Positions 1 to 64,000 of a DNA stretch of 64,000 bases are shown in pieces. This stretch comes from Acidocella aquatica. Its GTDB lineage: Bacteria; Pseudomonadota; Alphaproteobacteria; Acetobacterales; Acetobacteraceae. The notes beneath the pieces are model-generated. The model was not told where the DNA came from. It ran no database searches and saw only the letters and a program-made list of their open reading frames with translations. The stretch is from NCBI RefSeq assembly GCF_030160635.1, contig NZ_BSOS01000067.1, positions 186,001 to 250,000 of the forward strand. Direction: 5' to 3'. The position numbers were made by a program, and so were the translations under genes. Each line of letters opens with the position of its first letter. Within the stretch, counting starts at the first letter, position 1.

Positions 1-1
1 A

Positions 2-2203
2 GCGGCGCAGCGCATGGCGGGGATTTTGGGCGAGGCCGTGGGGCAGCGGGTGGGGTTTCGCACCCGGCTGGAGAGCGCGGTTTCAGGCGAGACGGTGGTG
101 GAGGTGATCACCGAGGGGCTGCTGACGAGCCGCCTGCTGGCCGACCCGGGGTTGAGCGGGGTGGCGCTGGTGATATTCGACGAGGTGCATGAGCGCAGCC
201 TGGATGCGGACCTCGGCCTGGCGCTGGTGCTGGATTTGCAGCGCACATTGCGCCCGGAGCTGCGGATATTGGCGATGTCGGCCACGGCGGAGGCGGAGAA
301 GATCGCAGGGCTGCTGGAGGCCACGGTGATCGAGAGCGACGGGCGGATGCATGAGGTGGCGGTGAGCCACAGCAAACGCGATATTCCCACCGCGCGCGAG
401 CTGCCGGAGGCCGCGGCGAAGGCGGTGCGCGAGGCGCTGGTGGCGCATAAGGGCGATGTGCTGGTGTTTCTGCCGGGCATGGCGGAGATAAGGCGCACGC
501 AGGCGGCGTTGCAGGGTGCCCCGGCGCTGGTGTTGCCGCTGCATGGGGATTTATCGCCGGCGGCGCAGGATCTGGCGTTGCGCGAGCATGAGCAGCGCCG
601 GGTGGTGCTGGCGACCTCGATTGCTGAGACATCGCTGACGGTTCCGGGCGTGCGGATTGTGATCGACGGCGGGTTCCGCCGCGCGCCCAAACTGGATGTG
701 GCGAGCGGGCTGACGCGGCTGGCGACCTTGCGGATAAGCCGCGCGGCGGCGGTGCAGCGGGCGGGGCGCGCGGGGCGGCAAGGGCCGGGGGTGGCGATAC
801 GGCTATGGTCCGAGGCGCTGCACCGGGGGTTGCCGGGGTTTGAGACGCCGGAGATTTTGGAGGCGGAGCTCTCGGCGCTGGAGCTGGCCTGCGCGGCCTG
901 GGGCGAGAAGAGCGAGAGCCTGCCGTTTGTGGACGCGCCGCCGCCGGGGGCGGCGAAGGTGGCGCGCGCGCTGCTGGAGGAGCTGGGGGCGCTGGAGGCA
1001 GGCGGGCGGATTACGCCGCTGGGGCGCGAGATGGCGCGGCTGCGTGCCGCCCCGCGGCTGGCGGCGATGATGCTGGCGGGGGAGAGCAAGGCCGAGCGCG
1101 CGCTGGCGGCGGATATTGCGGCGATATTGGAGGAGCGGGATGTGTTGGGGCGTGATGCCTCGGCGGATATCGCGCTCCGGCTGGAGGCGCTGGCGGGGAA
1201 AATCGAGGGCGACAGGGCGGGGCTGGCACGGGTGCGCCAGGGAGCAAAAATTTATCGCAACCGGCTGGGCGTGGGGGCGATGCCGGGGGTTGGCGATGCC
1301 GGGGCGCTGTTGGCGGCGGCGTTTCCAGACCGCATCGGCCAGGCGCGGGGGGAGCCGGGGTCTTATAGGTTATCAGGCGGGGGCAGCGGCGCGCTGGGGG
1401 CGACCGACCCGTTGCGGCGGGCGCGGCTGCTGGTGGTGGCCTCGCTGGAGGCCAAGGGGGCCAAAATACGCCTGGCGGCGGGGCTGGATGCGGAGGATCT
1501 GCCGCCGGTGCTGCGGGCGCGGTGCAGGCGGGTGCGGGAGTCAGGGTTTGATCCGGCCAGCGGCGGTATTCTGGTCCGCGAGCGGGTGCGGTTGGGCGCG
1601 CTGATACTCACGGATAAATATCTGCCGCCGGAGCCCGACGAGGTGCAGGCGGCGCTGGCGAAGGCGGTGTCCTCCCGGCTGGAGGCGCTGGATTGGAGCG
1701 AGGCGGCGGAAAACCTGTGCGCCCGGGTGGCGGTGATGCGCGGGGTGGACCCGAACTATCCTGATTTGTCGCGCGCGGCGCTGGCGCAGGGCGTTGAGGC
1801 GTGGCTGGCGCCTTATCTGGCGGGGATGAGCCATCTGCGCGAGGTGAAAACCGTCGATTTGGCCGCGGTGCTGCGCGGCATGATGACGCGCGAGCAGGCG
1901 CAGCGGCTGGATAAGGAGCTGCCCGTGGCGCTCAAACTGCCGCATGGCGAGGTGCGGGTGGATTACACCGGGCCGGTGCCGGTCGCCGCCGCGCGGGCAA
2001 AGGCGTTCTACGGGCTGGATGCGACGCCAAAGCTGGCGGGGGGCAAGGTGGCGCTGCAGATCGCGCTGCTCTCGCCGGCCGGGCGGCCGATTGCGATCAC
2101 GGCGGATCTGGCTGGGTTCTGGCGCGGCGGCTGGGCGGATGCGCGGCGGGATATGCGCGGGCGGTATCCGCGGCATGACTGGCCGGAGGAGCCTTGGCGG
2201 TAG
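2..2203 (+). CDS. hrpB: ATP-dependent helicase HrpB, 5' end cut by window edge
   Basis: DEAH-box (SF2) helicase of the HrpB family, probably acting on RNA or ribonucleoprotein in the cytoplasm. The frame is open from base 2. Counting from the first internal Met (base 14), motif II DEVH lies at about residues 56-59, motif III SAT at about 89-91 and motif VI QRAGRAGR at about 248-255. The long C-terminal part, with its end rich in Trp and Arg (FWRGGWADARRDMRGRYP), is typical of HrpB. The N-terminal Walker A segment must lie upstream of the window, so the gene is partial. Family length is about 820 residues and roughly 733 are present. Confidence 0.93.
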   Translation, partial: AAQRMAGILGEAVGQRVGFRTRLESAVSGETVVEVITEGLLTSRLLADPGLSGVALVIFDEVHERSLDADLGLALVLDLQRTLRPELRILAMSATAEAEKIAGLLEATVIESDGRMHEVAVSHSKRDIPTARELPEAAAKAVREALVAHKGDVLVFLPGMAEIRRTQAALQGAPALVLPLHGDLSPAAQDLALREHEQRRVVLATSIAETSLTVPGVRIVIDGGFRRAPKLDVASGLTRLATLRISRAAAVQRAGRAGRQGPGVAIRLWSEALHRGLPGFETPEILEAELSALELACAAWGEKSESLPFVDAPPPGAAKVARALLEELGALEAGGRITPLGREMARLRAAPRLAAMMLAGESKAERALAADIAAILEERDVLGRDASADIALRLEALAGKIEGDRAGLARVRQGAKIYRNRLGVGAMPGVGDAGALLAAAFPDRIGQARGEPGSYRLSGGGSGALGATDPLRRARLLVVASLEAKGAKIRLAAGLDAEDLPPVLRARCRRVRESGFDPASGGILVRERVRLGALILTDKYLPPEPDEVQAALAKAVSSRLEALDWSEAAENLCARVAVMRGVDPNYPDLSRAALAQGVEAWLAPYLAGMSHLREVKTVDLAAVLRGMMTREQAQRLDKELPVALKLPHGEVRVDYTGPVPVAAARAKAFYGLDATPKLAGGKVALQIALLSPAGRPIAITADLAGFWRGGWADARRDMRGRYPRHDWPEEPWR

Positions 2204-2213
2204 GGGATGGGGG

Positions 2214-2243
2214 TGGAGATGCCAGCTTTCGCTGGCATGACGA
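2214..2243. repeat. Short interspersed palindrome, copy 1
   Basis: An 8-bp perfect stem (ATGCCAGC/GCTGGCAT, 2219-2226 and 2231-2238) with a 4-base loop just after hrpB. The same stem and flanks (gagatgccagc...gctggcatgacg) recur in reverse orientation at 38736-38762, with only the loop differing. It looks like a small REP-type element. It may also help end or protect the hrpB transcript. Confidence 0.75.
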
Positions 2244-2336
2244 TGGGGGGTGACGAGAGAGGGGTGACGCGAGGGTGTGGCTGTGGGGCGCGCAAGATGC
2301 TTGATCCGGGCGGGGGCAAAGATTAGCGTGCAAACC

Positions 2337-2795
2337 ATGCCCAGTCTCTCCATGCACTCGCCGGTCGGCGATCTCACCCTGTTCGCGGAGGACGAAAAAA
2401 TCGTCGCCCTGGAATGGGGGTGGGGAAGCGTGCAGGAGCCTTCCCCGGTGCTGGTGCGCGCCAAGGCGGCGCTGGAGGCGTATTTTGATGGTGAGGGCCT
2501 GCCCGATAATCTGCCGCTGAACCCGGCGGGCAGCGCGTATCGCCAGAAGGTGTGGGCGGCGCTGCGGCGGATTCCGGCGGGGGAGACGCGCAGCTACGGC
2601 GATATCGCCGCCGCGGCCGGGGGCTCGGCGCGCTCCGCCGGGGGGGCGAACGCGGCCAACCCGATCCCGATATTGATCCCCTGCCACCGCGTGGTTGGCA
2701 CATCTGGCCTGGGGGGCTACTCCGGCGGCGAAGGGCTGGTCACCAAGCGCGCATTGCTGGAACTGGAAAAACTGGCCGGAGCCAAAAGCCGATGA
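2337..2795 (+). CDS. ogt: Methylated-DNA--protein-cysteine methyltransferase (Ogt)
   Basis: Suicide DNA-repair enzyme that moves the alkyl group of O6-alkylguanine (or O4-alkylthymine) to its own cysteine. The active-site motif PCHRVV is present, with the acceptor at about C116, preceded by the usual RIPAGETRSYGDIA helix-turn-helix segment. At about 152 residues it matches the short Ogt/MGMT type. The ATG at 2337 was chosen because conserved sequence begins just after it. An in-frame GTG at 2277 would add 20 residues of low-complexity sequence, and the GTG at 2328 is also possible. The stop overlaps the start of the next gene (ATGA), so the two are probably co-transcribed. Confidence 0.9.
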   Translation: MPSLSMHSPVGDLTLFAEDEKIVALEWGWGSVQEPSPVLVRAKAALEAYFDGEGLPDNLPLNPAGSAYRQKVWAALRRIPAGETRSYGDIAAAAGGSARSAGGANAANPIPILIPCHRVVGTSGLGGYSGGEGLVTKRALLELEKLAGAKSR

Positions 2796-3763
2796 GCAAA
2801 GCGATTAGAATTCATGCCGTCGGCGGCCCGGAGGTGATGAAGTGGGAGCAGGTGCCCACGCCGCAGCCGGGGCCGGCCGAGGCGTTGATCCGCCATGAGG
2901 CGGTGGGGCTGAACTATATCGACGTGTATTTCCGCACCGGTCTTTATAAGACGCAGCTGCCGGCGACCCTGGGAATGGAGGGCGCGGGCGTTGTGCTCGC
3001 GGTGGGCGAGGAGGTGCAGGATTTGCGCCCAGGCGAGCGCGTGGCCTATGCCGGCGGGCCGCTCGGCGCGTATGCCACCGAGCGCGTGATCGGCGCCGAC
3101 CGGCTGGTGAAGCTGCCCGAAAGTATCGACTGCAAAACCGCCGCCGCGATGATGCTCGCGGGGATGACCGCGCAATATCTGCTGCACCGCACTTTTAAGG
3201 TGCAGGCGGGGCAGAATATTCTGGTGCATGCCGCGGCCGGTGGGGTCGGGCTGATCATCTGCCAATGGGCCAGCCATATCGGCGCGAATGTCATCGGGGT
3301 GGTCTCGACCCCCGAGAAGGCCGCGCTGGCCGCCGCGAACGGGGCGAAGCACACGATTGTCGGCTATAGCGGGCTGGCGGCCGAGGTGAAACGGATTACC
3401 GGCGGGGCGATGGTGGCCGCGGTGTATGACAGCGTGGGCCGCGATACCTTCAACGCCAGCCTGGACTGCCTGGCGCCGCTGGGCATGATGGTGAGTTACG
3501 GCAATGCCTCCGGCCCCGTGCCGCCGTTCGATATTGGCCTGCTCGCGGCCAAGGGCAGCCTGTTCCTCACCCGGCCGAACTTCGCCACCTATACCGCGAC
3601 CGCCGCCGACCTGCGCGCCGCCAGCGCCAGCCTGTTCAACGCCGTGACCTCGGGGATCGTGAAGATACAGGTGAACCAGACCTTCCCGCTGGAACATGCC
3701 GCCGCCGCGCATGAGGCGCTGGAAGCCCGCAAAACCACCGGCAGCACGGTGTTGTTGCCCTGA
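2792..3763 (+). CDS. qor: NADPH:quinone oxidoreductase, zinc-independent MDR family
   Basis: Medium-chain reductase of the quinone oxidoreductase (QOR) type, using NADPH to reduce quinones or enones in the cytoplasm. The start is the ATG overlapping the ogt stop by 4 bp. Family marks are GLNYIDVYFRTGLYK near residue 45, the nucleotide-binding loop AAAGGVGLIICQWA near 145-160, and no zinc-binding cysteine cluster. At 323 residues it is full length. The ogt overlap suggests a small stress or repair operon. Confidence 0.9.
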   Translation: MSKAIRIHAVGGPEVMKWEQVPTPQPGPAEALIRHEAVGLNYIDVYFRTGLYKTQLPATLGMEGAGVVLAVGEEVQDLRPGERVAYAGGPLGAYATERVIGADRLVKLPESIDCKTAAAMMLAGMTAQYLLHRTFKVQAGQNILVHAAAGGVGLIICQWASHIGANVIGVVSTPEKAALAAANGAKHTIVGYSGLAAEVKRITGGAMVAAVYDSVGRDTFNASLDCLAPLGMMVSYGNASGPVPPFDIGLLAAKGSLFLTRPNFATYTATAADLRAASASLFNAVTSGIVKIQVNQTFPLEHAAAAHEALEARKTTGSTVLLP

Positions 3764-3771
3764 AAACAGAC

Positions 3772-4362
3772 GTGCTGGGCCGGGAGGGGCTGTTTGCCCT
3801 GTTCCTGGCCGCCGCCACTGTGCTTGCCGTGGTTTTTCTGGACCGCCCGGTGGCGTTGTATTGCGCGGGGTTGGCGCGGTGGCGGTGGGTGTTTCAGGGG
3901 TTGGCGATGCCTTCGCTGCTGGCCTTGCCGGGGGCTGGGGTGGTTTTGCTGGTTGCGGCGTTGCGCCGGTGGGGCGGGCTGGGGCCGGTGGGGCGGGTTT
4001 GGTTGTTGATGAGTCTGGCGGCTGTGGTGGCTTGCGCGGCGAAGGATGAGTTGAAGTGGGTTTTTGGCCGGTCCTGGCCCTGGGCGTGGCTGAAGGCGGG
4101 GGTTTACGGGTTCCGGCCGTTTACGGATGCGATTTATTATGGCGGGTTTCCCTCCGGGCATACGGCTTATGTTTCAGCGCCTTTATGTGTGTTGTGGGTG
4201 TTGGCGCCGCGCGGGCGGGTGGTTTGGGCCGGGGTGATATTGCTGGTGATGATCGGGCTGGTGGGGGCCAATTATCATTATGTGGGCGATGTGCTGGCGG
4301 GGTTGCTGGTGGGCATGCTCTCCGCCTGGGGCACGCTGGTGCTGATGCGGCGCGATGCTTAG
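3772..4362 (+). CDS. PAP2-family membrane phosphatase
   Basis: Integral membrane phosphatase of the PAP2/undecaprenyl-pyrophosphatase-like superfamily, likely acting on lipid phosphates with its active site on the periplasmic face. The three signature blocks are visible: KWVFGRSWP (the KX6RP block), PSGHT, and NYHYVGD (His and Asp of block 3). Five to six hydrophobic segments are spread over 196 residues. The start is GTG at 3772, nine bases after the qor stop. The end overlaps the next transporter gene by 8 bp, so this is one transcription unit; a phospholipid role fits that neighbour. Confidence 0.82.
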   Translation: MLGREGLFALFLAAATVLAVVFLDRPVALYCAGLARWRWVFQGLAMPSLLALPGAGVVLLVAALRRWGGLGPVGRVWLLMSLAAVVACAAKDELKWVFGRSWPWAWLKAGVYGFRPFTDAIYYGGFPSGHTAYVSAPLCVLWVLAPRGRVVWAGVILLVMIGLVGANYHYVGDVLAGLLVGMLSAWGTLVLMRRDA

Positions 4363-5632
4363 GGAGCTGATGCGCGCGCGGCGGTTCGCGCCGTTGTTCT
4401 GGACGCAGGCGCTGGGCGCGATGAACGACAATATGTTCAAGAACGCGCTGGTGGTGCTGGCGCTGTTCCGCCTGACGCATCTGGGGCCGGTGGTGGTGGC
4501 GCTCTCGGGCGGGGTGTTTTTGTTGCCCTATGCGGTGTTTTCGGCCACCGCCGGGCAGATCGCCGATGCCAATGAGAAATCCCGGGTGATCCGCTGGGTG
4601 AAATTTTGGGAGCTGGGGCTGATGGCGCTGGCGAGCTGGGGGTTTTTGAGCGGGAATTTTGGGGTGCTGCTGGCGGTGCTGTTCGGGCTCGGGGTGCAGG
4701 CGGCGTTTTTCTCGCCGCTGAAATACGGGATTTTGCCGGATCATCTGGCCGGCGAGGAGCTGGTGGCGGGCAACGGGCTGGTGGAGGCGGGGACGTTTAC
4801 GGGGATATTGCTCGGCACCGTGCTGGGGGGCGTGCTCTTGTTGCTGCCCGATGGCGCGCTGGCGGCCTCGGGCGCGTGCCTGGGCGTGGCGGCGCTGGGG
4901 ATTTTGGCGGCGTACCGGATTCCGCTGGCGCCGAGCGCGCAGCCGCAACTGCGGCCGGGGTGGAATTTTGCCGCCGAGACCTGGGCGCTGGTGCGCCTGG
5001 CGCGGGAGAATGCGCCGGTGTGGTTCGCGATTTATGGGATAAGCTGGTTCTGGGCGGTGGGGGCGACGCTGCTGGCGGCGTTTCCCACGCTGGCGCGCCA
5101 GGTTCTGCATGCCGATGGGCATGTGGTGACGCTGATGCTGGGCGTGTTCGCGGTGGGGGTGGGGATCGGCTCGCTCGCGGTGGCGCGGTTCGTGGAGGAT
5201 GCGTCGCTGGTGGATTATGTGGCGGCGGCGGGGGTGGGGGTTTCAGTCTTCACGGCTGACTTTGCACTCACGGCGCTGCGGGCGGGGGAGCTGGGCACGG
5301 TGGCGGCGGTGCTGGGCGGTTTTGCGGGGTGGCATATGCTGGTGGATTTGCTGCTGCTGGCGGTGTGCGGGGGGGCGTTCTCGGTGCCGCTGTATGTGCT
5401 GTTGCAGGAGCGCTCGGCGGCTTCGCACCGGGCGCGGATGGTGGGGGCGAATAACGTGATGAACGCGCTGGCGAGCGTGCTGGCGGCGGGGATTACGGCG
5501 CTGCTCTACGCCAGGGGGGTTGGCGCGCCGGCTGTGTTGCTGGGGGTGGCGGCGGGGAATGCGCTGGTGGCGTGGTGGATTTTCAGGGTCGTGCGTAGCG
5601 GGGTTCACCAGGGCAGTTCGGCGCCGTTATAG
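4355..5632 (+). CDS. MFS transporter of the LplT (lysophospholipid flippase) type
   Basis: Twelve-helix major facilitator protein. The N-terminal block FWTQALGAMNDNMFKNALVV and the segment FFSPLKYGILPDHL are hallmarks of LplT and of the transporter domain of Aas-type fusions, which move lysophospholipids inward for re-acylation. Only the transporter domain is present (425 residues). The acyltransferase and acyl-ACP synthetase domains that follow in fused relatives are missing here. The ATG overlaps the PAP2 gene. The 3' end overlaps the end of the opposing SDR gene by 28 bp. Confidence 0.8.
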   Translation: MLRELMRARRFAPLFWTQALGAMNDNMFKNALVVLALFRLTHLGPVVVALSGGVFLLPYAVFSATAGQIADANEKSRVIRWVKFWELGLMALASWGFLSGNFGVLLAVLFGLGVQAAFFSPLKYGILPDHLAGEELVAGNGLVEAGTFTGILLGTVLGGVLLLLPDGALAASGACLGVAALGILAAYRIPLAPSAQPQLRPGWNFAAETWALVRLARENAPVWFAIYGISWFWAVGATLLAAFPTLARQVLHADGHVVTLMLGVFAVGVGIGSLAVARFVEDASLVDYVAAAGVGVSVFTADFALTALRAGELGTVAAVLGGFAGWHMLVDLLLLAVCGGAFSVPLYVLLQERSAASHRARMVGANNVMNALASVLAAGITALLYARGVGAPAVLLGVAAGNALVAWWIFRVVRSGVHQGSSAPL

Positions 5633-6267
5633 GCCAGGAATTTGCCTGAATCGGCGGGGGTGAGGCGGGAGATGACACTGAGCATTCCGGCCGCGGCCTC
5701 CTCGGGCGGGCGCACGTTCAGCCCGGTTTTGGCGAAGGGAGCGGAAAGCGGCGTGCTGACCGTGCCGGGGTGCATGGCGAGGCAGATCGCATCAGGGCGC
5801 TTGTGGCGCAGCTCGATGGCGGCGGTGTGGATGATCTGGTTAAGGGCGGCCTTGGCGGCGCGGTAGCTGTACCAGCCGCCGGACTGGTTATCACCGATGC
5901 TGCCGACCTTGGCCGAGAGGCTGACAAACACAGCACGCTCGCCGCGCGGCAGCAGGGGCAGGAAATGTTTGAGCAGCAGCGCCGGGCCGATGGCGTTGAT
6001 GGCGAAGGAGCGCGCCATGTGTTCCGGGCTGAGGGCGGCGAAGGTTTTCTCCGGCATGAAGCCGCCGCCATGCAGAAAGCCGGTGGCATCGATGATGAGG
6101 GTGGGCGGGCGGCCGAGGCTGGCGGCGGCGGCGGCGGCGATGGAGGCTTCGTCCTCAAGGTTCAGCGGCGGGGTGCTGGTGCGCGAGAAACCAATCGCCG
6201 TGGGGCCGAGCGCCTGGAGAAAAGCCGCGCCGAGACCGCCGGAGGCGCCGATGACGATCTGGCTCAT
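5605..6267 (-). CDS. Short-chain dehydrogenase/reductase, CsgA-like
   Basis: NAD(P)-dependent SDR of about 220 residues. It has the N-terminal glycine motif GASGGLG right after the start and the catalytic Ser (FVSLSAKVG) and Tyr/Lys (YSYRAAKAALN). The closest general resemblance is to the C-factor/CsgA-like subgroup; the substrate cannot be told. The ATG at 6267 was chosen because the Rossmann strand begins at MSQIVIGASGG; a longer frame to 6330 adds an unlikely leader. It stands alone between plus-strand genes and converges on the transporter gene. Confidence 0.83.
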   Translation of the reverse strand: MSQIVIGASGGLGAAFLQALGPTAIGFSRTSTPPLNLEDEASIAAAAAASLGRPPTLIIDATGFLHGGGFMPEKTFAALSPEHMARSFAINAIGPALLLKHFLPLLPRGERAVFVSLSAKVGSIGDNQSGGWYSYRAAKAALNQIIHTAAIELRHKRPDAICLAMHPGTVSTPLSAPFAKTGLNVRPPEEAAAGMLSVISRLTPADSGKFLAYNGAELPW

Positions 6268-6407
6268 GCAGTCGCGGGTATAAGCGGCGGATGGGGCATA
6301 TGGGTCCTTGGCCTGGGGGGTGGAGCCCATGCTATTTCATTTCCAGGGTGGCGCAAGGCCGCTGAATTGATTTGACAGGTCACACGCCGCGGGGGGCAGA
6401 TTGGGGC

Positions 6408-7241
6408 ATGCGGTTTTTGCTCCTGCTCGTGGTTTTTTGCGGCCTCGCCGGGCCGGGGCGGGCACGGGATTATTATTTCAACGCCTCGGACGGCACGCGG
6501 CTGCATTATAGCGAGGTGGGGCCGAAGGGGGCGCCGGTTATCGTGTTTGTGCCGGGGTGGACCATGCCGGGGTGGATTTTCGCGCCGCAGGCCAGGTATT
6601 TCAGCAAACAATATCAGGTGGTGACGTTTGACCCGCGCGGGCAGGGGCGCTCGCAGGTGAGCGATGGCGGGTATGATCCGGTGCGGCGCGGGGAGGATAT
6701 CGGCGAGTTGCTGGACCGGCTGCCGGGGCGGGTGGTGGTGGCGGGCTGGTCGCTCGGGGTGCTGGATACGCTGGCCTATATCCACCAGGACGGCGATGCG
6801 AAGCTGGCCGGGCTGGTGCTGATCGATAATTCAGTGGGCGAGAACCCGCCGCCGGTATGGGGGCCGTATCATCCGGGGCCGGTGCTGAGCCGTGATGCGA
6901 AGATGTATCAGTTTGTGTGCGGGATGTTCGAGACCAGGCAGTCCCCCGCGTATCTGGACCGGCTGACGCAGACCTGTTTGCGGCTGCCGGAGGCCGATGC
7001 GCAGGCGCTGCTGCGCTATCCGGTGCCGCGTGAGCAATGGAAGGCGGATTTGCTCTCGAGCGATGTGCCGGTGTTGTATGTGGTGCGCCCGCATCTGGAG
7101 GCGCAGGCAGAGAATTTGCAGCGCGACCGGCCGCACACACATATTGCGGTGTTCCCCAAAGCAGGCCATGCGCTTTTTGTGGATGAGGCGCCCCGCTTCA
7201 ACGCGTTGATGGGTCATTTTTTGAAAAATTCTGTCTGGTGA
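6408..7241 (+). CDS. Exported alpha/beta hydrolase
   Basis: Alpha/beta-fold hydrolase with an N-terminal signal peptide (MRFLLLLVVFCGLAGPGRA), so it is probably periplasmic. The nucleophile elbow is GWSLG, and the catalytic His lies in KAGHALFVDEAP near the C-terminus. The oxyanion-hole region VPGWTMPGW is typical. It has 277 residues from the ATG at 6408; the earlier in-frame start at 6372 would hide the signal peptide. The stop overlaps the GTG start of the next gene (GTGA), so it is translationally coupled to the membrane spermidine-synthase-like protein. Substrate unknown. Confidence 0.85.
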   Translation: MRFLLLLVVFCGLAGPGRARDYYFNASDGTRLHYSEVGPKGAPVIVFVPGWTMPGWIFAPQARYFSKQYQVVTFDPRGQGRSQVSDGGYDPVRRGEDIGELLDRLPGRVVVAGWSLGVLDTLAYIHQDGDAKLAGLVLIDNSVGENPPPVWGPYHPGPVLSRDAKMYQFVCGMFETRQSPAYLDRLTQTCLRLPEADAQALLRYPVPREQWKADLLSSDVPVLYVVRPHLEAQAENLQRDRPHTHIAVFPKAGHALFVDEAPRFNALMGHFLKNSVW

Positions 7242-9670
7242 TAAAGTATCTGCCGCTGTTCCTCGTCTCCGCCGCCGCAGTGGGGATGGAGACCGCGCTG
7301 ACGCGCTATTTTGCCGTCGCGAGCTGGTCTGATTACGGGTATTGGGTGATTTCCATCGTGATGGTGGGGTTCGCCTTCTCCGGCGTGTTTCTGGCGCTGG
7401 CGCGTGAATTTTTGGTGAAGCGCGCGGCGGGGCTGTTCGCGATTTTGCCCGCGGTTTTGGTGGCAAGCGGGGCGTTGGGATATTTCGCGGCGATCATCAA
7501 TCCGTTCAACCCGTTGCAGTTGCAGAACCCGGCGACCTATTTGCCGCAGCTTGCGAATATCGGGCTGTATTATGTGGCGCTGCTGCCGTTTTTCTTCGGC
7601 GCGGGGCTGTTTATCTCATTGAGCTTCGTCACCAACGCGCAGTCCATCGGCCGGGTATACGCGGCGGATCTGACCGGGGCGGGGGTGGGCGCGGTGCTGG
7701 TGCTGGGGCTGATGTTTCTGGTGCCGCCCTTTGAGCTGGTGCCGGTGCTGCTGCCCGCCCTGGCGCTGGCGGCGTGGTTCGTCGGGAAATACCGGGTGCG
7801 CGCGGGGGTGGCGGCGCTGGTGGTGCTGGCGGGGGCGGAGCTGTTGCTGGCGTTGGGGCCGCAGGCGGCGGTGAGCCCGTATAAGCCGGTGTATCCGCCG
7901 CTGCATACGCCGGGGGCGAAGGTGCTGGCGCAGGTGGAGCGGCCGCAGGGGGAATATCTGCTGCTCGATGATTTCACCGAGCGGGTGAATGACGATATTT
8001 CCAACGATGCGGCGATGCTGGGCTATGCCGATCCGCCGCGCAGCTATGGGCTGTACCGCGATGGCATTCGCATCGCCAGCCTGCCCAGGCCAGGGGGGGT
8101 GGCGAGCGGCTATGCGCCCGGCGCGCTGGATGCGCTGCCCTATGCGCTGGTGGCCAGGCCGGATGTGCTGCTGGTGGGGGCCTCGGGCGGGTTTCGCATC
8201 GCGGAGGTGCTGGCGCTGGGGGCGGCGCATGTGACCGCGCTGGAGCCGGAGCCGGTGTTGTATCGGGCGCTGAAGCATGGCCTTGGCGGCTCGCCGGCCT
8301 ATCCGGCGGATGCGCAAGTGAGCATTGAGGACATGCCGCCGCGCGCGGCGGTGGCGGGTGCGGCGGAGGCGGGCGCACGGAAATTTGATGTGATCGATAT
8401 TTCCGCCGATTTCATGGATGCGGCGCCAGCGAATGTTTATGCGGTGTCGGCCGAGGGGTTCGCGGCTGATCTGGGGGCGCTGAGGCCGGGCGGCGTGCTC
8501 TCGGTGCCGGTGTCGATCGAGGATTTCCCCGCTTATGCGCTACGGATGCTGGCGAGCGTGAAGGCGGCGCTGGCGCTGCGCGGGGTTGCTGACCCGCAGG
8601 CGCATGTGGTGGTTTACCGCTCGGCGTGGAACGCGCGGATATTGGTGAGCAATACGCCGTTCAACGCCGGTGAGATCAGCGCTTTATTAAAATGGTGTAA
8701 TGACCGCTCGTTCGATGTCTCGTATTACCAGGGCATCGACGTGACCGCCGCGCGGGATAATTTGTATAATGACCTGCCTGCGGTGTCGTTCAATGACGAT
8801 ACGGTGACATCTTTCGGCGCCGATGATTCGATCGCCGACGAGGCGGGTGACGTGTTGGCGGGGCAGCCGAGCGTATCGGCGCGGGCGTTTGACCTGCGGC
8901 CGGTGACTGATGACCGCCCGGCGTTTTACGCGATTTTACGGCTGGGCAAACTCTCGCTGCTGCTGGCGCGGGTGCAGATATTGCCGCAGGCGGAGATCGG
9001 CGCGCTGGTGAACCTGGCGGTGCTGGCGCAGGCGGGGGTGATCGCGCTGCTGGTGCTGCTGGTGCCGCTGGCGGCGCCACGGCAGGCGGGCGGGGCGAGG
9101 GTCGCGCTGGCGCGGTCTGTTATTTATTTTCCTGCATTGGCGCTGGGGTTTTTGTTTCTGGAGATTTTCGGCATCGAGCGGGCGAGCGCGTTTTTGGATG
9201 ACCGGGCGGCGGGGTTCTCGCTGGTGTTGAGCGCGATGCTGATATTCTCCGGGCTGGGGAGTTTCATCTCCGGCAGGTTCAGCGCGCGCCCCGCTCGCGC
9301 GGTGTTGGGCACGGCGCTGGTGGTGCTGGTTTGGGCGGGGGCGGCGATGATGCTCAGCCCCGGCGCGCTGGCGGGGAGCGATCTGGCGTTTGGGCTGAAG
9401 GCGGTGCTGGTGGTGGGGGCGATGGCGCCGGTGAGTTTGGCCATGGGGCTGCCGTTTCCGCTCGGGCTGGAACAGGAGGAGCAGAAATTTTATCTGGCCT
9501 GGGCCTGGGGGCTGAACGGCGCGTTTTCGGTTGTGGCGACGCCGCTCGCCAACCTGATGTTGCGCAATATCGGCTTGCATGCGGTTTTAGGCGGCGCGAT
9601 TGTGATGTATGGGATCGCCGCATTGAGTTTCCCCGCGTGCGAGAGAGAGAGAAAGTTTGGTTCAGTTTAA
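7238..9670 (+). CDS. Polytopic membrane protein with spermidine-synthase-like methyltransferase-fold domain
   Basis: An 810-residue protein with three parts: about six N-terminal membrane helices, a soluble Rossmann domain resembling spermidine synthases (motif VLLVGASGGFRIAEVL, acidic residue in ALEPEP, then FDVIDISADF), and about six C-terminal helices including FLEIFGIERASAFL. This architecture is widespread in proteobacteria but poorly characterised. The usual catalytic aspartate of polyamine synthases is not clearly recognisable, so calling it a true spermidine synthase would be unsafe. The GTG start overlaps the hydrolase stop, and the 3' end overlaps the next gene by 14 bp. Confidence 0.75.
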   Translation: MIKYLPLFLVSAAAVGMETALTRYFAVASWSDYGYWVISIVMVGFAFSGVFLALAREFLVKRAAGLFAILPAVLVASGALGYFAAIINPFNPLQLQNPATYLPQLANIGLYYVALLPFFFGAGLFISLSFVTNAQSIGRVYAADLTGAGVGAVLVLGLMFLVPPFELVPVLLPALALAAWFVGKYRVRAGVAALVVLAGAELLLALGPQAAVSPYKPVYPPLHTPGAKVLAQVERPQGEYLLLDDFTERVNDDISNDAAMLGYADPPRSYGLYRDGIRIASLPRPGGVASGYAPGALDALPYALVARPDVLLVGASGGFRIAEVLALGAAHVTALEPEPVLYRALKHGLGGSPAYPADAQVSIEDMPPRAAVAGAAEAGARKFDVIDISADFMDAAPANVYAVSAEGFAADLGALRPGGVLSVPVSIEDFPAYALRMLASVKAALALRGVADPQAHVVVYRSAWNARILVSNTPFNAGEISALLKWCNDRSFDVSYYQGIDVTAARDNLYNDLPAVSFNDDTVTSFGADDSIADEAGDVLAGQPSVSARAFDLRPVTDDRPAFYAILRLGKLSLLLARVQILPQAEIGALVNLAVLAQAGVIALLVLLVPLAAPRQAGGARVALARSVIYFPALALGFLFLEIFGIERASAFLDDRAAGFSLVLSAMLIFSGLGSFISGRFSARPARAVLGTALVVLVWAGAAMMLSPGALAGSDLAFGLKAVLVVGAMAPVSLAMGLPFPLGLEQEEQKFYLAWAWGLNGAFSVVATPLANLMLRNIGLHAVLGGAIVMYGIAALSFPACERERKFGSV

Positions 9671-10637
9671 CGAAAAGATCAGCCGCCGTGGTTTAATCGC
9701 GGGTGCGGCCTCGCTGGCCGCGATGCCCGCGCTGGCCAGCAATGCCGCCCCGGCCGCCACAACCCAGGCGCCCCCGCCCGCCGCGGCGGCAGCGCCCGGA
9801 GCGCCCGTTGCCACCACGCTGAGCGTGCCGATGACGCCCAACGGCAAGCCCTGGGACAGGGCGGCGTTCGAGGCGGCGATGGCGGCTTCCGGGCGGAAGG
9901 TGAGCGTCACCGATGAGCAGTTCAGCGCCATCCAGGCGCGCAAACCGGCGGCGATGGCGGCGATCGAGGCTTATTTGAAGCTGCGGCTGGGCAGCGCCGA
10001 CCCGCTGGTGCTGGCGGCCTTCCAGGCGCTGCCGCGCGAGTATTATCATTATAACTACGAGGAACACCGCTCCACCTGCGGCGATGCCTATGACCAGCCG
10101 GCCAAGCCATGGGCGCTGGGGTATGGCTCGGCGCTCTCGGATTATCTGGGGCAGGCGTATATGACGCAGGTGATCGCGCCCAAGCCTGGCGAGATTTCGC
10201 TGGAGATCGGCACCGGCTCGGGCTTCCAGAGCTCGCTGCTCTCGCGGATTGTGGATCATGCGTATTCCATCGAGATCATCGAGCCGCTCGGCAATGCGGT
10301 GAAGCAAATTTTTGGGCCCCTGGGCTATGACAATGTAACCACCAAGGTCGGCGATGGTTATTATGGATGGCCCGAGCAGAAGGACGGGTTTGATATCATC
10401 ATCGTGACCTGCGCCGCCCAATATGCGCCGCCGGCATTGTTCGCGCAGCTCAAGCCGGGCGGGCGGATGATTATTCCGATCGGGCAGCCGTTCAAGCAGG
10501 GGCAGGTTTTTTATGTCTACCATAAAGATGCCACGGGGAAGATCCATTCCCGCCGCGATATGGGATGCTTCTTTATCCCGATGACGGGGGCGATGATGAA
10601 GGTGCCGGCGGCGCAGGCGAGCGCCACGCCGGCGTAA
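9657..10637 (+). CDS. Tat-exported protein-L-isoaspartate O-methyltransferase-like protein
   Basis: 326 residues with a twin-arginine leader (ISRRGLIAGAASLAAMPALA), an Ala/Pro-rich linker, then a PCMT-type methyltransferase domain. SAM motif I is LEIGTGSGFQSSLL. Later motifs are VGDGYYGW, FDIIIVTCAA and LKPGGRMIIPIG. Cytoplasmic PCMT repairs isoaspartyl residues; this one should sit outside the inner membrane, which is odd for a SAM enzyme. It starts with TTG at 9657 after a purine-rich GAGAGAGA stretch that can act as ribosome binding site. It is coupled to the preceding membrane protein by overlap. Confidence 0.78.
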   Translation: MVQFNEKISRRGLIAGAASLAAMPALASNAAPAATTQAPPPAAAAAPGAPVATTLSVPMTPNGKPWDRAAFEAAMAASGRKVSVTDEQFSAIQARKPAAMAAIEAYLKLRLGSADPLVLAAFQALPREYYHYNYEEHRSTCGDAYDQPAKPWALGYGSALSDYLGQAYMTQVIAPKPGEISLEIGTGSGFQSSLLSRIVDHAYSIEIIEPLGNAVKQIFGPLGYDNVTTKVGDGYYGWPEQKDGFDIIIVTCAAQYAPPALFAQLKPGGRMIIPIGQPFKQGQVFYVYHKDATGKIHSRRDMGCFFIPMTGAMMKVPAAQASATPA

Positions 10638-10687
10638 GCGCGGTTGATTGGAATGAAACAAGGTTTGAAAGTTAAGGGAGAGGTTTC

Positions 10688-11563
10688 TTGATAAAACCAC
10701 TGCGTAAGGCCGTATTGCCGGTGGCGGGTCTGGGCACCCGCTTTTTGCCGGCGACCAAGGCGATGCCGAAGGAAATGCTGACGGTCGTGGACATGCCGCT
10801 GATCCAGTACGCGGTGGATGAGGCGCGCGCGGCGGGGATTGAGCAGTTTTGCATGGTGACGGGGCGGGGCAAGACCGCGCTGATCGACCATTTCGATATT
10901 GCCTTCGAGCTGGAAGCCACGCTGGCGGAGCGCAACAAGGGCGAGGCGTTGCAGCTGTTGCGCTCAGAGGCGATGCCGCCTGGCTCCATCTCCACCGTGC
11001 GCCAGCAGGTGCCGCTGGGGCTGGGCCATGCGATCTGGTGCGCGCGCACCTTCATCGGCGATGATCCGTTCGCGATTTTGCTGCCCGATGATTTGGTGTT
11101 GAGCAAGACCCCCTGCATGAAGCAGCTGGCCGATGTGTATCATGAGACCGGCGGCAATGTGGTGGCGGTGACGCAGGTGCCGCGCGAGCAGACCAACCGC
11201 TATGGTATCCTGAAAATCGGCGAGACCCACGGCAACCGCGTGGAAGTGACCGGGCTGGTGGAAAAACCGGCGCCGGCGGATGCGCCGTCTGACCTCTCGA
11301 TCATCGGCCGCTATGTGCTGCTGCCGGAGGTTATCACCTATCTCTCGCAGATGGAGCGCGGGGCGGGCAATGAGGTGCAGCTCACCGATGCGATGGCCAA
11401 GATGATCGGGCATGCGCCCTTCCATGGGCTGAAGTTCGAGGGCAAGCGTTTTGATTGCGGTGATAAGATCGGCTTCCTGGAGGCGCAGATCGCCTTCGCG
11501 CTGGCGCGGCCGGAGATGGCCGACGCGGTGCGTGGGTTCCTGAAAAATTATGTGAACGCGTGA
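10688..11563 (+). CDS. galU: UTP--glucose-1-phosphate uridylyltransferase
   Basis: Makes UDP-glucose from UTP and glucose-1-phosphate for polysaccharide, LPS and lipid glycosylation. It opens with the nucleotidyltransferase signature AVLPVAGLGTRFLPATKAMP and also has KEML, VEKPAP, and the GKRFDCGDK metal/sugar site. At 291 residues it is full length. The start is TTG at 10688 behind a good GGGAGAGG ribosome site at about 10677-10684. The next gene, a phosphomannomutase/phosphoglucomutase that can supply its sugar-1-phosphate, follows 7 bp later. Confidence 0.96.
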   Translation: MIKPLRKAVLPVAGLGTRFLPATKAMPKEMLTVVDMPLIQYAVDEARAAGIEQFCMVTGRGKTALIDHFDIAFELEATLAERNKGEALQLLRSEAMPPGSISTVRQQVPLGLGHAIWCARTFIGDDPFAILLPDDLVLSKTPCMKQLADVYHETGGNVVAVTQVPREQTNRYGILKIGETHGNRVEVTGLVEKPAPADAPSDLSIIGRYVLLPEVITYLSQMERGAGNEVQLTDAMAKMIGHAPFHGLKFEGKRFDCGDKIGFLEAQIAFALARPEMADAVRGFLKNYVNA

Positions 11564-11570
11564 GGCTGCA

Positions 11571-12974
11571 ATGAGTTTTTCCCATAAATTCCACACCAGC
11601 TCGCTGCGCGAGTACGATATCCGCGGCATTGTCGGCGAGACGCTGCATGAGGCGGATGCGTTTGCCATCGGGCGGGTGTTCGGCTCCATCGTCGCCGAGG
11701 CGGGGGGGCGCAAGATCGCCGTGGGGCGCGATGGGCGGCTCTCGTCGCCGTCGCTGGAGGCGGCCCTGATAAAAGGGCTGATGGCCAGCGGGGCGGAGGT
11801 GATCTCCATCGGCCAGGGGCCGACGCCGATGCTCTATTACGCCGCCTTCACCGAGCCAACGGATGGCGCCGTGATGGTGACGGGGAGCCATAACCCGTCC
11901 AACTACAACGGGTTCAAGATGATGCTGGGCAAGAAGCCGTTCTTCGGCCAGGATATTTTGAACCTGGGCAAGCGGGCGGCGGCGGGCGAGGTTGTGGCCG
12001 CGGCGGAAGGAAGCGTGACGCAAAAGGATGTGTCGGCGGCTTATATCGCGCGGATCATGCAGGATTGGGACGGCGAGAAGAAGCTGAACGTGGTCTGGGA
12101 TAACGGCAATGGCGCGGCGGGCGATGTGCTGGCCGAGCTGGTGAAAAAACTCCCCGGCAGGCACAAGGTTTTGAACGGCAAGATCGACGGGACCTTCCCG
12201 GCGCATCACCCGGACCCGACCGTGCCGAAGAATCTGGAACAGCTGATCGACGCGGTGCGCAAGGAAGGTGCGGATGTGGGCGTGGCCTTTGATGGCGATG
12301 CGGACCGGATCGGCCTGGTGGACAATGAGGGGAATATCCTCTTCGGCGACCAGTTTTTGATTTTGATGGCGCGCGATGTTTTGCGCGAGCACCCGGGCGG
12401 GACGATCATCGCCGATGTGAAGGCGAGCCAGGTGTTGTTTGACGAGGTGGCGAAAGCCGGCGGCAAGCCGCTGATGTGGAAGACCGGGCACTCGCTCATC
12501 AAATCCAAGATGGCCGAGCTCGGCTCGCCGCTGGCGGGGGAAATGTCGGGGCATATTTTTTATAACGACAAATGGTATGGGTTTGATGACGCGCTGTATG
12601 CCGCCGTGCGCGTGCTGGGGGTGATCGCGCGGTCGCATGAGAGCGTGGCGCAGTTCCGCGCCAGCCTGCCGCATGTGGTGAACACGCCGGAGCTGCGGTT
12701 CGATTGCGCGGAAGACCGGAAATTCGAGGTGGTGAAGGAAGTTGCCGCGCGGCTGAAGGCCAGCGGGGAAACGGTCTCCGACACCGATGGCGTGCGCGTG
12801 AACACCGAGGACGGCTGGTGGCTGCTGCGCGCCTCCAATACCCAGGCGGTGCTGGTGGCGCGGGCGGAAAGCACCTCGGAGGCGGGGTTGTCGCGGCTCA
12901 AATCGGAGCTGGCGGGCCAGCTCGCGGCCTCCGGCCTGGCGCCTGATTTCTCCGGCGCCAACGCGGGGCATTAG
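11571..12974 (+). CDS. algC: Phosphomannomutase/phosphoglucomutase (AlgC type)
   Basis: Interconverts hexose-6-phosphates and hexose-1-phosphates, feeding GalU and GDP-mannose synthesis. All four active-site loops of the alpha-D-phosphohexomutase family are present: catalytic Ser loop TGSHNPSNYNGFK (near 108), metal loop DGDADR (near 242), sugar loop GEMSGH (near 325) and phosphate loop RASNTQ (near 420). At 467 residues it is full length. It is probably co-transcribed with galU. The TAG stop runs straight into a palindromic repeat element that also serves the convergent sensor-kinase gene. Confidence 0.93.
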   Translation: MSFSHKFHTSSLREYDIRGIVGETLHEADAFAIGRVFGSIVAEAGGRKIAVGRDGRLSSPSLEAALIKGLMASGAEVISIGQGPTPMLYYAAFTEPTDGAVMVTGSHNPSNYNGFKMMLGKKPFFGQDILNLGKRAAAGEVVAAAEGSVTQKDVSAAYIARIMQDWDGEKKLNVVWDNGNGAAGDVLAELVKKLPGRHKVLNGKIDGTFPAHHPDPTVPKNLEQLIDAVRKEGADVGVAFDGDADRIGLVDNEGNILFGDQFLILMARDVLREHPGGTIIADVKASQVLFDEVAKAGGKPLMWKTGHSLIKSKMAELGSPLAGEMSGHIFYNDKWYGFDDALYAAVRVLGVIARSHESVAQFRASLPHVVNTPELRFDCAEDRKFEVVKEVAARLKASGETVSDTDGVRVNTEDGWWLLRASNTQAVLVARAESTSEAGLSRLKSELAGQLAASGLAPDFSGANAGH

Positions 12975-13115
12975 ATCAATATTGGTTTAACTTGAATCAC
13001 CCGATTCAAGCTAAACCAATGAAATTGATCGTAAAACACCTAGTGCGATCGTTTGAGGTTCGCTCAACCGAGCGAGCCGAAAGCGTGAATCGCCCTCAGA
13101 AAAATGGCCAGAGCC
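12975..13115. repeat. Composite palindromic element: 40-bp hairpin cassette plus 74-bp type A block
   Basis: Begins at the base after the algC stop. First comes atcaat, then a 40-bp near-perfect palindrome (12981-13020; left arm attggttta, right arm taaaccaat, plus an inner stem), then gaaattgat. From 13042 follows a 74-bp block found again at 54044-54117 and 63664-63737 (one base difference) and more loosely at 50551-50612, 59799 and 63769. The type A block contains its own hairpin (ggttcgctc/gagcgagcc). No coding potential is seen. It resembles a REP/MITE-like element carried at gene ends. Confidence 0.85.
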
Positions 13116-13122
13116 GAATGAC

Positions 13123-13157
13123 TTTAAGGTTGGTCCGCCAAGCGGGCCAACCTTAAA
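13123..13157. terminator. Strong hairpin between convergent genes
   Basis: A 16-base arm at 13123-13138 pairs with 13142-13157 (one G-T wobble) around a 3-base loop. It sits between algC (+) and the sensor kinase (-), both ending here, and can serve as a bidirectional terminator. It occupies the place where other type A elements carry a different terminal hairpin. No long T tract follows. Confidence 0.65.
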
Positions 13158-13176
13158 CCGCGCGCCGGGGCGGGGT

Positions 13177-14502
13177 TTATGCCGGTAGTTCGATGACGAC
13201 GCGCAGGCCGCCGCCGGGGCGGTCAAAAAGGAAGATGTCGCCGCCGTGCGCGCCGACGATATCGCGGGCGATGGCGAGGCCGAGGCCGGTGCCGCCGGGG
13301 GAGGCGGCCTCAAACGGGCGGAACACGGTTTCACGCTGGCTGGTGGGGATGCCTGGTCCGTCATCCTCGATGCTGACCCGCAGGGTGCGGCCGTGTATGG
13401 CGGCGCTGAGCCAGACATGCGCGGCGTGGCGGCGGGCGTTGTCGATGAGGTTGGTCAACACCCGGCGCATGGCTTCGGGGCGCAGCGTCGCGGTCAGCCC
13501 TTCCGGCGCGCCGATCTCTATCGTGGCGCCAGCCCGGCGCGCGGCGGCGGCCACATCCTCCAGCAACATCGCCACATCGGTTGGCACAGCCTGCTCGCTG
13601 CCTTCGCCGCGCGCGAAGCTGAGATAGGTGGCGATCAACTGTTCCATTTCCGCGATGTCGCCGGTCATCTCCGCCATCTCGCCGGGTTCAACCTCGGGCA
13701 GCATCGCCAGCGAGAGCCGCAGGCGGGTGAGCGGCGTGCGCAGATCGTGCGACACGCCGGCCAGCATGATGGTGCGTTGCGCCAGAAAGCGGCGCAAGCG
13801 CTCCTGCATGCGGTTAAAGGCGGTGGCGGCGCGGCGAACCTCGATGGCGCCCTCGGGTTTGATCGGCCCAGGGTCGCGGCCCATGCCAAAGGCTTCGGCC
13901 GCCGTGGCGAGGCGCGTGATGCCGCGCACCTGGGTTCGCAAAAACAGCGCGGAGATACCAAACAACAGCCCCGCCGTGCCGATGAGCCAGATGAGGAAGA
14001 GGTAGAATGTGCCGATGTAGAGGCGCTTGCGCGGCACATCGATGCTCAGCACACCATCGACCATCTGCACGTTGATCCGGATGAAATCCGGCGCGGTGTT
14101 CCACGCGACATTAAAGGGCCGGTGCATTTCCTGCCCCAGCGCGCGGGCGAGGTCGTCATCCACCGGGCCGGGCGCATCGGGCGGGGGCAGATGGCGCAGC
14201 ACCTGGTTGGGCAGAAAAACGGTGGTGAACTGGAAATATCTGTCGGTTTCCTGGATGATCAGACTGCGCATGTCCGGCGCGCGGTCAATTTCATCGATCA
14301 TGAAACCGGCCTCTCCGGCCACCCCTCCGGCCAGCCGGCGGGAAAGCTCGTTCAGGTGGTTGCCATAAAATAACAGCAGCGCAACACCCTGCAGCAGCAC
14401 CAGGGGCACCAGCACGATCAACAGCGAGCGGCCGAGCAGGCTGCGGGGCAGGAATTTGCGCAACACCCGGTCAGCCGAAAACCCGCCTGGCCTTAGTTTC
14501 AT
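13177..14502 (-). CDS. EnvZ-type sensor histidine kinase
   Basis: Inner-membrane sensor kinase of 441 residues. It has an N-terminal helix (about 24-46), a periplasmic loop of about 110 residues, a second helix (about 165-187), a HAMP segment, the phospho-acceptor box GVSHDLRTPLTRLRL (H near 248), an N box LTNLIDNARRHA, and G boxes DDGPGIP and GGTGLGLAIA. This is the EnvZ/OmpB-like arrangement. The ATG overlaps the response-regulator stop by 4 bp, so the pair is one operon. The stimulus cannot be inferred; osmotic or pH sensing is typical of the family. Confidence 0.9.
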   Translation of the reverse strand: MKLRPGGFSADRVLRKFLPRSLLGRSLLIVLVPLVLLQGVALLLFYGNHLNELSRRLAGGVAGEAGFMIDEIDRAPDMRSLIIQETDRYFQFTTVFLPNQVLRHLPPPDAPGPVDDDLARALGQEMHRPFNVAWNTAPDFIRINVQMVDGVLSIDVPRKRLYIGTFYLFLIWLIGTAGLLFGISALFLRTQVRGITRLATAAEAFGMGRDPGPIKPEGAIEVRRAATAFNRMQERLRRFLAQRTIMLAGVSHDLRTPLTRLRLSLAMLPEVEPGEMAEMTGDIAEMEQLIATYLSFARGEGSEQAVPTDVAMLLEDVAAAARRAGATIEIGAPEGLTATLRPEAMRRVLTNLIDNARRHAAHVWLSAAIHGRTLRVSIEDDGPGIPTSQRETVFRPFEAASPGGTGLGLAIARDIVGAHGGDIFLFDRPGGGLRVVIELPA

Positions 14503-15194
14503 GATCCCGGCTTCAGGGTATAGCCCTTGCCGCGCACGGTGTGCAGAAAACGCGGCTCGCGCGGGTCTGGCTCTATTTTGCGGCGCAGCCTTGTCACCTG
14601 CACGTCGATGGCGCGCTCGTTCACATCGTCCAGCCCCAGAGCCACGGCCAGCGCCTCGCGCGAGAGAATTTCGTGCGGCCGGGCGGCCAGCGCCAGCAAC
14701 AGGGAAAGCTCGGCCCCGGTCAGCCGCACCCGGCTGTTGGGCCCCACCAGCTCGGCGCGCGAGGCGTCAAACATCTTGTCGCCGAGTTGCAGCGGGCCGG
14801 CGGGTTGCGGCGGCGGCTGGGCGCGGCGGAGCATGGCGCGGATGCGCGCCAGCAGCACCCGCGGGTCAAAGGGCTTGCCTAGATAATCATCCGCCCCGGC
14901 CTCGAACCCGGCGATGATATCCTCCGGCGCATCGCGCGCGGTGAGCAGCAAAATCGGCATGTCGGGCGCCCGCTCGCCGCGCAGATCGCCGGTCAGCTCC
15001 AGCCCGCTTTCGCCGGGCATCATCACATCCAGCACCATCAGGTCAAAATCCATGAAGCGCAGCTTGTCACGCGCCTGCGCCGCGGAGTCCGCCATGGTCA
15101 CGCGGAAACCCTGCTCGATGAGATAGCGGCTCAGCAGGCCGCGCAGCCTGGGCTCGTCATCAACGACGAGAATATGCGCCCCTTCGCTGCTCAT
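14499..15194 (-). CDS. OmpR-type response regulator
   Basis: DNA-binding regulator partnered with the adjoining kinase. The receiver domain shows the acidic pair VVDDE, the phospho-acceptor Asp in LMVLDVMMPGESG and the conserved Lys in DDYLGKPFDP. A C-terminal winged helix follows (VTRLRRKIEPD, VRGKGYTL). The ATG at 15194 gives 231 residues and starts 10 bp past the marR stop. A frame extension to 15245 would overlap marR and adds nothing conserved. The porin gene at 48.3 kb is a classical type of target, but no link is shown here. Confidence 0.9.
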   Translation of the reverse strand: MSSEGAHILVVDDEPRLRGLLSRYLIEQGFRVTMADSAAQARDKLRFMDFDLMVLDVMMPGESGLELTGDLRGERAPDMPILLLTARDAPEDIIAGFEAGADDYLGKPFDPRVLLARIRAMLRRAQPPPQPAGPLQLGDKMFDASRAELVGPNSRVRLTGAELSLLLALAARPHEILSREALAVALGLDDVNERAIDVQVTRLRRKIEPDPREPRFLHTVRGKGYTLKPGS

Positions 15195-15204
15195 GCCGCC
15201 GGCC

Positions 15205-15771
15205 TTAACGCGGTCCCCGGCTGCGGTGGGCGTCCAGACTGTCAATATAGTCGCGCCCCTGCTTCAGGGTCAGCCCGCGCAGCACCCGGCGGAACCCCTC
15301 CACCGCCGGCCCGCCGGCCTCGCGGTAGGCGGAGAGAAAACGGTCCCGCTGGCAATCAAACAACCGCCGCTCCAGCGCCTGGCCTTTTTCGGTCAATGTG
15401 AGGAGGCGCTGCCGCCGGTCATGCGCCCCCGCCGTTTGCGCCACATATCCATCGCGGATCAAGGGCCCCAGCACCCGTGTCAGGCTCTGCTTGGTGATGC
15501 CGAGAAATGACAGCAGCTCCCCCACAGTCAGCCCCGGCTTGCGGCCGATCCAATGCAGTGTGCGATGATGCGCCCGGCCAAAGCCAAGTTCGGACAATAT
15601 CGCCATGGGTGCCGAGGTGATGTCGCGCATCGCGAAGAACATCATATCCTGAGCAACCCGCAGCTCTTCCTCGCGTAAAAACAGCAGACCCGCGCCTGGT
15701 TGCGCATGCGTTGAACCGGACGGCAGATCGCGCTTTAAGGAATTGAGAGATTGAACTGGTGTGTCTTGCAT
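15205..15771 (-). CDS. MarR-family transcriptional regulator
   Basis: Winged-helix repressor of 188 residues. The recognition region LTVGELLSFLGITKQSLTRV and the wing segment AGAHDRRQRLLTLTEKGQ are typical MarR features. It is the first gene of the minus-strand unit marR-ompR-envZ. The 212-bp gap to ilvE, transcribed the other way, holds an 11-bp inverted repeat that is a plausible operator for this protein (autoregulation is inference). Ligand unknown. Confidence 0.88.
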   Translation of the reverse strand: MQDTPVQSLNSLKRDLPSGSTHAQPGAGLLFLREEELRVAQDMMFFAMRDITSAPMAILSELGFGRAHHRTLHWIGRKPGLTVGELLSFLGITKQSLTRVLGPLIRDGYVAQTAGAHDRRQRLLTLTEKGQALERRLFDCQRDRFLSAYREAGGPAVEGFRRVLRGLTLKQGRDYIDSLDAHRSRGPR

Positions 15772-15805
15772 GGCAGATTCGCAATCTTACTAGGTTTCTT
15801 GCGTC

Positions 15806-15854
15806 TATTATGACAGTATTGCTTACTTATCTACAAGGGGTTTCTGTCATAATA
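15806..15854. promoter_or_regulatory. Inverted repeat in the divergent marR/ilvE promoter region
   Basis: Perfect 11-bp inverted repeat TATTATGACAG (15806-15816) and CTGTCATAATA (15844-15854) with 27 bp between, about 38 bp (3.6 helical turns) centre to centre. The whole gap 15772-15983 is much richer in A+T than its surroundings. The arrangement suits a dimeric regulator bound at two sites or a looped operator. MarR or OmpR from the neighbouring operon are the natural candidates. Confidence 0.6.
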
Positions 15855-15983
15855 TCATGGCGTATAACTGTTTTAAGATGATGCGGAACCGCGTCAACTG
15901 AAAAATTGTACGCTACTTTATTGATTTGCCCCTGATGACCCGCCAACCGGCCCGCCACTAGCCTTACCGGAGTTTTTTTGACC

Positions 15984-16883
15984 ATGACGCTTATCCCTTT
16001 TGACGATCGCGACGGATTTATCTGGTGGGACGGCAAGCTGATTCCCTGGCGGGATGCGAAAATTCATGTCCTGAGCCACGGGCTGCACTATGCCTCCGCC
16101 GTGTTCGAGGGTGAGCGCGCCTATGGCGGCAATATCTTCAAACTCCAGGCGCATACCGAGCGGCTGATCAACTCCGGCAAAATTTTGGGCTTTGATATCC
16201 CCTTCACCGCCGACGAGATCAACAAGGCCAGCTACGAGGTCATGGCCGCCAATAACCTTACCGATGCCTATGTCCGCCCTATCGCCTGGCGCGGCACGGA
16301 ACAACTCGCGGTCTCCGCCCAGCATACCAAAATCCACCTCGCCATCGCCTCCTGGAACTGGCCCAACTTCTTTGGCGCCGACCGCCTCAAAGGCGTCACC
16401 CTGCAAATCGCCGAATGGCGCCGCCCGCACCCGCTCACCGCGCCGACCGCCTCCAAAGCCGCCGGATTATACATGATCGGCACCCTCTCCAAACACGCCG
16501 CCGAAGCCAATGGCTTCACCGACGCGCTCATGCTCACCTGGAACGGCTACCTCGGTGAATCCACCGGCGCCAACATGTTCCTCGTTATCGACGGTAAACT
16601 CCACACCCCCATCCCCGACTGTTTCCTCGACGGCATCACACGCCGCACCGTCATGGCACTGGCCAAAACCCGCGGCATCGAAGTCATCGAACGCCACATC
16701 CCCCCCGAAGACCTCGCCCTGGCACAGGAAGTCTTCCTCGCCGGAACCGCCGCCGAAGTCACCCCCGTGCGCCAAATCAACCACCACCACTTCACCCCAG
16801 GCAAAATCACCGAAACCCTCCTCCACGACTACGAAGCCCTGGTGCTCATGACCCCCGAAGACGTCGCCAAACGCGCGGCTTGA
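15984..16883 (+). CDS. ilvE: Branched-chain amino acid aminotransferase
   Basis: PLP enzyme (fold type IV) making leucine, isoleucine and valine from their 2-oxo acids. Signatures are HVLSHGLHYASAVFEG near residue 28, the PLP lysine in TASKAAGLY (near 155), and the phosphate-binding segment ESTGANMFLV. It has 299 residues. A GGAG ribosome site lies 11 bases before the ATG at 15984. A TTG at 15978 would also be in frame. It is divergent from marR and followed at once by a large inverted repeat. Confidence 0.94.
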   Translation: MTLIPFDDRDGFIWWDGKLIPWRDAKIHVLSHGLHYASAVFEGERAYGGNIFKLQAHTERLINSGKILGFDIPFTADEINKASYEVMAANNLTDAYVRPIAWRGTEQLAVSAQHTKIHLAIASWNWPNFFGADRLKGVTLQIAEWRRPHPLTAPTASKAAGLYMIGTLSKHAAEANGFTDALMLTWNGYLGESTGANMFLVIDGKLHTPIPDCFLDGITRRTVMALAKTRGIEVIERHIPPEDLALAQEVFLAGTAAEVTPVRQINHHHFTPGKITETLLHDYEALVLMTPEDVAKRAA

Positions 16884-16884
16884 A

Positions 16885-17119
16885 GTAGGTTAAGGCCAAG
16901 GGGGCTTTGCCCCCCTGGACCCCCCAGCAAAGGCCGGGCCTTTGCAATCCGCTAATTAGGGTTTTCGGTGGCTGGGGTAACGCGCCACGAGGACCTATGA
17001 ATATATCCAATGGCCGCAGCGGGCGCGTTACCCCAGCCACCGAAAACCCTGACTAATGCCGATCGAAGGGCGCGGCCCTTCGCGGGGATCCAAGGGGTAG
17101 AGCCCCTTGGCCTTACCTG
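16885..17119. repeat. Large inverted duplication between convergent genes
   Basis: Two arms of about 100 bp face each other. The core, 16958-16986, is a perfect 29-bp inverted match to 17022-17050, with a 35-bp spacer. Outside the core the arms still align: each carries a G-run/C-run hairpin and a second short hairpin (16929-16946; 17065-17082), and each ends in a GGTAAGGCC-like edge beside a stop codon (ilvE on the left, ppsR on the right). It looks like two copies of one repeat inserted head to head. It can act as a bidirectional terminator. Confidence 0.85.
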
Positions 17120-17122
17120 CCT

Positions 17123-17980
17123 TCATTCCACGGGTTTGTCATGTTTCGCGTGCCATGTGTCCATGAGTTTCAGCACTGTGGCGGCGGTTTCCTCGATGGA
17201 GCGGCGGGTTACGTCGATGGTTGGCCAGCCTCGTGTATTACAGAGGCGTTTGGCCCAGAGGAGTTCTTTTTCCACGGCTTCGAAGTCGACGTATTCACCG
17301 TTGTCTTTTTGGATAAAGCCGGGTTGTGCGCCGGCGCCGATGAGGCGCAGGCGGTGGCGGCGGATATCGATGAGTGATTTTGGGTCGATGGTGAGTCCGA
17401 TGACAGGGCAGTTTGGGTCTTTGAGCAATTCTGGGGGTTCGATACCGGGGACCAGCGGGATATTGGCGGCTTTGATGCCGCGGTTGGCCAGGTAGAAGCA
17501 GGTTGGTGTTTTGGATGAGCGGGAGACGCCGACGAGGACGACATCGGCTTCGGCCATGCCGCGGTGTGCCTGGCCGTCGTCGTGCGAGATGACGTAGTGC
17601 ATGGCGTCTATGCGGCGGAAGTAGTCGGCGTCCAGCACATATTGCCGGCCGGGTTTATGTTTGGCGGGTGCGCCGAACTGGCCTTGGAGGAGTTCCAGCA
17701 GCGGGTCGAGCACGTGCAGCAGGGGCACGCCGAGGCGGGCGCAGGCGGCGTCCAGCTCTTCGCGCAGGGCGTTATCGAGCAGGGAGCACAGCACCAGCCC
17801 GGGTTCGGCGTGGATGCCTTCGAGCACGCGGTGCAGCTGTAATCGTGAACGAATCAACGACCAGCGATGGTAATTAACCTGGCTTTCATCAAACTGCGCT
17901 ACTGCTGCTCTGGCAAGCGCACTTAATGTATCTCCGGTTGCGTCGGATATCAGGTGTATATTGTGTTTATAACTTTCCAT
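17123..17980 (-). CDS. ppsR: PEP synthase / pyruvate phosphate dikinase regulatory protein (DUF299)
   Basis: Bifunctional kinase and pyrophosphorylase that switches PEP synthase or pyruvate phosphate dikinase off and on by threonine phosphorylation. It opens with [18 protein letters not shown] and has the P-loop [10 protein letters not shown] near residue 150, both diagnostic. At 285 residues it is full length. Its homologue (RP001 in Rickettsia) borders the replication origin opposite hemE in Caulobacter and Rickettsia, the same arrangement as here. Confidence 0.93.
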
Positions 17981-18334
17981 GCCGCTGTTGATAGCGTGGA
18001 TTGTTTTCCCGCGCGCGGGGAATTTTCCGGCGAGCGGGGATAAAGTTACGAAACGGTAAACTGGGGATGCTTCCCAGGGGGTCCCCTACTCACTTGTGGG
18101 AAAACTGCTCTGTTACGTTAGAATCAACAGGTTAAAGCTAGTATCTTGCTGTGGATAACCTTGTGGACTTTATCCCTGATTGCCTTAACCCCCGCTATCC
18201 ACAGGGTACCACTGCCCCCTCCCTAAAGTTAACTTAAAAGAGATAAAAGGGGTGGTTGGCGGCCTGCTTCGCTGTATCCTGATTTTTTGCGCCCACGGGT
18301 TTAAGAACGAAGCATCTTGCTCTAAGCGGGGGGT
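17981..18334. other. oriC: Candidate chromosomal replication origin (oriC)
   Basis: A 354-bp non-coding gap between ppsR and hemE, the gene pair that flanks oriC in several alphaproteobacteria. It holds a perfect DnaA box TGTGGATAA (18150-18158), an 8-of-9 box CTATCCACA in the other orientation (18195-18203), and a looser 7-of-9 match TGTGGGAAA (18095-18103). An A+T-rich stretch at 18224-18248 could be the unwinding element. The leaders of both flanking genes are also here. The call rests on gene context plus boxes, not on experiment. Confidence 0.72.
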
Positions 18335-19357
18335 ATGAAATTACTTCGTGTGTTGAACGGCGAGGCCATCTCGCCGCCGCCGGTGTGGCTGATGCGCCAG
18401 GCGGGGCGGTATCTGCCGGAATACCGCCAGGTGCGCGGCCAGGCGGGAGATTTCATCTCACTGTGCCTGAATCCTGAACTCGCCGCCGAAGTCACCTTGC
18501 AGCCTATCCGCCGTTATGGGTTTGATGCCGCGATCCTCTTTTCGGATATTCTTATCCTCCCCATGGCTCTAGGGCAGGGACTTCGCTTCTCCGAAGGCGA
18601 GGGACCACTCCTGCCGCCCCTGCATGACATCAGCGCGCTGAACATCGCCCAGGCCCCAGGCATCTATGCGCCGGTGCTGGAGACGGTGCGGCGCGTGCGT
18701 GCGGCCCTGCCGCCCGAGACCGCGCTGATCGGCTTTGCCGGCGGCCCCGCGACCGTGGCGTGCTATATGCTCGATGGTAAGGGCGGCGGCGAGTTTCCGC
18801 GCACTCGCAGTCTGGCGTATGAAAATCCCGCTTTGGTGAAATCGGTGCTGGATATCCTGGTTGAGTCCACCATCACCTACCTGCAGGGCCAGATCACCGC
18901 CGGGGCTGATTGCGTCATGCTGTTTGAGAGCTGGGCCGGTATTTTCCCGGCGCCGCAATTCCGTGAATTTGTCATCGAGCCGAACAGGCGCATCGTGGCG
19001 GCGCTCAAATCCGCCAATCCGGGCGTTAAAATCATCGGCTTCCCCCGGCTGTGCGGCCTGCTGCTTGGCGAATATGTGCGTGAAACAGGGGTAGATGCCG
19101 TCGGCCTGGACACGGTGACAGACCCCGCCGCCGCTATTGCCGCCTGCCCGCCGGGCACGGTGTTTCAGGGCAATCTGGACCCGTTGCTGCTTAAAGCCGG
19201 CGGCGCGGCGATGGAGGCCGAGGTTGCCCGCGTGCTGCGGGCGTTCCGTGGCCGCCCCCATATTTTTAATCTGGGTCATGGAATTACCCCCGATGTGCCA
19301 CCGGAAAATGTCGCGCGGTTGATGGCGTTGATCCACGGCGCCCCGGTTTCACCATGA
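18335..19357 (+). CDS. hemE: Uroporphyrinogen decarboxylase
   Basis: Decarboxylates uroporphyrinogen III to coproporphyrinogen III in haem synthesis. The N-terminal signature PPPVWLMRQAGRYLPEYR with its essential Arg residues, the catalytic Asp in LFSDILILP and the block GFAGGPATVACYM are intact. At 340 residues it is full length. It starts the haem cluster: its stop overlaps the hemH ATG by 4 bp. It lies right beside the candidate origin. Confidence 0.95.
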   Translation: MKLLRVLNGEAISPPPVWLMRQAGRYLPEYRQVRGQAGDFISLCLNPELAAEVTLQPIRRYGFDAAILFSDILILPMALGQGLRFSEGEGPLLPPLHDISALNIAQAPGIYAPVLETVRRVRAALPPETALIGFAGGPATVACYMLDGKGGGEFPRTRSLAYENPALVKSVLDILVESTITYLQGQITAGADCVMLFESWAGIFPAPQFREFVIEPNRRIVAALKSANPGVKIIGFPRLCGLLLGEYVRETGVDAVGLDTVTDPAAAIAACPPGTVFQGNLDPLLLKAGGAAMEAEVARVLRAFRGRPHIFNLGHGITPDVPPENVARLMALIHGAPVSP

Positions 19358-20397
19358 AAACAGCCATTGTTCTGTTCAACCTTGGTGGACCTGACGGCCC
19401 GGACTCCATTAAAAAATTCCGCGTCAATTTATTTTCCGACAAGGCGATCATCCGCGCGCCGATTTTCATCCGCTTCTGGCTAGCCCGCCTCATCGCGCGA
19501 TCGTCAGCCAAGGCGGCGGAGAAAAATTATGCGCTGATGGGTGGAAAATCCCCGTTGCTGGCCGCCACGCAGGCGCAGGCGGATGCGCTGCAAACTGCGC
19601 TGGGGGAGGATACCAAAACCTTCATCGCCATGCGCTACTGGCACCCTTTCGCGCTTGAGACCGCACGCGCGGTGAAGGCCTATGACCCTGATCGTATTCT
19701 CCTGCTGCCGCTCTATCCGCAGTTTTCCACCACCACCACCGGCTCTTCGCTGAACAATTGGCACGAGGCGGCGGCGCAGGCCGGGTTGATAAAACCAACC
19801 ACCACGCTTTGCTGCTATTTTGATGATCCGGCGTATGCCGATGCCATCGCCGCGCTGGTTGATGACGCCAGCGCGCGGGCCAAAGCCACCTTGCCGCCCG
19901 GCGCCCGGCTGCGCCTGTTGTTTTCGGCGCATGGCTTGCCGGAATCCATCATCGCGCGCGGTGATCCGTATCAATCCCAGATCGAAGCTTCTGTTGCCGC
20001 CGTCATGTCCCGGCTTAAGGACCGGGAGGTTGAGCATCTGATCTGCTACCAATCGCGCGCGACACCGCAGAAATGGATTTCGCCGAGCACGGTAGAAGCC
20101 ATCGAACAGGCCGGGGCTGATAAAACCGCCGTGCTGGTCATCCCGATCGCCTTTGTCTCCGACCATATTGAAACCCTGGTCGAGCTTGATATTGAAAATC
20201 GCGAACTTGCCGCTCATTGCGGTGTTCCCGGCTATTTCCGCGCGCCTGTGCCCAATAGCGACCCTGCGTTTATCACCGCGCTGGCCGGGCTCGCCCGGCG
20301 CGCGCTGGAGCATGGCAACGGGCTTTGCTCCCATCAGGGCGGCCGCGCTTGTGCCGCCACGCATAAAAACTGCCCCTGGACCAAATATGCGGCCTGA
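19354..20397 (+). CDS. hemH: Ferrochelatase
   Basis: Inserts ferrous iron into protoporphyrin IX. The catalytic His sits in LLFSAHGLPESI, and SDHIETLVELDIE carries the conserved metal-path Glu residues. At 347 residues it has a C-terminal tail with cysteines spaced as GLCSHQGGRACAATHKNCP. Such tails ligate a [2Fe-2S] cluster in some alphaproteobacterial and animal enzymes; presence of the cluster here is inference. The ATG overlaps hemE, and the 3' end overlaps the HAD gene by 11 bp. Confidence 0.94.
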   Translation: MKTAIVLFNLGGPDGPDSIKKFRVNLFSDKAIIRAPIFIRFWLARLIARSSAKAAEKNYALMGGKSPLLAATQAQADALQTALGEDTKTFIAMRYWHPFALETARAVKAYDPDRILLLPLYPQFSTTTTGSSLNNWHEAAAQAGLIKPTTTLCCYFDDPAYADAIAALVDDASARAKATLPPGARLRLLFSAHGLPESIIARGDPYQSQIEASVAAVMSRLKDREVEHLICYQSRATPQKWISPSTVEAIEQAGADKTAVLVIPIAFVSDHIETLVELDIENRELAAHCGVPGYFRAPVPNSDPAFITALAGLARRALEHGNGLCSHQGGRACAATHKNCPWTKYAA

Positions 20398-21046
20398 ATT
20401 GATTATTTTTGACTGCGACGGCGTGATTATTGACAGCGAAGGCATCGCCTCCACGATCTGCGCGCGCGACATCTCAGAACGCGGCTGGGAAATGACCGCG
20501 CAGCAGGCGCAGGATTATTTTCTTGGCATGTCGATCACCGATATGCAGCCGATGATCGAGACGCGAATTGGCCGGGCTCTTCCCGCCGCCTGGCGTGCTG
20601 AGCTTGCGCAAAAACTCGTGGCGGCGCTTGGCACGGATTCAAAACTCATCCCCGGCGCGCGGGAAATGCTGGAGCGCGTGAACACGCTCGGCATTCCCTG
20701 GTGCATCGCCTCTAATTCATCGGATGAAGAACTGGCCGTCAAATTCTCCCGCACCGGCATATCGCACCTCACAGATGGCCGCGCCTATTCGGCTGCCAGT
20801 GTCATCGCCAAAGGCGGGCGGGCCAAACCGGCACCTGATCTTTTTCTGGCGGCGGCCGCCGGTTCACAGATCCATCCGCAAAACTGCCTGGTGGTGGAGG
20901 ACAGCGCCCTTGGCATTACCGGGGCGGTTGCCGCGGGCATGCCATGCTACGGCTTTGCGCCGGATGGCAACGCCGCACCCCTGCTCGCCGCCGGGGCGCG
21001 CGCCGTTTGGCAAAACCTGAGTGATCTGTTTGGAGTTCTCGCATGA
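20387..21046 (+). CDS. HAD-superfamily phosphatase, beta-phosphoglucomutase-like subfamily
   Basis: 219-residue hydrolase with the HAD motifs: nucleophile DCDGVIID at the N-terminus, motif II CIASNSSD, a lysine in RAKPAPDLFLAAA, and motif IV VVEDSALGITGAVAAGM. A cap domain lies between motifs I and II. The ATG at 20387 overlaps the end of hemH; longer frames read back into hemH and are not credible. It is embedded in the haem operon between hemH and hemJ, but nothing in the sequence ties its substrate to haem. Confidence 0.85.
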   Translation: MRPELIIFDCDGVIIDSEGIASTICARDISERGWEMTAQQAQDYFLGMSITDMQPMIETRIGRALPAAWRAELAQKLVAALGTDSKLIPGAREMLERVNTLGIPWCIASNSSDEELAVKFSRTGISHLTDGRAYSAASVIAKGGRAKPAPDLFLAAAAGSQIHPQNCLVVEDSALGITGAVAAGMPCYGFAPDGNAAPLLAAGARAVWQNLSDLFGVLA

Positions 21047-21486
21047 CGATCGCGGCGCTCACGCCTTATTTCCATGTCATCCTGGCCTTCCATGTCATCT
21101 CCTTCACCGCCTGGATGGCCGGGATGTTCTACCTGCCCCGGCTCTATGTGTATCACTGCCAGCTTGCGCCCGGCTCGGCTGAATCCGCGCGCTTCAAGGT
21201 CATGGAACGGCGGTTGCTGCGCCAGATCACCAACCCGGCCATGCTCTCCACCTTCTTCTTCGGCATCCTGCTCATTCTCACCCCTGGCGCGGTGGATTGG
21301 CATGCCGCGTGGTGGTGGACCAAACTCACGGCGATTTTTCTGATGAGCGGATTTCATGGAAATCTCTCGAAATGGCGCCGTGATTTTTTAAACGACGCCA
21401 ATACGAAATCTGAAAAATTCTATCGAATCGCCAATGAAATTCCGACCATCCTGTTTGTCGTCATCGTCTTTTGCGTTGTTGCTTAA
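21043..21486 (+). CDS. hemJ: Protoporphyrinogen IX oxidase HemJ
   Basis: Four-helix membrane protein of 147 residues that oxidises protoporphyrinogen IX, the step before ferrochelatase. Conserved features are the His-containing first helix (FHVISFTAWMAGMFYLPRLY), Arg/His in RLYVYH, and the Lys in WWWTKL. The ATG overlaps the HAD gene stop by 4 bp, placing it in the hemE-hemH operon, which supports the function. Its 3' end overlaps the opposing SDR gene by 4 bp. HemG or HemY types are not present in the window. Confidence 0.9.
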   Translation: MTIAALTPYFHVILAFHVISFTAWMAGMFYLPRLYVYHCQLAPGSAESARFKVMERRLLRQITNPAMLSTFFFGILLILTPGAVDWHAAWWWTKLTAIFLMSGFHGNLSKWRRDFLNDANTKSEKFYRIANEIPTILFVVIVFCVVA

Positions 21487-22262
21487 TCGTTATCGTCGAT
21501 CACATAGGCGCTGGTCAGCCCGCCATCCACGACATAGGCTGATCCCGTAATGAAACTGGCTTCATCCGAGGCCAGAAACGCCACCAGATTTGCAATCTCC
21601 TCGGGTTGCCCCAGCCGGCCCATCGGTAAATGTTGCCGGCGCAGCTTCCAGGCTTCATCATCGGCCAAAAACGCCTTCACCAGCGGCGTCGCGGTTGGCC
21701 CGGGGCAGATCGCCACCGCGCGCAGGCCCTTGCGCGCATACATCACGGCGATTTCGCGGGTCATCGCGAGCACGCCGCCCTTTGCGGCGGTATAGGCGAT
21801 TTGCGGAAACGCCGAGCCGATCAGGGCCACAATCGAGGCGTTGTTGATGACCACGCCGTTGCCGGTCTTCAACAAATGCGGAATCCCCGCCTTGCAGCAT
21901 AAAAAAACCGAGGTCAGGTTAATCGCGATGGTGCGGTTCCAGACACTCAGGTCGGTTTCCACCGGCCCGTCATCGCCGCTCAGGCAAACCCCGGCGTTGT
22001 TGAATATCACATCGATCCCGCCAAACGCGGCGGCGCCCTCGGCGAAGGCGGCGTTGCAGGCCGCTTCATCGGTCAGATCCGCGATGACCGCCATCGCATT
22101 GCCGCCCGCGCGCATGATCTGGCGCACACTCTCTCCGGCGGCCTCCGCGTTGATATCGCAGACAATCACCATGGCCCCCTCGGCGGCGCATTTCAGCGCG
22201 CTGGCGCGGCCGATGCCCCCACCCGCCCCGGTGATCAAAACCCGTTTGTCCTTCAGACGCAT
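21483..22262 (-). CDS. Short-chain dehydrogenase/reductase, classical type
   Basis: 259-residue NAD(P)-dependent oxidoreductase. It has the cofactor motif TGAGGGIG, the Asp in VIVCDI that favours NAD, the NNAG block, and catalytic Ser (NNASIVALIGS) with Tyr-x3-Lys (YTAAKGG). The C-terminal GSAYVVDGG is standard. Substrate unknown. It is the last gene of the long minus-strand block and overlaps the preceding acyltransferase by 10 bp, so co-transcription is likely. Confidence 0.87.
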   Translation of the reverse strand: MRLKDKRVLITGAGGGIGRASALKCAAEGAMVIVCDINAEAAGESVRQIMRAGGNAMAVIADLTDEAACNAAFAEGAAAFGGIDVIFNNAGVCLSGDDGPVETDLSVWNRTIAINLTSVFLCCKAGIPHLLKTGNGVVINNASIVALIGSAFPQIAYTAAKGGVLAMTREIAVMYARKGLRAVAICPGPTATPLVKAFLADDEAWKLRRQHLPMGRLGQPEEIANLVAFLASDEASFITGSAYVVDGGLTSAYVIDDND

Positions 22263-23299
22263 GCCGGCTGCTCCTTTCGTTGAGAGCGCATGAACCGCTT
22301 TTCCACGCCATGATGCAACACCGCCGCCGCCATGATCGCCATGAGGATCGCCATTGGCAGAAATAACACCGTGAACAGTGCCGCGTTCCCCTGCGCCAGC
22401 GGGGCGATCATCATTGCCAGGCCGCGCTGCACCGGCTCGTTCACCAGATAAAGCGGGTATGAAATCGCGCCCAGATATTGCGGCGCGCGTGTCTCAAATA
22501 TTGCGCCGGATTTTTGCGCATGCGCCAGCACCACGGCCGCCCAGGCGAGCGGCACCAGCGCCTTACCCGTGCCCCCGGTCAAAAATTCCAGCCCGCAAAC
22601 CAATGCCAGGCACAGCCCAAAAACCCGCCAGCCGCCGCCGCGCAGCCCCACCGCGCTTGCAATCCCCAACGCGAAATAAGGCGCCGCAGCGGGCAGAAAG
22701 GCCCGGCTGAACTGCCACCAGGGCGGCAACGCCAAAGCGTGATACGCCACCCCCAGCGCCAGCAGCCCCAGCGCGAACCACCCCAGCCGCTTTGGCGCCA
22801 CCAGCCCGATCAACACATAAAACTGCCATTCGGTGGAAAGGCTCCATGCCGGCCCCAGCAACGTGACATAAGCATAGGGCAGCGCGCCTTGCGGTATGAT
22901 CCCCTGCACCAGCGCGATATGCGCCGCCACATGCCATCCCAGCGCGCGCGGCAACCCGGCCTGCATCATCTGGTGCCCGGCCAGCCCCACCCAGGGCATT
23001 GCTTGCAGCGGATTGCCCCCGGAGACCAATAAAATGCTCAAGGCCAGCACGGCAAAATAAACCGGCAATAACCGCCGCCCGCGCGCCACCATGAACGGCG
23101 CGAATGCCCCGCCAAACCGTTCCAGCGAATTTGCAATCACCAGCCCGCTGAGCGCGAAAAACAAATCCACCCCGGCCTCGCCGTGCGAAAACAGCGCCAG
23201 CACCCAGCCCGGCAGATCAGTGAACGGCAGCGCATGACCCAGCATCACATAAACCGCGAGCACCCCGCGCAGCCCATCCATCTGGGTTAATCGTTGCAT
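22253..23299 (-). CDS. Acyltransferase 3 family membrane protein (OafA/YrhL-like)
   Basis: Polytopic membrane O-acyltransferase of 348 residues with about ten helices. The family marks are MDGLRGVLAVYVMLGH with the catalytic His near the N-terminus, GEAGVDLFFALSGLVI, and RGRRLLPVY. Members acetylate or succinylate polysaccharides, LPS or peptidoglycan-linked sugars, with the reaction crossing the inner membrane. There is no C-terminal SGNH domain. The acceptor cannot be told from context. Confidence 0.87.
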   Translation of the reverse strand: MQRLTQMDGLRGVLAVYVMLGHALPFTDLPGWVLALFSHGEAGVDLFFALSGLVIANSLERFGGAFAPFMVARGRRLLPVYFAVLALSILLVSGGNPLQAMPWVGLAGHQMMQAGLPRALGWHVAAHIALVQGIIPQGALPYAYVTLLGPAWSLSTEWQFYVLIGLVAPKRLGWFALGLLALGVAYHALALPPWWQFSRAFLPAAAPYFALGIASAVGLRGGGWRVFGLCLALVCGLEFLTGGTGKALVPLAWAAVVLAHAQKSGAIFETRAPQYLGAISYPLYLVNEPVQRGLAMMIAPLAQGNAALFTVLFLPMAILMAIMAAAVLHHGVEKRFMRSQRKEQPACV

Positions 23300-23345
23300 G
23301 TATGCAACCTAGGCGCGAAACGCGCGCGCCGTCAAAAACCGGGAA

Positions 23346-24263
23346 TTATTCCCCGACCAGCGCGCGGGCAAACTCCTCGGGGTCAAACGCGCGCAGGTCA
23401 TCAATCTGCTCGCCGGTGCCCACCGCATGAATGGGCAGGCCGAATTTCTCCGCCAGCGCGACCACGATGCCGCCGCGCGCCGAGCCGTCCAGCTTGGTCA
23501 CGATCAAACCGGTCAGATCCACCATATCCTTGAAAATTCCCACCTGCGTCACCGCGTTCTGCCCCGTGGTGGCGTCGAGCGTGAGCAAAACCGCGTGCGG
23601 CGCGCTCTCGTCGAGCTTGCGGATCACCCGGATGATTTTCCGCAGTTCCTCCATAAGCGCTGTTTTGTTGTGCAGCCGCCCGGCGGTGTCGATCAGCAAT
23701 ACATCCGCCCCCGCCTTTTGCGCCCGTGCCAGCGCGTCATGCGCCAGTGAGGCGGCATCGGAGTTCGCGGGCGCGGTGACGACCTCAGCCCCGGCGCGCG
23801 CGCCCCAGACCTGCAATTGCTCCACCGCGGCGGCGCGGAAGGTATCGCCCGCCGCCATCATCACCATCAGCCCGGCCTGGCGGTAGCGCGCCGCGAGCTT
23901 GCCGATGGTCGTTGTTTTGCCAGCCCCGTTCACCCCGGCCATGAGGATCACGAACGGTTTTTTCGCGGTATCCACCTCCAGCGGTTTTGCCACGGGAGCC
24001 AGAATCCGGCCGATTTCGGCGGCCAGCGTCTCGCGCACCTCCTGCGGGCTCACCTCCTTGCCAAACCGGGTACTGCGGAAATTTTTGATGATCCGCGCCG
24101 CCACCGTGGGGCCGAGGTCCGCCGCGATCAGCTGTTCCTCCAGCTCCTCCAGCGCCGCATCATCGAGCTTGCGCTTGGTGAACACCTCGGCGATGCCGCC
24201 CGTCAGCTTGGCGGCGCTGCGCGAGAGCCCCGCCTTCAGCCGCCCAAAAAACCCTGACGCCAT
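23346..24263 (-). CDS. ftsY: Signal recognition particle receptor FtsY
   Basis: SRP-type GTPase that docks ribosome-SRP complexes at the inner membrane. It has the NG-domain motifs G1 GVNGAGKTTTIGKLA, DTFRAAAVEQL, DTAGR, TKLDGSARGG and the C-terminal GTGEQIDDLRAFDPEEF. The ATG at 24263 gives 305 residues with little of the acidic A domain seen in E. coli, which is usual in alphaproteobacteria. A longer frame to 24476 reads antisense through dapF and was rejected. The ATG overlaps the dapF stop by one base (TAATG). Confidence 0.95.
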   Translation of the reverse strand: MASGFFGRLKAGLSRSAAKLTGGIAEVFTKRKLDDAALEELEEQLIAADLGPTVAARIIKNFRSTRFGKEVSPQEVRETLAAEIGRILAPVAKPLEVDTAKKPFVILMAGVNGAGKTTTIGKLAARYRQAGLMVMMAAGDTFRAAAVEQLQVWGARAGAEVVTAPANSDAASLAHDALARAQKAGADVLLIDTAGRLHNKTALMEELRKIIRVIRKLDESAPHAVLLTLDATTGQNAVTQVGIFKDMVDLTGLIVTKLDGSARGGIVVALAEKFGLPIHAVGTGEQIDDLRAFDPEEFARALVGE

Positions 24264-25084
24264 TATAAAATCTCCGGCAGCACGCCCGTAAACGCTGTTT
24301 CCGCCGGTCCGCGCATCATCACATGCGCATCGCCGCCGGCCCAGCTTATCAACAACTCGCCGCCATCCATCACCACGCTCACCGGCCCATGCGTCAGCCC
24401 GCGCCGTTGCGCGTTCACCACCGCCGCGCATGCGCCCGAGCCGCAGGCCAGCGTCAGCCCCGCGCCGCGCTCCCAAACCTTCAGCCGTATCCGCTGCGGG
24501 CTTTCCACCTTGGCAAAGCCGATGTTCGCCCGCTCGGGGAACATTTTATGCTTCTCAAGCTGCGGCCCGATGTTCTCGATGGGCAGCAAAAAATCCTCGA
24601 CAAAAAATGTCGCATGCGGGTTGCCCATGGAACACGCCGCCGGATCGGAGACCGGGCCCAGCCCCAGATTCAGATGCAGCGTGTCGGCTGGTCCGCTCAG
24701 CGGTATCTCGCCCCACTCCAGCCGAGGCGGCCCCATGTCCACCTCAACCAGCCCTGGCCCCAAAATCTCCGCCCCCAGCAGGCCGGAAATGGTGCGGATG
24801 CTCACCTGCCGCTCGCCGCTCTCCTCCGCCAGCAACGCCGCCACGCAGCGCGTCGCATTGCCGCAGGCCCCGGATTCCGAGCCATCGGCATTGAGAATGC
24901 GCATGAACACATCCGCACCCTCGGCATCCGGCTCTAAAATCACCAGCTGGTCACACCCAACCCCCAAACGGCGGTCAGCGATGTGGCGCACCACGGCGGC
25001 GGACAAATTCAACGGTGCCGCGCGGCCATCCAGCACGACAAAATCGTTACCAGCCCCGTGCATCTTTATAAACGGTATCGACAT
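24263..25084 (-). CDS. dapF: Diaminopimelate epimerase
   Basis: Converts LL- to meso-diaminopimelate for lysine and peptidoglycan. It is a PLP-independent enzyme using two cysteines, seen in [13 protein letters not shown] (near 75) and [12 protein letters not shown] (near 220). The N-terminal [12 protein letters not shown] is the family signature. At 273 residues it is full length. It is directly coupled to ftsY downstream and lies 45 bp after folC. Confidence 0.95.
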
Positions 25085-25129
25085 GCCGCTAACCTACCCG
25101 CCCCGGGGGCTGGCAAGCAAGGCCGGAGC

Positions 25130-26404
25130 CTAATCGCGGGCCAGAGCCGCCGCGGCGCCATCCATTTTCAATACTTCCCCCGCCAGATACAGGCTGCCGC
25201 AGATCAACACCCGCGTGGGCGCCGTAATCTGCGCCAGCGCCCCGGCCACGTCCGGCCCCACCAGCGCCCGCCCGCCCGAGGCCTCGACGATCGCCTCCAC
25301 CGGCAACGCCAGATGCTGCCCCGGCTCCGCCACCGCGAAAATCTGTGCCGCGTGAGGGAGCAAAATCCGCATCACCTCGCCCACATCCTTCGCCTGTTTC
25401 ATGCCCAGCACGAGGGTGACCGGCCCGGCCCAGCTCTGCAACTGCGCCGCCAATGCCTCCGCCCCGCCCGGATTATGCGCGCCATCCAGCCATAGCTCAG
25501 ACCCTTGGGGCAGCAAGGCCAGCAACGCCCCATGCAGAAGCTGCAACCGCGCCGGCCATTCCACCGCGCGCAACCCGGCCGCCAGCACCTCCGGCGAAAA
25601 ATCAAACCCCGCCGCGCGCAGCGTCATCATCGCAATGGCCGCATTTTCCGCCTGATGCACGCCCGCCAGCGCCGGGGGCGGCAAATCCATGCCCTGAAAC
25701 CGCAGCCCGCCCGGCGCCGCCGCAACCTCCCAGTCGCGCCCGCGCAGCAGCAACGGGGCCGCAGCCGCCTGCGCCGCGTCCATAATCGCGGCCAGGGCCT
25801 CGGGCGCCTGCCCGCCCACCACCACCGGCACGCCGGGTTTGATGATCCCCGCCTTCTCCGCCGCGATCACGCCCAGCGTGTCGCCCAGAAAATCCTGATG
25901 ATCCATCGAGATGGAGGTAATCGCGCAGGCTGCCGGGCGCACCACATTGGTCGCATCAAACCTGCCGCCCAGCCCGACCTCGACCACGCATAAATCCGCC
26001 GGCACCCGCGCAAACAACAAAAACGCCGCCGCCGTGATCGCCTCGAACACGGTGATCTGGTTGCCCTCGTTCACCGCCTCTATCTCATCGAGCGCGCCCG
26101 CCAGCGCCTCATCGCTCACCAGCGCGCCCGCCAGCCGGATGCGCTCGTTGAATTTCACCAGATGCGGCGAGGTATAAACATGCACGCGCAGCCCGGCCGC
26201 CTCGGCCATGGCGCGCGCAAACGCGCATACGCTGCCCTTGCCGTTGGTGCCCGCGACATGGATCACCGGCGGCAGCCGCAATTGCGGATCGCCCAGCGCG
26301 CCCAGCAGGCGCACCAGCCGGTCCAGCTTCAGGTCTATGAGTTTTGGATAAAGCCGGTGCAGCCTCTCCAAACTGGCGTCAAAACGCCCGCGCGCGGCAC
26401 TCAC
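25130..26404 (-). CDS. folC: Folylpolyglutamate synthase / dihydrofolate synthase
   Basis: Mur-ligase-fold enzyme adding glutamate to dihydropteroate or folates, ATP dependent. The P-loop AGTNGKGSVCAFA is near residue 50, followed by YTSPHLVKFNERIR, the Mg site VVEVGLGGRFDATN and WLDGAHNPGG. At 424 residues it is full length. Its start overlaps the accD stop by 4 bp. The accD-folC pairing is common in proteobacteria; the trp genes that often precede it in alphaproteobacteria are not here. Confidence 0.94.
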   Translation of the reverse strand: MSAARGRFDASLERLHRLYPKLIDLKLDRLVRLLGALGDPQLRLPPVIHVAGTNGKGSVCAFARAMAEAAGLRVHVYTSPHLVKFNERIRLAGALVSDEALAGALDEIEAVNEGNQITVFEAITAAAFLLFARVPADLCVVEVGLGGRFDATNVVRPAACAITSISMDHQDFLGDTLGVIAAEKAGIIKPGVPVVVGGQAPEALAAIMDAAQAAAAPLLLRGRDWEVAAAPGGLRFQGMDLPPPALAGVHQAENAAIAMMTLRAAGFDFSPEVLAAGLRAVEWPARLQLLHGALLALLPQGSELWLDGAHNPGGAEALAAQLQSWAGPVTLVLGMKQAKDVGEVMRILLPHAAQIFAVAEPGQHLALPVEAIVEASGGRALVGPDVAGALAQITAPTRVLICGSLYLAGEVLKMDGAAAALARD

Positions 26405-27267
26405 GCGGCGGCGGGGCGCTTATTGCCGGTCATCAGCCCGATCAGCCGCGCCAGCGTCGCGGTCAGCTCATCGCGCTTCACCACCATGTCGATAATCCCA
26501 TGCGCCAGCAGATACTCCGCCCGCTGGAACCCCTCGGGCAGTTTTTCGCGCACCGTCTGCTCAATCACCCGCGCGCCTGCGAAGCCGATCAGCGTATTCG
26601 GCTCGGCGATCTGCACATCCCCCAGCATCGCGAAGGAGGCGGTCACGCCCCCCGTGGTCGGGTCGGTCAACACCACGATAAAGGGCAGCCCGGCTTCCTT
26701 CACCATCTGCGAGGCGATCACCGATCGCGGCATCTGCATCAGGCTCACGGCCCCTTCCTGCATCCGCGCCCCGCCCGAAGCGGTGTAGACAATCAGCGGC
26801 GCCGCCTGCAAAACCGCGAGCCGCGCGGCCGCCACAAGCCCATCGCCCACCGCGCCGCCCATCGAGCCGCCCATGAACTCAAACGACATCGCCGCCACCA
26901 CGGCCCGGTTGCCGCCCACGGTGCCATGCGCCACCAACAGGGCATCATCCTGTTTGGTGCTCTCGCGCGCATCCTTCAGCCGGTCGGCATAGCGCTTCTG
27001 GTCACGGAACTTCAGCGGGTCCACCACGGCCTTCGGCAGGTCGATCCGGGTATAAACCCCGTCATCAAAGGTCCAGGCCAGACGGTCAGCCGCGCTGGCG
27101 CGCATGTGGTGCCCGCAATGCGGACAAACCTTCAGCGCCGCCTCCAGCTCACGATGAAAAATCATCTGCTGGCATTTCGGGCATTGCTGCCACAAATTAT
27201 CCGGCGCCTCCTTGCGGCCCAGGAGGGTACGGATTTTTGGTCGGACAAATTCTGTAAGCCAGCTCAT
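26401..27267 (-). CDS. accD: Acetyl-CoA carboxylase carboxyltransferase subunit beta
   Basis: Beta subunit of the carboxyltransferase that forms malonyl-CoA for fatty acid synthesis; works with AccA. It has the N-terminal four-cysteine zinc ribbon (CPKCQQM near 24 and VCPHCGHHM near 46) and the oxyanion glycine blocks SGGARMQEG and TDPTTGGVTASFA. At 288 residues it is full length. It is translationally coupled to folC and lies 27 bp after queG. Confidence 0.95.
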   Translation of the reverse strand: MSWLTEFVRPKIRTLLGRKEAPDNLWQQCPKCQQMIFHRELEAALKVCPHCGHHMRASAADRLAWTFDDGVYTRIDLPKAVVDPLKFRDQKRYADRLKDARESTKQDDALLVAHGTVGGNRAVVAAMSFEFMGGSMGGAVGDGLVAAARLAVLQAAPLIVYTASGGARMQEGAVSLMQMPRSVIASQMVKEAGLPFIVVLTDPTTGGVTASFAMLGDVQIAEPNTLIGFAGARVIEQTVREKLPEGFQRAEYLLAHGIIDMVVKRDELTATLARLIGLMTGNKRPAAA

Positions 27268-27294
27268 GGAAAAGGATTTACCCTCATTATAAAC

Positions 27295-28344
27295 CTAAGG
27301 AAAGACCAGCCGCGCCGCCGCCCAGGCCCCCGCCTCGGCCACCACCGCGTCAGCGTCTCCCGCCAGCGCGCGCGCCACCTCCAGCAACCCAACATCCCCG
27401 CTGTTGCCAATCGCAATCGCCACATTGCGCACAAACCTGTTGCGCCCCACCCGCTTCACCGGGGAGCCCGCGAACATCGCCCGGAACCCGGCATCATCCA
27501 GCCCCGCCAGCGCCGCCAGCCGGGGGGCCGCCAGCTCCTCCCGATGCGCGAATTTCGCCTCCTGCCCGGCCTTGGCAAACTTGTTCCATGGGCAAACCGC
27601 CAAACAATCATCGCAGCCGTAAATCCGGTTGCCCATTCCCGCGCGCAAATTCTCAGGGATCGGCCCGTCATGCTCGATCGTCAGGTAGGAGACACACCGG
27701 CGCGCATCGAGCTGGTAGGGTGCGGGGAACGCCGCCGTCGGGCAGGCTTCCAAACATGCCTGGCAGCTCCCGCATCTATCCGCATGGGCGGCATCCGGCG
27801 CGATTTCCAGCGTGGTGAACACCTCGCCCAGAAACAGCCACGAGCCATGCGTGCGCGACACCAGGTTCGTGTGTTTCCCCTGCCACCCCAGCCCCGCCAG
27901 CGCCGCCAGCGGCTTCTCCATCACCGGTGCTGTATCAACAAACACCTTCACCCCCGCCCCGCGCGCGGCGATAAACTGCGCCAGGTGCTTCAACTTTCCC
28001 TTCACCACATCATGATAATCGCGCCCGCGCGCATAGACCGAGATATTGCCCACCCCGGGCGCGCCCACGCTGGCCAGCGCGTCGCCCTCCGGCGCGTAGG
28101 AAATCCCGAGCGAGACCACGCTCATCGCCTGCGGCCACAAAACCCGCGGGTCCGCCCGCTCATCGGCGCGCGCCGCCATCCAGCCCATGCCGCCATGGCG
28201 CCCGGCGGCCAAAAATTCCCTTAACCCCGCCTGGCGCTCTGGCGGCATAACCGCGCGGGCAAACCCCACCGCCTCAAACCCCAGCGCTGCCGCGCGCGCG
28301 CGTATCGCTGCCTTTTCCTGGCGCGCGAGATCACCCCCGGCCAC
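27295..28344 (-). CDS. queG: Epoxyqueuosine reductase QueG
   Basis: Cobalamin and [4Fe-4S] enzyme performing the last step of queuosine synthesis in tRNA. Two ferredoxin-like clusters are visible: [12 protein letters not shown] and [25 protein letters not shown] and [10 protein letters not shown] are family blocks. I place the start at GTG 28344, giving 349 residues and a 14-bp overlap with queF. Reading further upstream (to 28416) adds an Arg-rich leader antisense to nothing conserved. It is the last of four queuosine genes in a row. Confidence 0.91.
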
Positions 28345-28795
28345 GATACCCCGGCACACCCTGCTCGGGGATCCACGCCCCCTCCGGCGGCGCCCCGCTC
28401 TGCCAGAACACATCAATCGGGATTCCCCCGCGCGGATACCAGTAGGCCCCGATCCGCAACCATTTCGGGCGCAGCAGCTCCACCAGCCGGTCAGCGATCA
28501 TCATGGTGCACGCTTCATGAAACGCGCCATGATTCCTGAAACTATAGAAAAACAGTTTCAGCGACTTGCTCTCAACCAGCCATTCGCCCGGAATATAATC
28601 GATCACGATATGCGCGAAATCCGGCTGCCCCGTCAGCGGGCAGAGTGAGGTGAACTCGGGCGTGGTGAAGCGCACCACCACATCCTTTCCCCCGGTCTGC
28701 GCCGCTACCCGCTCCAGCACCGCGCTCTCGGGCGAGGTGGGCGCCTGCGTGGCGCTGCCAAGCTGCTGCAAGCCGGCATAGCGTTCCTCAACCAT
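28331..28795 (-). CDS. queF: NADPH-dependent preQ0 reductase QueF
   Basis: Reduces 7-cyano-7-deazaguanine (preQ0) to preQ1, the base inserted by Tgt. This is the short, unimodular type (154 residues). It shows the active-site Cys in [13 protein letters not shown], the QueF signature [15 protein letters not shown] and the conserved Glu of HEACT. The ATG at 28795 overlaps the tgt stop by 8 bp; a frame to 28873 would start inside tgt. Confidence 0.93.
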
Positions 28796-29906
28796 GTTTC
28801 GCCTCCTCCCATCCGGCGCGCGTGGCTTGGCAATATTCATCGTAATTGCCTGCCAGAATCGCCACCCGCCCATCCTGCATCAGGCGTTGATAATAGGTGA
28901 GATTATGCATGGTCAGCAGCATCGGCCCCAAAATCTCCTGCGCGCGGAACAGATGATGCAGATACGCCCGCGTATGGCGCGTGCAGCACAAACAGCCGCA
29001 ATTCTCATCCAGCGGCGTGCCATCATCAATAAACCGCGCATTGCGCAGGTTGAACACCCCGTGCGAGGTGAAGCCCCGCGCCGTCCGCCCCGCGCGGGTC
29101 GGCATCACGCAGTCGAACATATCAACGCCGCGCGCCACCGAGCCCAACAGGTCATCAGGCGTGCCAACACCCATCAGATACCGCGGCTTGCCGGTGGGCA
29201 GCAAAGGTGCCGTGATATCGAGCATTGCATACATCATCTCCTGGCCCTCACCCACCGCCAGCCCGCCGATGGCATAGCCCTCGAAGTTCAGCTCCCGCAG
29301 CGCCGCGGCTGATTCCTCGCGCAGATCCTTATAGACATTCCCCTGCACGATGCCGAACTGCCCATAGCCGTCGCGCGCCACAAAAGCGTCCCTTGAGCGC
29401 TTCGCCCAGCGGGTGGAAAGCCGCATCGATTTTGCCGCCTCCTCATGCGTCGCCGGAAATTTTGTGCATTCATCGAGCACCATCGTAATCGTGGCATCCA
29501 GAAGATACTGAATCTCCATCGAGCGCTCCGGCGTCAGATGATGCGCCGAGCCATCTATATGTGAGCGGAATGTCACGCCCGTCTCATCCATCTTGCGCAG
29601 CTTGGCGAGTGACATCACCTGGAACCCGCCGGAGTCGGTCAGGATCGGCCCTGGCCAGTCCATCATTTTATGCAATCCGCCGAGCCGCGCCACCCGCTCC
29701 GCGCCTGGGCGCAACATCAAATGATAAGTGTTGCCGAGCACGATCTTCGCGCCCGTCGCGCGCACGGCATCAGCGGTCATCGCCTTCACGGTTCCCGCTG
29801 TTCCCACCGCCATGAACGTCGGCGTCGGCACATCGCCATGCGCCGTATGCAGCATACCCGCCCGCGCCGCGCCATCCTGGCCCAGCAGATCAAATGAAAA
29901 ACTCAT
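28788..29906 (-). CDS. tgt: tRNA-guanine transglycosylase
   Basis: Exchanges guanine 34 in GUN-anticodon tRNAs for preQ1. It has the catalytic Asp segment [14 protein letters not shown], the second Asp in [12 protein letters not shown], and zinc ligands [17 protein letters not shown] near 305-320. At 372 residues it is full length. It overlaps queA by 4 bp and queF by 8 bp, so queA-tgt-queF-queG is one tightly packed unit. Confidence 0.96.
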
Positions 29907-30925
29907 GCTTTCTCCAGCAGGCAGGCATCGCCATAAGAATAAAACCGGTAGCCCGCCGCAATCGCATGCGCATAGGCCGCGCGAATGCGCTCCACCCCGG
30001 CAAAGGCCGAGACCAGCATCAGCAATGTGGAATGCGGCAGATGAAAATTCGTGAACAACAAATCCGCGACCTTGAACCTATAGCCCGGCAGAATGAAAAT
30101 ATCCGTCTCGCCGTCAAAGGGTTGCACCAGACCATCATCCCCCGCGGCTGACTCGATCACCCGCAGCGCCGTTGTTCCCACCGGCACAATCCGCCCGCCC
30201 GCTGCCCGCACCGCGTTAATCTTCGCCGCTGCCTCGGGGGAAACAAACCCCCGCTCCGCATGCATCCGATGCTCCGCGAGTTCCTCAACCCGCACCGGCA
30301 GAAACGTCCCCGCGCCCACATGCAGGGTCACGCGCACAATCTCCACCCCTGCCGCCGCCAAAGCCTCAGCCAGCGCCTCGGTAAAATGCAGCCCCGCCGT
30401 GGGCGCGGCCACCGCGCCCTCATTCGCCGCGAACATGGTCTGATAATCCGCCTTGTCCTGCGCGGTAATGCCCTCCGGCCGCGCGATATAGGGCGGCAGC
30501 GCCAGCGCCCCGCTGCGCGCCAGTGCGGCGTAAAAATCATCCGCCACAAAGCGCAGAAACGCCGCGCCGCCTTCCAGAACCTCCAGCACCTCGGCGGAGA
30601 ATTGCGGATCAATCACCAGCACATCCCCGGCCTTCACCCGCCGCGCGTTGCGCAGTAAAACCCGCCAGCTGCCATCATCGCGCCGGCGGTCCAGCGTAAT
30701 GCCGATCCGCGCCGCGCCGCGATAGGCGCTCAGCTGCGCCGGGATCACCCTGGTATCATTGACCACCAGCAGATCGCCACGCCGCAGCAGCCCCGGCAGA
30801 TCGCGCACCCGCCAGTCGCGCAGCTCGCCTGCCACATGCAGCAGCCGCGCGGAATCACGCGGGCGCGCGGGCTGCGCCGCGATGCGCTCCGGCGGCAATT
30901 CATATCCAAAATCGGATAGTTTCAT
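29903..30925 (-). CDS. queA: S-adenosylmethionine:tRNA ribosyltransferase-isomerase
   Basis: Builds epoxyqueuosine by moving the ribosyl part of SAM onto preQ1-modified tRNA. Signatures are the N-terminal [30 protein letters not shown] and [20 protein letters not shown]. At 340 residues it is full length. It is the first queuosine gene, 19 bp after the glyoxalase-like gene, and overlaps tgt. Confidence 0.96.
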
Positions 30926-30943
30926 GGGTTGGCACCCATGAAT

Positions 30944-31339
30944 TCAATCCCCCATATACGAGGCTAACTCGATCAAATTCCCATCCGGGTCGCGGCAATA
31001 AACCGAGGTTATATCCCCCAGCGCGCCGATGCGCGACACCGGCCCGCGTTCAACCGCCACGCCGCAGGCATGCAACTGCGCCACCGCGTCTTCCGGCCGC
31101 ACCGCGATCACGAAACACAAATCCAGCGTCCCCGGCCGGGCCTCGCGCGCATGGGGCAACACCTCGTTGCCCACCTCGTGCAGATTTATCTTCTGCGCCC
31201 CAAAGCGCAGCGCCGTGCGGTTGCTCCCGCCGTATTCCTCCCGCTCCATGCCCAGAACACGCTGATACCAGGCCGCCGTCTCGGTCAGATCGTTACAGGT
31301 CATCACCACATGGTCGATGCGGTCGACGGTGAATTTCAT
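30944..31339 (-). CDS. VOC-family (glyoxalase/dioxygenase fold) protein
   Basis: 131-residue vicinal-oxygen-chelate protein made of two beta-alpha-beta3 modules. Likely metal ligands are the His of IDHVVMTCNDL at the N-terminus, the His of KINLHEVGN mid-way and the Glu of DPDGNLIELASY at the end. Resembles a widespread virulence-protein/glyoxalase-like group; the substrate is not known. The start touches the fumarase stop (one-base overlap), so it is co-transcribed with it. Confidence 0.82.
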   Translation of the reverse strand: MKFTVDRIDHVVMTCNDLTETAAWYQRVLGMEREEYGGSNRTALRFGAQKINLHEVGNEVLPHAREARPGTLDLCFVIAVRPEDAVAQLHACGVAVERGPVSRIGALGDITSVYCRDPDGNLIELASYMGD

Positions 31340-32985
31340 CAGGCAAGCTCACTGAAAAAATCATTGCCCTTGTCGTCCACCACGATGAACGCCGGGAAAT
31401 CCTTCACCTCTATTTTCCAGACCGCCTCCATCCCCAGCTCGGGATATTCCAGAACCTCGACCTTGGTGATGTTATTCTGCGCCAGAACCGCCGCCGGCCC
31501 GCCGATGGAGCCCAGATAGAACCCGCCATGCGCCTTGCACGCATCGCGCACGGCGCGCGAGCGGTTGCCCTTGGCCAGCATGATGAGCGACCCGCCCGCC
31601 GCCTGGAACTCTTCGACATAGCTATCCATCCGCCCGGCGGTGGTCGGGCCGAAGCTGCCTGTCACCATCCCCTCCGGCGTTTTCGCCGGCCCGGCGTAAT
31701 ACACTGGATGGTTCTTCATATAATCGGGCATACCCTCGCCGCGGTCGAGCCGTTCCTTCAGCTTGGCATGGGCGATATCGCGCGCCACCACAATCGTGCC
31801 GCTCAGCGCCACCCGGGTCTTGATCGGATACTGCGACAGCGTGGCCAGAATTTCGGCCATCGGCTTGTTCAGATCAATCGCCACCACCTCGCCGCCCAGA
31901 TGCGCCTCGGTCACCTCCGGCAGATATTTCGCGGGGTCGGTCTCAAGCTGCTCCAGAAACACGCCGTCCTTGGTGATTTTTGCCTTGATCTGCCGGTCGG
32001 CCGAACACGACACGCCAATGCCGATTGGCAGGCTCGCGCCATGGCGCGGCAGGCGGATCACCCGCACATCGTGGCAGAAATATTTGCCGCCAAACTGCGC
32101 GCCGATGCCGATGCGCTGGGTCATCTCCAGCACGCGCGCTTCCATCTCCACATCGCGGAAGGCGTGGCCCAGCCTGCTGCCCTGCGTGGGCAGTTCGTCG
32201 AGATATTTCGTGGACCCCAGCTTCACCGTCTTCAGGTTCATCTCGGCCGAGGTGCCGCCGATGACGATGGAGAGATGATACGGCGGGCAGGCCGAAGTCC
32301 CCAGCGTCTTGGTCTTCGCCTCGATAAACGCCAGCAGCTTCTCAGGCGTCAGCACCGCCCGTGTCTCCTGGTAGAGATATGTCTTATTGGCCGATCCGCC
32401 GCCCTTGGCGATGAACATCAGATGAAACTCATCGGCATGATGCTCGCCGGGTGCTGCCATGATATCAAACTGCACCGGCAGGTTATTGCCGGTGTTCACC
32501 TCGTCATACATACTCAGCGGCGCCATCTGTGAATAACGCAAATTCGTCTCAGTATAGGTGCGGTGCACCCCCCAGCTCAGCGCCTCTTCCTCATTGCCTT
32601 CCACCCACACACGCTGGCCTTTTTTGCCGAACACCAGCGCCGTGCCGGTATCCTGGCACATCGGCAACACGCCGCCGGCGGCAATCGAGGCGTTCTTCAG
32701 AAACTCCATCGCCACATAGCGGTCGTTCTCAGACGCCTCCGGGTCCTGCAAAATTTTTGCCAGTTGCGCCAGATGCGCCGGACGCAGCAGATGCGAGACA
32801 TCGTGAAACGCCGCGAAGGCCAGCGCGCTCAGCGCATCGGCGCTCACCTTCAGCACCGTTTTGCCGTCCACCTGCAGGGTGGAGACACCCTCAATATCCA
32901 GTTTACGATACGGGGTCGTATCCTCCCCCAGCGGGAGCATCGGCGAATAGGCAAACCCTGGTTTCAGCTGCGTCGTCACGTTCAT
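31339..32985 (-). CDS. fumA: Class I fumarate hydratase ([4Fe-4S])
   Basis: Iron-sulphur fumarase interconverting fumarate and malate in the TCA cycle. The three cluster cysteines are recognisable in [10 protein letters not shown] (near 109), [10 protein letters not shown] (near 228) and GVSCSADRQ (near 325). The C-terminal half holds the beta-domain motif [12 protein letters not shown]. At 548 residues it is the full two-domain form. It lies 3 bp after sspB and is coupled to the VOC gene. The oxygen-labile cluster makes it a natural target of iron control by Fur. Confidence 0.94.
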
Positions 32986-32988
32986 CTC

Positions 32989-33498
32989 TCAGGAATCTTT
33001 CTGCTTTTTCCGGAAGGCGTCCAAACTCACCACATCGGCCGGCCCATCGCTCGGGCGCGAGGGCACATCATCGCCCTCCGGCGCCGGCATATCCGCGACC
33101 TTGATCGGCTCGGGCACTTCCACCTCAAAATGCAGGCCAAAGCGCACTTCCGGGTCGGCAAAGCTGGTAATGGCCGCCACTGGAATGGTCAGAATGCTCG
33201 GCACCCCGCCAAAGGCCAGGCCGACATTCATCTCTGTCCCCGCCGCGTCCACGCTCAGGCTGTGGAACTGGTGCTGCAGCACAATGGTCATCTCGTCGGG
33301 ATATTGCACGCGCAGCCGGTCGGGGATTTTCACCCCCGGATAGGCGGTCTTGAAGGTAATGTAGAAATGATGCCCGCCGGGCAGCCCTTCCGCCGCCGCA
33401 TGGCGCAGCGCGCTCACCACCACATGGCGCAGCGCATCCTGCGTCCACTCATCATAGGGCAGCAGCGAGTCCGGCACATTCAAATCATCGTCAGCCAT
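32989..33498 (-). CDS. sspB: ClpXP adaptor SspB, alphaproteobacterial type
   Basis: Adaptor that carries ssrA-tagged proteins to ClpXP. The core (YDEWTQDALRHVVVSALRHA, GGHHFYITFKTAYPGV, YPDEMTIVLQHQF) matches the SspB-alpha fold. After an acidic/Pro linker comes the short C-terminal tail DVVSLDAFRKKQK, the likely ClpX-docking segment. The ATG at 33498 gives 169 residues; an upstream ATG at 33513 adds five residues. A fumarase neighbour also occurs in other alphaproteobacteria. Confidence 0.88.
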   Translation of the reverse strand: MADDDLNVPDSLLPYDEWTQDALRHVVVSALRHAAAEGLPGGHHFYITFKTAYPGVKIPDRLRVQYPDEMTIVLQHQFHSLSVDAAGTEMNVGLAFGGVPSILTIPVAAITSFADPEVRFGLHFEVEVPEPIKVADMPAPEGDDVPSRPSDGPADVVSLDAFRKKQKDS

Positions 33499-33534
33499 TA
33501 ACCAATCCCCCAAGCCACCTGGTCACCCCAGGCC

Positions 33535-34371
33535 TCAACGCGCATCGCGCTCGTAATGCCGGTAATATTTATCCGTCACCAGATCCGTCTGCACCACCAC
33601 AGCGATGTCAGTGGTGTTGAACTGGTGGTCGATCACCGCCCCATCCCCCACAAACCCGCCCAGCCGCAGATAGCCTTTTACCAGCGGCGGCAGGCGCAGC
33701 AATGCCTGGCGCGCGTCCACCGCCCCGGGGGCGCAGCGGTGCATGTCGATATAGCGCTCCGCCAGGGCGCGCGGGCGTATCGCCTCCGGCGCCAGATGAT
33801 GCATGCTCAGATACGTCAGCTCCAGCGCCAGCGCGTCCGGGTCGGTCCCGCTCAGCGAGGCGCAGCCGAACATTATATCTATGCCATGATGGAAGACATA
33901 GGCCGCAATCCCCCGCCAGAGCAGCTGCAACACCGCGCGGGAGCGATAAGCCGCATCCGTGCAGCTGCGCCCCAGCTCCAGCTTGCGCCCGGGGAACCTC
34001 TCCAGGGCTGAAATATCGTATTCGGCCTGGGTATAGAACCGGCCGATTTTCGCCGCCGCCTCCTCGCGGATCAGCCGGTAGGTGCCCACCACCCCGGCGG
34101 CGCCTTCGCCCCGGTCATGGTCGATGACCAGCAGATGGTCCGCCAGCGCGTCGAACTCATCGCAATCGCGCCGGGTGGCCACCGCCGCAGCATCCGCCTG
34201 CGCGCCCATTTCCTCGTAAAACACGCGATAACGCAGCGCCAGCGCGGCATCGAGCTCGCCCGGCGTGGCGGCAAGCCGCACCCCCAGGTTCCCCGCGCGC
34301 AATTCGGCAAACCCTGGCGCCGCGACGCCAATGGCAACGCGCGGCGATTCCGGCCTGAGACTTTCATTCAT
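33535..34371 (-). CDS. olsB: GNAT-fold N-acyltransferase, OlsB-like (ornithine lipid type)
   Basis: 278-residue protein of the hemolysin/OlsB acyltransferase group, which adds a 3-hydroxyacyl chain to ornithine as the first step of ornithine-lipid synthesis. Diagnostic stretches are ALRYRVFYEEMGA, CDEFDALADHLLVID, KLELGRSCTDAAYRSR and the late KGYLRLGGFVGDGAVID. The olsA partner is not adjacent, although a PlsC-type gene occurs at 63 kb. The ATG overlaps the fur stop by 4 bp. Ornithine lipids help alphaproteobacteria cope with acid or phosphate stress (family knowledge). Confidence 0.78.
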   Translation of the reverse strand: MNESLRPESPRVAIGVAAPGFAELRAGNLGVRLAATPGELDAALALRYRVFYEEMGAQADAAAVATRRDCDEFDALADHLLVIDHDRGEGAAGVVGTYRLIREEAAAKIGRFYTQAEYDISALERFPGRKLELGRSCTDAAYRSRAVLQLLWRGIAAYVFHHGIDIMFGCASLSGTDPDALALELTYLSMHHLAPEAIRPRALAERYIDMHRCAPGAVDARQALLRLPPLVKGYLRLGGFVGDGAVIDHQFNTTDIAVVVQTDLVTDKYYRHYERDAR

Positions 34372-34781
34372 TTTTTTATCCGCCGGCCAAATAACTCGAT
34401 TTTTATGATATCGACCTCAAACCCCTGCATCCGGGCCACGTCGCGCAGCAGCGCCTCGGCCTGCGGCGAGGCAAACTCCACCACCGTGCCAACTTCCTGG
34501 TCAACCAGATGAAAATGCGTCCGCTCCTGGCTTGGTTCATAGCGCGCGCGTTTCCCACCCAGGTCCCGCCGCGCCAGAATGCCCTTGGCTTCCAGCAGAC
34601 GCACGGTCCGGTACACGGTCGCCAAAGAAATCCGCGCGTCAACCCTGTTCGCCCGGCGGTGCAGTTCATCCACATCCGGGTGGTCAGTCGCCTCGGAAAG
34701 CACGCGCGCGATCACCCGGCGCGGGCCTGTCATCTTCAGCCCGTTCTCTATGCACAGGCGCTCGATGCTTATATCCATCAC
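34368..34781 (-). CDS. fur: Fur-family metal-responsive regulator (Fur/Mur type)
   Basis: 137-residue winged-helix repressor with the Fur DNA-binding domain (LKMTGPRRVIARVL, SLATVYRTVRLLEAKG) and the dimerisation part with metal-site His (RTHFHLVD, VVEF). The paired cysteines that bind structural zinc in E. coli Fur are absent, as in alphaproteobacterial Fur/Mur proteins that answer to manganese or iron. It is the first gene of the long minus-strand run and is divergent from tusA across 53 bp. Irr is less likely because no haem-regulatory motif is seen. Confidence 0.85.
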   Translation of the reverse strand: MMDISIERLCIENGLKMTGPRRVIARVLSEATDHPDVDELHRRANRVDARISLATVYRTVRLLEAKGILARRDLGGKRARYEPSQERTHFHLVDQEVGTVVEFASPQAEALLRDVARMQGFEVDIIKIELFGRRIKK

Positions 34782-34834
34782 CTGCCTTGTGGCCTAAGTT
34801 TTTTCTCCGGTCCAGCCTTGCGAGAGACAGAATA

Positions 34835-35080
34835 ATGACATCACCCCTCCCGGTGCACCATAAAGCCATCGATATCACCGCCGAAACCTGCCCCATGACC
34901 TTCGTGCGCACCCGCCTTGCGCTGGATACGATCCAAACCGGGGAGATCCTGCTGGTCCGCCTCAAGGGCGCCGACCCGCTGGCCAATGTGCCCCGCGCCG
35001 CGGCTGACCAGGGGCACGACCCGCTGGAACTGCTCGAACAGCCTGACGGCAGCTGGCTCCTGGTCATCCAGAAAGGCTGA
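34835..35080 (+). CDS. TusA/SirA-family sulphurtransferase-like protein
   Basis: 81-residue protein of the TusA/YedF fold, with the single cysteine motif ETCPMTFVRTRLAL near the N-terminus and the C-terminal PDGSWLLVIQKG. Relatives pass sulphur as a persulphide for tRNA thiolation or molybdenum cofactor. The CPxP motif is CPMT here, so proline is replaced. The ATG at 34835 follows CGAGAGACAG, a usable ribosome site. It precedes the heme A synthase gene by 77 bp. Confidence 0.82.
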   Translation: MTSPLPVHHKAIDITAETCPMTFVRTRLALDTIQTGEILLVRLKGADPLANVPRAAADQGHDPLELLEQPDGSWLLVIQKG

Positions 35081-35157
35081 CCCCCCCCGCTGCTGGCGAA
35101 TTGCGCCGCCAGGGCCTATATGCCGCGCGTGTCACCGTGCCCAACAGGAGCCTGAGC

Positions 35158-36198
35158 TTGTCCAAATCGAGCGCCACCATCGCCGCCGGCCAAACCAACC
35201 GCGTTCTTATTTCCGCCTGGCTCTACACCGTCTGTTTCATGATCTGGGTCATGGTTGGCATCGGCGGCTTCACACGCGAGACCGGCTCGGGCCTCTCCAT
35301 CATGAACTGGGACCCCATCGTCGGCGCGCTCCCGCCCATGACCGCCGATGCCTGGAACAAGCTCTTCGCGCTCTACCAGACCATCCCGCAGGCGCAGATC
35401 CTGCACAAGGGCATGGACCTCGCGGGCTTCCAACAGCTCTTCTGGCCCGAATACATCCACCGCCTCTGGGGACGGCTCATCGGCGTGGTCTTCTTCCTCC
35501 CCCTGCTCGGCTTCATCCTCGCCCGGCGCATCGAAGCCCGGCTGATCCCCTGGCTGCTCCTGCTTTTCCTCATGGGCGGGCTGCAAGGCGCCATCGGCTG
35601 GTTCATGGTCTCCTCGGGCTTCTTCGCGGGCAGCACGGCGGTCGAGCCCTGGCGCCTCTCGCTGCATTTCTCCGCCGCCATGTTCCTTTATGTCTCAGTG
35701 CTCTGGACCGCGCTCACCGTCCGCCACCCCACCCCCACCGACCCCTTTGAGCAACGCGGCCTGCAACGCCTGACCACGCTGGCCATATTGCTGCTGTTCT
35801 GCACCATGTTCGCGGGCACCTTTGTTTCGGGCACCCACGCCATCTCGGTGTTCGACCCCGCGAAAGCCATCGGCGTCGGCATGCCCCCCCCGGGCTACCC
35901 CGACACCAGCTTCTTCACCGACCAGGCGACCATTCTCTTCAACCACCAGGCCCTGGCCACGCTCACCACGCTGGTGTTGCTCATCACCGCCACCAAGGCC
36001 CTGCGCAGCAACGCCGGCGCCCCGATCCGCGACGCGGGGCTCGCCATCGCAGGCTTCGTGCTGCTGCAATTCACCCTGGGGGTCAGCGCCCTGGTCTCCA
36101 AAATGCTGGACCTCGGCGTCGCCCACCAGATGAACGCCGTGCTGCTCCTCACCGCCTGCATCCTGCTGCTGCACCGCCTGCGCGGCGCCACCGCATGA
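35158..36198 (+). CDS. ctaA: Heme A synthase (COX15/CtaA)
   Basis: Eight-helix inner-membrane protein that oxidises the methyl group of heme O to give heme A for aa3-type oxidases. Two four-helix halves carry the four His ligands: EYIHRLWGR (E98, H101), LSLHFSA, FNHQALA and VAHQMNAV. I chose TTG 35158 because AGGAG at 35146-35150 is seven bases upstream; longer frames begin at 35101 with no such site. 346 residues. The stop overlaps the start of a second, divergent CtaA-like gene by 4 bp. Confidence 0.88.
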   Translation: MSKSSATIAAGQTNRVLISAWLYTVCFMIWVMVGIGGFTRETGSGLSIMNWDPIVGALPPMTADAWNKLFALYQTIPQAQILHKGMDLAGFQQLFWPEYIHRLWGRLIGVVFFLPLLGFILARRIEARLIPWLLLLFLMGGLQGAIGWFMVSSGFFAGSTAVEPWRLSLHFSAAMFLYVSVLWTALTVRHPTPTDPFEQRGLQRLTTLAILLLFCTMFAGTFVSGTHAISVFDPAKAIGVGMPPPGYPDTSFFTDQATILFNHQALATLTTLVLLITATKALRSNAGAPIRDAGLAIAGFVLLQFTLGVSALVSKMLDLGVAHQMNAVLLLTACILLLHRLRGATA

Positions 36199-37259
36199 CC
36201 CCCGCGCGCCCAAATAAGCTCCTGGGCAACTGGCTCATCCTGCTCGCCTGCATGATCTTCGGCATGGTCATCGGCGGCGGCCACGCGCGCACCATCAACG
36301 CGGGTTTCAGCATTCAGGTCTGGCGGCCGATCACCGGCTTCATCCCGCCGATGACCGCGGCCGACTGGTCCTACCTCTTCGGCCTCTACCAAAAAACCGC
36401 GCTCTTCCAGTCCCACCCCATCAGCCTTGCCGCCTACAAGGCGCTGTTCTGGCCGATGTTCCTTGACCGTTGCTGGGGCCGGCTGATCGCGCTCACCTTC
36501 ATCATCCCCTTCGTTTATTTCTGGTACACCGGTCAGCTCTCGCGGCGCCTCAAACTCTGGCTCGGCGCCGTCTTCCTGGCAGGCGCGGGCCAGGCCACCT
36601 ATGGCTGGTATATGGTGCAGACCGGCATGCAGCCCGGTGTGCTCTCGCCGCCGCCCGCCTGGGCCGGGCCGCATCTGGTCACCGCCATGATGGTGCTCTT
36701 CGCCCTGCTCTGGACCGGGCTGAGCATCCGCACCCCAACCCCCGCGCATCTGCCCGGCGCCCAAACCCTGCGCCGCCTCACCAGCGCCAGCCTCGCGCTC
36801 ATTCTCCTCACCATGTTTTATGGCGCGCTGGTCGCCACCACCAACGCCATCACCGTGTTCAACACCTTCCCCACCATGGACGGCCAGTGGATTCCCAAGG
36901 GCTTCCTCACCTTCCAGCCGCTCTGGTGGAACTTCATCGCCAACCAGGCCACCGTGCAGTTCTGCCACCGGCTGTTGGCCACCATCACCGCGCTCACCGT
37001 GCTCGCCACCGCCACCCTCGGCCTGCGCGCCCCGCTGCCCCCGGCGCTGCGTGACAATTTTCTCATCGTTGCCGCCCTGGTGGCGTTGCAATACCTGCTC
37101 GGGATGACCACCCTTATCCTGGCCGCGCCCGAGCTGGGCTATGTCCACGAACTTAACGCCGTGCTGCTGTTCGGGGCCACCACCCTGGCCCGCCACGGCC
37201 TGCGCGGCGCCACCGCCGGGCGCCGTCTCAGCCCATCCCTCGCTGTTGGAGCAGAATAA
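36195..37259 (+). CDS. Second COX15/CtaA-like protein with altered active site
   Basis: A 354-residue, eight-helix paralogue of the preceding heme A synthase with the same layout. Three His positions are kept (AGPHLVTA, QFCHRLLA, YVHELNAV), but the first site reads MFLDRCWGR (D91) where the partner has EYIHRLWGR, so both the Glu and the His of the EXXHR motif are lost. It may be a partner subunit, a regulatory paralogue, or a haem-binding protein of different function. The ATG overlaps the first copy's stop, so the two are made together. Confidence 0.8.
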   Translation: MTPARPNKLLGNWLILLACMIFGMVIGGGHARTINAGFSIQVWRPITGFIPPMTAADWSYLFGLYQKTALFQSHPISLAAYKALFWPMFLDRCWGRLIALTFIIPFVYFWYTGQLSRRLKLWLGAVFLAGAGQATYGWYMVQTGMQPGVLSPPPAWAGPHLVTAMMVLFALLWTGLSIRTPTPAHLPGAQTLRRLTSASLALILLTMFYGALVATTNAITVFNTFPTMDGQWIPKGFLTFQPLWWNFIANQATVQFCHRLLATITALTVLATATLGLRAPLPPALRDNFLIVAALVALQYLLGMTTLILAAPELGYVHELNAVLLFGATTLARHGLRGATAGRRLSPSLAVGAE

Positions 37260-37260
37260 A

Positions 37261-38697
37261 TTGTCCGAAGCCCTCGCCACCGCCGCCACCCTCTTCCACG
37301 GCACCAACGGGCTGGACCCGCACACCGCCGCCCGCCACATCGCCACCGCGACCGATGGCGCCGATGATGGCGAGCTGTTCCTCGAATACCGGGAGTCTGA
37401 ATCCATCAGCCTCGATGACGGCCGCATCCGTTCCGCCAGCTTTGACACGCGCCGGGGCTTTGGCCTGCGCGCGGTGCTGGGCGAGGCCAGCTACTACGCC
37501 CATGCCGGTGAGATCACCGATGAAGCCCTGGCCCGCGCCGCCGCCACCATCAAGGCCGCCAAATCGCTGGAACATTCCGCCACCGCCGCAGGCCCCGCCG
37601 CCGCGCCCGCCCCGCTTTATGCCGGGCTGAACCCGCTGGCCGAAATGCCGTTTTCCACCCGCGCGGAGCTGCTGCAGGAGATTGACGCTTTCGCCCGCGC
37701 CGCCGACCCGCGGGTCATCCAGGTCATGGCTTCCATCGCGGGTGAATGGCAGGCCATCGAGATCATCCGCGCCGACTCAACCCGCCTGGCCGACCTGCGC
37801 CCCCTGGTCCGCCTCAACGTCTCCGTCGTGCTGGAACACAACGGGCGGCGCGAGTCCGGCTCCCACGGCGCGGGTGGGCGCACCTCCTACGCGCCGCTCA
37901 TCGCCCCGGCCTATTGGCAGGGCGCGGTGCATGAGGCCATCCGCCAGGCCGCCGTGAACCTTGAGAGCATCCCAGCTCCCGCCGGTGAAATGCCCGTGGT
38001 TCTGGGCGCCGGCTGGCCGGGCATCCTCCTCCATGAGGCCATCGGCCACGGGCTGGAGGGTGACTTCAACCGCAAGCAGACCTCGGCCTTCGCCGGGCTC
38101 ATGGGCAGCCGCATCGCGGCCAAGGGCGTAAGCGTGGTGGACGACGGCACCATCCCCAACCGCCGCGGCTCATTGACGATTGACGACGAAGGCACCCCCA
38201 CCTCGCGCACCGTGTTAATCGAGGACGGCATCCTCACCGGCTTCCTGCAGGACCGCCAGAACGCCCGGCTGATGAACATGCGCCCCACCGGCAACGGGCG
38301 GCGCGAATCCTACGCCCATTCCCCCATGCCGCGCATGACCAACACGATCATGCTCGGCGGCGATGCGAACAAGGAGGATATGATAAAGAGCATCAAACGC
38401 GGCCTCTACGCCGTCAACTTCGGCGGCGGCCAGGTGGACATCACCTCCGGCAAATTCGTCTTCTCCGCCTCGGAGGCCTATATGATCGAGGACGGCAAAA
38501 TCACCGCCCCGGTGAAGGGCGCCACCCTCATCGGCAACGGGCCGGACGCGCTGACCAAAGTAGAGATGATCGGCAACGACATGGAGCTGGACCCAGGTGT
38601 TGGCACCTGCGGCAAAAACGGCCAGGGCGTGCCCGTGGGCGTCGGCCAGCCGACCATGAAAATGTCCGGCCTCACGGTCGGCGGCACCGCGGCCTGA
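37261..38697 (+). CDS. tldD: Metalloprotease TldD
   Basis: Zinc protease subunit that with TldE (PmbA) trims small modified peptides and helps degrade antitoxins. The zinc motif HEAIGHGLEGD (HExxxH) is near residue 260. The glycine-rich end (GTCGKNGQGVPVGVGQPT) is typical of TldD. TTG at 37261 is the likely start, with GGAG nine bases before, just after the preceding stop; this gives 478 residues. TldE is not in the window. Confidence 0.92.
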   Translation: MSEALATAATLFHGTNGLDPHTAARHIATATDGADDGELFLEYRESESISLDDGRIRSASFDTRRGFGLRAVLGEASYYAHAGEITDEALARAAATIKAAKSLEHSATAAGPAAAPAPLYAGLNPLAEMPFSTRAELLQEIDAFARAADPRVIQVMASIAGEWQAIEIIRADSTRLADLRPLVRLNVSVVLEHNGRRESGSHGAGGRTSYAPLIAPAYWQGAVHEAIRQAAVNLESIPAPAGEMPVVLGAGWPGILLHEAIGHGLEGDFNRKQTSAFAGLMGSRIAAKGVSVVDDGTIPNRRGSLTIDDEGTPTSRTVLIEDGILTGFLQDRQNARLMNMRPTGNGRRESYAHSPMPRMTNTIMLGGDANKEDMIKSIKRGLYAVNFGGGQVDITSGKFVFSASEAYMIEDGKITAPVKGATLIGNGPDALTKVEMIGNDMELDPGVGTCGKNGQGVPVGVGQPTMKMSGLTVGGTAA

Positions 38698-38735
38698 CCC
38701 GCCAACCGCCCCCCACCGCCACCGTCATCCACCAC

Positions 38736-38762
38736 CGTCATGCCAGCGCAAGCTGGCATCTC
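38736..38762. repeat. Short interspersed palindrome, copy 2
   Basis: Same 8-bp stem (38740-38747 and 38752-38759) and flanks as the element at 2214-2243, in the opposite orientation, with loop GCAA instead of TTTC. It lies in the 69-bp gap between convergent tldD and the FGGY kinase gene and could end both transcripts. Confidence 0.75.
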
Positions 38763-38766
38763 CTCT

Positions 38767-40257
38767 CTACCCCCCTACATCCCAGAGCCGGTGGTTAACC
38801 TCCACCAGCCCCGCCTGCGCATCCTTATAAATCCCGAACAAACGGTCATACATCGCATGCGCCCCCGCATCCGGCGCGGTCACATCCAGCAACCGCACGC
38901 ACCGCGCCACCGCCTGCGCGGGTGAGGCAAACACCCCCACGCCGACCCCCGCCATCAGCGCGGCGCCGAACGAGGCATCGCCCGCCTCGGTGCGCTCCAC
39001 CACCAGCCCGGTCACATCGGCGATGATCTTGCGCCAGGCCGCGCTGCGCGCCCCGCCGCCCATCAGCCGTATCACCCCGAAGCCAAGCCCCATCCCGCGC
39101 GCCGCTTCCAGCAGATCCCTGATCGAAAACGCGATCCCCTCGTAGAGCGCCCGCGCGAAATGCGCCCGGCCGTGCGAAATCGTCAGCCCGATGAAATCGC
39201 CGCGCAGCAGCGGGTCCCAATAGGGCGAGCGCTCACCCTGCAGATATGGGTGAAACAGCAGCCCCTCCGCCCCGGCCCGCACGCCGGCCGCCAGCGCGTC
39301 CATCTCCTCGAACCCGCCCTGCGCGAACATCAGATCGCGCAGCCAGCGATGCGCCGAGGCGCAGGAATTCGTCCCCGTCGCGGTGTAATACATCCCCGGC
39401 ATGATATGCGGATAACAGGAGATCGGCGGGTTCACGCTCGGCCCCTGCGTCGCCAGATACAACACCCCCGCCGTCGCCAGCTTCACCCCGCCCATGCCCG
39501 GCGTTACCGCGCCCACGCCAAAAAACTCCACCGTGGTGTCGTTCGCGCCGCACACCACCGGCGTTCCCGCCGCCAGCCCGCACAGGGCTGCGGCGGCGGG
39601 CAACACGCCCCCCACCACCGATGATGCCTCCACAATCGGCGGCAGGCGCGCCATGTCCCACCCGATCAACCCGCAAATCTCGGCTGACCAGCCGCGCGTG
39701 GCGTCCTCGGCCAGCAGGCTGCCCATGGCGTCGGAGAAATCGGTCTCCCAGGTTCCGGTGAGGCAAAAGCGCAGATAATCCTTCGCCAGATACAACCGCC
39801 GCACCCGCGCCATCACCTCCGGCTCATGGTTTTGCAGCCAGGCCAGCATCGCCAGCGTCCAGGTCGGGTTAACCCGGTTCAGGCCAATCTCCACAATCCG
39901 CGCCCCGGCCCGTGCGTGCAAGGCGGCCGCCTCGGCGGCGCTGCGCTGGTCGTTCCACATAATCGCCGGGCGCAGCACATGGCCCGCCTCATCGGTCAGC
40001 ACCGGAATATGCGCCCCGGCTGAAACGCCCACCCCGGCGATCTCATCAGCCCCGATCCCCGCCGCCGCCAGCGCCTGGGGCACCGCCCGGCACAATGCGG
40101 CGAACCACTCGCCCGGGTCCTGCTCGGACCATCCCGGCCGCGCCACCACGGTGGTCACCGGCGCGCCCGCCTCGCCCGCAACCTCCCCCGCCGCGTTGAT
40201 AATCGTCACCTTGAGGCTGCCCGCCCCCAGATCGATGCCACAAAGATATTTTTTCAT
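38767..40257 (-). CDS. xylB: FGGY-family carbohydrate kinase (xylulokinase-like)
   Basis: Sugar kinase of 496 residues. Lobe 1 starts with the phosphate-binding GIDLGAGSLKVTI. The catalytic-loop Asp is in CGANDTTVEFFG, and the second-lobe signature is near GVIRLMGGGARSAAWRKIIAD. The pattern is closest to xylulokinase, though related FGGY kinases act on other ketoses or polyols. No isomerase, transporter or pentose regulator is next to it, so the sugar is uncertain. Confidence 0.8.
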   Translation of the reverse strand: MKKYLCGIDLGAGSLKVTIINAAGEVAGEAGAPVTTVVARPGWSEQDPGEWFAALCRAVPQALAAAGIGADEIAGVGVSAGAHIPVLTDEAGHVLRPAIMWNDQRSAAEAAALHARAGARIVEIGLNRVNPTWTLAMLAWLQNHEPEVMARVRRLYLAKDYLRFCLTGTWETDFSDAMGSLLAEDATRGWSAEICGLIGWDMARLPPIVEASSVVGGVLPAAAALCGLAAGTPVVCGANDTTVEFFGVGAVTPGMGGVKLATAGVLYLATQGPSVNPPISCYPHIMPGMYYTATGTNSCASAHRWLRDLMFAQGGFEEMDALAAGVRAGAEGLLFHPYLQGERSPYWDPLLRGDFIGLTISHGRAHFARALYEGIAFSIRDLLEAARGMGLGFGVIRLMGGGARSAAWRKIIADVTGLVVERTEAGDASFGAALMAGVGVGVFASPAQAVARCVRLLDVTAPDAGAHAMYDRLFGIYKDAQAGLVEVNHRLWDVGG

Positions 40258-40296
40258 ACCGGCCCCTGGAACCCCGTGTCAGACAGGTCTAACTTT

Positions 40297-41328
40297 ATGG
40301 CCATGGCGGACACCACACAACTCGACCCCGGGCTGATCCCCCAGCAGGTTTTGCCGGACCAGATTCCGGTCATCGACCTCGCCCCCTTCCGGCACGGCAC
40401 CCTGGCGGAAAAAGCCCAGGTTGCGGCCAAAATCGGCGCCGCCTGCCGCAACACCGGCTTCTTCTACATCGTCAATCACGGCGTTCCCCCTGAACTGGTG
40501 GCCGATGTCTACGCCCAGGCCAAACGCTTCTTCGCCCTCCCGCCCGCGCAAAAGGCGCAGATCGCCATCGAGAAATCCCCCTGCCATCGCGGCTGGTTCC
40601 AGGTCGGCGGCGAAAACCTCGACCCGCGAAAACAAACGCAAAACGGCGACCTCAAAGAGGGCATCAAAATCGGCAACGACCTGCCGCCAACCCACCCTCT
40701 GGTGCTGGCGAACACGCCGCTGCACGGCCCCAACCAATGGCCGGACCTGCCGGGCTGGCGCGCGGTGATGCAAAATTATTTCAGCGCCATGGAAAGCCTG
40801 GGCCGCGAACTGCTGCACAGCTTCGCCCTCGCGCTGGGCCTCACGGAAACCTATTTTGACCGTTGGCTCTCCACCCCCATGACCACGCTGGGCCCGCTGC
40901 ACTACCCGCCGCAGCGCGGCCATATCACCGAGGCCCAGCTCGGCGCCGGTGCGCATACTGATTTTGGGTGCCTCACCATACTGGCGCAGGACGATACCGG
41001 CGGCCTGCAGGTGCGCGGCAAATCCGGCGCCTGGCTCGCCGCCCCGCCCATCCCCGGCAGCTTCGTCGTCAACATCGGCGACATGATGGAGCGCTGGACC
41101 AATGGCGTCTTCGCCTCCACCCTGCACCGCGTCGTCAACGCCTCGGGGCGGGAGCGTTATTCCATTCCCTTTTTCTTCGACCCCGATTTCGCCACGCCGG
41201 TTGAATGCCTGCCCACATGCCTGGCGCCGGGGGAGACGCCGAAATATCCACCCACCACGGCGGGCCGGCATCTGCTCGATAAAATCAACGAGTCATTTGC
41301 TTACCATCAGGAAAAACAGGGTCCCTGA
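40297..41328 (+). CDS. 2-oxoglutarate/Fe(II)-dependent dioxygenase, isopenicillin-N-synthase-like
   Basis: Non-haem iron oxygenase of the plant/bacterial DIOX type. The N-terminal domain has IPVIDLAPF and FFYIVNHGVPPEL. The jelly-roll core has iron ligands HTDFG and the His of TLHRVVN, plus the Arg-x-Ser that holds 2-oxoglutarate (RYSIPFFF). ATG 40297 gives 343 residues; GTG 40276 or ATG 40303 are alternatives. It is divergent from the FGGY kinase and its 3' end overlaps murI by 22 bp. Substrate unknown. Confidence 0.86.
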   Translation: MAMADTTQLDPGLIPQQVLPDQIPVIDLAPFRHGTLAEKAQVAAKIGAACRNTGFFYIVNHGVPPELVADVYAQAKRFFALPPAQKAQIAIEKSPCHRGWFQVGGENLDPRKQTQNGDLKEGIKIGNDLPPTHPLVLANTPLHGPNQWPDLPGWRAVMQNYFSAMESLGRELLHSFALALGLTETYFDRWLSTPMTTLGPLHYPPQRGHITEAQLGAGAHTDFGCLTILAQDDTGGLQVRGKSGAWLAAPPIPGSFVVNIGDMMERWTNGVFASTLHRVVNASGRERYSIPFFFDPDFATPVECLPTCLAPGETPKYPPTTAGRHLLDKINESFAYHQEKQGP

Positions 41329-42092
41329 CGGATTTCATAAAACCCGAATTCCGCCAGCCGCGGCCGCATGACATCCAGATCCGGCAGCGCCGCGGTGAAC
41401 CACGCCACCTCCGCCTGCGGCTCCGGCGCGGTGGAAAAACCTTCCGTCACCGCCAGCGTGCGCCTTGCCACCGGCAACGCCGGATCGAACCACTTCACAT
41501 CGGGATAGAGCGCCTCGAACTCGGGGTGCAGAAACGTATAATGCGTGCAGCCCAGCGCCACCGCGTCAATCCGCTCCGCGCCCGGCTGGCTGAACAGCGG
41601 CGCCACGGCGCTCGCCACATCCACCGCCTGGCCGCGGAATTTCCGCTCCGCCAGCTCCGCCAGCGTGGGCGCGCCAAGGCTGTGGATTTCACAATCGGGC
41701 GCGAATGCTTCGATCAGCTCGCGCAGATACGCCCGGCGCACCGTCGCGGCGGTGGCCAGAATGCCGATCACCCTGGTTTTGCTCGCCGCCGCCGCCGGCT
41801 TGATCGGCGGCACGCAGCCGATGAAGGGCAGCGCATACGCCGCCCGCAGCGCCGCCAGCGCGATGGTGCTGGCGGTGTTGCATGCCACCACCACGGCATC
41901 CGGCTTTAAAAACTCAATGGCCTTGCCGATAAGCCCCACGATATGCGGCAGCAGCACCGCATCGGGTTTTTCGCCGTAGGGGAAAAACCCGATGTCGGCG
42001 AGGTAGCTGATCCGCGCGTGCGGCTGCAACCGGCGGATCTCGCGCACCACCCCCAGACCGCCAATCCCTGAATCAAAAACAAGCAGATGCAT
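41307..42092 (-). CDS. murI: Glutamate racemase
   Basis: Makes D-glutamate for peptidoglycan. Both catalytic cysteines are present, in VVACNTASTIAL (near 72) and ALGCTHYTFL (near 180), with the N-terminal FDSGIGGLGVV. At 261 residues it is full length. It lies 9 bp after rodA at the end of the cell-wall gene run, which fits its role. Confidence 0.93.
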   Translation of the reverse strand: MHLLVFDSGIGGLGVVREIRRLQPHARISYLADIGFFPYGEKPDAVLLPHIVGLIGKAIEFLKPDAVVVACNTASTIALAALRAAYALPFIGCVPPIKPAAAASKTRVIGILATAATVRRAYLRELIEAFAPDCEIHSLGAPTLAELAERKFRGQAVDVASAVAPLFSQPGAERIDAVALGCTHYTFLHPEFEALYPDVKWFDPALPVARRTLAVTEGFSTAPEPQAEVAWFTAALPDLDVMRPRLAEFGFYEIRQGPCFS

Positions 42093-42101
42093 GGCGCCGC
42101 C

Positions 42102-43256
42102 TCAGAACTCCTCGTTGGCAAATTCCACGTCGCGATGCACATGCACCGACATCAGCACGCCAAACCCCAGCATCACCGCCGTCAACGCCGAACCGCCGTA
42201 GGAAATCAGCGGCAGCGGCACGCCGCCCACCGGGATCAGCCCCATCACCATCGAGAGATTGACGAAGCAATAGAGGAAGAAATTGGTCCCCACCCCCAGC
42301 GCCACCAGCCGCCCGTAGGCATGCGAACACGAAACCGCCGTATAAAACGCCATCGCGATAATGGAGAACAACAGCGCCAGCACCGCCATGCTGCCCAAAA
42401 AGCCAAACTCCTCCGCGATGATGGTGAAGACGAAATCAGTTTGCTTCTCAGGTAAAAAATTAAGCTGGTTCTGCGTGCCGTGCAGATAGCCCTGGCCTGC
42501 CAGCCCGCCCGAGCCCAGCGCGATTTTTGACTGGATGATGTTATACCCCGCCCCTAGCGGGTCAGAGCCGGGGTTCATGAAGGTGGTGATGCGCGCGCGC
42601 TGATAGTCATGCAGGTGGTGATAGAGCACAGGGGCTGCCACCAGCATCACGCCCAGCACAATCGCGAATTTCCACCAGCGCACCCCCGCCCCCAGCAACA
42701 CCGTGACGCCGATCATCGCGGTGATCACGGCGGTGCCCAGGTTTGGCTCCTTCAATATCAGCCCGACGGGGAGCAAAATCGCCGCCGCCGCCGGCAGCAG
42801 GAACAACGCCTCGTTCAACCGCTCCTGCGTGGCGCGGCGGAAATAGGCCGCCAGCCCGAGGGTGAGAAACAGCTTCATCAGCTCGCTCGGCTGAATTTCC
42901 ATGCCCCCCACGCTCATCCATCGCTTGGCGCCAAGCCCGGTATGGCCAAATTTCATCACCACCAGCAACAGCACCACCCCCAGCGCATAGGCCGGCCAGG
43001 AGATTTTGGCGATCTGGCGGATATCCACCATGGCGATCCCCAGCATCAGGGCCAGCGCGCCGATGAAGCGGAAAAGCTGGCTGTTGGCATAGGGCACCGG
43101 CGCGCCCCCGGCGGCGGAATACAGCGCGGTATACCCCACCCCCGCGAGCAGGCAGACGCAGAGCACGAACAGCCAGTTGATCCGCAGGAATTTGCGCATC
43201 AGGCCGAAGGAGCGGTCCCGGAAGGGGCGCAGGGGCGCGATCCGCTCGGGGATCAT
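42102..43256 (-). CDS. rodA: Peptidoglycan glycosyltransferase RodA
   Basis: SEDS-family polymerase of the elongasome. About ten membrane helices span 384 residues, with the signatures KRWMSVGGMEIQPSELMKL and FVFTIIAEEFGFLGS and the late PVGGVPLPLISYGGSA. The start overlaps the PBP2 stop by 4 bp, and the two proteins act as a glycosyltransferase/transpeptidase pair in lateral wall growth. Also called mrdB. Confidence 0.95.
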   Translation of the reverse strand: MIPERIAPLRPFRDRSFGLMRKFLRINWLFVLCVCLLAGVGYTALYSAAGGAPVPYANSQLFRFIGALALMLGIAMVDIRQIAKISWPAYALGVVLLLVVMKFGHTGLGAKRWMSVGGMEIQPSELMKLFLTLGLAAYFRRATQERLNEALFLLPAAAAILLPVGLILKEPNLGTAVITAMIGVTVLLGAGVRWWKFAIVLGVMLVAAPVLYHHLHDYQRARITTFMNPGSDPLGAGYNIIQSKIALGSGGLAGQGYLHGTQNQLNFLPEKQTDFVFTIIAEEFGFLGSMAVLALLFSIIAMAFYTAVSCSHAYGRLVALGVGTNFFLYCFVNLSMVMGLIPVGGVPLPLISYGGSALTAVMLGFGVLMSVHVHRDVEFANEEF

Positions 43257-45115
43257 GAGGGTGCAACCCCCGCCGCCCCGCCTAGCGGCACATCCCGCCC
43301 GGCGGGGTCATGGGTGAGCGCATAGGTCATCATGTCCTGCGCGATGGGCGCTGCCGTCTGCGCGCCAAAATTGCCATGCTCGATCACCACGGCCACCGCA
43401 TAGCGCGGATTGTCATACGGCGCGAAGCCGACGAAGAGCGCGTTCGGCCGTTGTTCCCAGGCCATGGTGAGATCATTGAACCCTTTCTGCTTCTCGGCCG
43501 CTGTATTGGTATGCACCTGGGCGGTGCCGGTCTTGCCCGCCATCTGCACGTTTGGCAGCGTGAGCCGGGCGCCATAGGCCGTGCCCGCCGGGGTGTTGAC
43601 CACCTCGAACAAGCCCTGGCGGATGGTGGCCAGATGCCCCGCGTCAACCTCGAGCACCGGCCAGTCGCCGGGGTCGGAGCCGTCCTGCAGCTGCCCCCCG
43701 ATCCGCCGCGTGATATGCGGACCGACCGCGCTGCCGGTTGCCACCCGCGCGATCATCGTCGCCAGCGCCAGCGGGGTGAGCTGGGTGTAGCCCTGGCCGA
43801 TGCCCTGCACCACGGTGCTGCCCTCGACCCAGTGAATCCCCCGCCGGCGCGCCCAATCCAGCGTCGGCACCAGCCCCGGCGAGGCATTGGGCAGATCCAC
43901 CCCCAGATCGGTGCCCAGCCCCATCGTGGTGGCCATGTCCGCGATCCGGTCGATCCCCACCTTCAGCGCCACCTGATAGAAAAACACGTCGCAGCTCACC
44001 TGCAACGCCGTGGTCACGGTGATCGAGCCATGGGCCACATGATTGTCGCACCAGAACACATGGTCGCCGAGCTTGAAAAAACCCGGGCAGGTCAAAATAG
44101 TGTCCGCCGAGAGGGTGCCGGCCTTCATCGCCGCCAGCGCCACTGTGGGCTTGAAGGTGGAGCCGGGCGCGAACAGGCCGGAGATCACCTTGTTTTGCAA
44201 CGGGTCGCCGGCATCGGCCATCCAGGCGTTCCAGGTGGCGGATGGCACGCCCTTGTCAAACAGCGAGGGGTCGAACGAGGGGCTGCTCGCCATCGCCAGA
44301 ATCTCACCCGTATTGGCATCGAGCATCACCACCGCCCCGGTCTGGTTTGCCAGCCGCTGCACCGCCAGCGCCTGCAACCCGGCATCCAGCGCCAGCGCCA
44401 CCGTCTGCCCCGGCGTGCCCGGATCGTGCGCCACCTGGCGCACCACCTGGCCATGCACATTGGTCTCGGTCTGTACAAAGCCCGGCACCCCGCGCAACAC
44501 CCCGTCCTGCCCCGCCTCCGCCCCGGTGCGGCCGATGCGGATGCCGGGCAATGAGAGCACCGGATCGGCCGCCGCCTCGCGCGCATTGGGCCGCGCCACA
44601 TAGCCCACGGCATGCGCCAGCCCCGGGCCGAACGGATAGGAACGGCTGGCCCCCACCTCCACGACAACCCCCGGCAGGTCCGGCGTGTTCACCTCCAGCG
44701 CCGCCATGTCCGGCCAGTCCAGGTAATCCTTCAGCAGCACCGGAATATAGCCGGGCCGGTGCGCCAGCTCGGCGGCGATGCGCGCCTTCTCGTCATCGGG
44801 CAGCGGCACCAGCCGGTAGAAATTATCCAGCACCGCCTGCGGGTCGGGCGCCAGCGCCTGCATGAACAGCGCCCGCCAATGTTGCTCGTTGCCCGCCAGT
44901 ATGGTGCCGAAACGGTCGGTGATCAGCCCGCGGATCGGCGCTTCCAGCCGCTCGGAAATGGAGTTCTGCTCGGCCAGCAGCGCGTATTTTCCATGTTTGG
45001 CGACCTGCAGATTATACAGCCGCCCCGCGATGGCGCCAAAAATGCCGAGCTGCGCCGTGCCGATGAGCAGCGCGCGGCGGTTAAAGGCCGCGCGGTCCTT
45101 GGTCTCACGCTTCAT
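43253..45115 (-). CDS. mrdA: Penicillin-binding protein 2 (elongasome transpeptidase)
   Basis: Class B PBP with a short cytoplasmic stretch, one membrane helix near residues 20-40, a dimerisation/pedestal domain and a C-terminal transpeptidase. The active-site triads are STFK (FAPGSTFKPTV), SCD in ALQVSCDVFFY and KTGT (AGKTGTAQV). ATG 45115 gives 620 residues; a GTG at 45124 adds three. It is coupled to rodA and follows mreD by about 50 bp. Confidence 0.94.
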   Translation of the reverse strand: MKRETKDRAAFNRRALLIGTAQLGIFGAIAGRLYNLQVAKHGKYALLAEQNSISERLEAPIRGLITDRFGTILAGNEQHWRALFMQALAPDPQAVLDNFYRLVPLPDDEKARIAAELAHRPGYIPVLLKDYLDWPDMAALEVNTPDLPGVVVEVGASRSYPFGPGLAHAVGYVARPNAREAAADPVLSLPGIRIGRTGAEAGQDGVLRGVPGFVQTETNVHGQVVRQVAHDPGTPGQTVALALDAGLQALAVQRLANQTGAVVMLDANTGEILAMASSPSFDPSLFDKGVPSATWNAWMADAGDPLQNKVISGLFAPGSTFKPTVALAAMKAGTLSADTILTCPGFFKLGDHVFWCDNHVAHGSITVTTALQVSCDVFFYQVALKVGIDRIADMATTMGLGTDLGVDLPNASPGLVPTLDWARRRGIHWVEGSTVVQGIGQGYTQLTPLALATMIARVATGSAVGPHITRRIGGQLQDGSDPGDWPVLEVDAGHLATIRQGLFEVVNTPAGTAYGARLTLPNVQMAGKTGTAQVHTNTAAEKQKGFNDLTMAWEQRPNALFVGFAPYDNPRYAVAVVIEHGNFGAQTAAPIAQDMMTYALTHDPAGRDVPLGGAAGVAPS

Positions 45116-45166
45116 GGCACGCACCGCCCGCCCGAACGTGCAAATTCCGAACGCGAAAATCCAGCA

Positions 45167-45691
45167 TTACGCCAGTTCAGCCGCCGCCGCGCCGCGATGC
45201 GCACGGATGAAAAACGCCGCCAGCGCCGGGTAGAGCAACACCGCGAAGCCGCTTTGCGTCAGCACCGGCCGCACCGGCAACACGTCCAGCCCGAGCAGCG
45301 ATTCCACCCCCCAGGCCAGCACGAACAACCCCGCGGCAAAGCCCGAAAAAACCAGCCAGGTGAACAAAAACCCCTGCGGCGCCAACTGGCGGCGCAGCGC
45401 CAGAACCCCGCCATGCAGCAGCAGCAGCAGCAGCGCCCACATGCCGAGCGGCGAGAAACCCAGCAGGTCGAGCAGCAGCCCGCTTACCATCACCACCGGC
45501 GCCGGCAGCGAGGAGGGCCGGTACAACGACCAGAAAAATACACAGGCCACCGCATACACCGGGCGCAACTGCGCCTGGGCGGGCAGGCCAAAATTCAGGC
45601 CGAGCAAAAACAGCCCCGCTACGATGCTGCCAAAGGGAACCGCGTAACGCGCCGCTGCATCCAGCCGGCGCCAGAGGCTTTGCCGCCGCAT
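45167..45691 (-). CDS. mreD: Rod shape-determining protein MreD
   Basis: Small, very hydrophobic protein of 174 residues with about five membrane helices. It contains the MreD-like VVMVSGLLLDLLGFSPLGMWA stretch in its middle (split here as SGLLLDLLGFSPLG). It works with MreC, RodA and PBP2. MreD proteins are weakly conserved in sequence, so position between mreC (3 bp away) and mrdA carries much of the weight. Confidence 0.85.
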   Translation of the reverse strand: MRRQSLWRRLDAAARYAVPFGSIVAGLFLLGLNFGLPAQAQLRPVYAVACVFFWSLYRPSSLPAPVVMVSGLLLDLLGFSPLGMWALLLLLLHGGVLALRRQLAPQGFLFTWLVFSGFAAGLFVLAWGVESLLGLDVLPVRPVLTQSGFAVLLYPALAAFFIRAHRGAAAAELA

Positions 45692-45694
45692 CCG

Positions 45695-46582
45695 CTATTT
45701 TTTCCGGTGATGCGCGATGGCGGCGGGTTTGGCCTTCGTATGCGCGATCGGTGTCAGCACCGGCAGGTTGTCGGGGTAGCTGAACAGCCGCAGCAGGCGC
45801 AGCGAGTCCAGATCCGCCAGCGGCAGCACCACCGGGTCGTTCTGCGCGTTGTAATGCACCACGCCAACCGGCAGCCCGGGCGGGAACGCGCCGCCAACCG
45901 CGCTGGTCAGCACCATCGCGCCTTCGGCGGGCGGCTGGCCGGGCGCCCAATAGAGCAGCGCCGGGGTGGGGCCGTTGGTGCCGGTCATCAGCGCCGGCGC
46001 GCCGTTTGTGCCCAGCGCCACGGGTATCCGGCTGTTGATATCGGTGATGAGCAAAACCCGCGCCGAGCGGCTCCCCGCCTCGACCACGCGCCCGGCAACC
46101 CCGCGCCCATCCATGGCAACCGCCCCGATGAGCGGCACCGGGCTGGCGGCACGGGGCAGCACCACGAGCACCGAGCGGTCATAAACCCCGCCCAGATCAG
46201 CCACCACATCGCCGGTGAAAAACGCCGGGGCGTCGGCGGGGGTGTAGTTCAGCGTGGCCTTCAGCGCGTCATTCTGCGCTTCCAGCGCCATCGCCACCGC
46301 CTGCCATTGCAGCAATTTCGCGTTTTCCGCCCGCAATTGCGCATTTTCGGCGCTCAGCGAAAACAGATGCCCGATCGCCCCGGTGCCGCTCTCCGCCGCC
46401 TGGATCGGCGCCGCGAACACGCCGTATACCGGCGCCAGAACATCATCGAGCCCGGTGCGCAGCTCCCCGGAAATTCCCTGATCGGCACGGCCAATGAGCA
46501 CGACGCCAAAGGACAGCATCAGCATCACCGGAAATGTGAGCCGCGACACAGCCTGCCGGAACGGGACCGATAATCTGATCAC
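45695..46582 (-). CDS. mreC: Rod shape-determining protein MreC
   Basis: Bitopic periplasmic protein that organises the elongasome. It has a membrane helix near residues 15-35, a coiled-coil stretch (LSAENAQLRAENAKLLQWQA) and the two beta-barrel domains ending in the PVGVVHYNAQ region. I place the start at GTG 46582, with GGAGAG upstream (giving MIRLSVPFRQ); a TTG at 46600 is the longest frame. 295 residues. MreB, which normally precedes MreC, is not in the window. Confidence 0.9.
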   Translation of the reverse strand: MIRLSVPFRQAVSRLTFPVMLMLSFGVVLIGRADQGISGELRTGLDDVLAPVYGVFAAPIQAAESGTGAIGHLFSLSAENAQLRAENAKLLQWQAVAMALEAQNDALKATLNYTPADAPAFFTGDVVADLGGVYDRSVLVVLPRAASPVPLIGAVAMDGRGVAGRVVEAGSRSARVLLITDINSRIPVALGTNGAPALMTGTNGPTPALLYWAPGQPPAEGAMVLTSAVGGAFPPGLPVGVVHYNAQNDPVVLPLADLDSLRLLRLFSYPDNLPVLTPIAHTKAKPAAIAHHRKK

Positions 46583-46687
46583 CGGGGTTGCTCTCCACAA
46601 GAATTGCTAAATCCAGAGTTGGCATTACAGGCAAATTAACCAGACGCACAGGGTCAGGGGCGCCGATTCGCGCGGCCTGAGCAAGAT

Positions 46688-47380
46688 TTAATGATGTGTT
46701 GCCGGAATCACGCCAGGAGGCACCGGGCGGGCGCCGAAGATCGCCGTGCCGACGCGCACATGCGTGGCCCCGGCGGCAATTGCGATCTCGAAATCGCCGG
46801 ACATGCCCATCGAGCGCACCGCCAGCCCATGCGCATCGGCCATCGCGGCCAGGCGTTTGAAATAGGGCAGCGGGTCCACCCCCTCGGGCGGAATGCACAT
46901 CAACCCCTTCAGCGCCGCGCCAAAGCGCGCCCGGCTGGCCTTTATAAAACCATCCGCCGCCGCCAAGGGCACGCCCGCCTTCTGCGGCTCGTCACCTATG
47001 TTCACCTGCACCAGCAGCTCCGGCAGCCGCCCGGCAGCCGCAGCCGCCTTGGCGATGGCATCGCTGAGGCGTTCGCGGTCCAGGCTGTCGATCGCATCGG
47101 CAAGGCGCACCGCATGCGCCGCCTTGTTGGTCTGCAACGCGCCGATCAGGTGCAGCTTCGCGCCGGGGATGGGGAATTTCTCCTCCGCCTCCTGCACCTT
47201 GTTCTCGCCGAACACCGCCTGCCCCGCCGCCAGCGCGGCCAGCACCGCCGCGCGCGGGTGGGTTTTGCTCACCGCGATCAGCGTCACATCCGCAGGGTCG
47301 CGCCCCGCCGCGCGCGCGGCGGCGGCGATGCGGGCATGAATGTTTTCCAGGTTCGCCGCGATCATCGTAAGGTCAGCCAT
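46688..47380 (-). CDS. yggS: PLP-binding protein of the YggS/ProsC family
   Basis: Single-domain alanine-racemase-fold protein that buffers PLP. The PLP lysine is in VTLIAVSKTHP (near residue 39). Other blocks are FGENKVQEAEEK, HLIGALQTNKA, MGMSGDFEIA and THVRVGTAIFG. It has 230 residues from ATG 47380. That start codon shares two base pairs with the start of the divergent ThiE-like gene (CATG at 47378-47381). Confidence 0.93.
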   Translation of the reverse strand: MADLTMIAANLENIHARIAAAARAAGRDPADVTLIAVSKTHPRAAVLAALAAGQAVFGENKVQEAEEKFPIPGAKLHLIGALQTNKAAHAVRLADAIDSLDRERLSDAIAKAAAAAGRLPELLVQVNIGDEPQKAGVPLAAADGFIKASRARFGAALKGLMCIPPEGVDPLPYFKRLAAMADAHGLAVRSMGMSGDFEIAIAAGATHVRVGTAIFGARPVPPGVIPATHH

Positions 47381-47975
47381 GGATGCACGGTTAATCGCCT
47401 GGGGCCGGAGGGTAAAGCGGATTTCTGGCCCGCCGCCGCTCTGGCTGTTCACCGACCCGGCGCGGATGCCGGATCTGCTGGCGGTGGTCCGCGCCCTGCC
47501 GCCCCGGCTGTGCGGCGTGGTGTTCCGCCACGACACCGCGCCAGACCGCGCCGCGCTGGGCGCAAAACTCGCGGCACTCTGCCGGGCGCGCCACATCGCC
47601 CTGGTGGTGGCGGGCGATGCGCGGCTCGCGGCCAGCTTAAAAGCCGGGGTGCATCTGCGCGGCGGCCGGCGCGGCGGGGTTTTGCCCCTGCCACGCCGCG
47701 CGCTTGTCACCGCCTCGGCCCATAATCAGGCGCAACTGCACCGGGCGCGGCAGGCCGGTGCGCAAATCATCTTCATCTCCCCGGTTTTCCCCACTGCCAG
47801 CCACCCCGGGGCCGCCGCGCTTGGCAATTTGGGCTTCCAAACCCTGGCGCGCCGGGCGGGTAGAGCAAAAGCGTTCGCCCTGGGGGGAATTAATGGATAT
47901 TCCATCCACCGGCTGGGAAAAACCTGCCCCGGCGGCGGCGCGATTGAGGCGTTTTTACTGCCCGGCAAAGAATAA
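47379..47975 (+). CDS. ThiE/TenI-like thiamine phosphate synthase family protein
   Basis: TIM-barrel protein of about 198 residues resembling thiamine-phosphate synthase. It has strand 1 PPPLWLFTDPAR, the central KAGVHLRGG (normally GVHLGQ.D in ThiE), ISPVFPTASHPG, and AFALGGINGYS near the end. The pyrophosphate-binding residues of true ThiE are partly altered, so it may be a TenI-type or divergent enzyme. It starts on the base-pair overlap with yggS. The next 317 bp are the porin leader. Confidence 0.7.
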   Translation: MDARLIAWGRRVKRISGPPPLWLFTDPARMPDLLAVVRALPPRLCGVVFRHDTAPDRAALGAKLAALCRARHIALVVAGDARLAASLKAGVHLRGGRRGGVLPLPRRALVTASAHNQAQLHRARQAGAQIIFISPVFPTASHPGAAALGNLGFQTLARRAGRAKAFALGGINGYSIHRLGKTCPGGGAIEAFLLPGKE

Positions 47976-48011
47976 AATTATAAAAGCGATATTGTAGATA
48001 GTATTAGTATA

Positions 48012-48050
48012 AAGACATTCATTAAAATGTCACATTCATAAAAATGTCTT
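48012..48050. promoter_or_regulatory. Tandem 17-bp dyads upstream of the porin gene
   Basis: Two adjacent 17-bp direct repeats, 48015-48031 and 48032-48048, differ at one base. Each is itself an inverted repeat (gacatt/aatgtc at the ends). They lie in a strongly A+T-rich stretch (47971-48100) about 245 bp before the porin start. The layout is that of two operator half-sets on one helix face. OmpR-type or other envelope regulators are possible binders; this is inference. Confidence 0.6.
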
Positions 48051-48094
48051 GATTTCTCCACTGAACTTTCGATTCATATTTAACAGTATTGTAA

Positions 48095-48292
48095 TATACA
48101 TGTGGCGTTTCCGCCACAGTTGCCATGAAATGCCGGAACATCACGGTTCCGAGATTGCGTCAGCGCCGGGATGTGGCTTTTAAGGGGCCATCAGGGTGGC
48201 CTGCCTGCGGGCGGCGCCGCTCAGACCCTGGGGTTTAAAGCCCGTCATATTTGTTTCCCGCCGGGTTACCGGCTCAACGAGAAGGATATTTC
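48095..48292 (+). promoter_or_regulatory. Long structured 5' leader of the porin gene
   Basis: Between the A+T-rich promoter-like zone and the porin ATG lie about 190 bases able to fold. There is a perfect 7-bp stem TGTGGCG/CGCCACA (48101-48107, 48112-48118) and a second at about 48134-48150 (CGGAAC/GTTCCG), followed by G/C-rich pairing segments. AAGGA at 48283-48287 is the ribosome site. Such leaders in outer-membrane protein mRNAs are often targets of small RNAs; that role is inferred. Confidence 0.5.
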
Positions 48293-49615
48293 ATGCGCAA
48301 GTTACTCCTGGCCTCCGCGGCCTCGATGGGCGCTCTGCTCGCCGCCACCTCCGGCGCCATGGCGCAGCCGGTCAAGCCGGTCGCCGCAGGCACCGTCGCC
48401 GTGCATCTTAACGGCTATCTGCAGTTCGAAATCGGCGCGCAGGGCTCCACCTTCAACACGGTCGGCGGCAACAAGCTGAACACGGTCGCCACTGACGGTG
48501 AAGTCCGCCTGTATCCTGGTTTCGACGGGCAGACGATTGAAGGCATCGACTACGGCGTCCAGGTCGAACTGCGGACCTCCGCCACCAACGCCGGCAAGGG
48601 CGTTAACAGCAATGCCACCGCCTCCAACGGCAACGGCACCGGCGGCCTCTATGTTCGCCGCGCCTATGGCTACCTCGGCACCCCGGATGCCGGCTTCGTG
48701 CGCTTCGGCCAGACCGACAGCGTTTACGGCCTGATGCAGAACGGCGTGCTTGAAGCCTACGGCGACGGCAACCAGTGGCCTGCTGACGGTGGCCCGGTTT
48801 CCATCCTGCCGACCCATGCCGTTCCTGGCCAGTTCATCTATGCCGACCAGGGCGCTCTGTATGCCACCGACAAGATCGTCTACATCTCCCCGGCCTACAC
48901 TGACCCGCTACTGGGCGGCGCCGCCAACGCCGGCATCGGCTTCGAGCCCAGCTCCAACGGGTTCAAACAAGGCTACGCCAACTGCACCGTCGCCGGCTCG
49001 ACCTGCTCGGCGCTGACGGCCTCTTCCACGCCTGGCGACGTCAACGGCACACGCCGCAAGGACACGGTCGACGTGATGGCGCAATACCTGCTGAAGGCTG
49101 ACGGCTTTGCCAGCAAGTTCTCCGGCGGCTACCTGCACGGCTCGCCGGTGACCTACAACGGCGTCCCGCAAGAATCCGGCCCGCTGGTGCATGGCTATGA
49201 CGACCTGAGCGCCTACCAGTTCGGCGCGCAGACCACCTACGCCGGCCTCACCCTGGGCGCCAACGTGAAGGGCGGCGCCATCGAGGATGGCTACGCGATG
49301 AAGCCCAAGGGCGCGCGCGATGCCCTCGCCTATATCGTTGGCGCAACTTATGTGATCGGGCCTTATGTGGTCGGCGCCAGCTACTTCAACAGCCAGTCGG
49401 CCGGCACCTATGACCCGACCAAGGCCGGGAAGGAAGCCCGTACGCTGAGCGAATACGGCTTCACCGCCGGCGGCAACTATGTGCTCGCCCGCCAGATGAA
49501 CCTGTTCGTGGAATACATGTACGGCCACGCGCACCAGCCGGGTAACGCCAACCTGAGCGCCATGGGCAATACCCAGGCACAAATCGTCACCGCCGGCGCC
49601 ACCATCAAGTGGTAA
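48293..49615 (+). CDS. Outer-membrane porin, Gram-negative trimeric type
   Basis: 440-residue exported beta-barrel. A 24-residue Sec signal ends in GAMAQP. The mature chain has alternating strands rich in aromatic residues (VAVHLNGYLQFEIG, LYVRRAYGYLGTPDAGFVRFG, GFTAGGNYVLARQMNLFVEY) and ends ATIKW, an aromatic end suited to BAM recognition. The segment YLGTPDAGFVRFGQ is typical of porins. ATG 48293 is supported by AAGGA and the signal peptide; an upstream ATG at 48251 would spoil it. A good terminator follows. Likely abundant and regulated. Confidence 0.88.
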   Translation: MRKLLLASAASMGALLAATSGAMAQPVKPVAAGTVAVHLNGYLQFEIGAQGSTFNTVGGNKLNTVATDGEVRLYPGFDGQTIEGIDYGVQVELRTSATNAGKGVNSNATASNGNGTGGLYVRRAYGYLGTPDAGFVRFGQTDSVYGLMQNGVLEAYGDGNQWPADGGPVSILPTHAVPGQFIYADQGALYATDKIVYISPAYTDPLLGGAANAGIGFEPSSNGFKQGYANCTVAGSTCSALTASSTPGDVNGTRRKDTVDVMAQYLLKADGFASKFSGGYLHGSPVTYNGVPQESGPLVHGYDDLSAYQFGAQTTYAGLTLGANVKGGAIEDGYAMKPKGARDALAYIVGATYVIGPYVVGASYFNSQSAGTYDPTKAGKEARTLSEYGFTAGGNYVLARQMNLFVEYMYGHAHQPGNANLSAMGNTQAQIVTAGATIKW

Positions 49616-49678
49616 TGGCCTGAACGGAATTCGCGCCTGGCCCACTCCGGCAGTCAGGCGCGAACCCTCAGCTAAAAG

Positions 49679-49709
49679 GGGTGGCGGGCAACCGCCGCCC
49701 TTTTTCTTT
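49679..49709 (+). terminator. Rho-independent terminator after the porin gene
   Basis: A 9-bp stem (49679-49687 with 49692-49700, one G-T wobble) closes a GCAA loop and is followed by TTTTTCTTT. A second, longer-range inverted repeat TTCGCGCCTG/CAGGCGCGAA spans 49630-49663. Together they should end transcription efficiently. Confidence 0.88.
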
Positions 49710-49786
49710 GGCTAGCGGTTCTGGCCCTTGGCGGATGCGGGCTTGAAGGCTAAACAACCATCAAGTTTCAGGTTTGGAGAGTTCAG

Positions 49787-50326
49787 TTGCGGATGTTCAA
49801 AAAAATCGCCGGCCCCGCCGTGTTGCTCCTCGGCGCAATGGCTCTGACCGGCTGCGGCAAAAACCCGCCCAGCATAGCCGCCGTGAATAACCCTGAAACC
49901 TCCAGCCTGCCGGGCGCCATGGCCTCGACCGACTCCAGCTCCTCGGGCACGCTCTTCACCTTCGGCAAGGGCTCCAGCAGCAGCACCGCCCAGGCCACGC
50001 AAATCCAGGTCAACGCCTATCTCTGGCGCGCCACGCTCAACACGCTGGCGTTCATGCCTCTGGTCTCGGCCGACCCGTTCGGCGGCGTCATCATCACCGA
50101 TTGGTACACGCCCCCCGCCACCCCCGGTGAGCGCTTCAAGGTCAATGCCTATATCCTCGGGCGCGAACTCACCGCCGACGCCATCCAGGTCAGCGTGTTC
50201 CACCAGACCCAGGAAAATGGGCAGTGGGTTGATACCCCCGCCGACCCCGCCACCGCCGGCGGCCTCGAAGACCGCATCCTCGCCAACGCCGCCAACCTCC
50301 AGGCCGCGGCGCAGCACACGAATTAG
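49787..50326 (+). CDS. DUF3576-type lipoprotein
   Basis: About 179-residue lipoprotein: a signal sequence with lipobox LTGC near residue 23, a Ser-rich linker, then a conserved domain (QVNAYLWRATLNTLAFMPL, DPFGGVIITDWYT, RFKVNAYILGREL, ANAANLQAAAQH). This domain is widespread in alphaproteobacteria with unknown function. TTG 49787 has the best ribosome-site spacing (GGAG at 49776-49779); ATG 49793 is in the same frame. The TAG stop runs straight into a palindromic element. Confidence 0.8.
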   Translation: MRMFKKIAGPAVLLLGAMALTGCGKNPPSIAAVNNPETSSLPGAMASTDSSSSGTLFTFGKGSSSSTAQATQIQVNAYLWRATLNTLAFMPLVSADPFGGVIITDWYTPPATPGERFKVNAYILGRELTADAIQVSVFHQTQENGQWVDTPADPATAGGLEDRILANAANLQAAAQHTN

Positions 50327-50381
50327 AGCAATAATCATCTGAACTGAACCTGCCGGTTCAATTCAGATGATTGAAATTGCT
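50327..50381. repeat. 40-bp hairpin cassette element (type B)
   Basis: agcaat (50327-50332), a 40-bp palindrome (50333-50372; arms aatcatctga / tcagatgatt plus inner tgaacc/ggttca), then gaaattgct. It has the same frame and length as the elements at 12975 and 59922, but the arm sequence is different and still self-complementary. It begins at the base after the DUF3576 stop codon. Confidence 0.85.
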
Positions 50382-50401
50382 CGCTCAAAAAAAGCTAGTG
50401 T

Positions 50402-50452
50402 CCTGCCCCTGAAGTCCGCTGCATCCCGCAGCGGACGGAAGGGACAAGCAGG
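50402..50452. repeat. Nested inverted repeat
   Basis: A perfect 9-bp stem GTCCGCTGC/GCAGCGGAC (50414-50422, 50428-50436) sits inside an outer pair CCTGC/GCAGG (50402-50406, 50448-50452). No coding potential. It is one of three fold-back units packed into the 310-bp gap 50327-50636. Its relation to the other repeats is unclear. Confidence 0.6.
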
Positions 50453-50504
50453 CCAATGAAAACAAAGCGCAAATTTTTTCTGGGGCACCGGCCCTGATAT
50501 GCTA

Positions 50505-50612
50505 GGCTATAGCCTGATCGCACCTAAAGCGATCAGGCTATAGCCTTTTTGCTGAGGGCGATTTACGCATCAGGCCGCTCAAAATGAGCGGGCGTCATGC
50601 GATCGCGCTCTC
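50505..50612. repeat. Inverted, diverged type A element with terminator-like hairpin
   Basis: A perfect 17-bp stem (50505-50521, 50529-50545; loop acctaaa) is followed by TTTTT (50546-50550) and can terminate plus-strand transcription. Next, gctgagggcgatt...gcgatcgcgctc is a diverged reverse-complement copy of the type A block. In forward copies at 54111 and 63731 the same terminal hairpin (core cctgatcgc/gcgatcagg, loop ctaaa) stands at the other end, as expected for an inverted element. Confidence 0.8.
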
Positions 50613-50636
50613 GTAAAAACACGAACGGAGGGTATC

Positions 50637-50867
50637 ATGGAGCTGGAAAACCAAGGCGACCATATCGCATTGCTCGCGTTAATGATCTCCGGCGTGCTCA
50701 TCCATCGGCTCGACCAGATCGGCCAGCTGGATGAGACAACCGCCCTACATCTGCACAAACTCGTGGCCGGAGTCCGCATTCACGCAAAATCGCGCGGATT
50801 GACCGACCTTAACACCCTGTTTGACAATCTCGACCGCACGCTGGCCCATAAACTTCCAAAAGCCTGA
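50637..50867 (+). CDS. Small hypothetical protein, 76 residues
   Basis: Not recognised. A predicted soluble, mostly helical protein with His-rich stretches (HRLDQIGQLDETTALHLHKL, RIHAKSRGL). A strong CGGAGGG ribosome site (50626-50632) lies four bases before the ATG, and codon use is in line with real genes of the window, so translation is likely. The preceding 310 bp are repeats with a terminator-like hairpin, so its promoter is probably between 50551 and 50625. It converges on the acidic protein gene. Confidence 0.65.
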   Translation: MELENQGDHIALLALMISGVLIHRLDQIGQLDETTALHLHKLVAGVRIHAKSRGLTDLNTLFDNLDRTLAHKLPKA

Positions 50868-50904
50868 AGCCCAAAACCAGCCTCAGCCACTTTGCCGCAC
50901 CGTG

Positions 50905-51369
50905 TTACCCCACGGTCACGACAATAACATGCCCCGCGTCGGCTTCGGCCAACGCGGTGTGCAGCGCCGCGATCCCCGCCAGCATCATCTCCCCCGCATC
51001 CTCATCCTCTTCCTCGGTGAAGTCCTCATAGGCCTCGCCTAGTTCTTCCTCATCGAAATTATCCGGGTTCAGGGCCTCCAGATATTTATCCTGGTCCTCC
51101 GCGGTCATGATAAACACCAGCGCCTGCGAGGCTTCCGCGATCTCGGCCACCGTCTCGTTCTCGCTGGCCTCCAGCTCAATGTCATAATCATCGGAGAGGA
51201 TCGGCAGCAACACCGAAAAAACCTCGCCATCATAATCAAAATCCGCCACCGAGGTCCCGTTGGCGGCCAAAAACGCCGCCAGCGCCTGCGGATCATCCTC
51301 CTGCGCCGCAGCGACCAGATCATTCAGATCCGCACGCGGCAAACGAGTAAAAACAGCAGTGGCCGCCAT
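50905..51369 (-). CDS. Acidic hypothetical protein, 154 residues
   Basis: Not recognised. Strongly acidic, with a run of Asp/Glu near residues 104-124 (NFDEEELGEAYEDFTEEEDE) and a hydrophobic end GHVIVVTVG. No signal peptide or membrane helix is apparent. The compact pattern of helices and strands (VFSVLLPILSDDYDIEL) suggests a folded domain with an acidic insert. It stands alone downstream of metZ on the same strand, 93 bp away, with a palindrome between. Confidence 0.7.
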   Translation of the reverse strand: MAATAVFTRLPRADLNDLVAAAQEDDPQALAAFLAANGTSVADFDYDGEVFSVLLPILSDDYDIELEASENETVAEIAEASQALVFIMTAEDQDKYLEALNPDNFDEEELGEAYEDFTEEEDEDAGEMMLAGIAALHTALAEADAGHVIVVTVG

Positions 51370-51425
51370 GCTTATCTCCCAACAATATCGGCGCCAACCT
51401 TACCAGGGCGCCGGAGGGTGTTCAA

Positions 51426-51464
51426 TAAGCCAGGCCATGGGGCGCTGCCCCCTGGCCTGGCTTA
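51426..51464 (-). terminator. Perfect palindrome overlapping the metZ stop codon
   Basis: A 12-bp perfect stem (51426-51437 with 51453-51464) continues into an inner GGGGC/GCCCC stem. The metZ TAA (51462-51464) forms the edge of the right arm. The same style (TAAGgCC edge, G-run, C-run) is seen in the arms of the ilvE/ppsR inverted duplication. No T tract follows, so it is either a weak terminator or a 3'-end stabiliser. Confidence 0.65.
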
Positions 51465-52649
51465 CGAAACCGCTCCCAGCGCCTGGGTCAGGTCGTCGAT
51501 GATATCGGCTTGGTCTTCGAGGCCGACGGAGAGGCGGATGGTGCCCTCGGTGATGCCGAGGCGGGCGCGTTCCTCGGGGCCGATGCGCATATGGGTGGTT
51601 GTGGCCGGGTGGGTTGCGAGTGATTTGGTGTCGCCGAGGTTATTGGAGATGGTGATGATCCTGAATGCGTTCATCAGCGCGAAGGCTGCCGCCTTGCCGC
51701 CTTTCAGCTCAAAGGTCACCATGGTGCCGCCGCCGCTCATCTGGCTCATGGCGAGTTCGCGTTGCGGGTGTGAGGCGAGGGTTGGGTAGAGGGCGCGCGA
51801 GATTTCCGGGCGTGATTCCAGAAAATTGGCGATGGCTTCGGCGGCGGCTGATTGCGCCTTCACGCGCAGGGCCATGGTTTCCAGCCCCTTGAGGATAACC
51901 CATGCATTGAACGGCGAGAGCGCGGGACCGGTGTTGCGGAAGAACGGCTGAAAAACCTCCTCCATCCATTTTTTCGGCCCCAGCACGGCGCCGCCGAGCA
52001 CGCGGCCTTGGCCGTCCATATGTTTGGTGGCGGAATACACCACCACATCGGCGCCAAATTCGAGCGGGCGCTGCAGCAGCGGGGTGGCGAACACGTTGTC
52101 GACCACCACGAGCGCGCCGGCGGCATGGGCCAGGCTGCAAACCGCGCGCAGGTCCACCATGTCGAGCATCGGGTTGGAGGGGGTCTCCAGCAGCACCATG
52201 GCGGCGGGGGTGGCGAGGGCCTTGCCCCAGGCGGCCAGGTCGGCGCCGTCAACAAACTCGGTGGTGATGCCGTATTGCGGCAACAAGGTGCTCACGATCC
52301 AGTGACAGGAGCCAAACAGCGCGCGCGCCGCGACCACACGGTCCCCCGCCTTCAGCCCGGCCAGCATCGCCGATGAGACCGCCGCCATGCCGGTTGCCGT
52401 GCAGCGGCACACATCCGCGCCCTCGATCGCCGCGAGCTTCTGTTCCAGCATGCTCACCGTCGGGTTGGAGAACCGCGAATATTGGTAGTGCTGGATCTGG
52501 TTGGCGAACACCGCCTCGGCCATTTCCGCGCTCTCATACACAAAGCCGGAGGTGAGAAAGAGAGCCTCGGCGTTTTCATCTAAATTCGTACGGATACGCC
52601 CGGCGTGAATCAGCTTGGTTGCCAACCGCTGGCTATCGGAATCGCTCAT
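51462..52649 (-). CDS. metZ: O-succinylhomoserine sulfhydrylase
   Basis: PLP enzyme of the Cys/Met metabolism family (395 residues) that makes homocysteine from O-succinylhomoserine and sulphide. The PLP lysine is in VVYSATKHMDGQGRVLGG (near 210). Other blocks are YQYSRFSNPTV and FVDGADLAAW. ATG 52649 has AAGGGGA upstream. A SAM-II riboswitch lies about 65 bp before it, tying the gene to methionine control. O-acetylhomoserine or cystathionine enzymes of the same fold are less likely given the riboswitch and signature. Confidence 0.9.
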   Translation of the reverse strand: MSDSDSQRLATKLIHAGRIRTNLDENAEALFLTSGFVYESAEMAEAVFANQIQHYQYSRFSNPTVSMLEQKLAAIEGADVCRCTATGMAAVSSAMLAGLKAGDRVVAARALFGSCHWIVSTLLPQYGITTEFVDGADLAAWGKALATPAAMVLLETPSNPMLDMVDLRAVCSLAHAAGALVVVDNVFATPLLQRPLEFGADVVVYSATKHMDGQGRVLGGAVLGPKKWMEEVFQPFFRNTGPALSPFNAWVILKGLETMALRVKAQSAAAEAIANFLESRPEISRALYPTLASHPQRELAMSQMSGGGTMVTFELKGGKAAAFALMNAFRIITISNNLGDTKSLATHPATTTHMRIGPEERARLGITEGTIRLSVGLEDQADIIDDLTQALGAVS

Positions 52650-52712
52650 CTCAAATCCCCTTGCTTCACAAACATGCCCGGCCACAGGGGAGGTGGCGCA
52701 TGGCAGCGCCAC

Positions 52713-52790
52713 AGCCTCTTTAGCGCGTTTATTTAATGGCATCCGCTGGGATACCGCCTCGCCGCAATCCGGCCGGACAAATCACGAGGT
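52713..52790 (-). promoter_or_regulatory. SAM-II riboswitch (metA/metZ element)
   Basis: On the minus strand the leader shows the SAM-II pattern: P1 CCUCG (52785-52789) with CGAGG (52757-52761), the conserved UGAUUUG after the 5' arm, UUGCGGC before the 3' arm, then UUAAAUAA and the terminal GCUAAAGAGGC (52714-52724) that forms the pseudoknot. High SAM should lower metZ expression. Between P1 and UUAAA there is an extra segment of about 18 bases able to form a small hairpin (52738-52758). The AAAGAGG is unusually far (about 65 bases) from the ATG. Confidence 0.88.
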
Positions 52791-52919
52791 GAGTTTCCGC
52801 CTAAACCCGCCTGCCCGCCCGGTCAATGCCGGTTAGGGGGCCGGTTGCGGGAAACGGCGGCGTCTGCTTGGATGCGGCACCCATAACAACGGTTACAATA
52901 AACCAAAAGGAAACGACAC

Positions 52920-54011
52920 ATGAAAGCAGCCGTGCTGAACCGCCTGAGCGGCGTTTTTGAGATCGAGGAAATCCAGATTGACTCGCCGCGTGGCCGTGAA
53001 GTCCTGGTTGAGGTGAAAGCCTCCGGCCTGTGCCACTCCGACCTGCACATGGCAGAAAGCGATTATGGCATGCCCCTGCCCGCCGTGGCCGGGCATGAGC
53101 TGGCAGGCATCGTGCGCGAGCTTGGGCCGGATGTGCGCGGCCTGGCGGTGGGGGACCATGTGGTCGGCTCGCTCATCCAGTTCTGCGGCCATTGCGACGC
53201 CTGCCTCGGCGGGCGCACCTACCAGTGCGAACACCCCGAGGAGACCGTGCGCGGGCCAACCGATGCCCCGCGCCTGAGCCGCGACGGCCAGCAGGTGTAC
53301 GCCACTTTCGGCACCGCCGCCTTCGCCGCCTTCTCCCTGGTGCATGAAAACCAGCTGGTGAAGGTGCCCAAGGAACTCCCCTTTCCGCAGGCCTGCATCC
53401 TCGGCTGCGGCACCGTCACCGGCGCCGGGGCCGCGATTAACACCGCCAATGTGCAGGCGGGGGACACCGTCGCCGTCTTCGGTGCCGGCGGCGTCGGCCT
53501 CAATGTCATCTCCGGCGCGAAGCTCGCGGGCGCCACGCGCATTATCGCCATCGACACGCAACCCAAAAAAGAAGAACTGGCCCGCAAATTCGGCGCCACC
53601 GACTTCGTCAACCCGGCGGATGGCGACCCGGTGGCCGCCGTGCGCGCGCTCACGGGCGGCGGGGTGCATCACGCCTTCGAGGTCATCGGCCTGAAGGCCA
53701 CCACCGAACAGGCCATTAAAATGGTGCGTCTGGGCGGCGGTGTGTATCTCATCGGGGTGCACAAACCAGGCTCGACCATCACCATCGATGTGCTGGCCGA
53801 CATGGCCTACAGCCAGGCCACCATCAAGGCCGTGTATATGGGCTCCACCAACATCCGCCACGATATCCCGATGTACGCTAACCTCTACCTCCAGGGCCGC
53901 TTCAACCTCGACGACCTGATCTCCAGGGAAATCAATATCTCCGAGATCAACGCCGCCTATAAGGAGCTGAAAACCGGCGCCATCGCGCGCAGTGTCATCA
54001 CCTCGTTCTAA
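52920..54011 (+). CDS. Zinc-dependent alcohol dehydrogenase
   Basis: 363-residue medium-chain dehydrogenase. Catalytic-zinc ligands are in SGLCHSDLHM and AGHELAG. The structural-zinc loop is CGHCDACLGGRTYQC, and the NAD site is VFGAGGVGLNVISGA followed by an Asp (IAIDTQPKK). It is closest in type to class III-like or NDMA-linked bacterial enzymes; the natural alcohol is unknown. AAAAGGAAA precedes the ATG. It is divergent from metZ. The stop runs into a composite repeat element. Confidence 0.88.
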   Translation: MKAAVLNRLSGVFEIEEIQIDSPRGREVLVEVKASGLCHSDLHMAESDYGMPLPAVAGHELAGIVRELGPDVRGLAVGDHVVGSLIQFCGHCDACLGGRTYQCEHPEETVRGPTDAPRLSRDGQQVYATFGTAAFAAFSLVHENQLVKVPKELPFPQACILGCGTVTGAGAAINTANVQAGDTVAVFGAGGVGLNVISGAKLAGATRIIAIDTQPKKEELARKFGATDFVNPADGDPVAAVRALTGGGVHHAFEVIGLKATTEQAIKMVRLGGGVYLIGVHKPGSTITIDVLADMAYSQATIKAVYMGSTNIRHDIPMYANLYLQGRFNLDDLISREINISEINAAYKELKTGAIARSVITSF

Positions 54012-54146
54012 ATCAATGAAATTGATCGTAAAACATAAGGTAGAGTGCGATCGTTTGAGGTTCGCTCAACCGAGCGAGCCGAAAGCGTGAATCGCCCTCA
54101 GAAAAACGGCCAGAGCCTGATCGCACTTAAAGCGACCAGGCTCTAG
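54012..54146. repeat. Composite palindromic element lacking the 40-bp cassette, with type A block
   Basis: Starts right after the adh stop: atcaat joined directly to gaaattgatcgtaaaac, the same flanks as at 12975 but with exactly the 40-bp palindrome missing. From 54043 follows the type A block, identical over 75 bases to 63663-63737, ending in a hairpin (agagcctgatcgc/gcgaccaggctct, loop acttaaa, 54112-54144). Probably the adh transcript end. Confidence 0.85.
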
Positions 54147-54212
54147 CCACGCCACTACGCGCCGGGCCGCGCTTGCGCAGTCCGGCGCGGCAGATTATGT
54201 GTGCGCTCATGG

Positions 54213-54286
54213 GCGGGTATGATGTAATGGTAGCCTGTTAGCTTCCCAAGCTTGATGCGCGGGTTCGATTCCCGCTACCCGCTCCA
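54213..54286 (+). tRNA. tRNA-Gly(CCC)
   Basis: 74 bases including an encoded CCA (54284-54286). The acceptor arms GCGGGTA/TACCCGC and the T arm GCGGG-TTCGATT-CCCGC pair fully. The anticodon loop TTCCCAA has anticodon CCC at 54245-54247 and reads GGG codons. The D stem (T-C) and anticodon stem (T-T) each show one mismatch, so the body is slightly loose, but all invariant bases are present. Confidence 0.93.
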
Positions 54287-54316
54287 AATTCCTTGAACAC
54301 CGGCGGCGCCTGCCAC

Positions 54317-54444
54317 AAAAAAAGACCCGCGGCCAATGGGCCAGCGGGTCAAGTCAACAGGGAGGCTTCACGTCTGGGAGACGTCGGGACCAAGGTCCCA
54401 ATCCAGCCCTCTCGGGCTGAACGATGTCCGGCTCGCACCGAACA
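54317..54444 (-). ncRNA. Candidate small RNA made of five successive hairpins
   Basis: On the minus strand, a good -10 (TATATA, 54451-54456) in a markedly A+T-rich stretch (54441-54520) is followed by stems at 54426-54443 (GCGA loop), 54404-54419 (GAGA loop), 54386-54399 (CUUG loop) and 54370-54384 (CCC loop). Then come a 19-base single-stranded stretch containing CCUCCC and an intrinsic terminator (54324-54350) with seven T. Tetraloops of the stable GNRA and CUUG kinds argue for a real RNA. I do not recognise it as tmRNA, 6S, SRP RNA or RNase P. The CCUCCC could pair with ribosome-binding sites. Confidence 0.72.
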
Positions 54445-54566
54445 ATGTTGTATATAAGCCACAATCAAAAAATATTTAAGTGTTAATTTGGTAATGTAGG
54501 GGATTTTTGTAACCACCGATTGCGAGTCAGCCCCGCGCCAGATGCATAATGGTGAATCAACGCACA

Positions 54567-54612
54567 AAAAACCGGCCATAACCGCCGCTTTTCGCGGCAG
54601 CACGGCCGGTTC
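54567..54612 (-). terminator. Terminator of the lysR gene
   Basis: Read on the minus strand, AACCGGCC (54605-54612) pairs with GGCCGGTT (54571-54578). Inside is a second stem, CCGCCG/CGGCGG-like, with loop AAAA (54584-54598), and the structure is followed by a T run. It lies 12 bp past the lysR stop. Confidence 0.8.
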
Positions 54613-54623
54613 ATATCCCCAGG

Positions 54624-55535
54624 TCAGGACTTCTGGATATTACGTTCCGAGATGCTGTTTATCAGAAAATCACGGAAAACCGAGACGCGCTTGCTGTTGC
54701 GCAGCTCCTCCGGGTACACGAAATACATCTCATTGGCCGGCTTCTTCAGCTCCGGCAGCACGTTCACCAGCCCGGTCTGGTCCTGCACCAGATAATCGGG
54801 CACCGCGCCAACACCCATGCCATTGCGGATGCAGACCAGCATCGCCTGCAGCGAGTTCACCTCCAAAACGCCCCGGCGCGGCGTGCCGTCCTTGCGGCCG
54901 ACCTCGGCCAGCCAGTTCACATCGGGCACCGGCGGCTTGCGGTCACCGAACAATATCAGCTTGTGGTGGTCGAGGTCTTCCACGCTTTGCGGCGTGCCGT
55001 TGGCTTTCAGATATTCCGTCGAAGCCCAGATCTGGCTGCGGATTTCGCCCAGATGGCGCTGCACCAGGTCGGGCTGGCGCGGCGGATGCATGCGGATGGC
55101 CACATCGGCCTCGCGCATCGCCAGATCCAGATCGGTGTCATCGAGCAGCAGCGTCACGGTCACATCAGGGTGCGCTGCAAGGAAGGTTTTCAGCCGCGGC
55201 GCCAGCCAGGTCACGCCAAAGCTGTGCGTTGTGGTCACCTTCAGCCGCCCGGCCGGTTTTTCCTTGCTTTCGGCCAGCAGCGCCTCGGTCATCGCCAGCT
55301 TGGCGAACACCTCGCGCACGGTGCGGTTCAGCGCCTCGCCCTGTTCGGTGAGGATCAATCCGCGCGCATGGCGGTGGAACAGCGGCACCGAGAGCGCCTC
55401 CTCCAGCGCCGAAATCTGGCGCGATACTGCTGATTGGCTAAGGTTCAGCGTATCGCCCGCATGGGTGAAGCTGCCCGCTTCCGCCACCGCGTGGAACACC
55501 CGCAGCTTGTCCCAATCCATTTTTTGTCCGGTCAT
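54624..55535 (-). CDS. LysR-family transcriptional regulator
   Basis: 303-residue LTTR. The N-terminal winged HTH (FHAVAEAGSFTHAGDTLNLS, QSAVSRQISALEEAL) is followed by the effector-binding domain (RLKVTTTHSFGVTWLAPRL, GMGVGAVPDYLV). ATG 55535 is two bases from the trxB stop; ATG 55520 (MDWDKLRVF) is also plausible. The gene follows trxB on the same strand, so a link to redox or thiol stress can be imagined but is not shown. Confidence 0.88.
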   Translation of the reverse strand: MTGQKMDWDKLRVFHAVAEAGSFTHAGDTLNLSQSAVSRQISALEEALSVPLFHRHARGLILTEQGEALNRTVREVFAKLAMTEALLAESKEKPAGRLKVTTTHSFGVTWLAPRLKTFLAAHPDVTVTLLLDDTDLDLAMREADVAIRMHPPRQPDLVQRHLGEIRSQIWASTEYLKANGTPQSVEDLDHHKLILFGDRKPPVPDVNWLAEVGRKDGTPRRGVLEVNSLQAMLVCIRNGMGVGAVPDYLVQDQTGLVNVLPELKKPANEMYFVYPEELRNSKRVSVFRDFLINSISERNIQKS

Positions 55536-55537
55536 TT

Positions 55538-56503
55538 TTATGCTGCCTCACTGACATGCTGGGGTAACTGCGCCAGATATTTCTCCGCCTCCAGGGCTGC
55601 CATGCAGCCGGTCCCGGCGGCGGTCACTGCCTGGCGGAAAATTTTGTCCTGTACATCGCCCGCTGCGAAAACACCCGGCACCGAGGTCTCGGTGCTGCCG
55701 GGTTTCGTGATGATGAAACCTTCGGCGTCGGTGTTCACCTGCCCGCCGAACACCGCCGTGGCGGGCGAATGGCCGATGGCGATGAACACGCCGTCCACGC
55801 TGATCTCCTGCGCAACGCCGGTCTTCACATTGCGCAGCCGCGCGCCGGTAACAACAGCCGGGCTGCCGCCGCCCAAAATCTCATCCACCGCATGGTCCCA
55901 GATCACGGTGATCTTCGGGTTGGCGAACAGCCGGTCCTGCAAAATCTTCTCGGCGCGGAAACTGTCGCGCCGGTGCACCAGGGTCACATGGCTGGCGTGG
56001 TGGGTGAGGTAGAGCGCCTCCTCCACCGCCGTGTTGCCGCCGCCGACCACGGCGACCTTTTTGCCGCGGTAGAAAAACCCGTCGCAGGTGGCGCAGGCGG
56101 AAACCCCGGCGCCCTGGTAGATCTTCTCCGAATCCAGCCCCAGCCAGCGCGCCTGCGCCCCGGTCGCGATCACCACGGCATCCGCCACGAACTCCACCCC
56201 GGCATCCGACCACGCGCGATAAGGCCGGGTGGCGAAATCCACCTTGGTGATAATGTCGTAGATGACCTCGGTGCCGACATGCACGGCCTGTTTTTCCATC
56301 TGCTCCATCAGCCAGGGACCCTGGATGGTCTCGGCAAATCCGGGATAATTCTCCACATCCGTGGTAATCGTCAGCTGCCCGCCGGGCTGCAGCCCGGCCA
56401 CCATCACCGGCGCCAGATTGGCGCGCGCCGCATAAATCGCCGCCGTGTAACCGGCCGGCCCCGCGCCGATGATTAGTATGCGGGTTTTCCTCACCTCAGC
56501 CAT
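55538..56503 (-). CDS. trxB: Thioredoxin reductase
   Basis: FAD/NADPH enzyme of 321 residues that keeps thioredoxin reduced. FAD motif IIGAGPAGYTAAIYAARA, redox-active CATC in SACATCDGFFY (near 142), NADPH motif VVGGGNTAVEEALYL and the closing GVFAAGDV. Full length. It is divergent from the Lrp-type regulator; the 178-bp gap holds A+T-rich promoter-like sequence (TTATATAAAG on the trxB side). Confidence 0.95.
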   Translation of the reverse strand: MAEVRKTRILIIGAGPAGYTAAIYAARANLAPVMVAGLQPGGQLTITTDVENYPGFAETIQGPWLMEQMEKQAVHVGTEVIYDIITKVDFATRPYRAWSDAGVEFVADAVVIATGAQARWLGLDSEKIYQGAGVSACATCDGFFYRGKKVAVVGGGNTAVEEALYLTHHASHVTLVHRRDSFRAEKILQDRLFANPKITVIWDHAVDEILGGGSPAVVTGARLRNVKTGVAQEISVDGVFIAIGHSPATAVFGGQVNTDAEGFIITKPGSTETSVPGVFAAGDVQDKIFRQAVTAAGTGCMAALEAEKYLAQLPQHVSEAA

Positions 56504-56681
56504 TCTCGTTTGTCATCCACTTTATATAAGAATCAGGAATGCAGCATATCTGTTGACTTCGCGCCGATACAAGCGCGCGTTTATGGTTCGGGTCACAGAA
56601 GTTGGCAATTTCCACCCATGGTCAAATGAATTTGTGTAATTATATTGCGCAGAACCATCTGCGATAGTTTTAGGACAAACC

Positions 56682-57173
56682 ATGCCGCGCGACCCCGACC
56701 CGATCCAGCTCGACGAAATCGACCGCAAGATCATCGCCGAACTGCAGGAGGACGGCCGCATGACCAATGTGGAGCTGGCCAGGCGCACCGGCATCTCGCC
56801 GCCGCCCTGCCTGCGCCGCGTGCGCCGGCTGGAGGAGGCGGGCTTCATCCAGGGCTACCACGCCCGCACCGATGGCCAGAAGCTCGGCTGGCAGATCGCC
56901 TTCTTCGTCATCGTCGGGCTTGAGAGCCAGAAACAGGCGGTGCTGGATGGGTTCGAGGCCCTGGTCGCCACCTGGCCCGAGGTGCGCGAATGCCACATGA
57001 TCCGCGGCGGCGGCGATTTTCTGCTCAAGCTGGTGGCGCGCGACGCCGCGCACGAAAACCAGCTCACCGCCCGGCTCACCGGGGCCGCGCATGTCGCCCG
57101 GGTGCAGACGCTGCAAACAATCCGCACCAGCCGCGACCTCGCGGGCGTACCGATGGACCGTTCAAATGGTTGA
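56682..57173 (+). CDS. Lrp/AsnC-family transcriptional regulator
   Basis: 163-residue feast/famine regulator. The N-terminal HTH (LDEIDRKIIAELQEDGRMTN, VELARRTGISPPPCLRRVRR) is followed by an AsnC ligand-binding domain (EVRECHMIRGGGDFLLKLVA). ATG 56682 fits the family start. The 3' end overlaps the CtaG-like gene by 8 bp, so the two are co-transcribed. The amino-acid effector is unknown. Confidence 0.9.
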   Translation: MPRDPDPIQLDEIDRKIIAELQEDGRMTNVELARRTGISPPPCLRRVRRLEEAGFIQGYHARTDGQKLGWQIAFFVIVGLESQKQAVLDGFEALVATWPEVRECHMIRGGGDFLLKLVARDAAHENQLTARLTGAAHVARVQTLQTIRTSRDLAGVPMDRSNG

Positions 57174-58095
57174 TTTTCTGATCCTGCTGGCCGCCCTCAT
57201 CGTTGACCTGCTGTGCCGCTATGTTCCGGCGCATCTGCCCTATCTGTTCCCCTTCGTCTTCAACGCGCCGGTGTTCCTCGGCTGCTGGTTCATGCTGCTG
57301 TGGTATCTGCGCGGCATGGCCCGCATCGCGCCGGCGGAAAAACCCGGCCGCCTGCGCCAATGGTTCTTCCTGCTCGGCCTCGGCAGCATTTATTTCGTGC
57401 TGCAAACGCATTTTGAATACATCTCGCAGCATATGTTCTTCCTCAACCGCATCCAGGCGGTCACCATCGGCATGGCGGCGCCCTTTGGCATCGCCATCGG
57501 CTGGATGCCCGAGGTGCTGCGCCTTGGTATCCCGCCCTGGCTGCTGCGCGCCTGCCAGAGCCGGATTGTGTATAAATTTGGCCGCGTGCTCGCCCACCCG
57601 CTGCCCGCCATGGCGATTTTCCTCATCACCACCGATGTCTGGCTGATCCCCGCCGTGCATTTCGCGGCCATGATCAACCCGCTCCTCTACGCGGTGATGA
57701 ACATCTCCTGCCTGCTCGGCGGCCTGCTGTTCTGGCTCGTGGTGCTGGACCCACGGCCAAAACCCGCCGCGCGCTTCTCCTACCTCGCCCGCGCCGCCGC
57801 CGGCTTCCTGGTGATGTTCCCGCAGATCGCCGTCAGCTCCTACATCGCGCTGAGCACGGATGATCTGTACTCTTTTTACACACTTTGCGGCCGTCTCTTC
57901 CCCTCCATTTCCCCGCTTTATGACCAAATGCTGGGCGGGCTGATCCAGTGGATACCCCCCGGCATGCTCAACACCGCTGCCCTGCTCATCAGCCTCAACG
58001 CGCTGCGCCTCTCCGACATCAAGGCCGAAAAAACCTTTGTCCCGCCTCCCGGCGCGAAGATTTACGAAGCCAAATGGACCGGGCAGAGAAAATGA
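57166..58095 (+). CDS. Caa3-type cytochrome c oxidase assembly protein CtaG-like
   Basis: 309-residue membrane protein with about seven helices. It resembles the CtaG_Cox family: HFEYISQHMFFLNRIQAVTI in the middle (relatives have a similar helix with H and QH) and the late DQMLGGLIQWIPPGML. Such proteins aid copper insertion into caa3-type oxidases. This fits the heme A synthase genes at 35-37 kb. ATG 57166 overlaps the Lrp gene. The A/G content and codon use match the neighbours. Confidence 0.75.
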   Translation: MVDFLILLAALIVDLLCRYVPAHLPYLFPFVFNAPVFLGCWFMLLWYLRGMARIAPAEKPGRLRQWFFLLGLGSIYFVLQTHFEYISQHMFFLNRIQAVTIGMAAPFGIAIGWMPEVLRLGIPPWLLRACQSRIVYKFGRVLAHPLPAMAIFLITTDVWLIPAVHFAAMINPLLYAVMNISCLLGGLLFWLVVLDPRPKPAARFSYLARAAAGFLVMFPQIAVSSYIALSTDDLYSFYTLCGRLFPSISPLYDQMLGGLIQWIPPGMLNTAALLISLNALRLSDIKAEKTFVPPPGAKIYEAKWTGQRK

Positions 58096-58228
58096 CCACC
58101 CCGAAATAAGGTTTTTTGTTGCGCCGCAACATGATTTTTGCCGCCCGCGCGATACCAGCGCAGCCCAGCTTTGAAATTTTGGACCAAGTTCCCGGCTTGA
58201 TTTGATCTATGACAATCCCTCCCCGAGC

Positions 58229-58251
58229 GTGAGCGGCTAAAGCCCGCTCAC
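58229..58251 (+). promoter_or_regulatory. Hairpin in the aarC leader
   Basis: A perfect 8-bp inverted repeat GTGAGCGG/CCGCTCAC with loop ctaaagc, 23 bases before the aarC start and just ahead of the ribosome site AGGAGCGG. The 179-bp gap 58096-58274 also has a small GTTGCG/CGCAAC dyad near 58118. Could be an mRNA-stabilising stem or an operator. Confidence 0.5.
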
Positions 58252-58265
58252 ATCAAAAATTTTGA

Positions 58266-59798
<1,533 letters not shown>

Positions 59799-59864
59799 GC
59801 GCGATCGTTTGAGGCTCTCTCAACCGGGCGAGCCGAAAGCGTGAATCGCCCTCAAAAAAACGGC
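59799..59864. repeat. Type A palindromic element
   Basis: Starts at the base after the aarC TAA. It matches the type A block through gtgaatcgccctca, with several changes (ggctctctcaaccgggcgagcc) that keep the inner hairpin partly paired. The terminal hairpin of other copies is missing and a separate terminator follows. Confidence 0.8.
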
Positions 59865-59895
59865 ATGCCCCGCCACACAAACATCCAGACACACC

Positions 59896-59919
59896 AAAGG
59901 GGGCCACGGCCCCCTTTTT
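59896..59919 (+). terminator. Rho-independent terminator after aarC
   Basis: AAAGGGGGC/GCCCCCTTT stem with a 4-base loop followed by further T residues (59915-59919). Confidence 0.88.
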
Positions 59920-59921
59920 AG

Positions 59922-59976
59922 AGCAATATGCGTTTAGATTAACGCAGAGCGCTCAAGCTAAACGCATGAAATTGCT
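59922..59976. repeat. 40-bp hairpin cassette element (type B)
   Basis: agcaat (59922-59927), a 40-bp cassette (59928-59967) with perfect outer arms atgcgtttag/ctaaacgcat and a weaker centre, then gaaattgct. It lies between convergent aarC and the zinc-ribbon gene. Same frame as the copies at 12975 and 50327. Confidence 0.82.
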
Positions 59977-59999
59977 TGCTTAAACAGGGGCTAGCGGAT

Positions 60000-60539
60000 T
60001 CAGACGATATGTCCGAAATGCCCGAGGAAGGCCAACCCCGCCAGCCCGGCCGCGAGCAAAACCACCAGCGTCAGCACTAGCGGCAAATTACTGATTTTAA
60101 CGGCCCGCGCCTGACGCGGCGGCGTTTCCGGCTCATATTCAACCGTGTTGTTGCGCGCCGCATGCACCAGATCAGCAAAGGCATCACCCTGGCCGGGCTG
60201 ATGCAACGGCGCATTCGCATCCTCCCCGCTGCTCAGGAACATCGACAGGCCCAGCGCCGGGTCCGCCTCCAGCGGCGTATCGGTCATTTGTGTTGCAGCA
60301 TGCTGTGTTCCGGCATTCTGCATCCCGGCCTGCTGTGTGTCCACACGCTCAAGGGTGGAGCCTTCGTCCACATTCGTCAGCGGCGCCGCGAAATCAGAAA
60401 CCCGCGCCAAATCCGGGGAAAGCGGCTCGCTGCGCCAATCGGTTCCGCACTGCACGCAATGCAACTTGCGGCTGCGCCCGGCCAGCGCGGCATCGGGCAC
60501 TTCATATACGGTTGAACAACTCGGGCATAACAGCTGCAT
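60000..60539 (-). CDS. MJ0042-type zinc-ribbon membrane protein
   Basis: 179-residue protein: an N-terminal zinc ribbon (LLCPSCSTVYEVP and LHCVQCGTDW), a long polar middle rich in Gln/Thr, and one C-terminal membrane helix (LPLVLTLVVLLAAGLAGLAFL, near 150-170). This layout is common beside ftsEX in alphaproteobacteria and its function is unknown. ATG 60539 was chosen because the ribbon starts at once; the frame extends to 60584. Divergent from ftsE. Confidence 0.82.
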   Translation of the reverse strand: MQLLCPSCSTVYEVPDAALAGRSRKLHCVQCGTDWRSEPLSPDLARVSDFAAPLTNVDEGSTLERVDTQQAGMQNAGTQHAATQMTDTPLEADPALGLSMFLSSGEDANAPLHQPGQGDAFADLVHAARNNTVEYEPETPPRQARAVKISNLPLVLTLVVLLAAGLAGLAFLGHFGHIV

Positions 60540-60727
60540 GATAGGCTTTAGATTGGCATTTTTGGCGCGTTCACGCAATAACAACCTGCATTATCTTCGA
60601 CCGCCAATCAATTCATTTGACACAAATTTTTGTCTATCTAAACGTCGCGCGTGCAACACAGTCCTGAATCAGGGTCAGTCCGCCCCGGCCAGGGCAAGCC
60701 CATGACGCAACAGAACCCTAAGGTAGA

Positions 60728-61411
60728 ATGATTAGATTCGATGACGTCTGGTTAAAATACCACCATCAGGAGCGCGGCCCCGGGGCTTTGGCGCGCGATG
60801 TTCTGCGCGGCATCAGCTTCAAAATCCCCGACGGCGGTTTCCGCTGGCTCACCGGCCCCTCGGGCGCCGGAAAAACCAGCCTGCTCAAGCTCATCTACCT
60901 CGCGCAACACCCAACCCAGGGCCGGATCGACATCATGGGCACCCATGCCGCCAAAATCTCCCGGCGCGACGCTGCCCTGCTGCGCCGGCGCATCGGCGTG
61001 GTCTACCAGGATTTCCGCCTGCTCGCGCATCTCTCCGCTTATGACAACGTGGCCCTGCCGATGCGCCTGGCGCGCCGCGCCGAGCATCAGGTTCACGCCG
61101 ATGTCACCGAAATCCTCCGCTGGGTCGGCCTCGCCAACCGGCTGGGCGCGCTGCCCGACGAGCTCTCCGGCGGCGAGCAACAGCGCGTCGCCATCGCGCG
61201 CGCCGTGGTCGGGCGGCCCAAACTCCTGGTCGCCGACGAACCCACCGGCAATCTGGACGACGAACAGGCCGGGCGGCTGATGACCCTGATCACCGCGCTC
61301 AACCGGCTCGGCACCACCGTCGTCGTCGCCACGCACAACCACGCGCTGGTCGAGGCCTACCCCGCCCCGCGGCTTGAAATGGCCGAAGGCCGGCTGACCG
61401 CGCATGGCTAA
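60728..61411 (+). CDS. ftsE: Cell-division ATP-binding protein FtsE
   Basis: ABC ATPase of 227 residues that with FtsX controls septal peptidoglycan hydrolases. Walker [15 protein letters not shown] loop VVYQDFRLL, signature [14 protein letters not shown], Walker [13 protein letters not shown] and the H-loop His ([11 protein letters not shown]) are complete. The start is ATG 60728 after AAGGTAG. It overlaps ftsX by 8 bp. Confidence 0.94.
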
Positions 61412-62330
61412 GCGCCATACCGATCCGCTGGGCCTGCACTCCGCGCTGGAGGACTGGATGCTCCCCGTCCTGGTCGCGGCCATGAGCTTCCTCGCCGCCC
61501 TGGCCATCGCAGGCGCGCTGGCCAGCACCACGCTGGCCGCGCAATGGCAGAATGACACCGCGGCGGCGCTCACCATCCAGGTGCCCCAGCCCGGCGCGCC
61601 GGATGCCGCCAACAACGCCACCCGCCTGGCGGCCGTGCAAACCGCGCTGCAAACCATGCCCGGCGTCACCAACCCGCAACTGCTGAGCGCTGACGCGCTG
61701 AACCACCTGCTCGCCCCCTGGCTCGGTACGGACGCAGCATCGCTCGGCCTGCCGCTCCCCGCCGTCATCACCGCCACCTGGAGCGGCCCCGGCGCGGGCG
61801 ATTCCATCGCGGCGGCGCTGAACAAGCTCGCCCCCGGCACCCTGGCGCAAACCGGCACACAATGGGCCGCGCGCGTCACCGCGCTCACCGGCAGCCTGCA
61901 AACCTGCGCCGCCGCCGTGCTGGTCATCGTCGCCCTGGTCGGCGGCGCGCTGGTCGCGCTGGCCACCCGCGCGGGCCTGGCGCAACGGCGCGACACCATT
62001 GAGACCATCCACGGCCTCGGCGCGCTGGATGCCGACATCGCCAGCCGCTTCGCCAGCCGCGCCACCATTCTCGCCGTCACCGGCGCCGCCGCCGGCGCGC
62101 TGCTGGCGCTGCCCGTGCTGCTCTGGCTGGCCATGCTCGCGGCACCCTTCGCCAGCCCCATCCCGCAGCCCGGCCTAACAAGCGGCCTGACAAACGGCCT
62201 CGCCCGCAGCCTGGCCAGCATGCCGCCCGCGCTGTGGACCGCAATGCCCTGTCTGCCGCTGGCTGCCGCCGTCATCGGGTGGTGCTCGGCACAGCTCACC
62301 GTGCGGGGCTGGTTGCGGAAGCTGGTCTGA
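61404..62330 (+). CDS. ftsX: Cell-division protein FtsX
   Basis: 308-residue permease-like partner of FtsE with an N-terminal membrane helix near 20-40, a periplasmic loop of about 130 residues that recruits hydrolase activators, then three helices (near 170, 215 and 270) with the FtsX-type stretch DTIETIHGLGALDADIASRF. It overlaps both ftsE and the next gene (TGATG). Confidence 0.9.
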   Translation: MAKRHTDPLGLHSALEDWMLPVLVAAMSFLAALAIAGALASTTLAAQWQNDTAAALTIQVPQPGAPDAANNATRLAAVQTALQTMPGVTNPQLLSADALNHLLAPWLGTDAASLGLPLPAVITATWSGPGAGDSIAAALNKLAPGTLAQTGTQWAARVTALTGSLQTCAAAVLVIVALVGGALVALATRAGLAQRRDTIETIHGLGALDADIASRFASRATILAVTGAAAGALLALPVLLWLAMLAAPFASPIPQPGLTSGLTNGLARSLASMPPALWTAMPCLPLAAAVIGWCSAQLTVRGWLRKLV

Positions 62331-62959
62331 TGCCCCGCGCCCGCCGCTTCCGCCGCCGCCGCTTCTCCATCCTGCGCCTGCTCGCCAATACATTGATCGC
62401 GCTTTGCGGCCTCTGGCTGGCCGGTTTCCTCGTCTTCCTCGCCGTGGTCTTTACCGCCACGCCGCCCAACCCGATGCCGCATGCCGACGGCATCGTGGCG
62501 CTCACCGGCGGCGATGATCGCGTCGGCGCCGCCCTCGCCCTGCTGGCTGACCGCGACGCCCCGCTGCTGCTCATCTCCGGCGCCGGGCGCGGCACCTATC
62601 TGGGCGATTTCACCGCCGACGACGCCGCCGCCGCCACCCATTTCGCCAGCGCCATCACCCTGGGCCACATGGCCGGCACCACCCACGGCAACGCGCTGGA
62701 GACCACCAACTGGGTCCGCGCCCACAACATGCACTCGCTCATCATCGTCACCGCCGACTACCACATGCCCCGCGCCATGCAGGAAATGCATCAGGCCCTG
62801 CCCGATATCACCCTCATCCCCGCCCCCGTGCGCCCGCCCGCCATGCGCAAACTTCTCAGCCTGCCCACATTGCGGTTACTGGCCGGAGAATATAGCAAGT
62901 ACCTCGTGGTCCGCTCCGGACTCCGCCGGCTCGCCGCCAGCCTCATAACCCAGGACTAA
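62330..62959 (+). CDS. YdcF/ElyC-family (DUF218) membrane-anchored protein
   Basis: 209 residues: an Arg-rich start, one membrane helix (about 15-45), then a DUF218 domain with ADGIVALTGGDDRVGAAL, LLISGAGRGTYL, ETTNWVRAH and TADYHMPRAM. Family members are linked to envelope-carrier metabolism or nucleotide binding. The ATG overlaps the ftsX stop (TGATG), so it is translated with the division genes, which hints at a cell-wall role. Confidence 0.84.
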   Translation: MPRARRFRRRRFSILRLLANTLIALCGLWLAGFLVFLAVVFTATPPNPMPHADGIVALTGGDDRVGAALALLADRDAPLLLISGAGRGTYLGDFTADDAAAATHFASAITLGHMAGTTHGNALETTNWVRAHNMHSLIIVTADYHMPRAMQEMHQALPDITLIPAPVRPPAMRKLLSLPTLRLLAGEYSKYLVVRSGLRRLAASLITQD

Positions 62960-63000
62960 TCAAGCTGCGCTTCCTCCGCTCCCTCGCCTTCAACGCCGTC

Positions 63001-63663
63001 ATGTTCGGCGCCGGCACCGTGCTCAGCCTCTGGGGCATCCTCATCTGGCAATTGGGCTTCCAGCGCCTCGATCGAATTCCCATCCGCTGGGCGAAAATCT
63101 GCCTCGGCGGGCTGCGTTTGTTCTGCGGCATCAAGCTGCGCATCGAAGGCCGGGAACACCTGCCCCCGCCCGGCGGCGCCATCGTCGCCGCGCAACATCA
63201 GTCAACGCTCGACGTCCTCATCTGGCTGACCCTGCTGCAACACCCCTCCTTCGTGTTCAAACGCGAGCTGACCAAAATCCCCCTGTTCGGCGTGCTGCTC
63301 GAGCCCACCGGCATGGTCCCGGTTGACCGCGGCGGCGCCGGCCAGGCCCTGCGCAAAATGGTCGCCGATTGCGGCAAGGCCCTCGCCGCCGGCCGCCAGA
63401 TCATCCTCTTCCCCGAAGGCACCCGCGTCGCCCACGGCAAATGCGCGCGCCTGCACCCCGGCATCATTGCCCTCGCCAAAGCCAGCAACCTGCCCCTCAT
63501 CCCCGCCGCCACCAATTCCGGCCTCTACTGGGGCGCCAAAGCCTTCCATATCGCGCCCGGCACCGTCATCGTCAGGCTCTACCCGCCAATCCCCACCGAA
63601 ACCCCGCAAGACCAAATCCTCAACCGCCTGGCTGTCACCTTCTACGATCAGGGCGTGAACTAG
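63001..63663 (+). CDS. plsC: 1-acyl-sn-glycerol-3-phosphate acyltransferase
   Basis: Makes phosphatidic acid from lysophosphatidic acid. It has an N-terminal membrane helix, the catalytic HxxxxD in AAQHQSTLDVLIW (near 63), the FKRELTKIPLFG block and FPEGTR (near 140). 220 residues from ATG 63001. The reading frame and family-like sequence (KLRFLRSLAFNAV) continue upstream to the ydcF stop with no ATG/GTG/TTG; CTG 62965, 9 bases past AGGA, or ATC 62959 could be the true start. The stop abuts a repeat. Confidence 0.9.
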   Translation: MFGAGTVLSLWGILIWQLGFQRLDRIPIRWAKICLGGLRLFCGIKLRIEGREHLPPPGGAIVAAQHQSTLDVLIWLTLLQHPSFVFKRELTKIPLFGVLLEPTGMVPVDRGGAGQALRKMVADCGKALAAGRQIILFPEGTRVAHGKCARLHPGIIALAKASNLPLIPAATNSGLYWGAKAFHIAPGTVIVRLYPPIPTETPQDQILNRLAVTFYDQGVN

Positions 63664-63765
63664 AGTGCGATCGTTTGAGGTTCGCTCAACCGAGCGAGCC
63701 GAAAGCGTGAATCGCCCTCAGAAAAACGGCCAGAGCCGGATCGCAGCTAAAGCGATCAGGCTCTG
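63661..63765. repeat. Type A palindromic element, near-complete copy
   Basis: The plsC TAG is its first triplet. 63663-63737 is identical to 54043-54117 over 75 bases. The terminal hairpin agagccggatcgc/gcgatcaggctct (63732-63764, loop agctaaa) follows. Directly after it a second copy begins. Confidence 0.88.
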
Positions 63766-63768
63766 GCG

Positions 63769-63826
63769 CGCGATCGTTTGAGGTTCGCTCAACCGAGCGA
63801 ACCTCAAAGCGTTAATCGCCATCAGA
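63769..63826. repeat. Type A palindromic element, second tandem copy
   Basis: Same block as the preceding element. Here the inner hairpin is perfect (tttgaggttcgctc / gagcgaacctcaaa around aacc), so the bases that break pairing in other copies have been restored. No terminal hairpin. It lies just before the end of the last minus-strand gene. Confidence 0.82.
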
Positions 63827-63834
63827 AAATGACC

Positions 63835-64000
63835 CTAGGCGGCGCGTTGCACCTCAGCCAGAGACCCGGCGCGGGCATTGAGCCGGGCGCGGATGGCGGC
63901 TGGCACCTGGCGGGCGGCTTTGGCGCGCGGGTATTCCATCTCGGTGATGGCGGTATCGCCAACCAGGGCCTGATGTTCGGCCCAGTTGTCGAAGCCCAGG
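63835..64000 (-). CDS. C-terminal end of an unidentified protein (cut by window edge)
   Basis: The minus strand is open from the window end to a TAG at 63835-63837, giving 54 residues that start LGFDNWAEHQALVGDTAITE and end SLAEVQRAA. Helical, with Arg/Ala-rich end and gene-like codon use. Too little is present to name the family. The plus-strand repeat pair just outside its stop is the same arrangement as at other gene ends here. Confidence 0.6.
   Translation of the reverse strand, partial: LGFDNWAEHQALVGDTAITEMEYPRAKAARQVPAAIRARLNARAGSLAEVQRAA

Follow-up and report, generated by a model that had tools for sequence, protein, structure and literature searches.

A predicted small RNA gene with a conserved core beside an LsrB-type regulator gene in Acidocella aquatica and other Alphaproteobacteria

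Background

What is encoded in the intergenic DNA that separates a lysR gene from a tRNA-Gly gene in Acidocella aquatica? In the 64,000-nucleotide stretch analysed here (the window), the minus strand of this interval carries a row of hairpins that an earlier note, made from the letters alone, had read as an undescribed small RNA (sRNA). Judged by all of the sequence evidence, the region is a conserved, structured sRNA gene. Beyond what the note had proposed, the neighbouring lysR proved to be of the LsrB/VtlR type and to belong to a conserved trxB-lysR-sRNA locus, the sRNA proved to be widespread across the class, and its 3' half turned out to be distantly related to SorX and suhB/MmgR. We consider it probable that this is a free-standing, LsrB-linked sRNA gene whose product would act in trans as an Hfq-assisted anti-Shine-Dalgarno repressor, adjusted by LsrB and similar in its action to AbcR and SorX.

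Anatomy of the sRNA gene

The putative gene occupies positions 54317-54446 of the minus strand and starts approximately 178 bp past the lysR stop codon, which is itself followed by a terminator-like hairpin. Beyond its terminator lies a tRNA-Gly(CCC) gene on the opposite strand. The genes closest to the putative sRNA gene are lysR-trxB, tRNA-Gly and a gene for a zinc-type dehydrogenase. The 5' end is placed near 54446 on the basis of the -10 element, and the promoter-to-terminator distance gives an RNA of about 130 nt, close to the 128 nt expected in the earlier note. A -10 element in an A+T-rich stretch had also been proposed; base-by-base inspection gives TTATAT at 54457-54452, preceded within the A+T-rich stretch by a sequence-based -35 element CTTAAA (54475-54480, minus strand) at a spacing of 17 bases. 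These elements are conserved in relatives: TATATAC is invariant in 28 aligned sequences and the pattern CTTA-N16/17-TATAT is found in 27 of 28 related promoters. A generic sigma-70 scan of 54000-54700 returned no promoter, and neither CTTAAA nor TTATAT meets the rule of that scan.

The four stems described from the letters agree with the sequence base by base. In the direction of the predicted transcript (minus strand throughout) they are stem 1 with a GCGA loop (54425-54444), stem 2 with a GAGA loop (54401-54422), stem 3 with a CUUG loop (54385-54400) and hairpin 4, ACGUCU-CCC-AGACGU (54370-54384). Hairpin 4 contains CUCCCA, the hexamer of AbcR motif M1, of which only CCC lies in the loop and the remainder is paired. 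The 19-base linker that follows (54369-54351), GAAGCCUCCCUGUUGACUU, carries the anti-Shine-Dalgarno sequence CCUCCC and is predicted to be mostly unpaired, as had been suggested. It leads into an intrinsic terminator (54317-54350) composed of a stem at 54350-54324 and the expected run of seven T at 54323-54317 (A on the plus strand; U in the RNA). The minimum free energy of the predicted RNA is -65.1 kcal/mol, compared with a mean of -49.2 for shuffled sequences (z = -3.5), and one of 200 shuffles folded equally well.

Other products of this interval were considered and rejected. The 84-codon open reading frame that runs through the stems was thought accidental, and it is indeed not preserved, as relatives have gained or lost 1 or 2 bases within it. 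Release of the RNA from a lysR 3' UTR is contradicted by the terminator-like hairpin past the lysR stop codon and by the conserved promoter. A long antisense partner was sought in the genome with a 191-base query (core at bases 117-145); the 11 other matches listed were 14-25 bases each, and among the matches listed at E ≤ 10 no other covered the core. The genome has one full copy of the sRNA.

Two other elements were identified nearby. At 54085-54147 is a palindrome, AGAGCCTG...CAGGCTCT (plus strand), that is a dispersed repeat: at least 40 further near-full-length copies with 91-97% identity are present in the genome (54 matches listed; 40 of 94 candidates scored), one of them in the window near 63705-63767. 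A SAM_alpha riboswitch (52699-52796, minus strand; 37.9 bits, cut-off 36) lies at the start of an open reading frame (51462-52742) for a PLP enzyme of Cys/Met metabolism. Because the listed start of this reading frame overlaps the riboswitch, its true start is probably further in.

Conservation and covariation

Within the genus, strong matches to the sRNA were found in 34 of 37 genomes, that of A. aquatica included; the three genomes that had none (G025, G026 and G027) are 81, 90 and 73% complete, respectively. The named collection contains 30 stretches with an exact copy of the 30 bases that span hairpin 4, the linker and the start of the terminator; they come from Acidocella isolates and MAGs, from MAGs named only Proteobacteria, Rhodospirillales, Acetobacteraceae or similar, and from one record labelled Rhodovastum atsumiense. 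While hairpin 4 and the linker are constant in the genus, stems 1-3 vary in sequence and number; stem 2 is missing in some relatives, and there are shorter versions of the RNA with fewer stems.

The earlier note had proposed an alignment of related genomes as a test for compensatory changes, and such changes were found. In 18 full-length Acidocella-type relatives, 16 of 45 pairs were changed on both sides, compared with 5.2 in shuffled alignments and 0-10 when the structure was slid along the alignment, a control in which the structure has some advantage from having been taken from the window sequence itself. Five of the 45 pairs belong to a long-range helix of the window fold. Both-side changes affected 4 of 8 pairs in stem 1, 7 of 9 in stem 2 (which thus supplies 7 of the 16) and 3 of 6 in stem 3, and 94.1% of the alignment cells tested could pair, as against 91.0% in the shuffles. 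This set (A3) comprises 18 of the 30 genus RNAs; the 12 outside it are L015, which has all stems and a wrongly cut end, and RNAs with differing stems. In hairpin 4, five of six pairs are invariant in the 18 relatives, and covariation there has no statistical support since the pairs hardly vary. A few loci elsewhere have an altered hairpin 4 that still forms a stem (for example, L228 and L234).

A BLAST search with the segment from hairpin 4 to the terminator matched 138 of 385 class genomes at E ≤ 0.001. The 29-base core, ACGUCUCCCAGACGUGAAGCCUCCCUGUU, is letter-perfect in about half of the class loci found by this likeness (52 of the 109 fetched); at least 25 bases are kept in 96 of 109, 21 or 22 bases in six, and seven have no core of 21 bases or more. 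Upstream of the core the stems are variable, and downstream the terminator varies in sequence and still pairs. From 117 distinct core-plus-terminator sequences, two alignments of 83 (A1) and 34 (A2) members were picked by eye for terminator spacing, with L174 excluded for want of a T run. In the larger alignment, hairpin 4 positions 2-15 and the linker part GAAGCCUCCCUGU are conserved at 90% or more, a figure that is partly the product of selection, as members of both alignments were found by core likeness and had passed the 25/29 threshold. In the 34 class sequences, the terminator stem covaries.

A count free of this selection was obtained by starting from LysR. Of 29 loci sampled in this way, 18 have at least 25 core bases within 1.5 kb (19 of 30 with the A. 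aquatica locus itself) and 11 have all 29, while the other 11 have no core (none above 17 bases) and none falls at 21-24; the sample covers the 30 best class matches to the LysR protein and hence near ones. A covariance model (R1) built from 34 sequences from outside the genus recognised the sRNA as its sole match in the window, at 63.4 bits, and gave a single match in the genome at E ≤ 0.01. At the same threshold it matched 71 of 150 family genomes and had no match in the other 79. About 5 kb past its LysR gene, the Tistrella mobilis record pTM3 carries a copy that keeps 27 of the 29 core bases. A search of a phage collection gave one chance-like match.

The trxB-lysR-sRNA locus

The gene order in the window is Lrp/AsnC, trxB, lysR, sRNA. 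The Lrp/AsnC-type regulator gene (56682-57173, plus strand) was identified by Pfam AsnC_trans_reg and an HTH_AsnC-type domain over cut-off, trxB (55538-56503, minus strand) by TIGR01292 (410 bits, cut-off 343) as encoding thioredoxin reductase, and the regulator gene (54624-55535, minus strand) by Pfam LysR_substrate and HTH_1. The best solved structure for this LysR is 9hh1 (301 bits; next best 116), which, on the basis of PMC11975290, we take to be LsrB of A. tumefaciens. By tblastn, the window protein shares 46.5% identity with the LysR that is linked to trxB in S. meliloti, and it has matches at E ≤ 1e-90 in 173 of 372 class genomes. The presence of an LsrB-type protein outside the Rhizobiales is at odds with a published claim that it is unique to that order.

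Linkage was counted in the 97 class loci that keep 25 or more of the 29 core bases and differ from one another in upstream sequence; six loci with 21-22 core bases and seven without a core were left out. In 65 of the 97, a lysR on the same strand lies within 1 kb of the sRNA, at a median of 216 bp from the core, and trxB is present in the fetched flank of 55 of these 65. In the remaining 32, the sRNA does not adjoin lysR. In the genus the linkage holds in 26 of 30 loci, and the other four have only about 50-350 bases of contig upstream.

The same arrangement is known from the Rhizobiales. In S. meliloti the order is Lrp/AsnC, trxB, LysR, intergenic region and ArsR (on a 3.7-Mb record labelled plasmid), and the Lrp/AsnC neighbour is common to S. 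meliloti and R. leguminosarum. The S. meliloti intergenic region contains two abcR copies, identified from the motifs CUCCUCCC and UUCCCCUC given in the literature (PMC8844928); AbcR1/2 had been placed after Lrp-trxB-lysR in that species (PMC3712013).

The window LysR lacks cysteines at both positions equivalent to C144 and C273 of A. tumefaciens LsrB. Its single cysteine, at residue 235, recurs in 22 of the 91 sequences of an alignment in which every other column has a cysteine in fewer than 10. It is likely that this LysR senses a signal of another type.

VtlR boxes upstream of the core

In 20 of the 97 class loci, the exact VtlR box, GCAT-N3-TG-N3-T (PMC7486931), was found on the RNA strand at a distance of 60-330 bases ahead of the core, as compared with a mean of 2.4 and a maximum of 9 in 200 shuffles. 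The range of 110-190 bases, which was chosen after the positions had been seen, holds the box in 18 of 97 (shuffles: mean 0.79, maximum 5). With both strands counted, the box is present in 22 of 97 upstream regions versus 4 of 96 downstream regions (Fisher p = 0.0002). All three rhizobial abcR loci inspected also have the box upstream, and it was not found at the Paracoccus locus. These counts make it likely, on sequence grounds, that the LsrB-type regulator serves the sRNA in part of the class.

Acidocella differs in this respect. No exact box was found in 27 upstream regions of the genus (control: one of 27), and the best sites in the window, 249-304 bases before the core, have two mismatches. 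Because the exact box is absent there, we infer LsrB control in Acidocella from linkage only. Published work on the corresponding circuit in S. meliloti is contradictory: LsrB is described as not driving AbcR1 in PMC7486931, while a later paper reports that it does (PMC8844928).

By eye, five loci (L048, L057, L060, L131 and L134) have palindromes of another kind, TGTTGC-N3-GCAACA/GCAATAT (TGTTGC-N3-GCAAYA), no more than about 110 bases ahead of the core. These resemble the TGC-rich operators bound by PhaR/AniA, a PHB regulator.

Relationship to known sRNAs

The sRNA had been thought to belong to no named family, and in agreement with this, Rfam 15 gave nothing for it at any curated cut-off; an Rfam sRNA cut-off was reached by none of 60 core-bearing loci (20 from the genus and 40 from the class). 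Below the cut-offs, the best matches are suhB/MmgR (28.7 bits), SorX (21.4 bits) and SorY (20.7 bits), with alignments that span hairpin 4, CCUCCCU, ACUU and the terminator. Among the papers listed in literature text searches with the core letters, none is an sRNA paper by title (one is, by title, on Rhizobium grahamii replicons), and searches for sRNA literature naming Acetobacteraceae returned only papers that are, by title, unrelated. The description "undescribed" therefore holds as far as Rfam 15 and these searches go; the kind of RNA, however, was already known.

Forty stretches near lsrB were fetched from genomes that had no adjacent core copy in the core search. In 17 of them, CCTCCCTG or TCTTCCCT is followed by a T run; two of the 17 (L250 and L253) represent the known core further away. 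Changed versions of the core include AGGUCUCCUGGACCU in L228 and CGUCUUUUUAGACG in L234, and others are present in L229, L247, L241 and L219. When 20 of the stretches were scanned at the Rfam cut-offs, L243 passed for SorX, and a second scan at E ≤ 0.1, which covered 20 stretches (four of them scanned before), gave SorX matches below cut-off in L256 and L227 (28.1 and 24.0 bits). Four genomes (G204, G378, G301 and G404) have two or three tandem SorX-model matches directly after lsrB, an arrangement like that of rhizobial abcR1/2.

Could the hairpins be a degenerate repeat or double terminator with no RNA function? They are intergenic and G+C-rich, and a terminator-like hairpin does follow the lysR stop codon; as the core and promoter are conserved while the stems covary, and the genome has a single full copy, this explanation is extremely improbable. 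That the sRNA is a diverged copy of alpha-r8 (MmgR/suhB, RF00519; SisA-D in Caulobacter) with a carbon-storage role has more to recommend it, since suhB is the best Rfam match, aligning over the hairpin, CUCCCU, GACUU and terminator, and the overall architecture (hairpin, CCUCCCU, ACUU, terminator) is shared. Its score, however, falls short of the curated cut-off of 41, and the genome has three suhB copies of its own at or over that value (55.0, 50.5 and 41.0 bits) with the core CGUUUCCUCCCUAAACUU, as well as a fourth, suhB-like copy at 37.6 bits. Because these true copies have a different core, the sRNA is not the alpha-r8 RNA of this genome. In addition, the 10-mer UUUCCUCCCU that marks alpha-r8 RNAs (PMC12559287) is absent from the sRNA, which reads AAGCCUCCCU, and the sRNA neighbours lysR-trxB in place of the N-formylglutamate amidohydrolase gene, a linkage stated for most single alpha-r8 copies and not for all paralogs. 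An alpha-r8 identity is accordingly quite improbable.

SorX (RF02784, Rhodobacter) is a closer candidate, as it shares the hairpin, CCUCCCUGUUG, ACUU and terminator with the sRNA, and SorX-type RNAs occupy the same place: in L243 a match over the SorX cut-off (51.0 bits) immediately follows lysR, and in Paracoccus denitrificans about 185 bp separate the LysR gene from a stretch consisting of CCUCCCUGUUGGACUU and a terminator, which is SorX-like by eye (18.9 bits with R1). At E ≤ 0.001 the SorX model matches 119 of 372 class genomes; the places listed coincide in many cases with those found by the core BLAST (for example, in G201, G132, G299, G376, G093 and G177). Against a single family stand the low score of the sRNA compared with the SorX cut-off of 46.6, the lack of any SorX match at E ≤ 0.001 in the A. 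aquatica genome and the fact that only 6 of 372 class genomes reach the cut-off. Moreover, published SorX arises by cleavage of the ompR-1 3' UTR (PMC6238624), while the conserved promoter of the sRNA would argue against RNase E release of this type. We therefore regard orthology with the SorX of the Rhodobacterales as unlikely, though with real points in its favour. Identity with AbcR (alpha-r15) in sequence as well as in place is improbable. AbcR1 and AbcR2 of the Rhizobiales share with the sRNA the position after trxB and lsrB/vtlR, the VtlR box in part of the class, a hairpin with CUCCCA, which is identical to AbcR M1 (PMC5461406), a second CU-rich stretch after this hairpin and a terminator. 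The sRNA, in contrast, is present in one copy, has several variable 5' stems and lacks the M2 motif GUUCCC/UUCCCCUC, its linker being of different sequence, and R1 did not match abcR in S. meliloti, R. leguminosarum or Shinella at E ≤ 10 (L293, L297 and L299).

On the membership tests made, the sRNA is not to be filed as MmgR, SorX or AbcR. It belongs to an LsrB-linked family that has no Rfam entry, with a 3' half akin to SorX and alpha-r8 and an AbcR-like place, and it is probably linked to the SorX/AbcR RNAs as their counterpart at the same genomic position.

One of the true suhB/MmgR copies in the A. aquatica genome lies about 60 bp from, and facing, a two-piece tmRNA gene (L280, 2000-2495).

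Proposed function

By analogy, the sRNA very probably works like MmgR, SorX and AbcR, and the parallel with known alphaproteobacterial sRNAs carrying anti-Shine-Dalgarno motifs that the earlier note had drawn is apt. We propose that transcription would run from the gene's own promoter to the intrinsic terminator, yielding an RNA in which the variable 5' stems probably serve for protection or spacing and the constant part would consist of the CUCCCA hairpin, single-stranded GAAGCCUCCCUGUU and the U-tailed terminator. The RNA would most likely repress several mRNAs with the assistance of Hfq, for which the genome has an hfq gene, through pairing of CCUCCC with their GGGAGG-type Shine-Dalgarno sites, and the adjacent LsrB-type regulator may adjust transcription of the sRNA, as reported for AbcR1 in the Rhizobiales. 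The anti-Shine-Dalgarno motifs of AbcR1 repress translation of transporter mRNAs (PMC8844928), the target of SorX is the mRNA of a spermidine transporter subunit (PMC8625941) and SisA is cited as an analogous case of anti-Shine-Dalgarno action (PMC12559287).

Target searches in the genome were uninformative. An exact scan for ACAGGGAGG-N4-12-ATG gave four sites (two for a control pattern), one of them before a long open reading frame. A search among LivK- and PotD-type genes, the start codons of which are uncertain, yielded no clear target, and duplex energies did not single out the LivK-like genes.

Conclusions

The covariance model can now be used to annotate this RNA. As an LsrB-type gene is followed by a core-bearing sRNA in many other alphaproteobacterial families, the origin of the LsrB-sRNA circuit becomes testable, and harmless hosts such as Acidocella can be used to study it. 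We tentatively suggest, at somewhat less than even confidence, that an LsrB-type regulator and the anti-Shine-Dalgarno sRNA next to it formed one ancestral module, older than the divergence of many alphaproteobacterial lineages, of which AbcR in rhizobia and SorX in Rhodobacterales would be the best-known, strongly diverged descendants and the sRNA described here the older form. If this is true, then the combination of a rigid core with drifting stems would point to a fixed partner, either a protein or one conserved RNA, in addition to many mRNAs.
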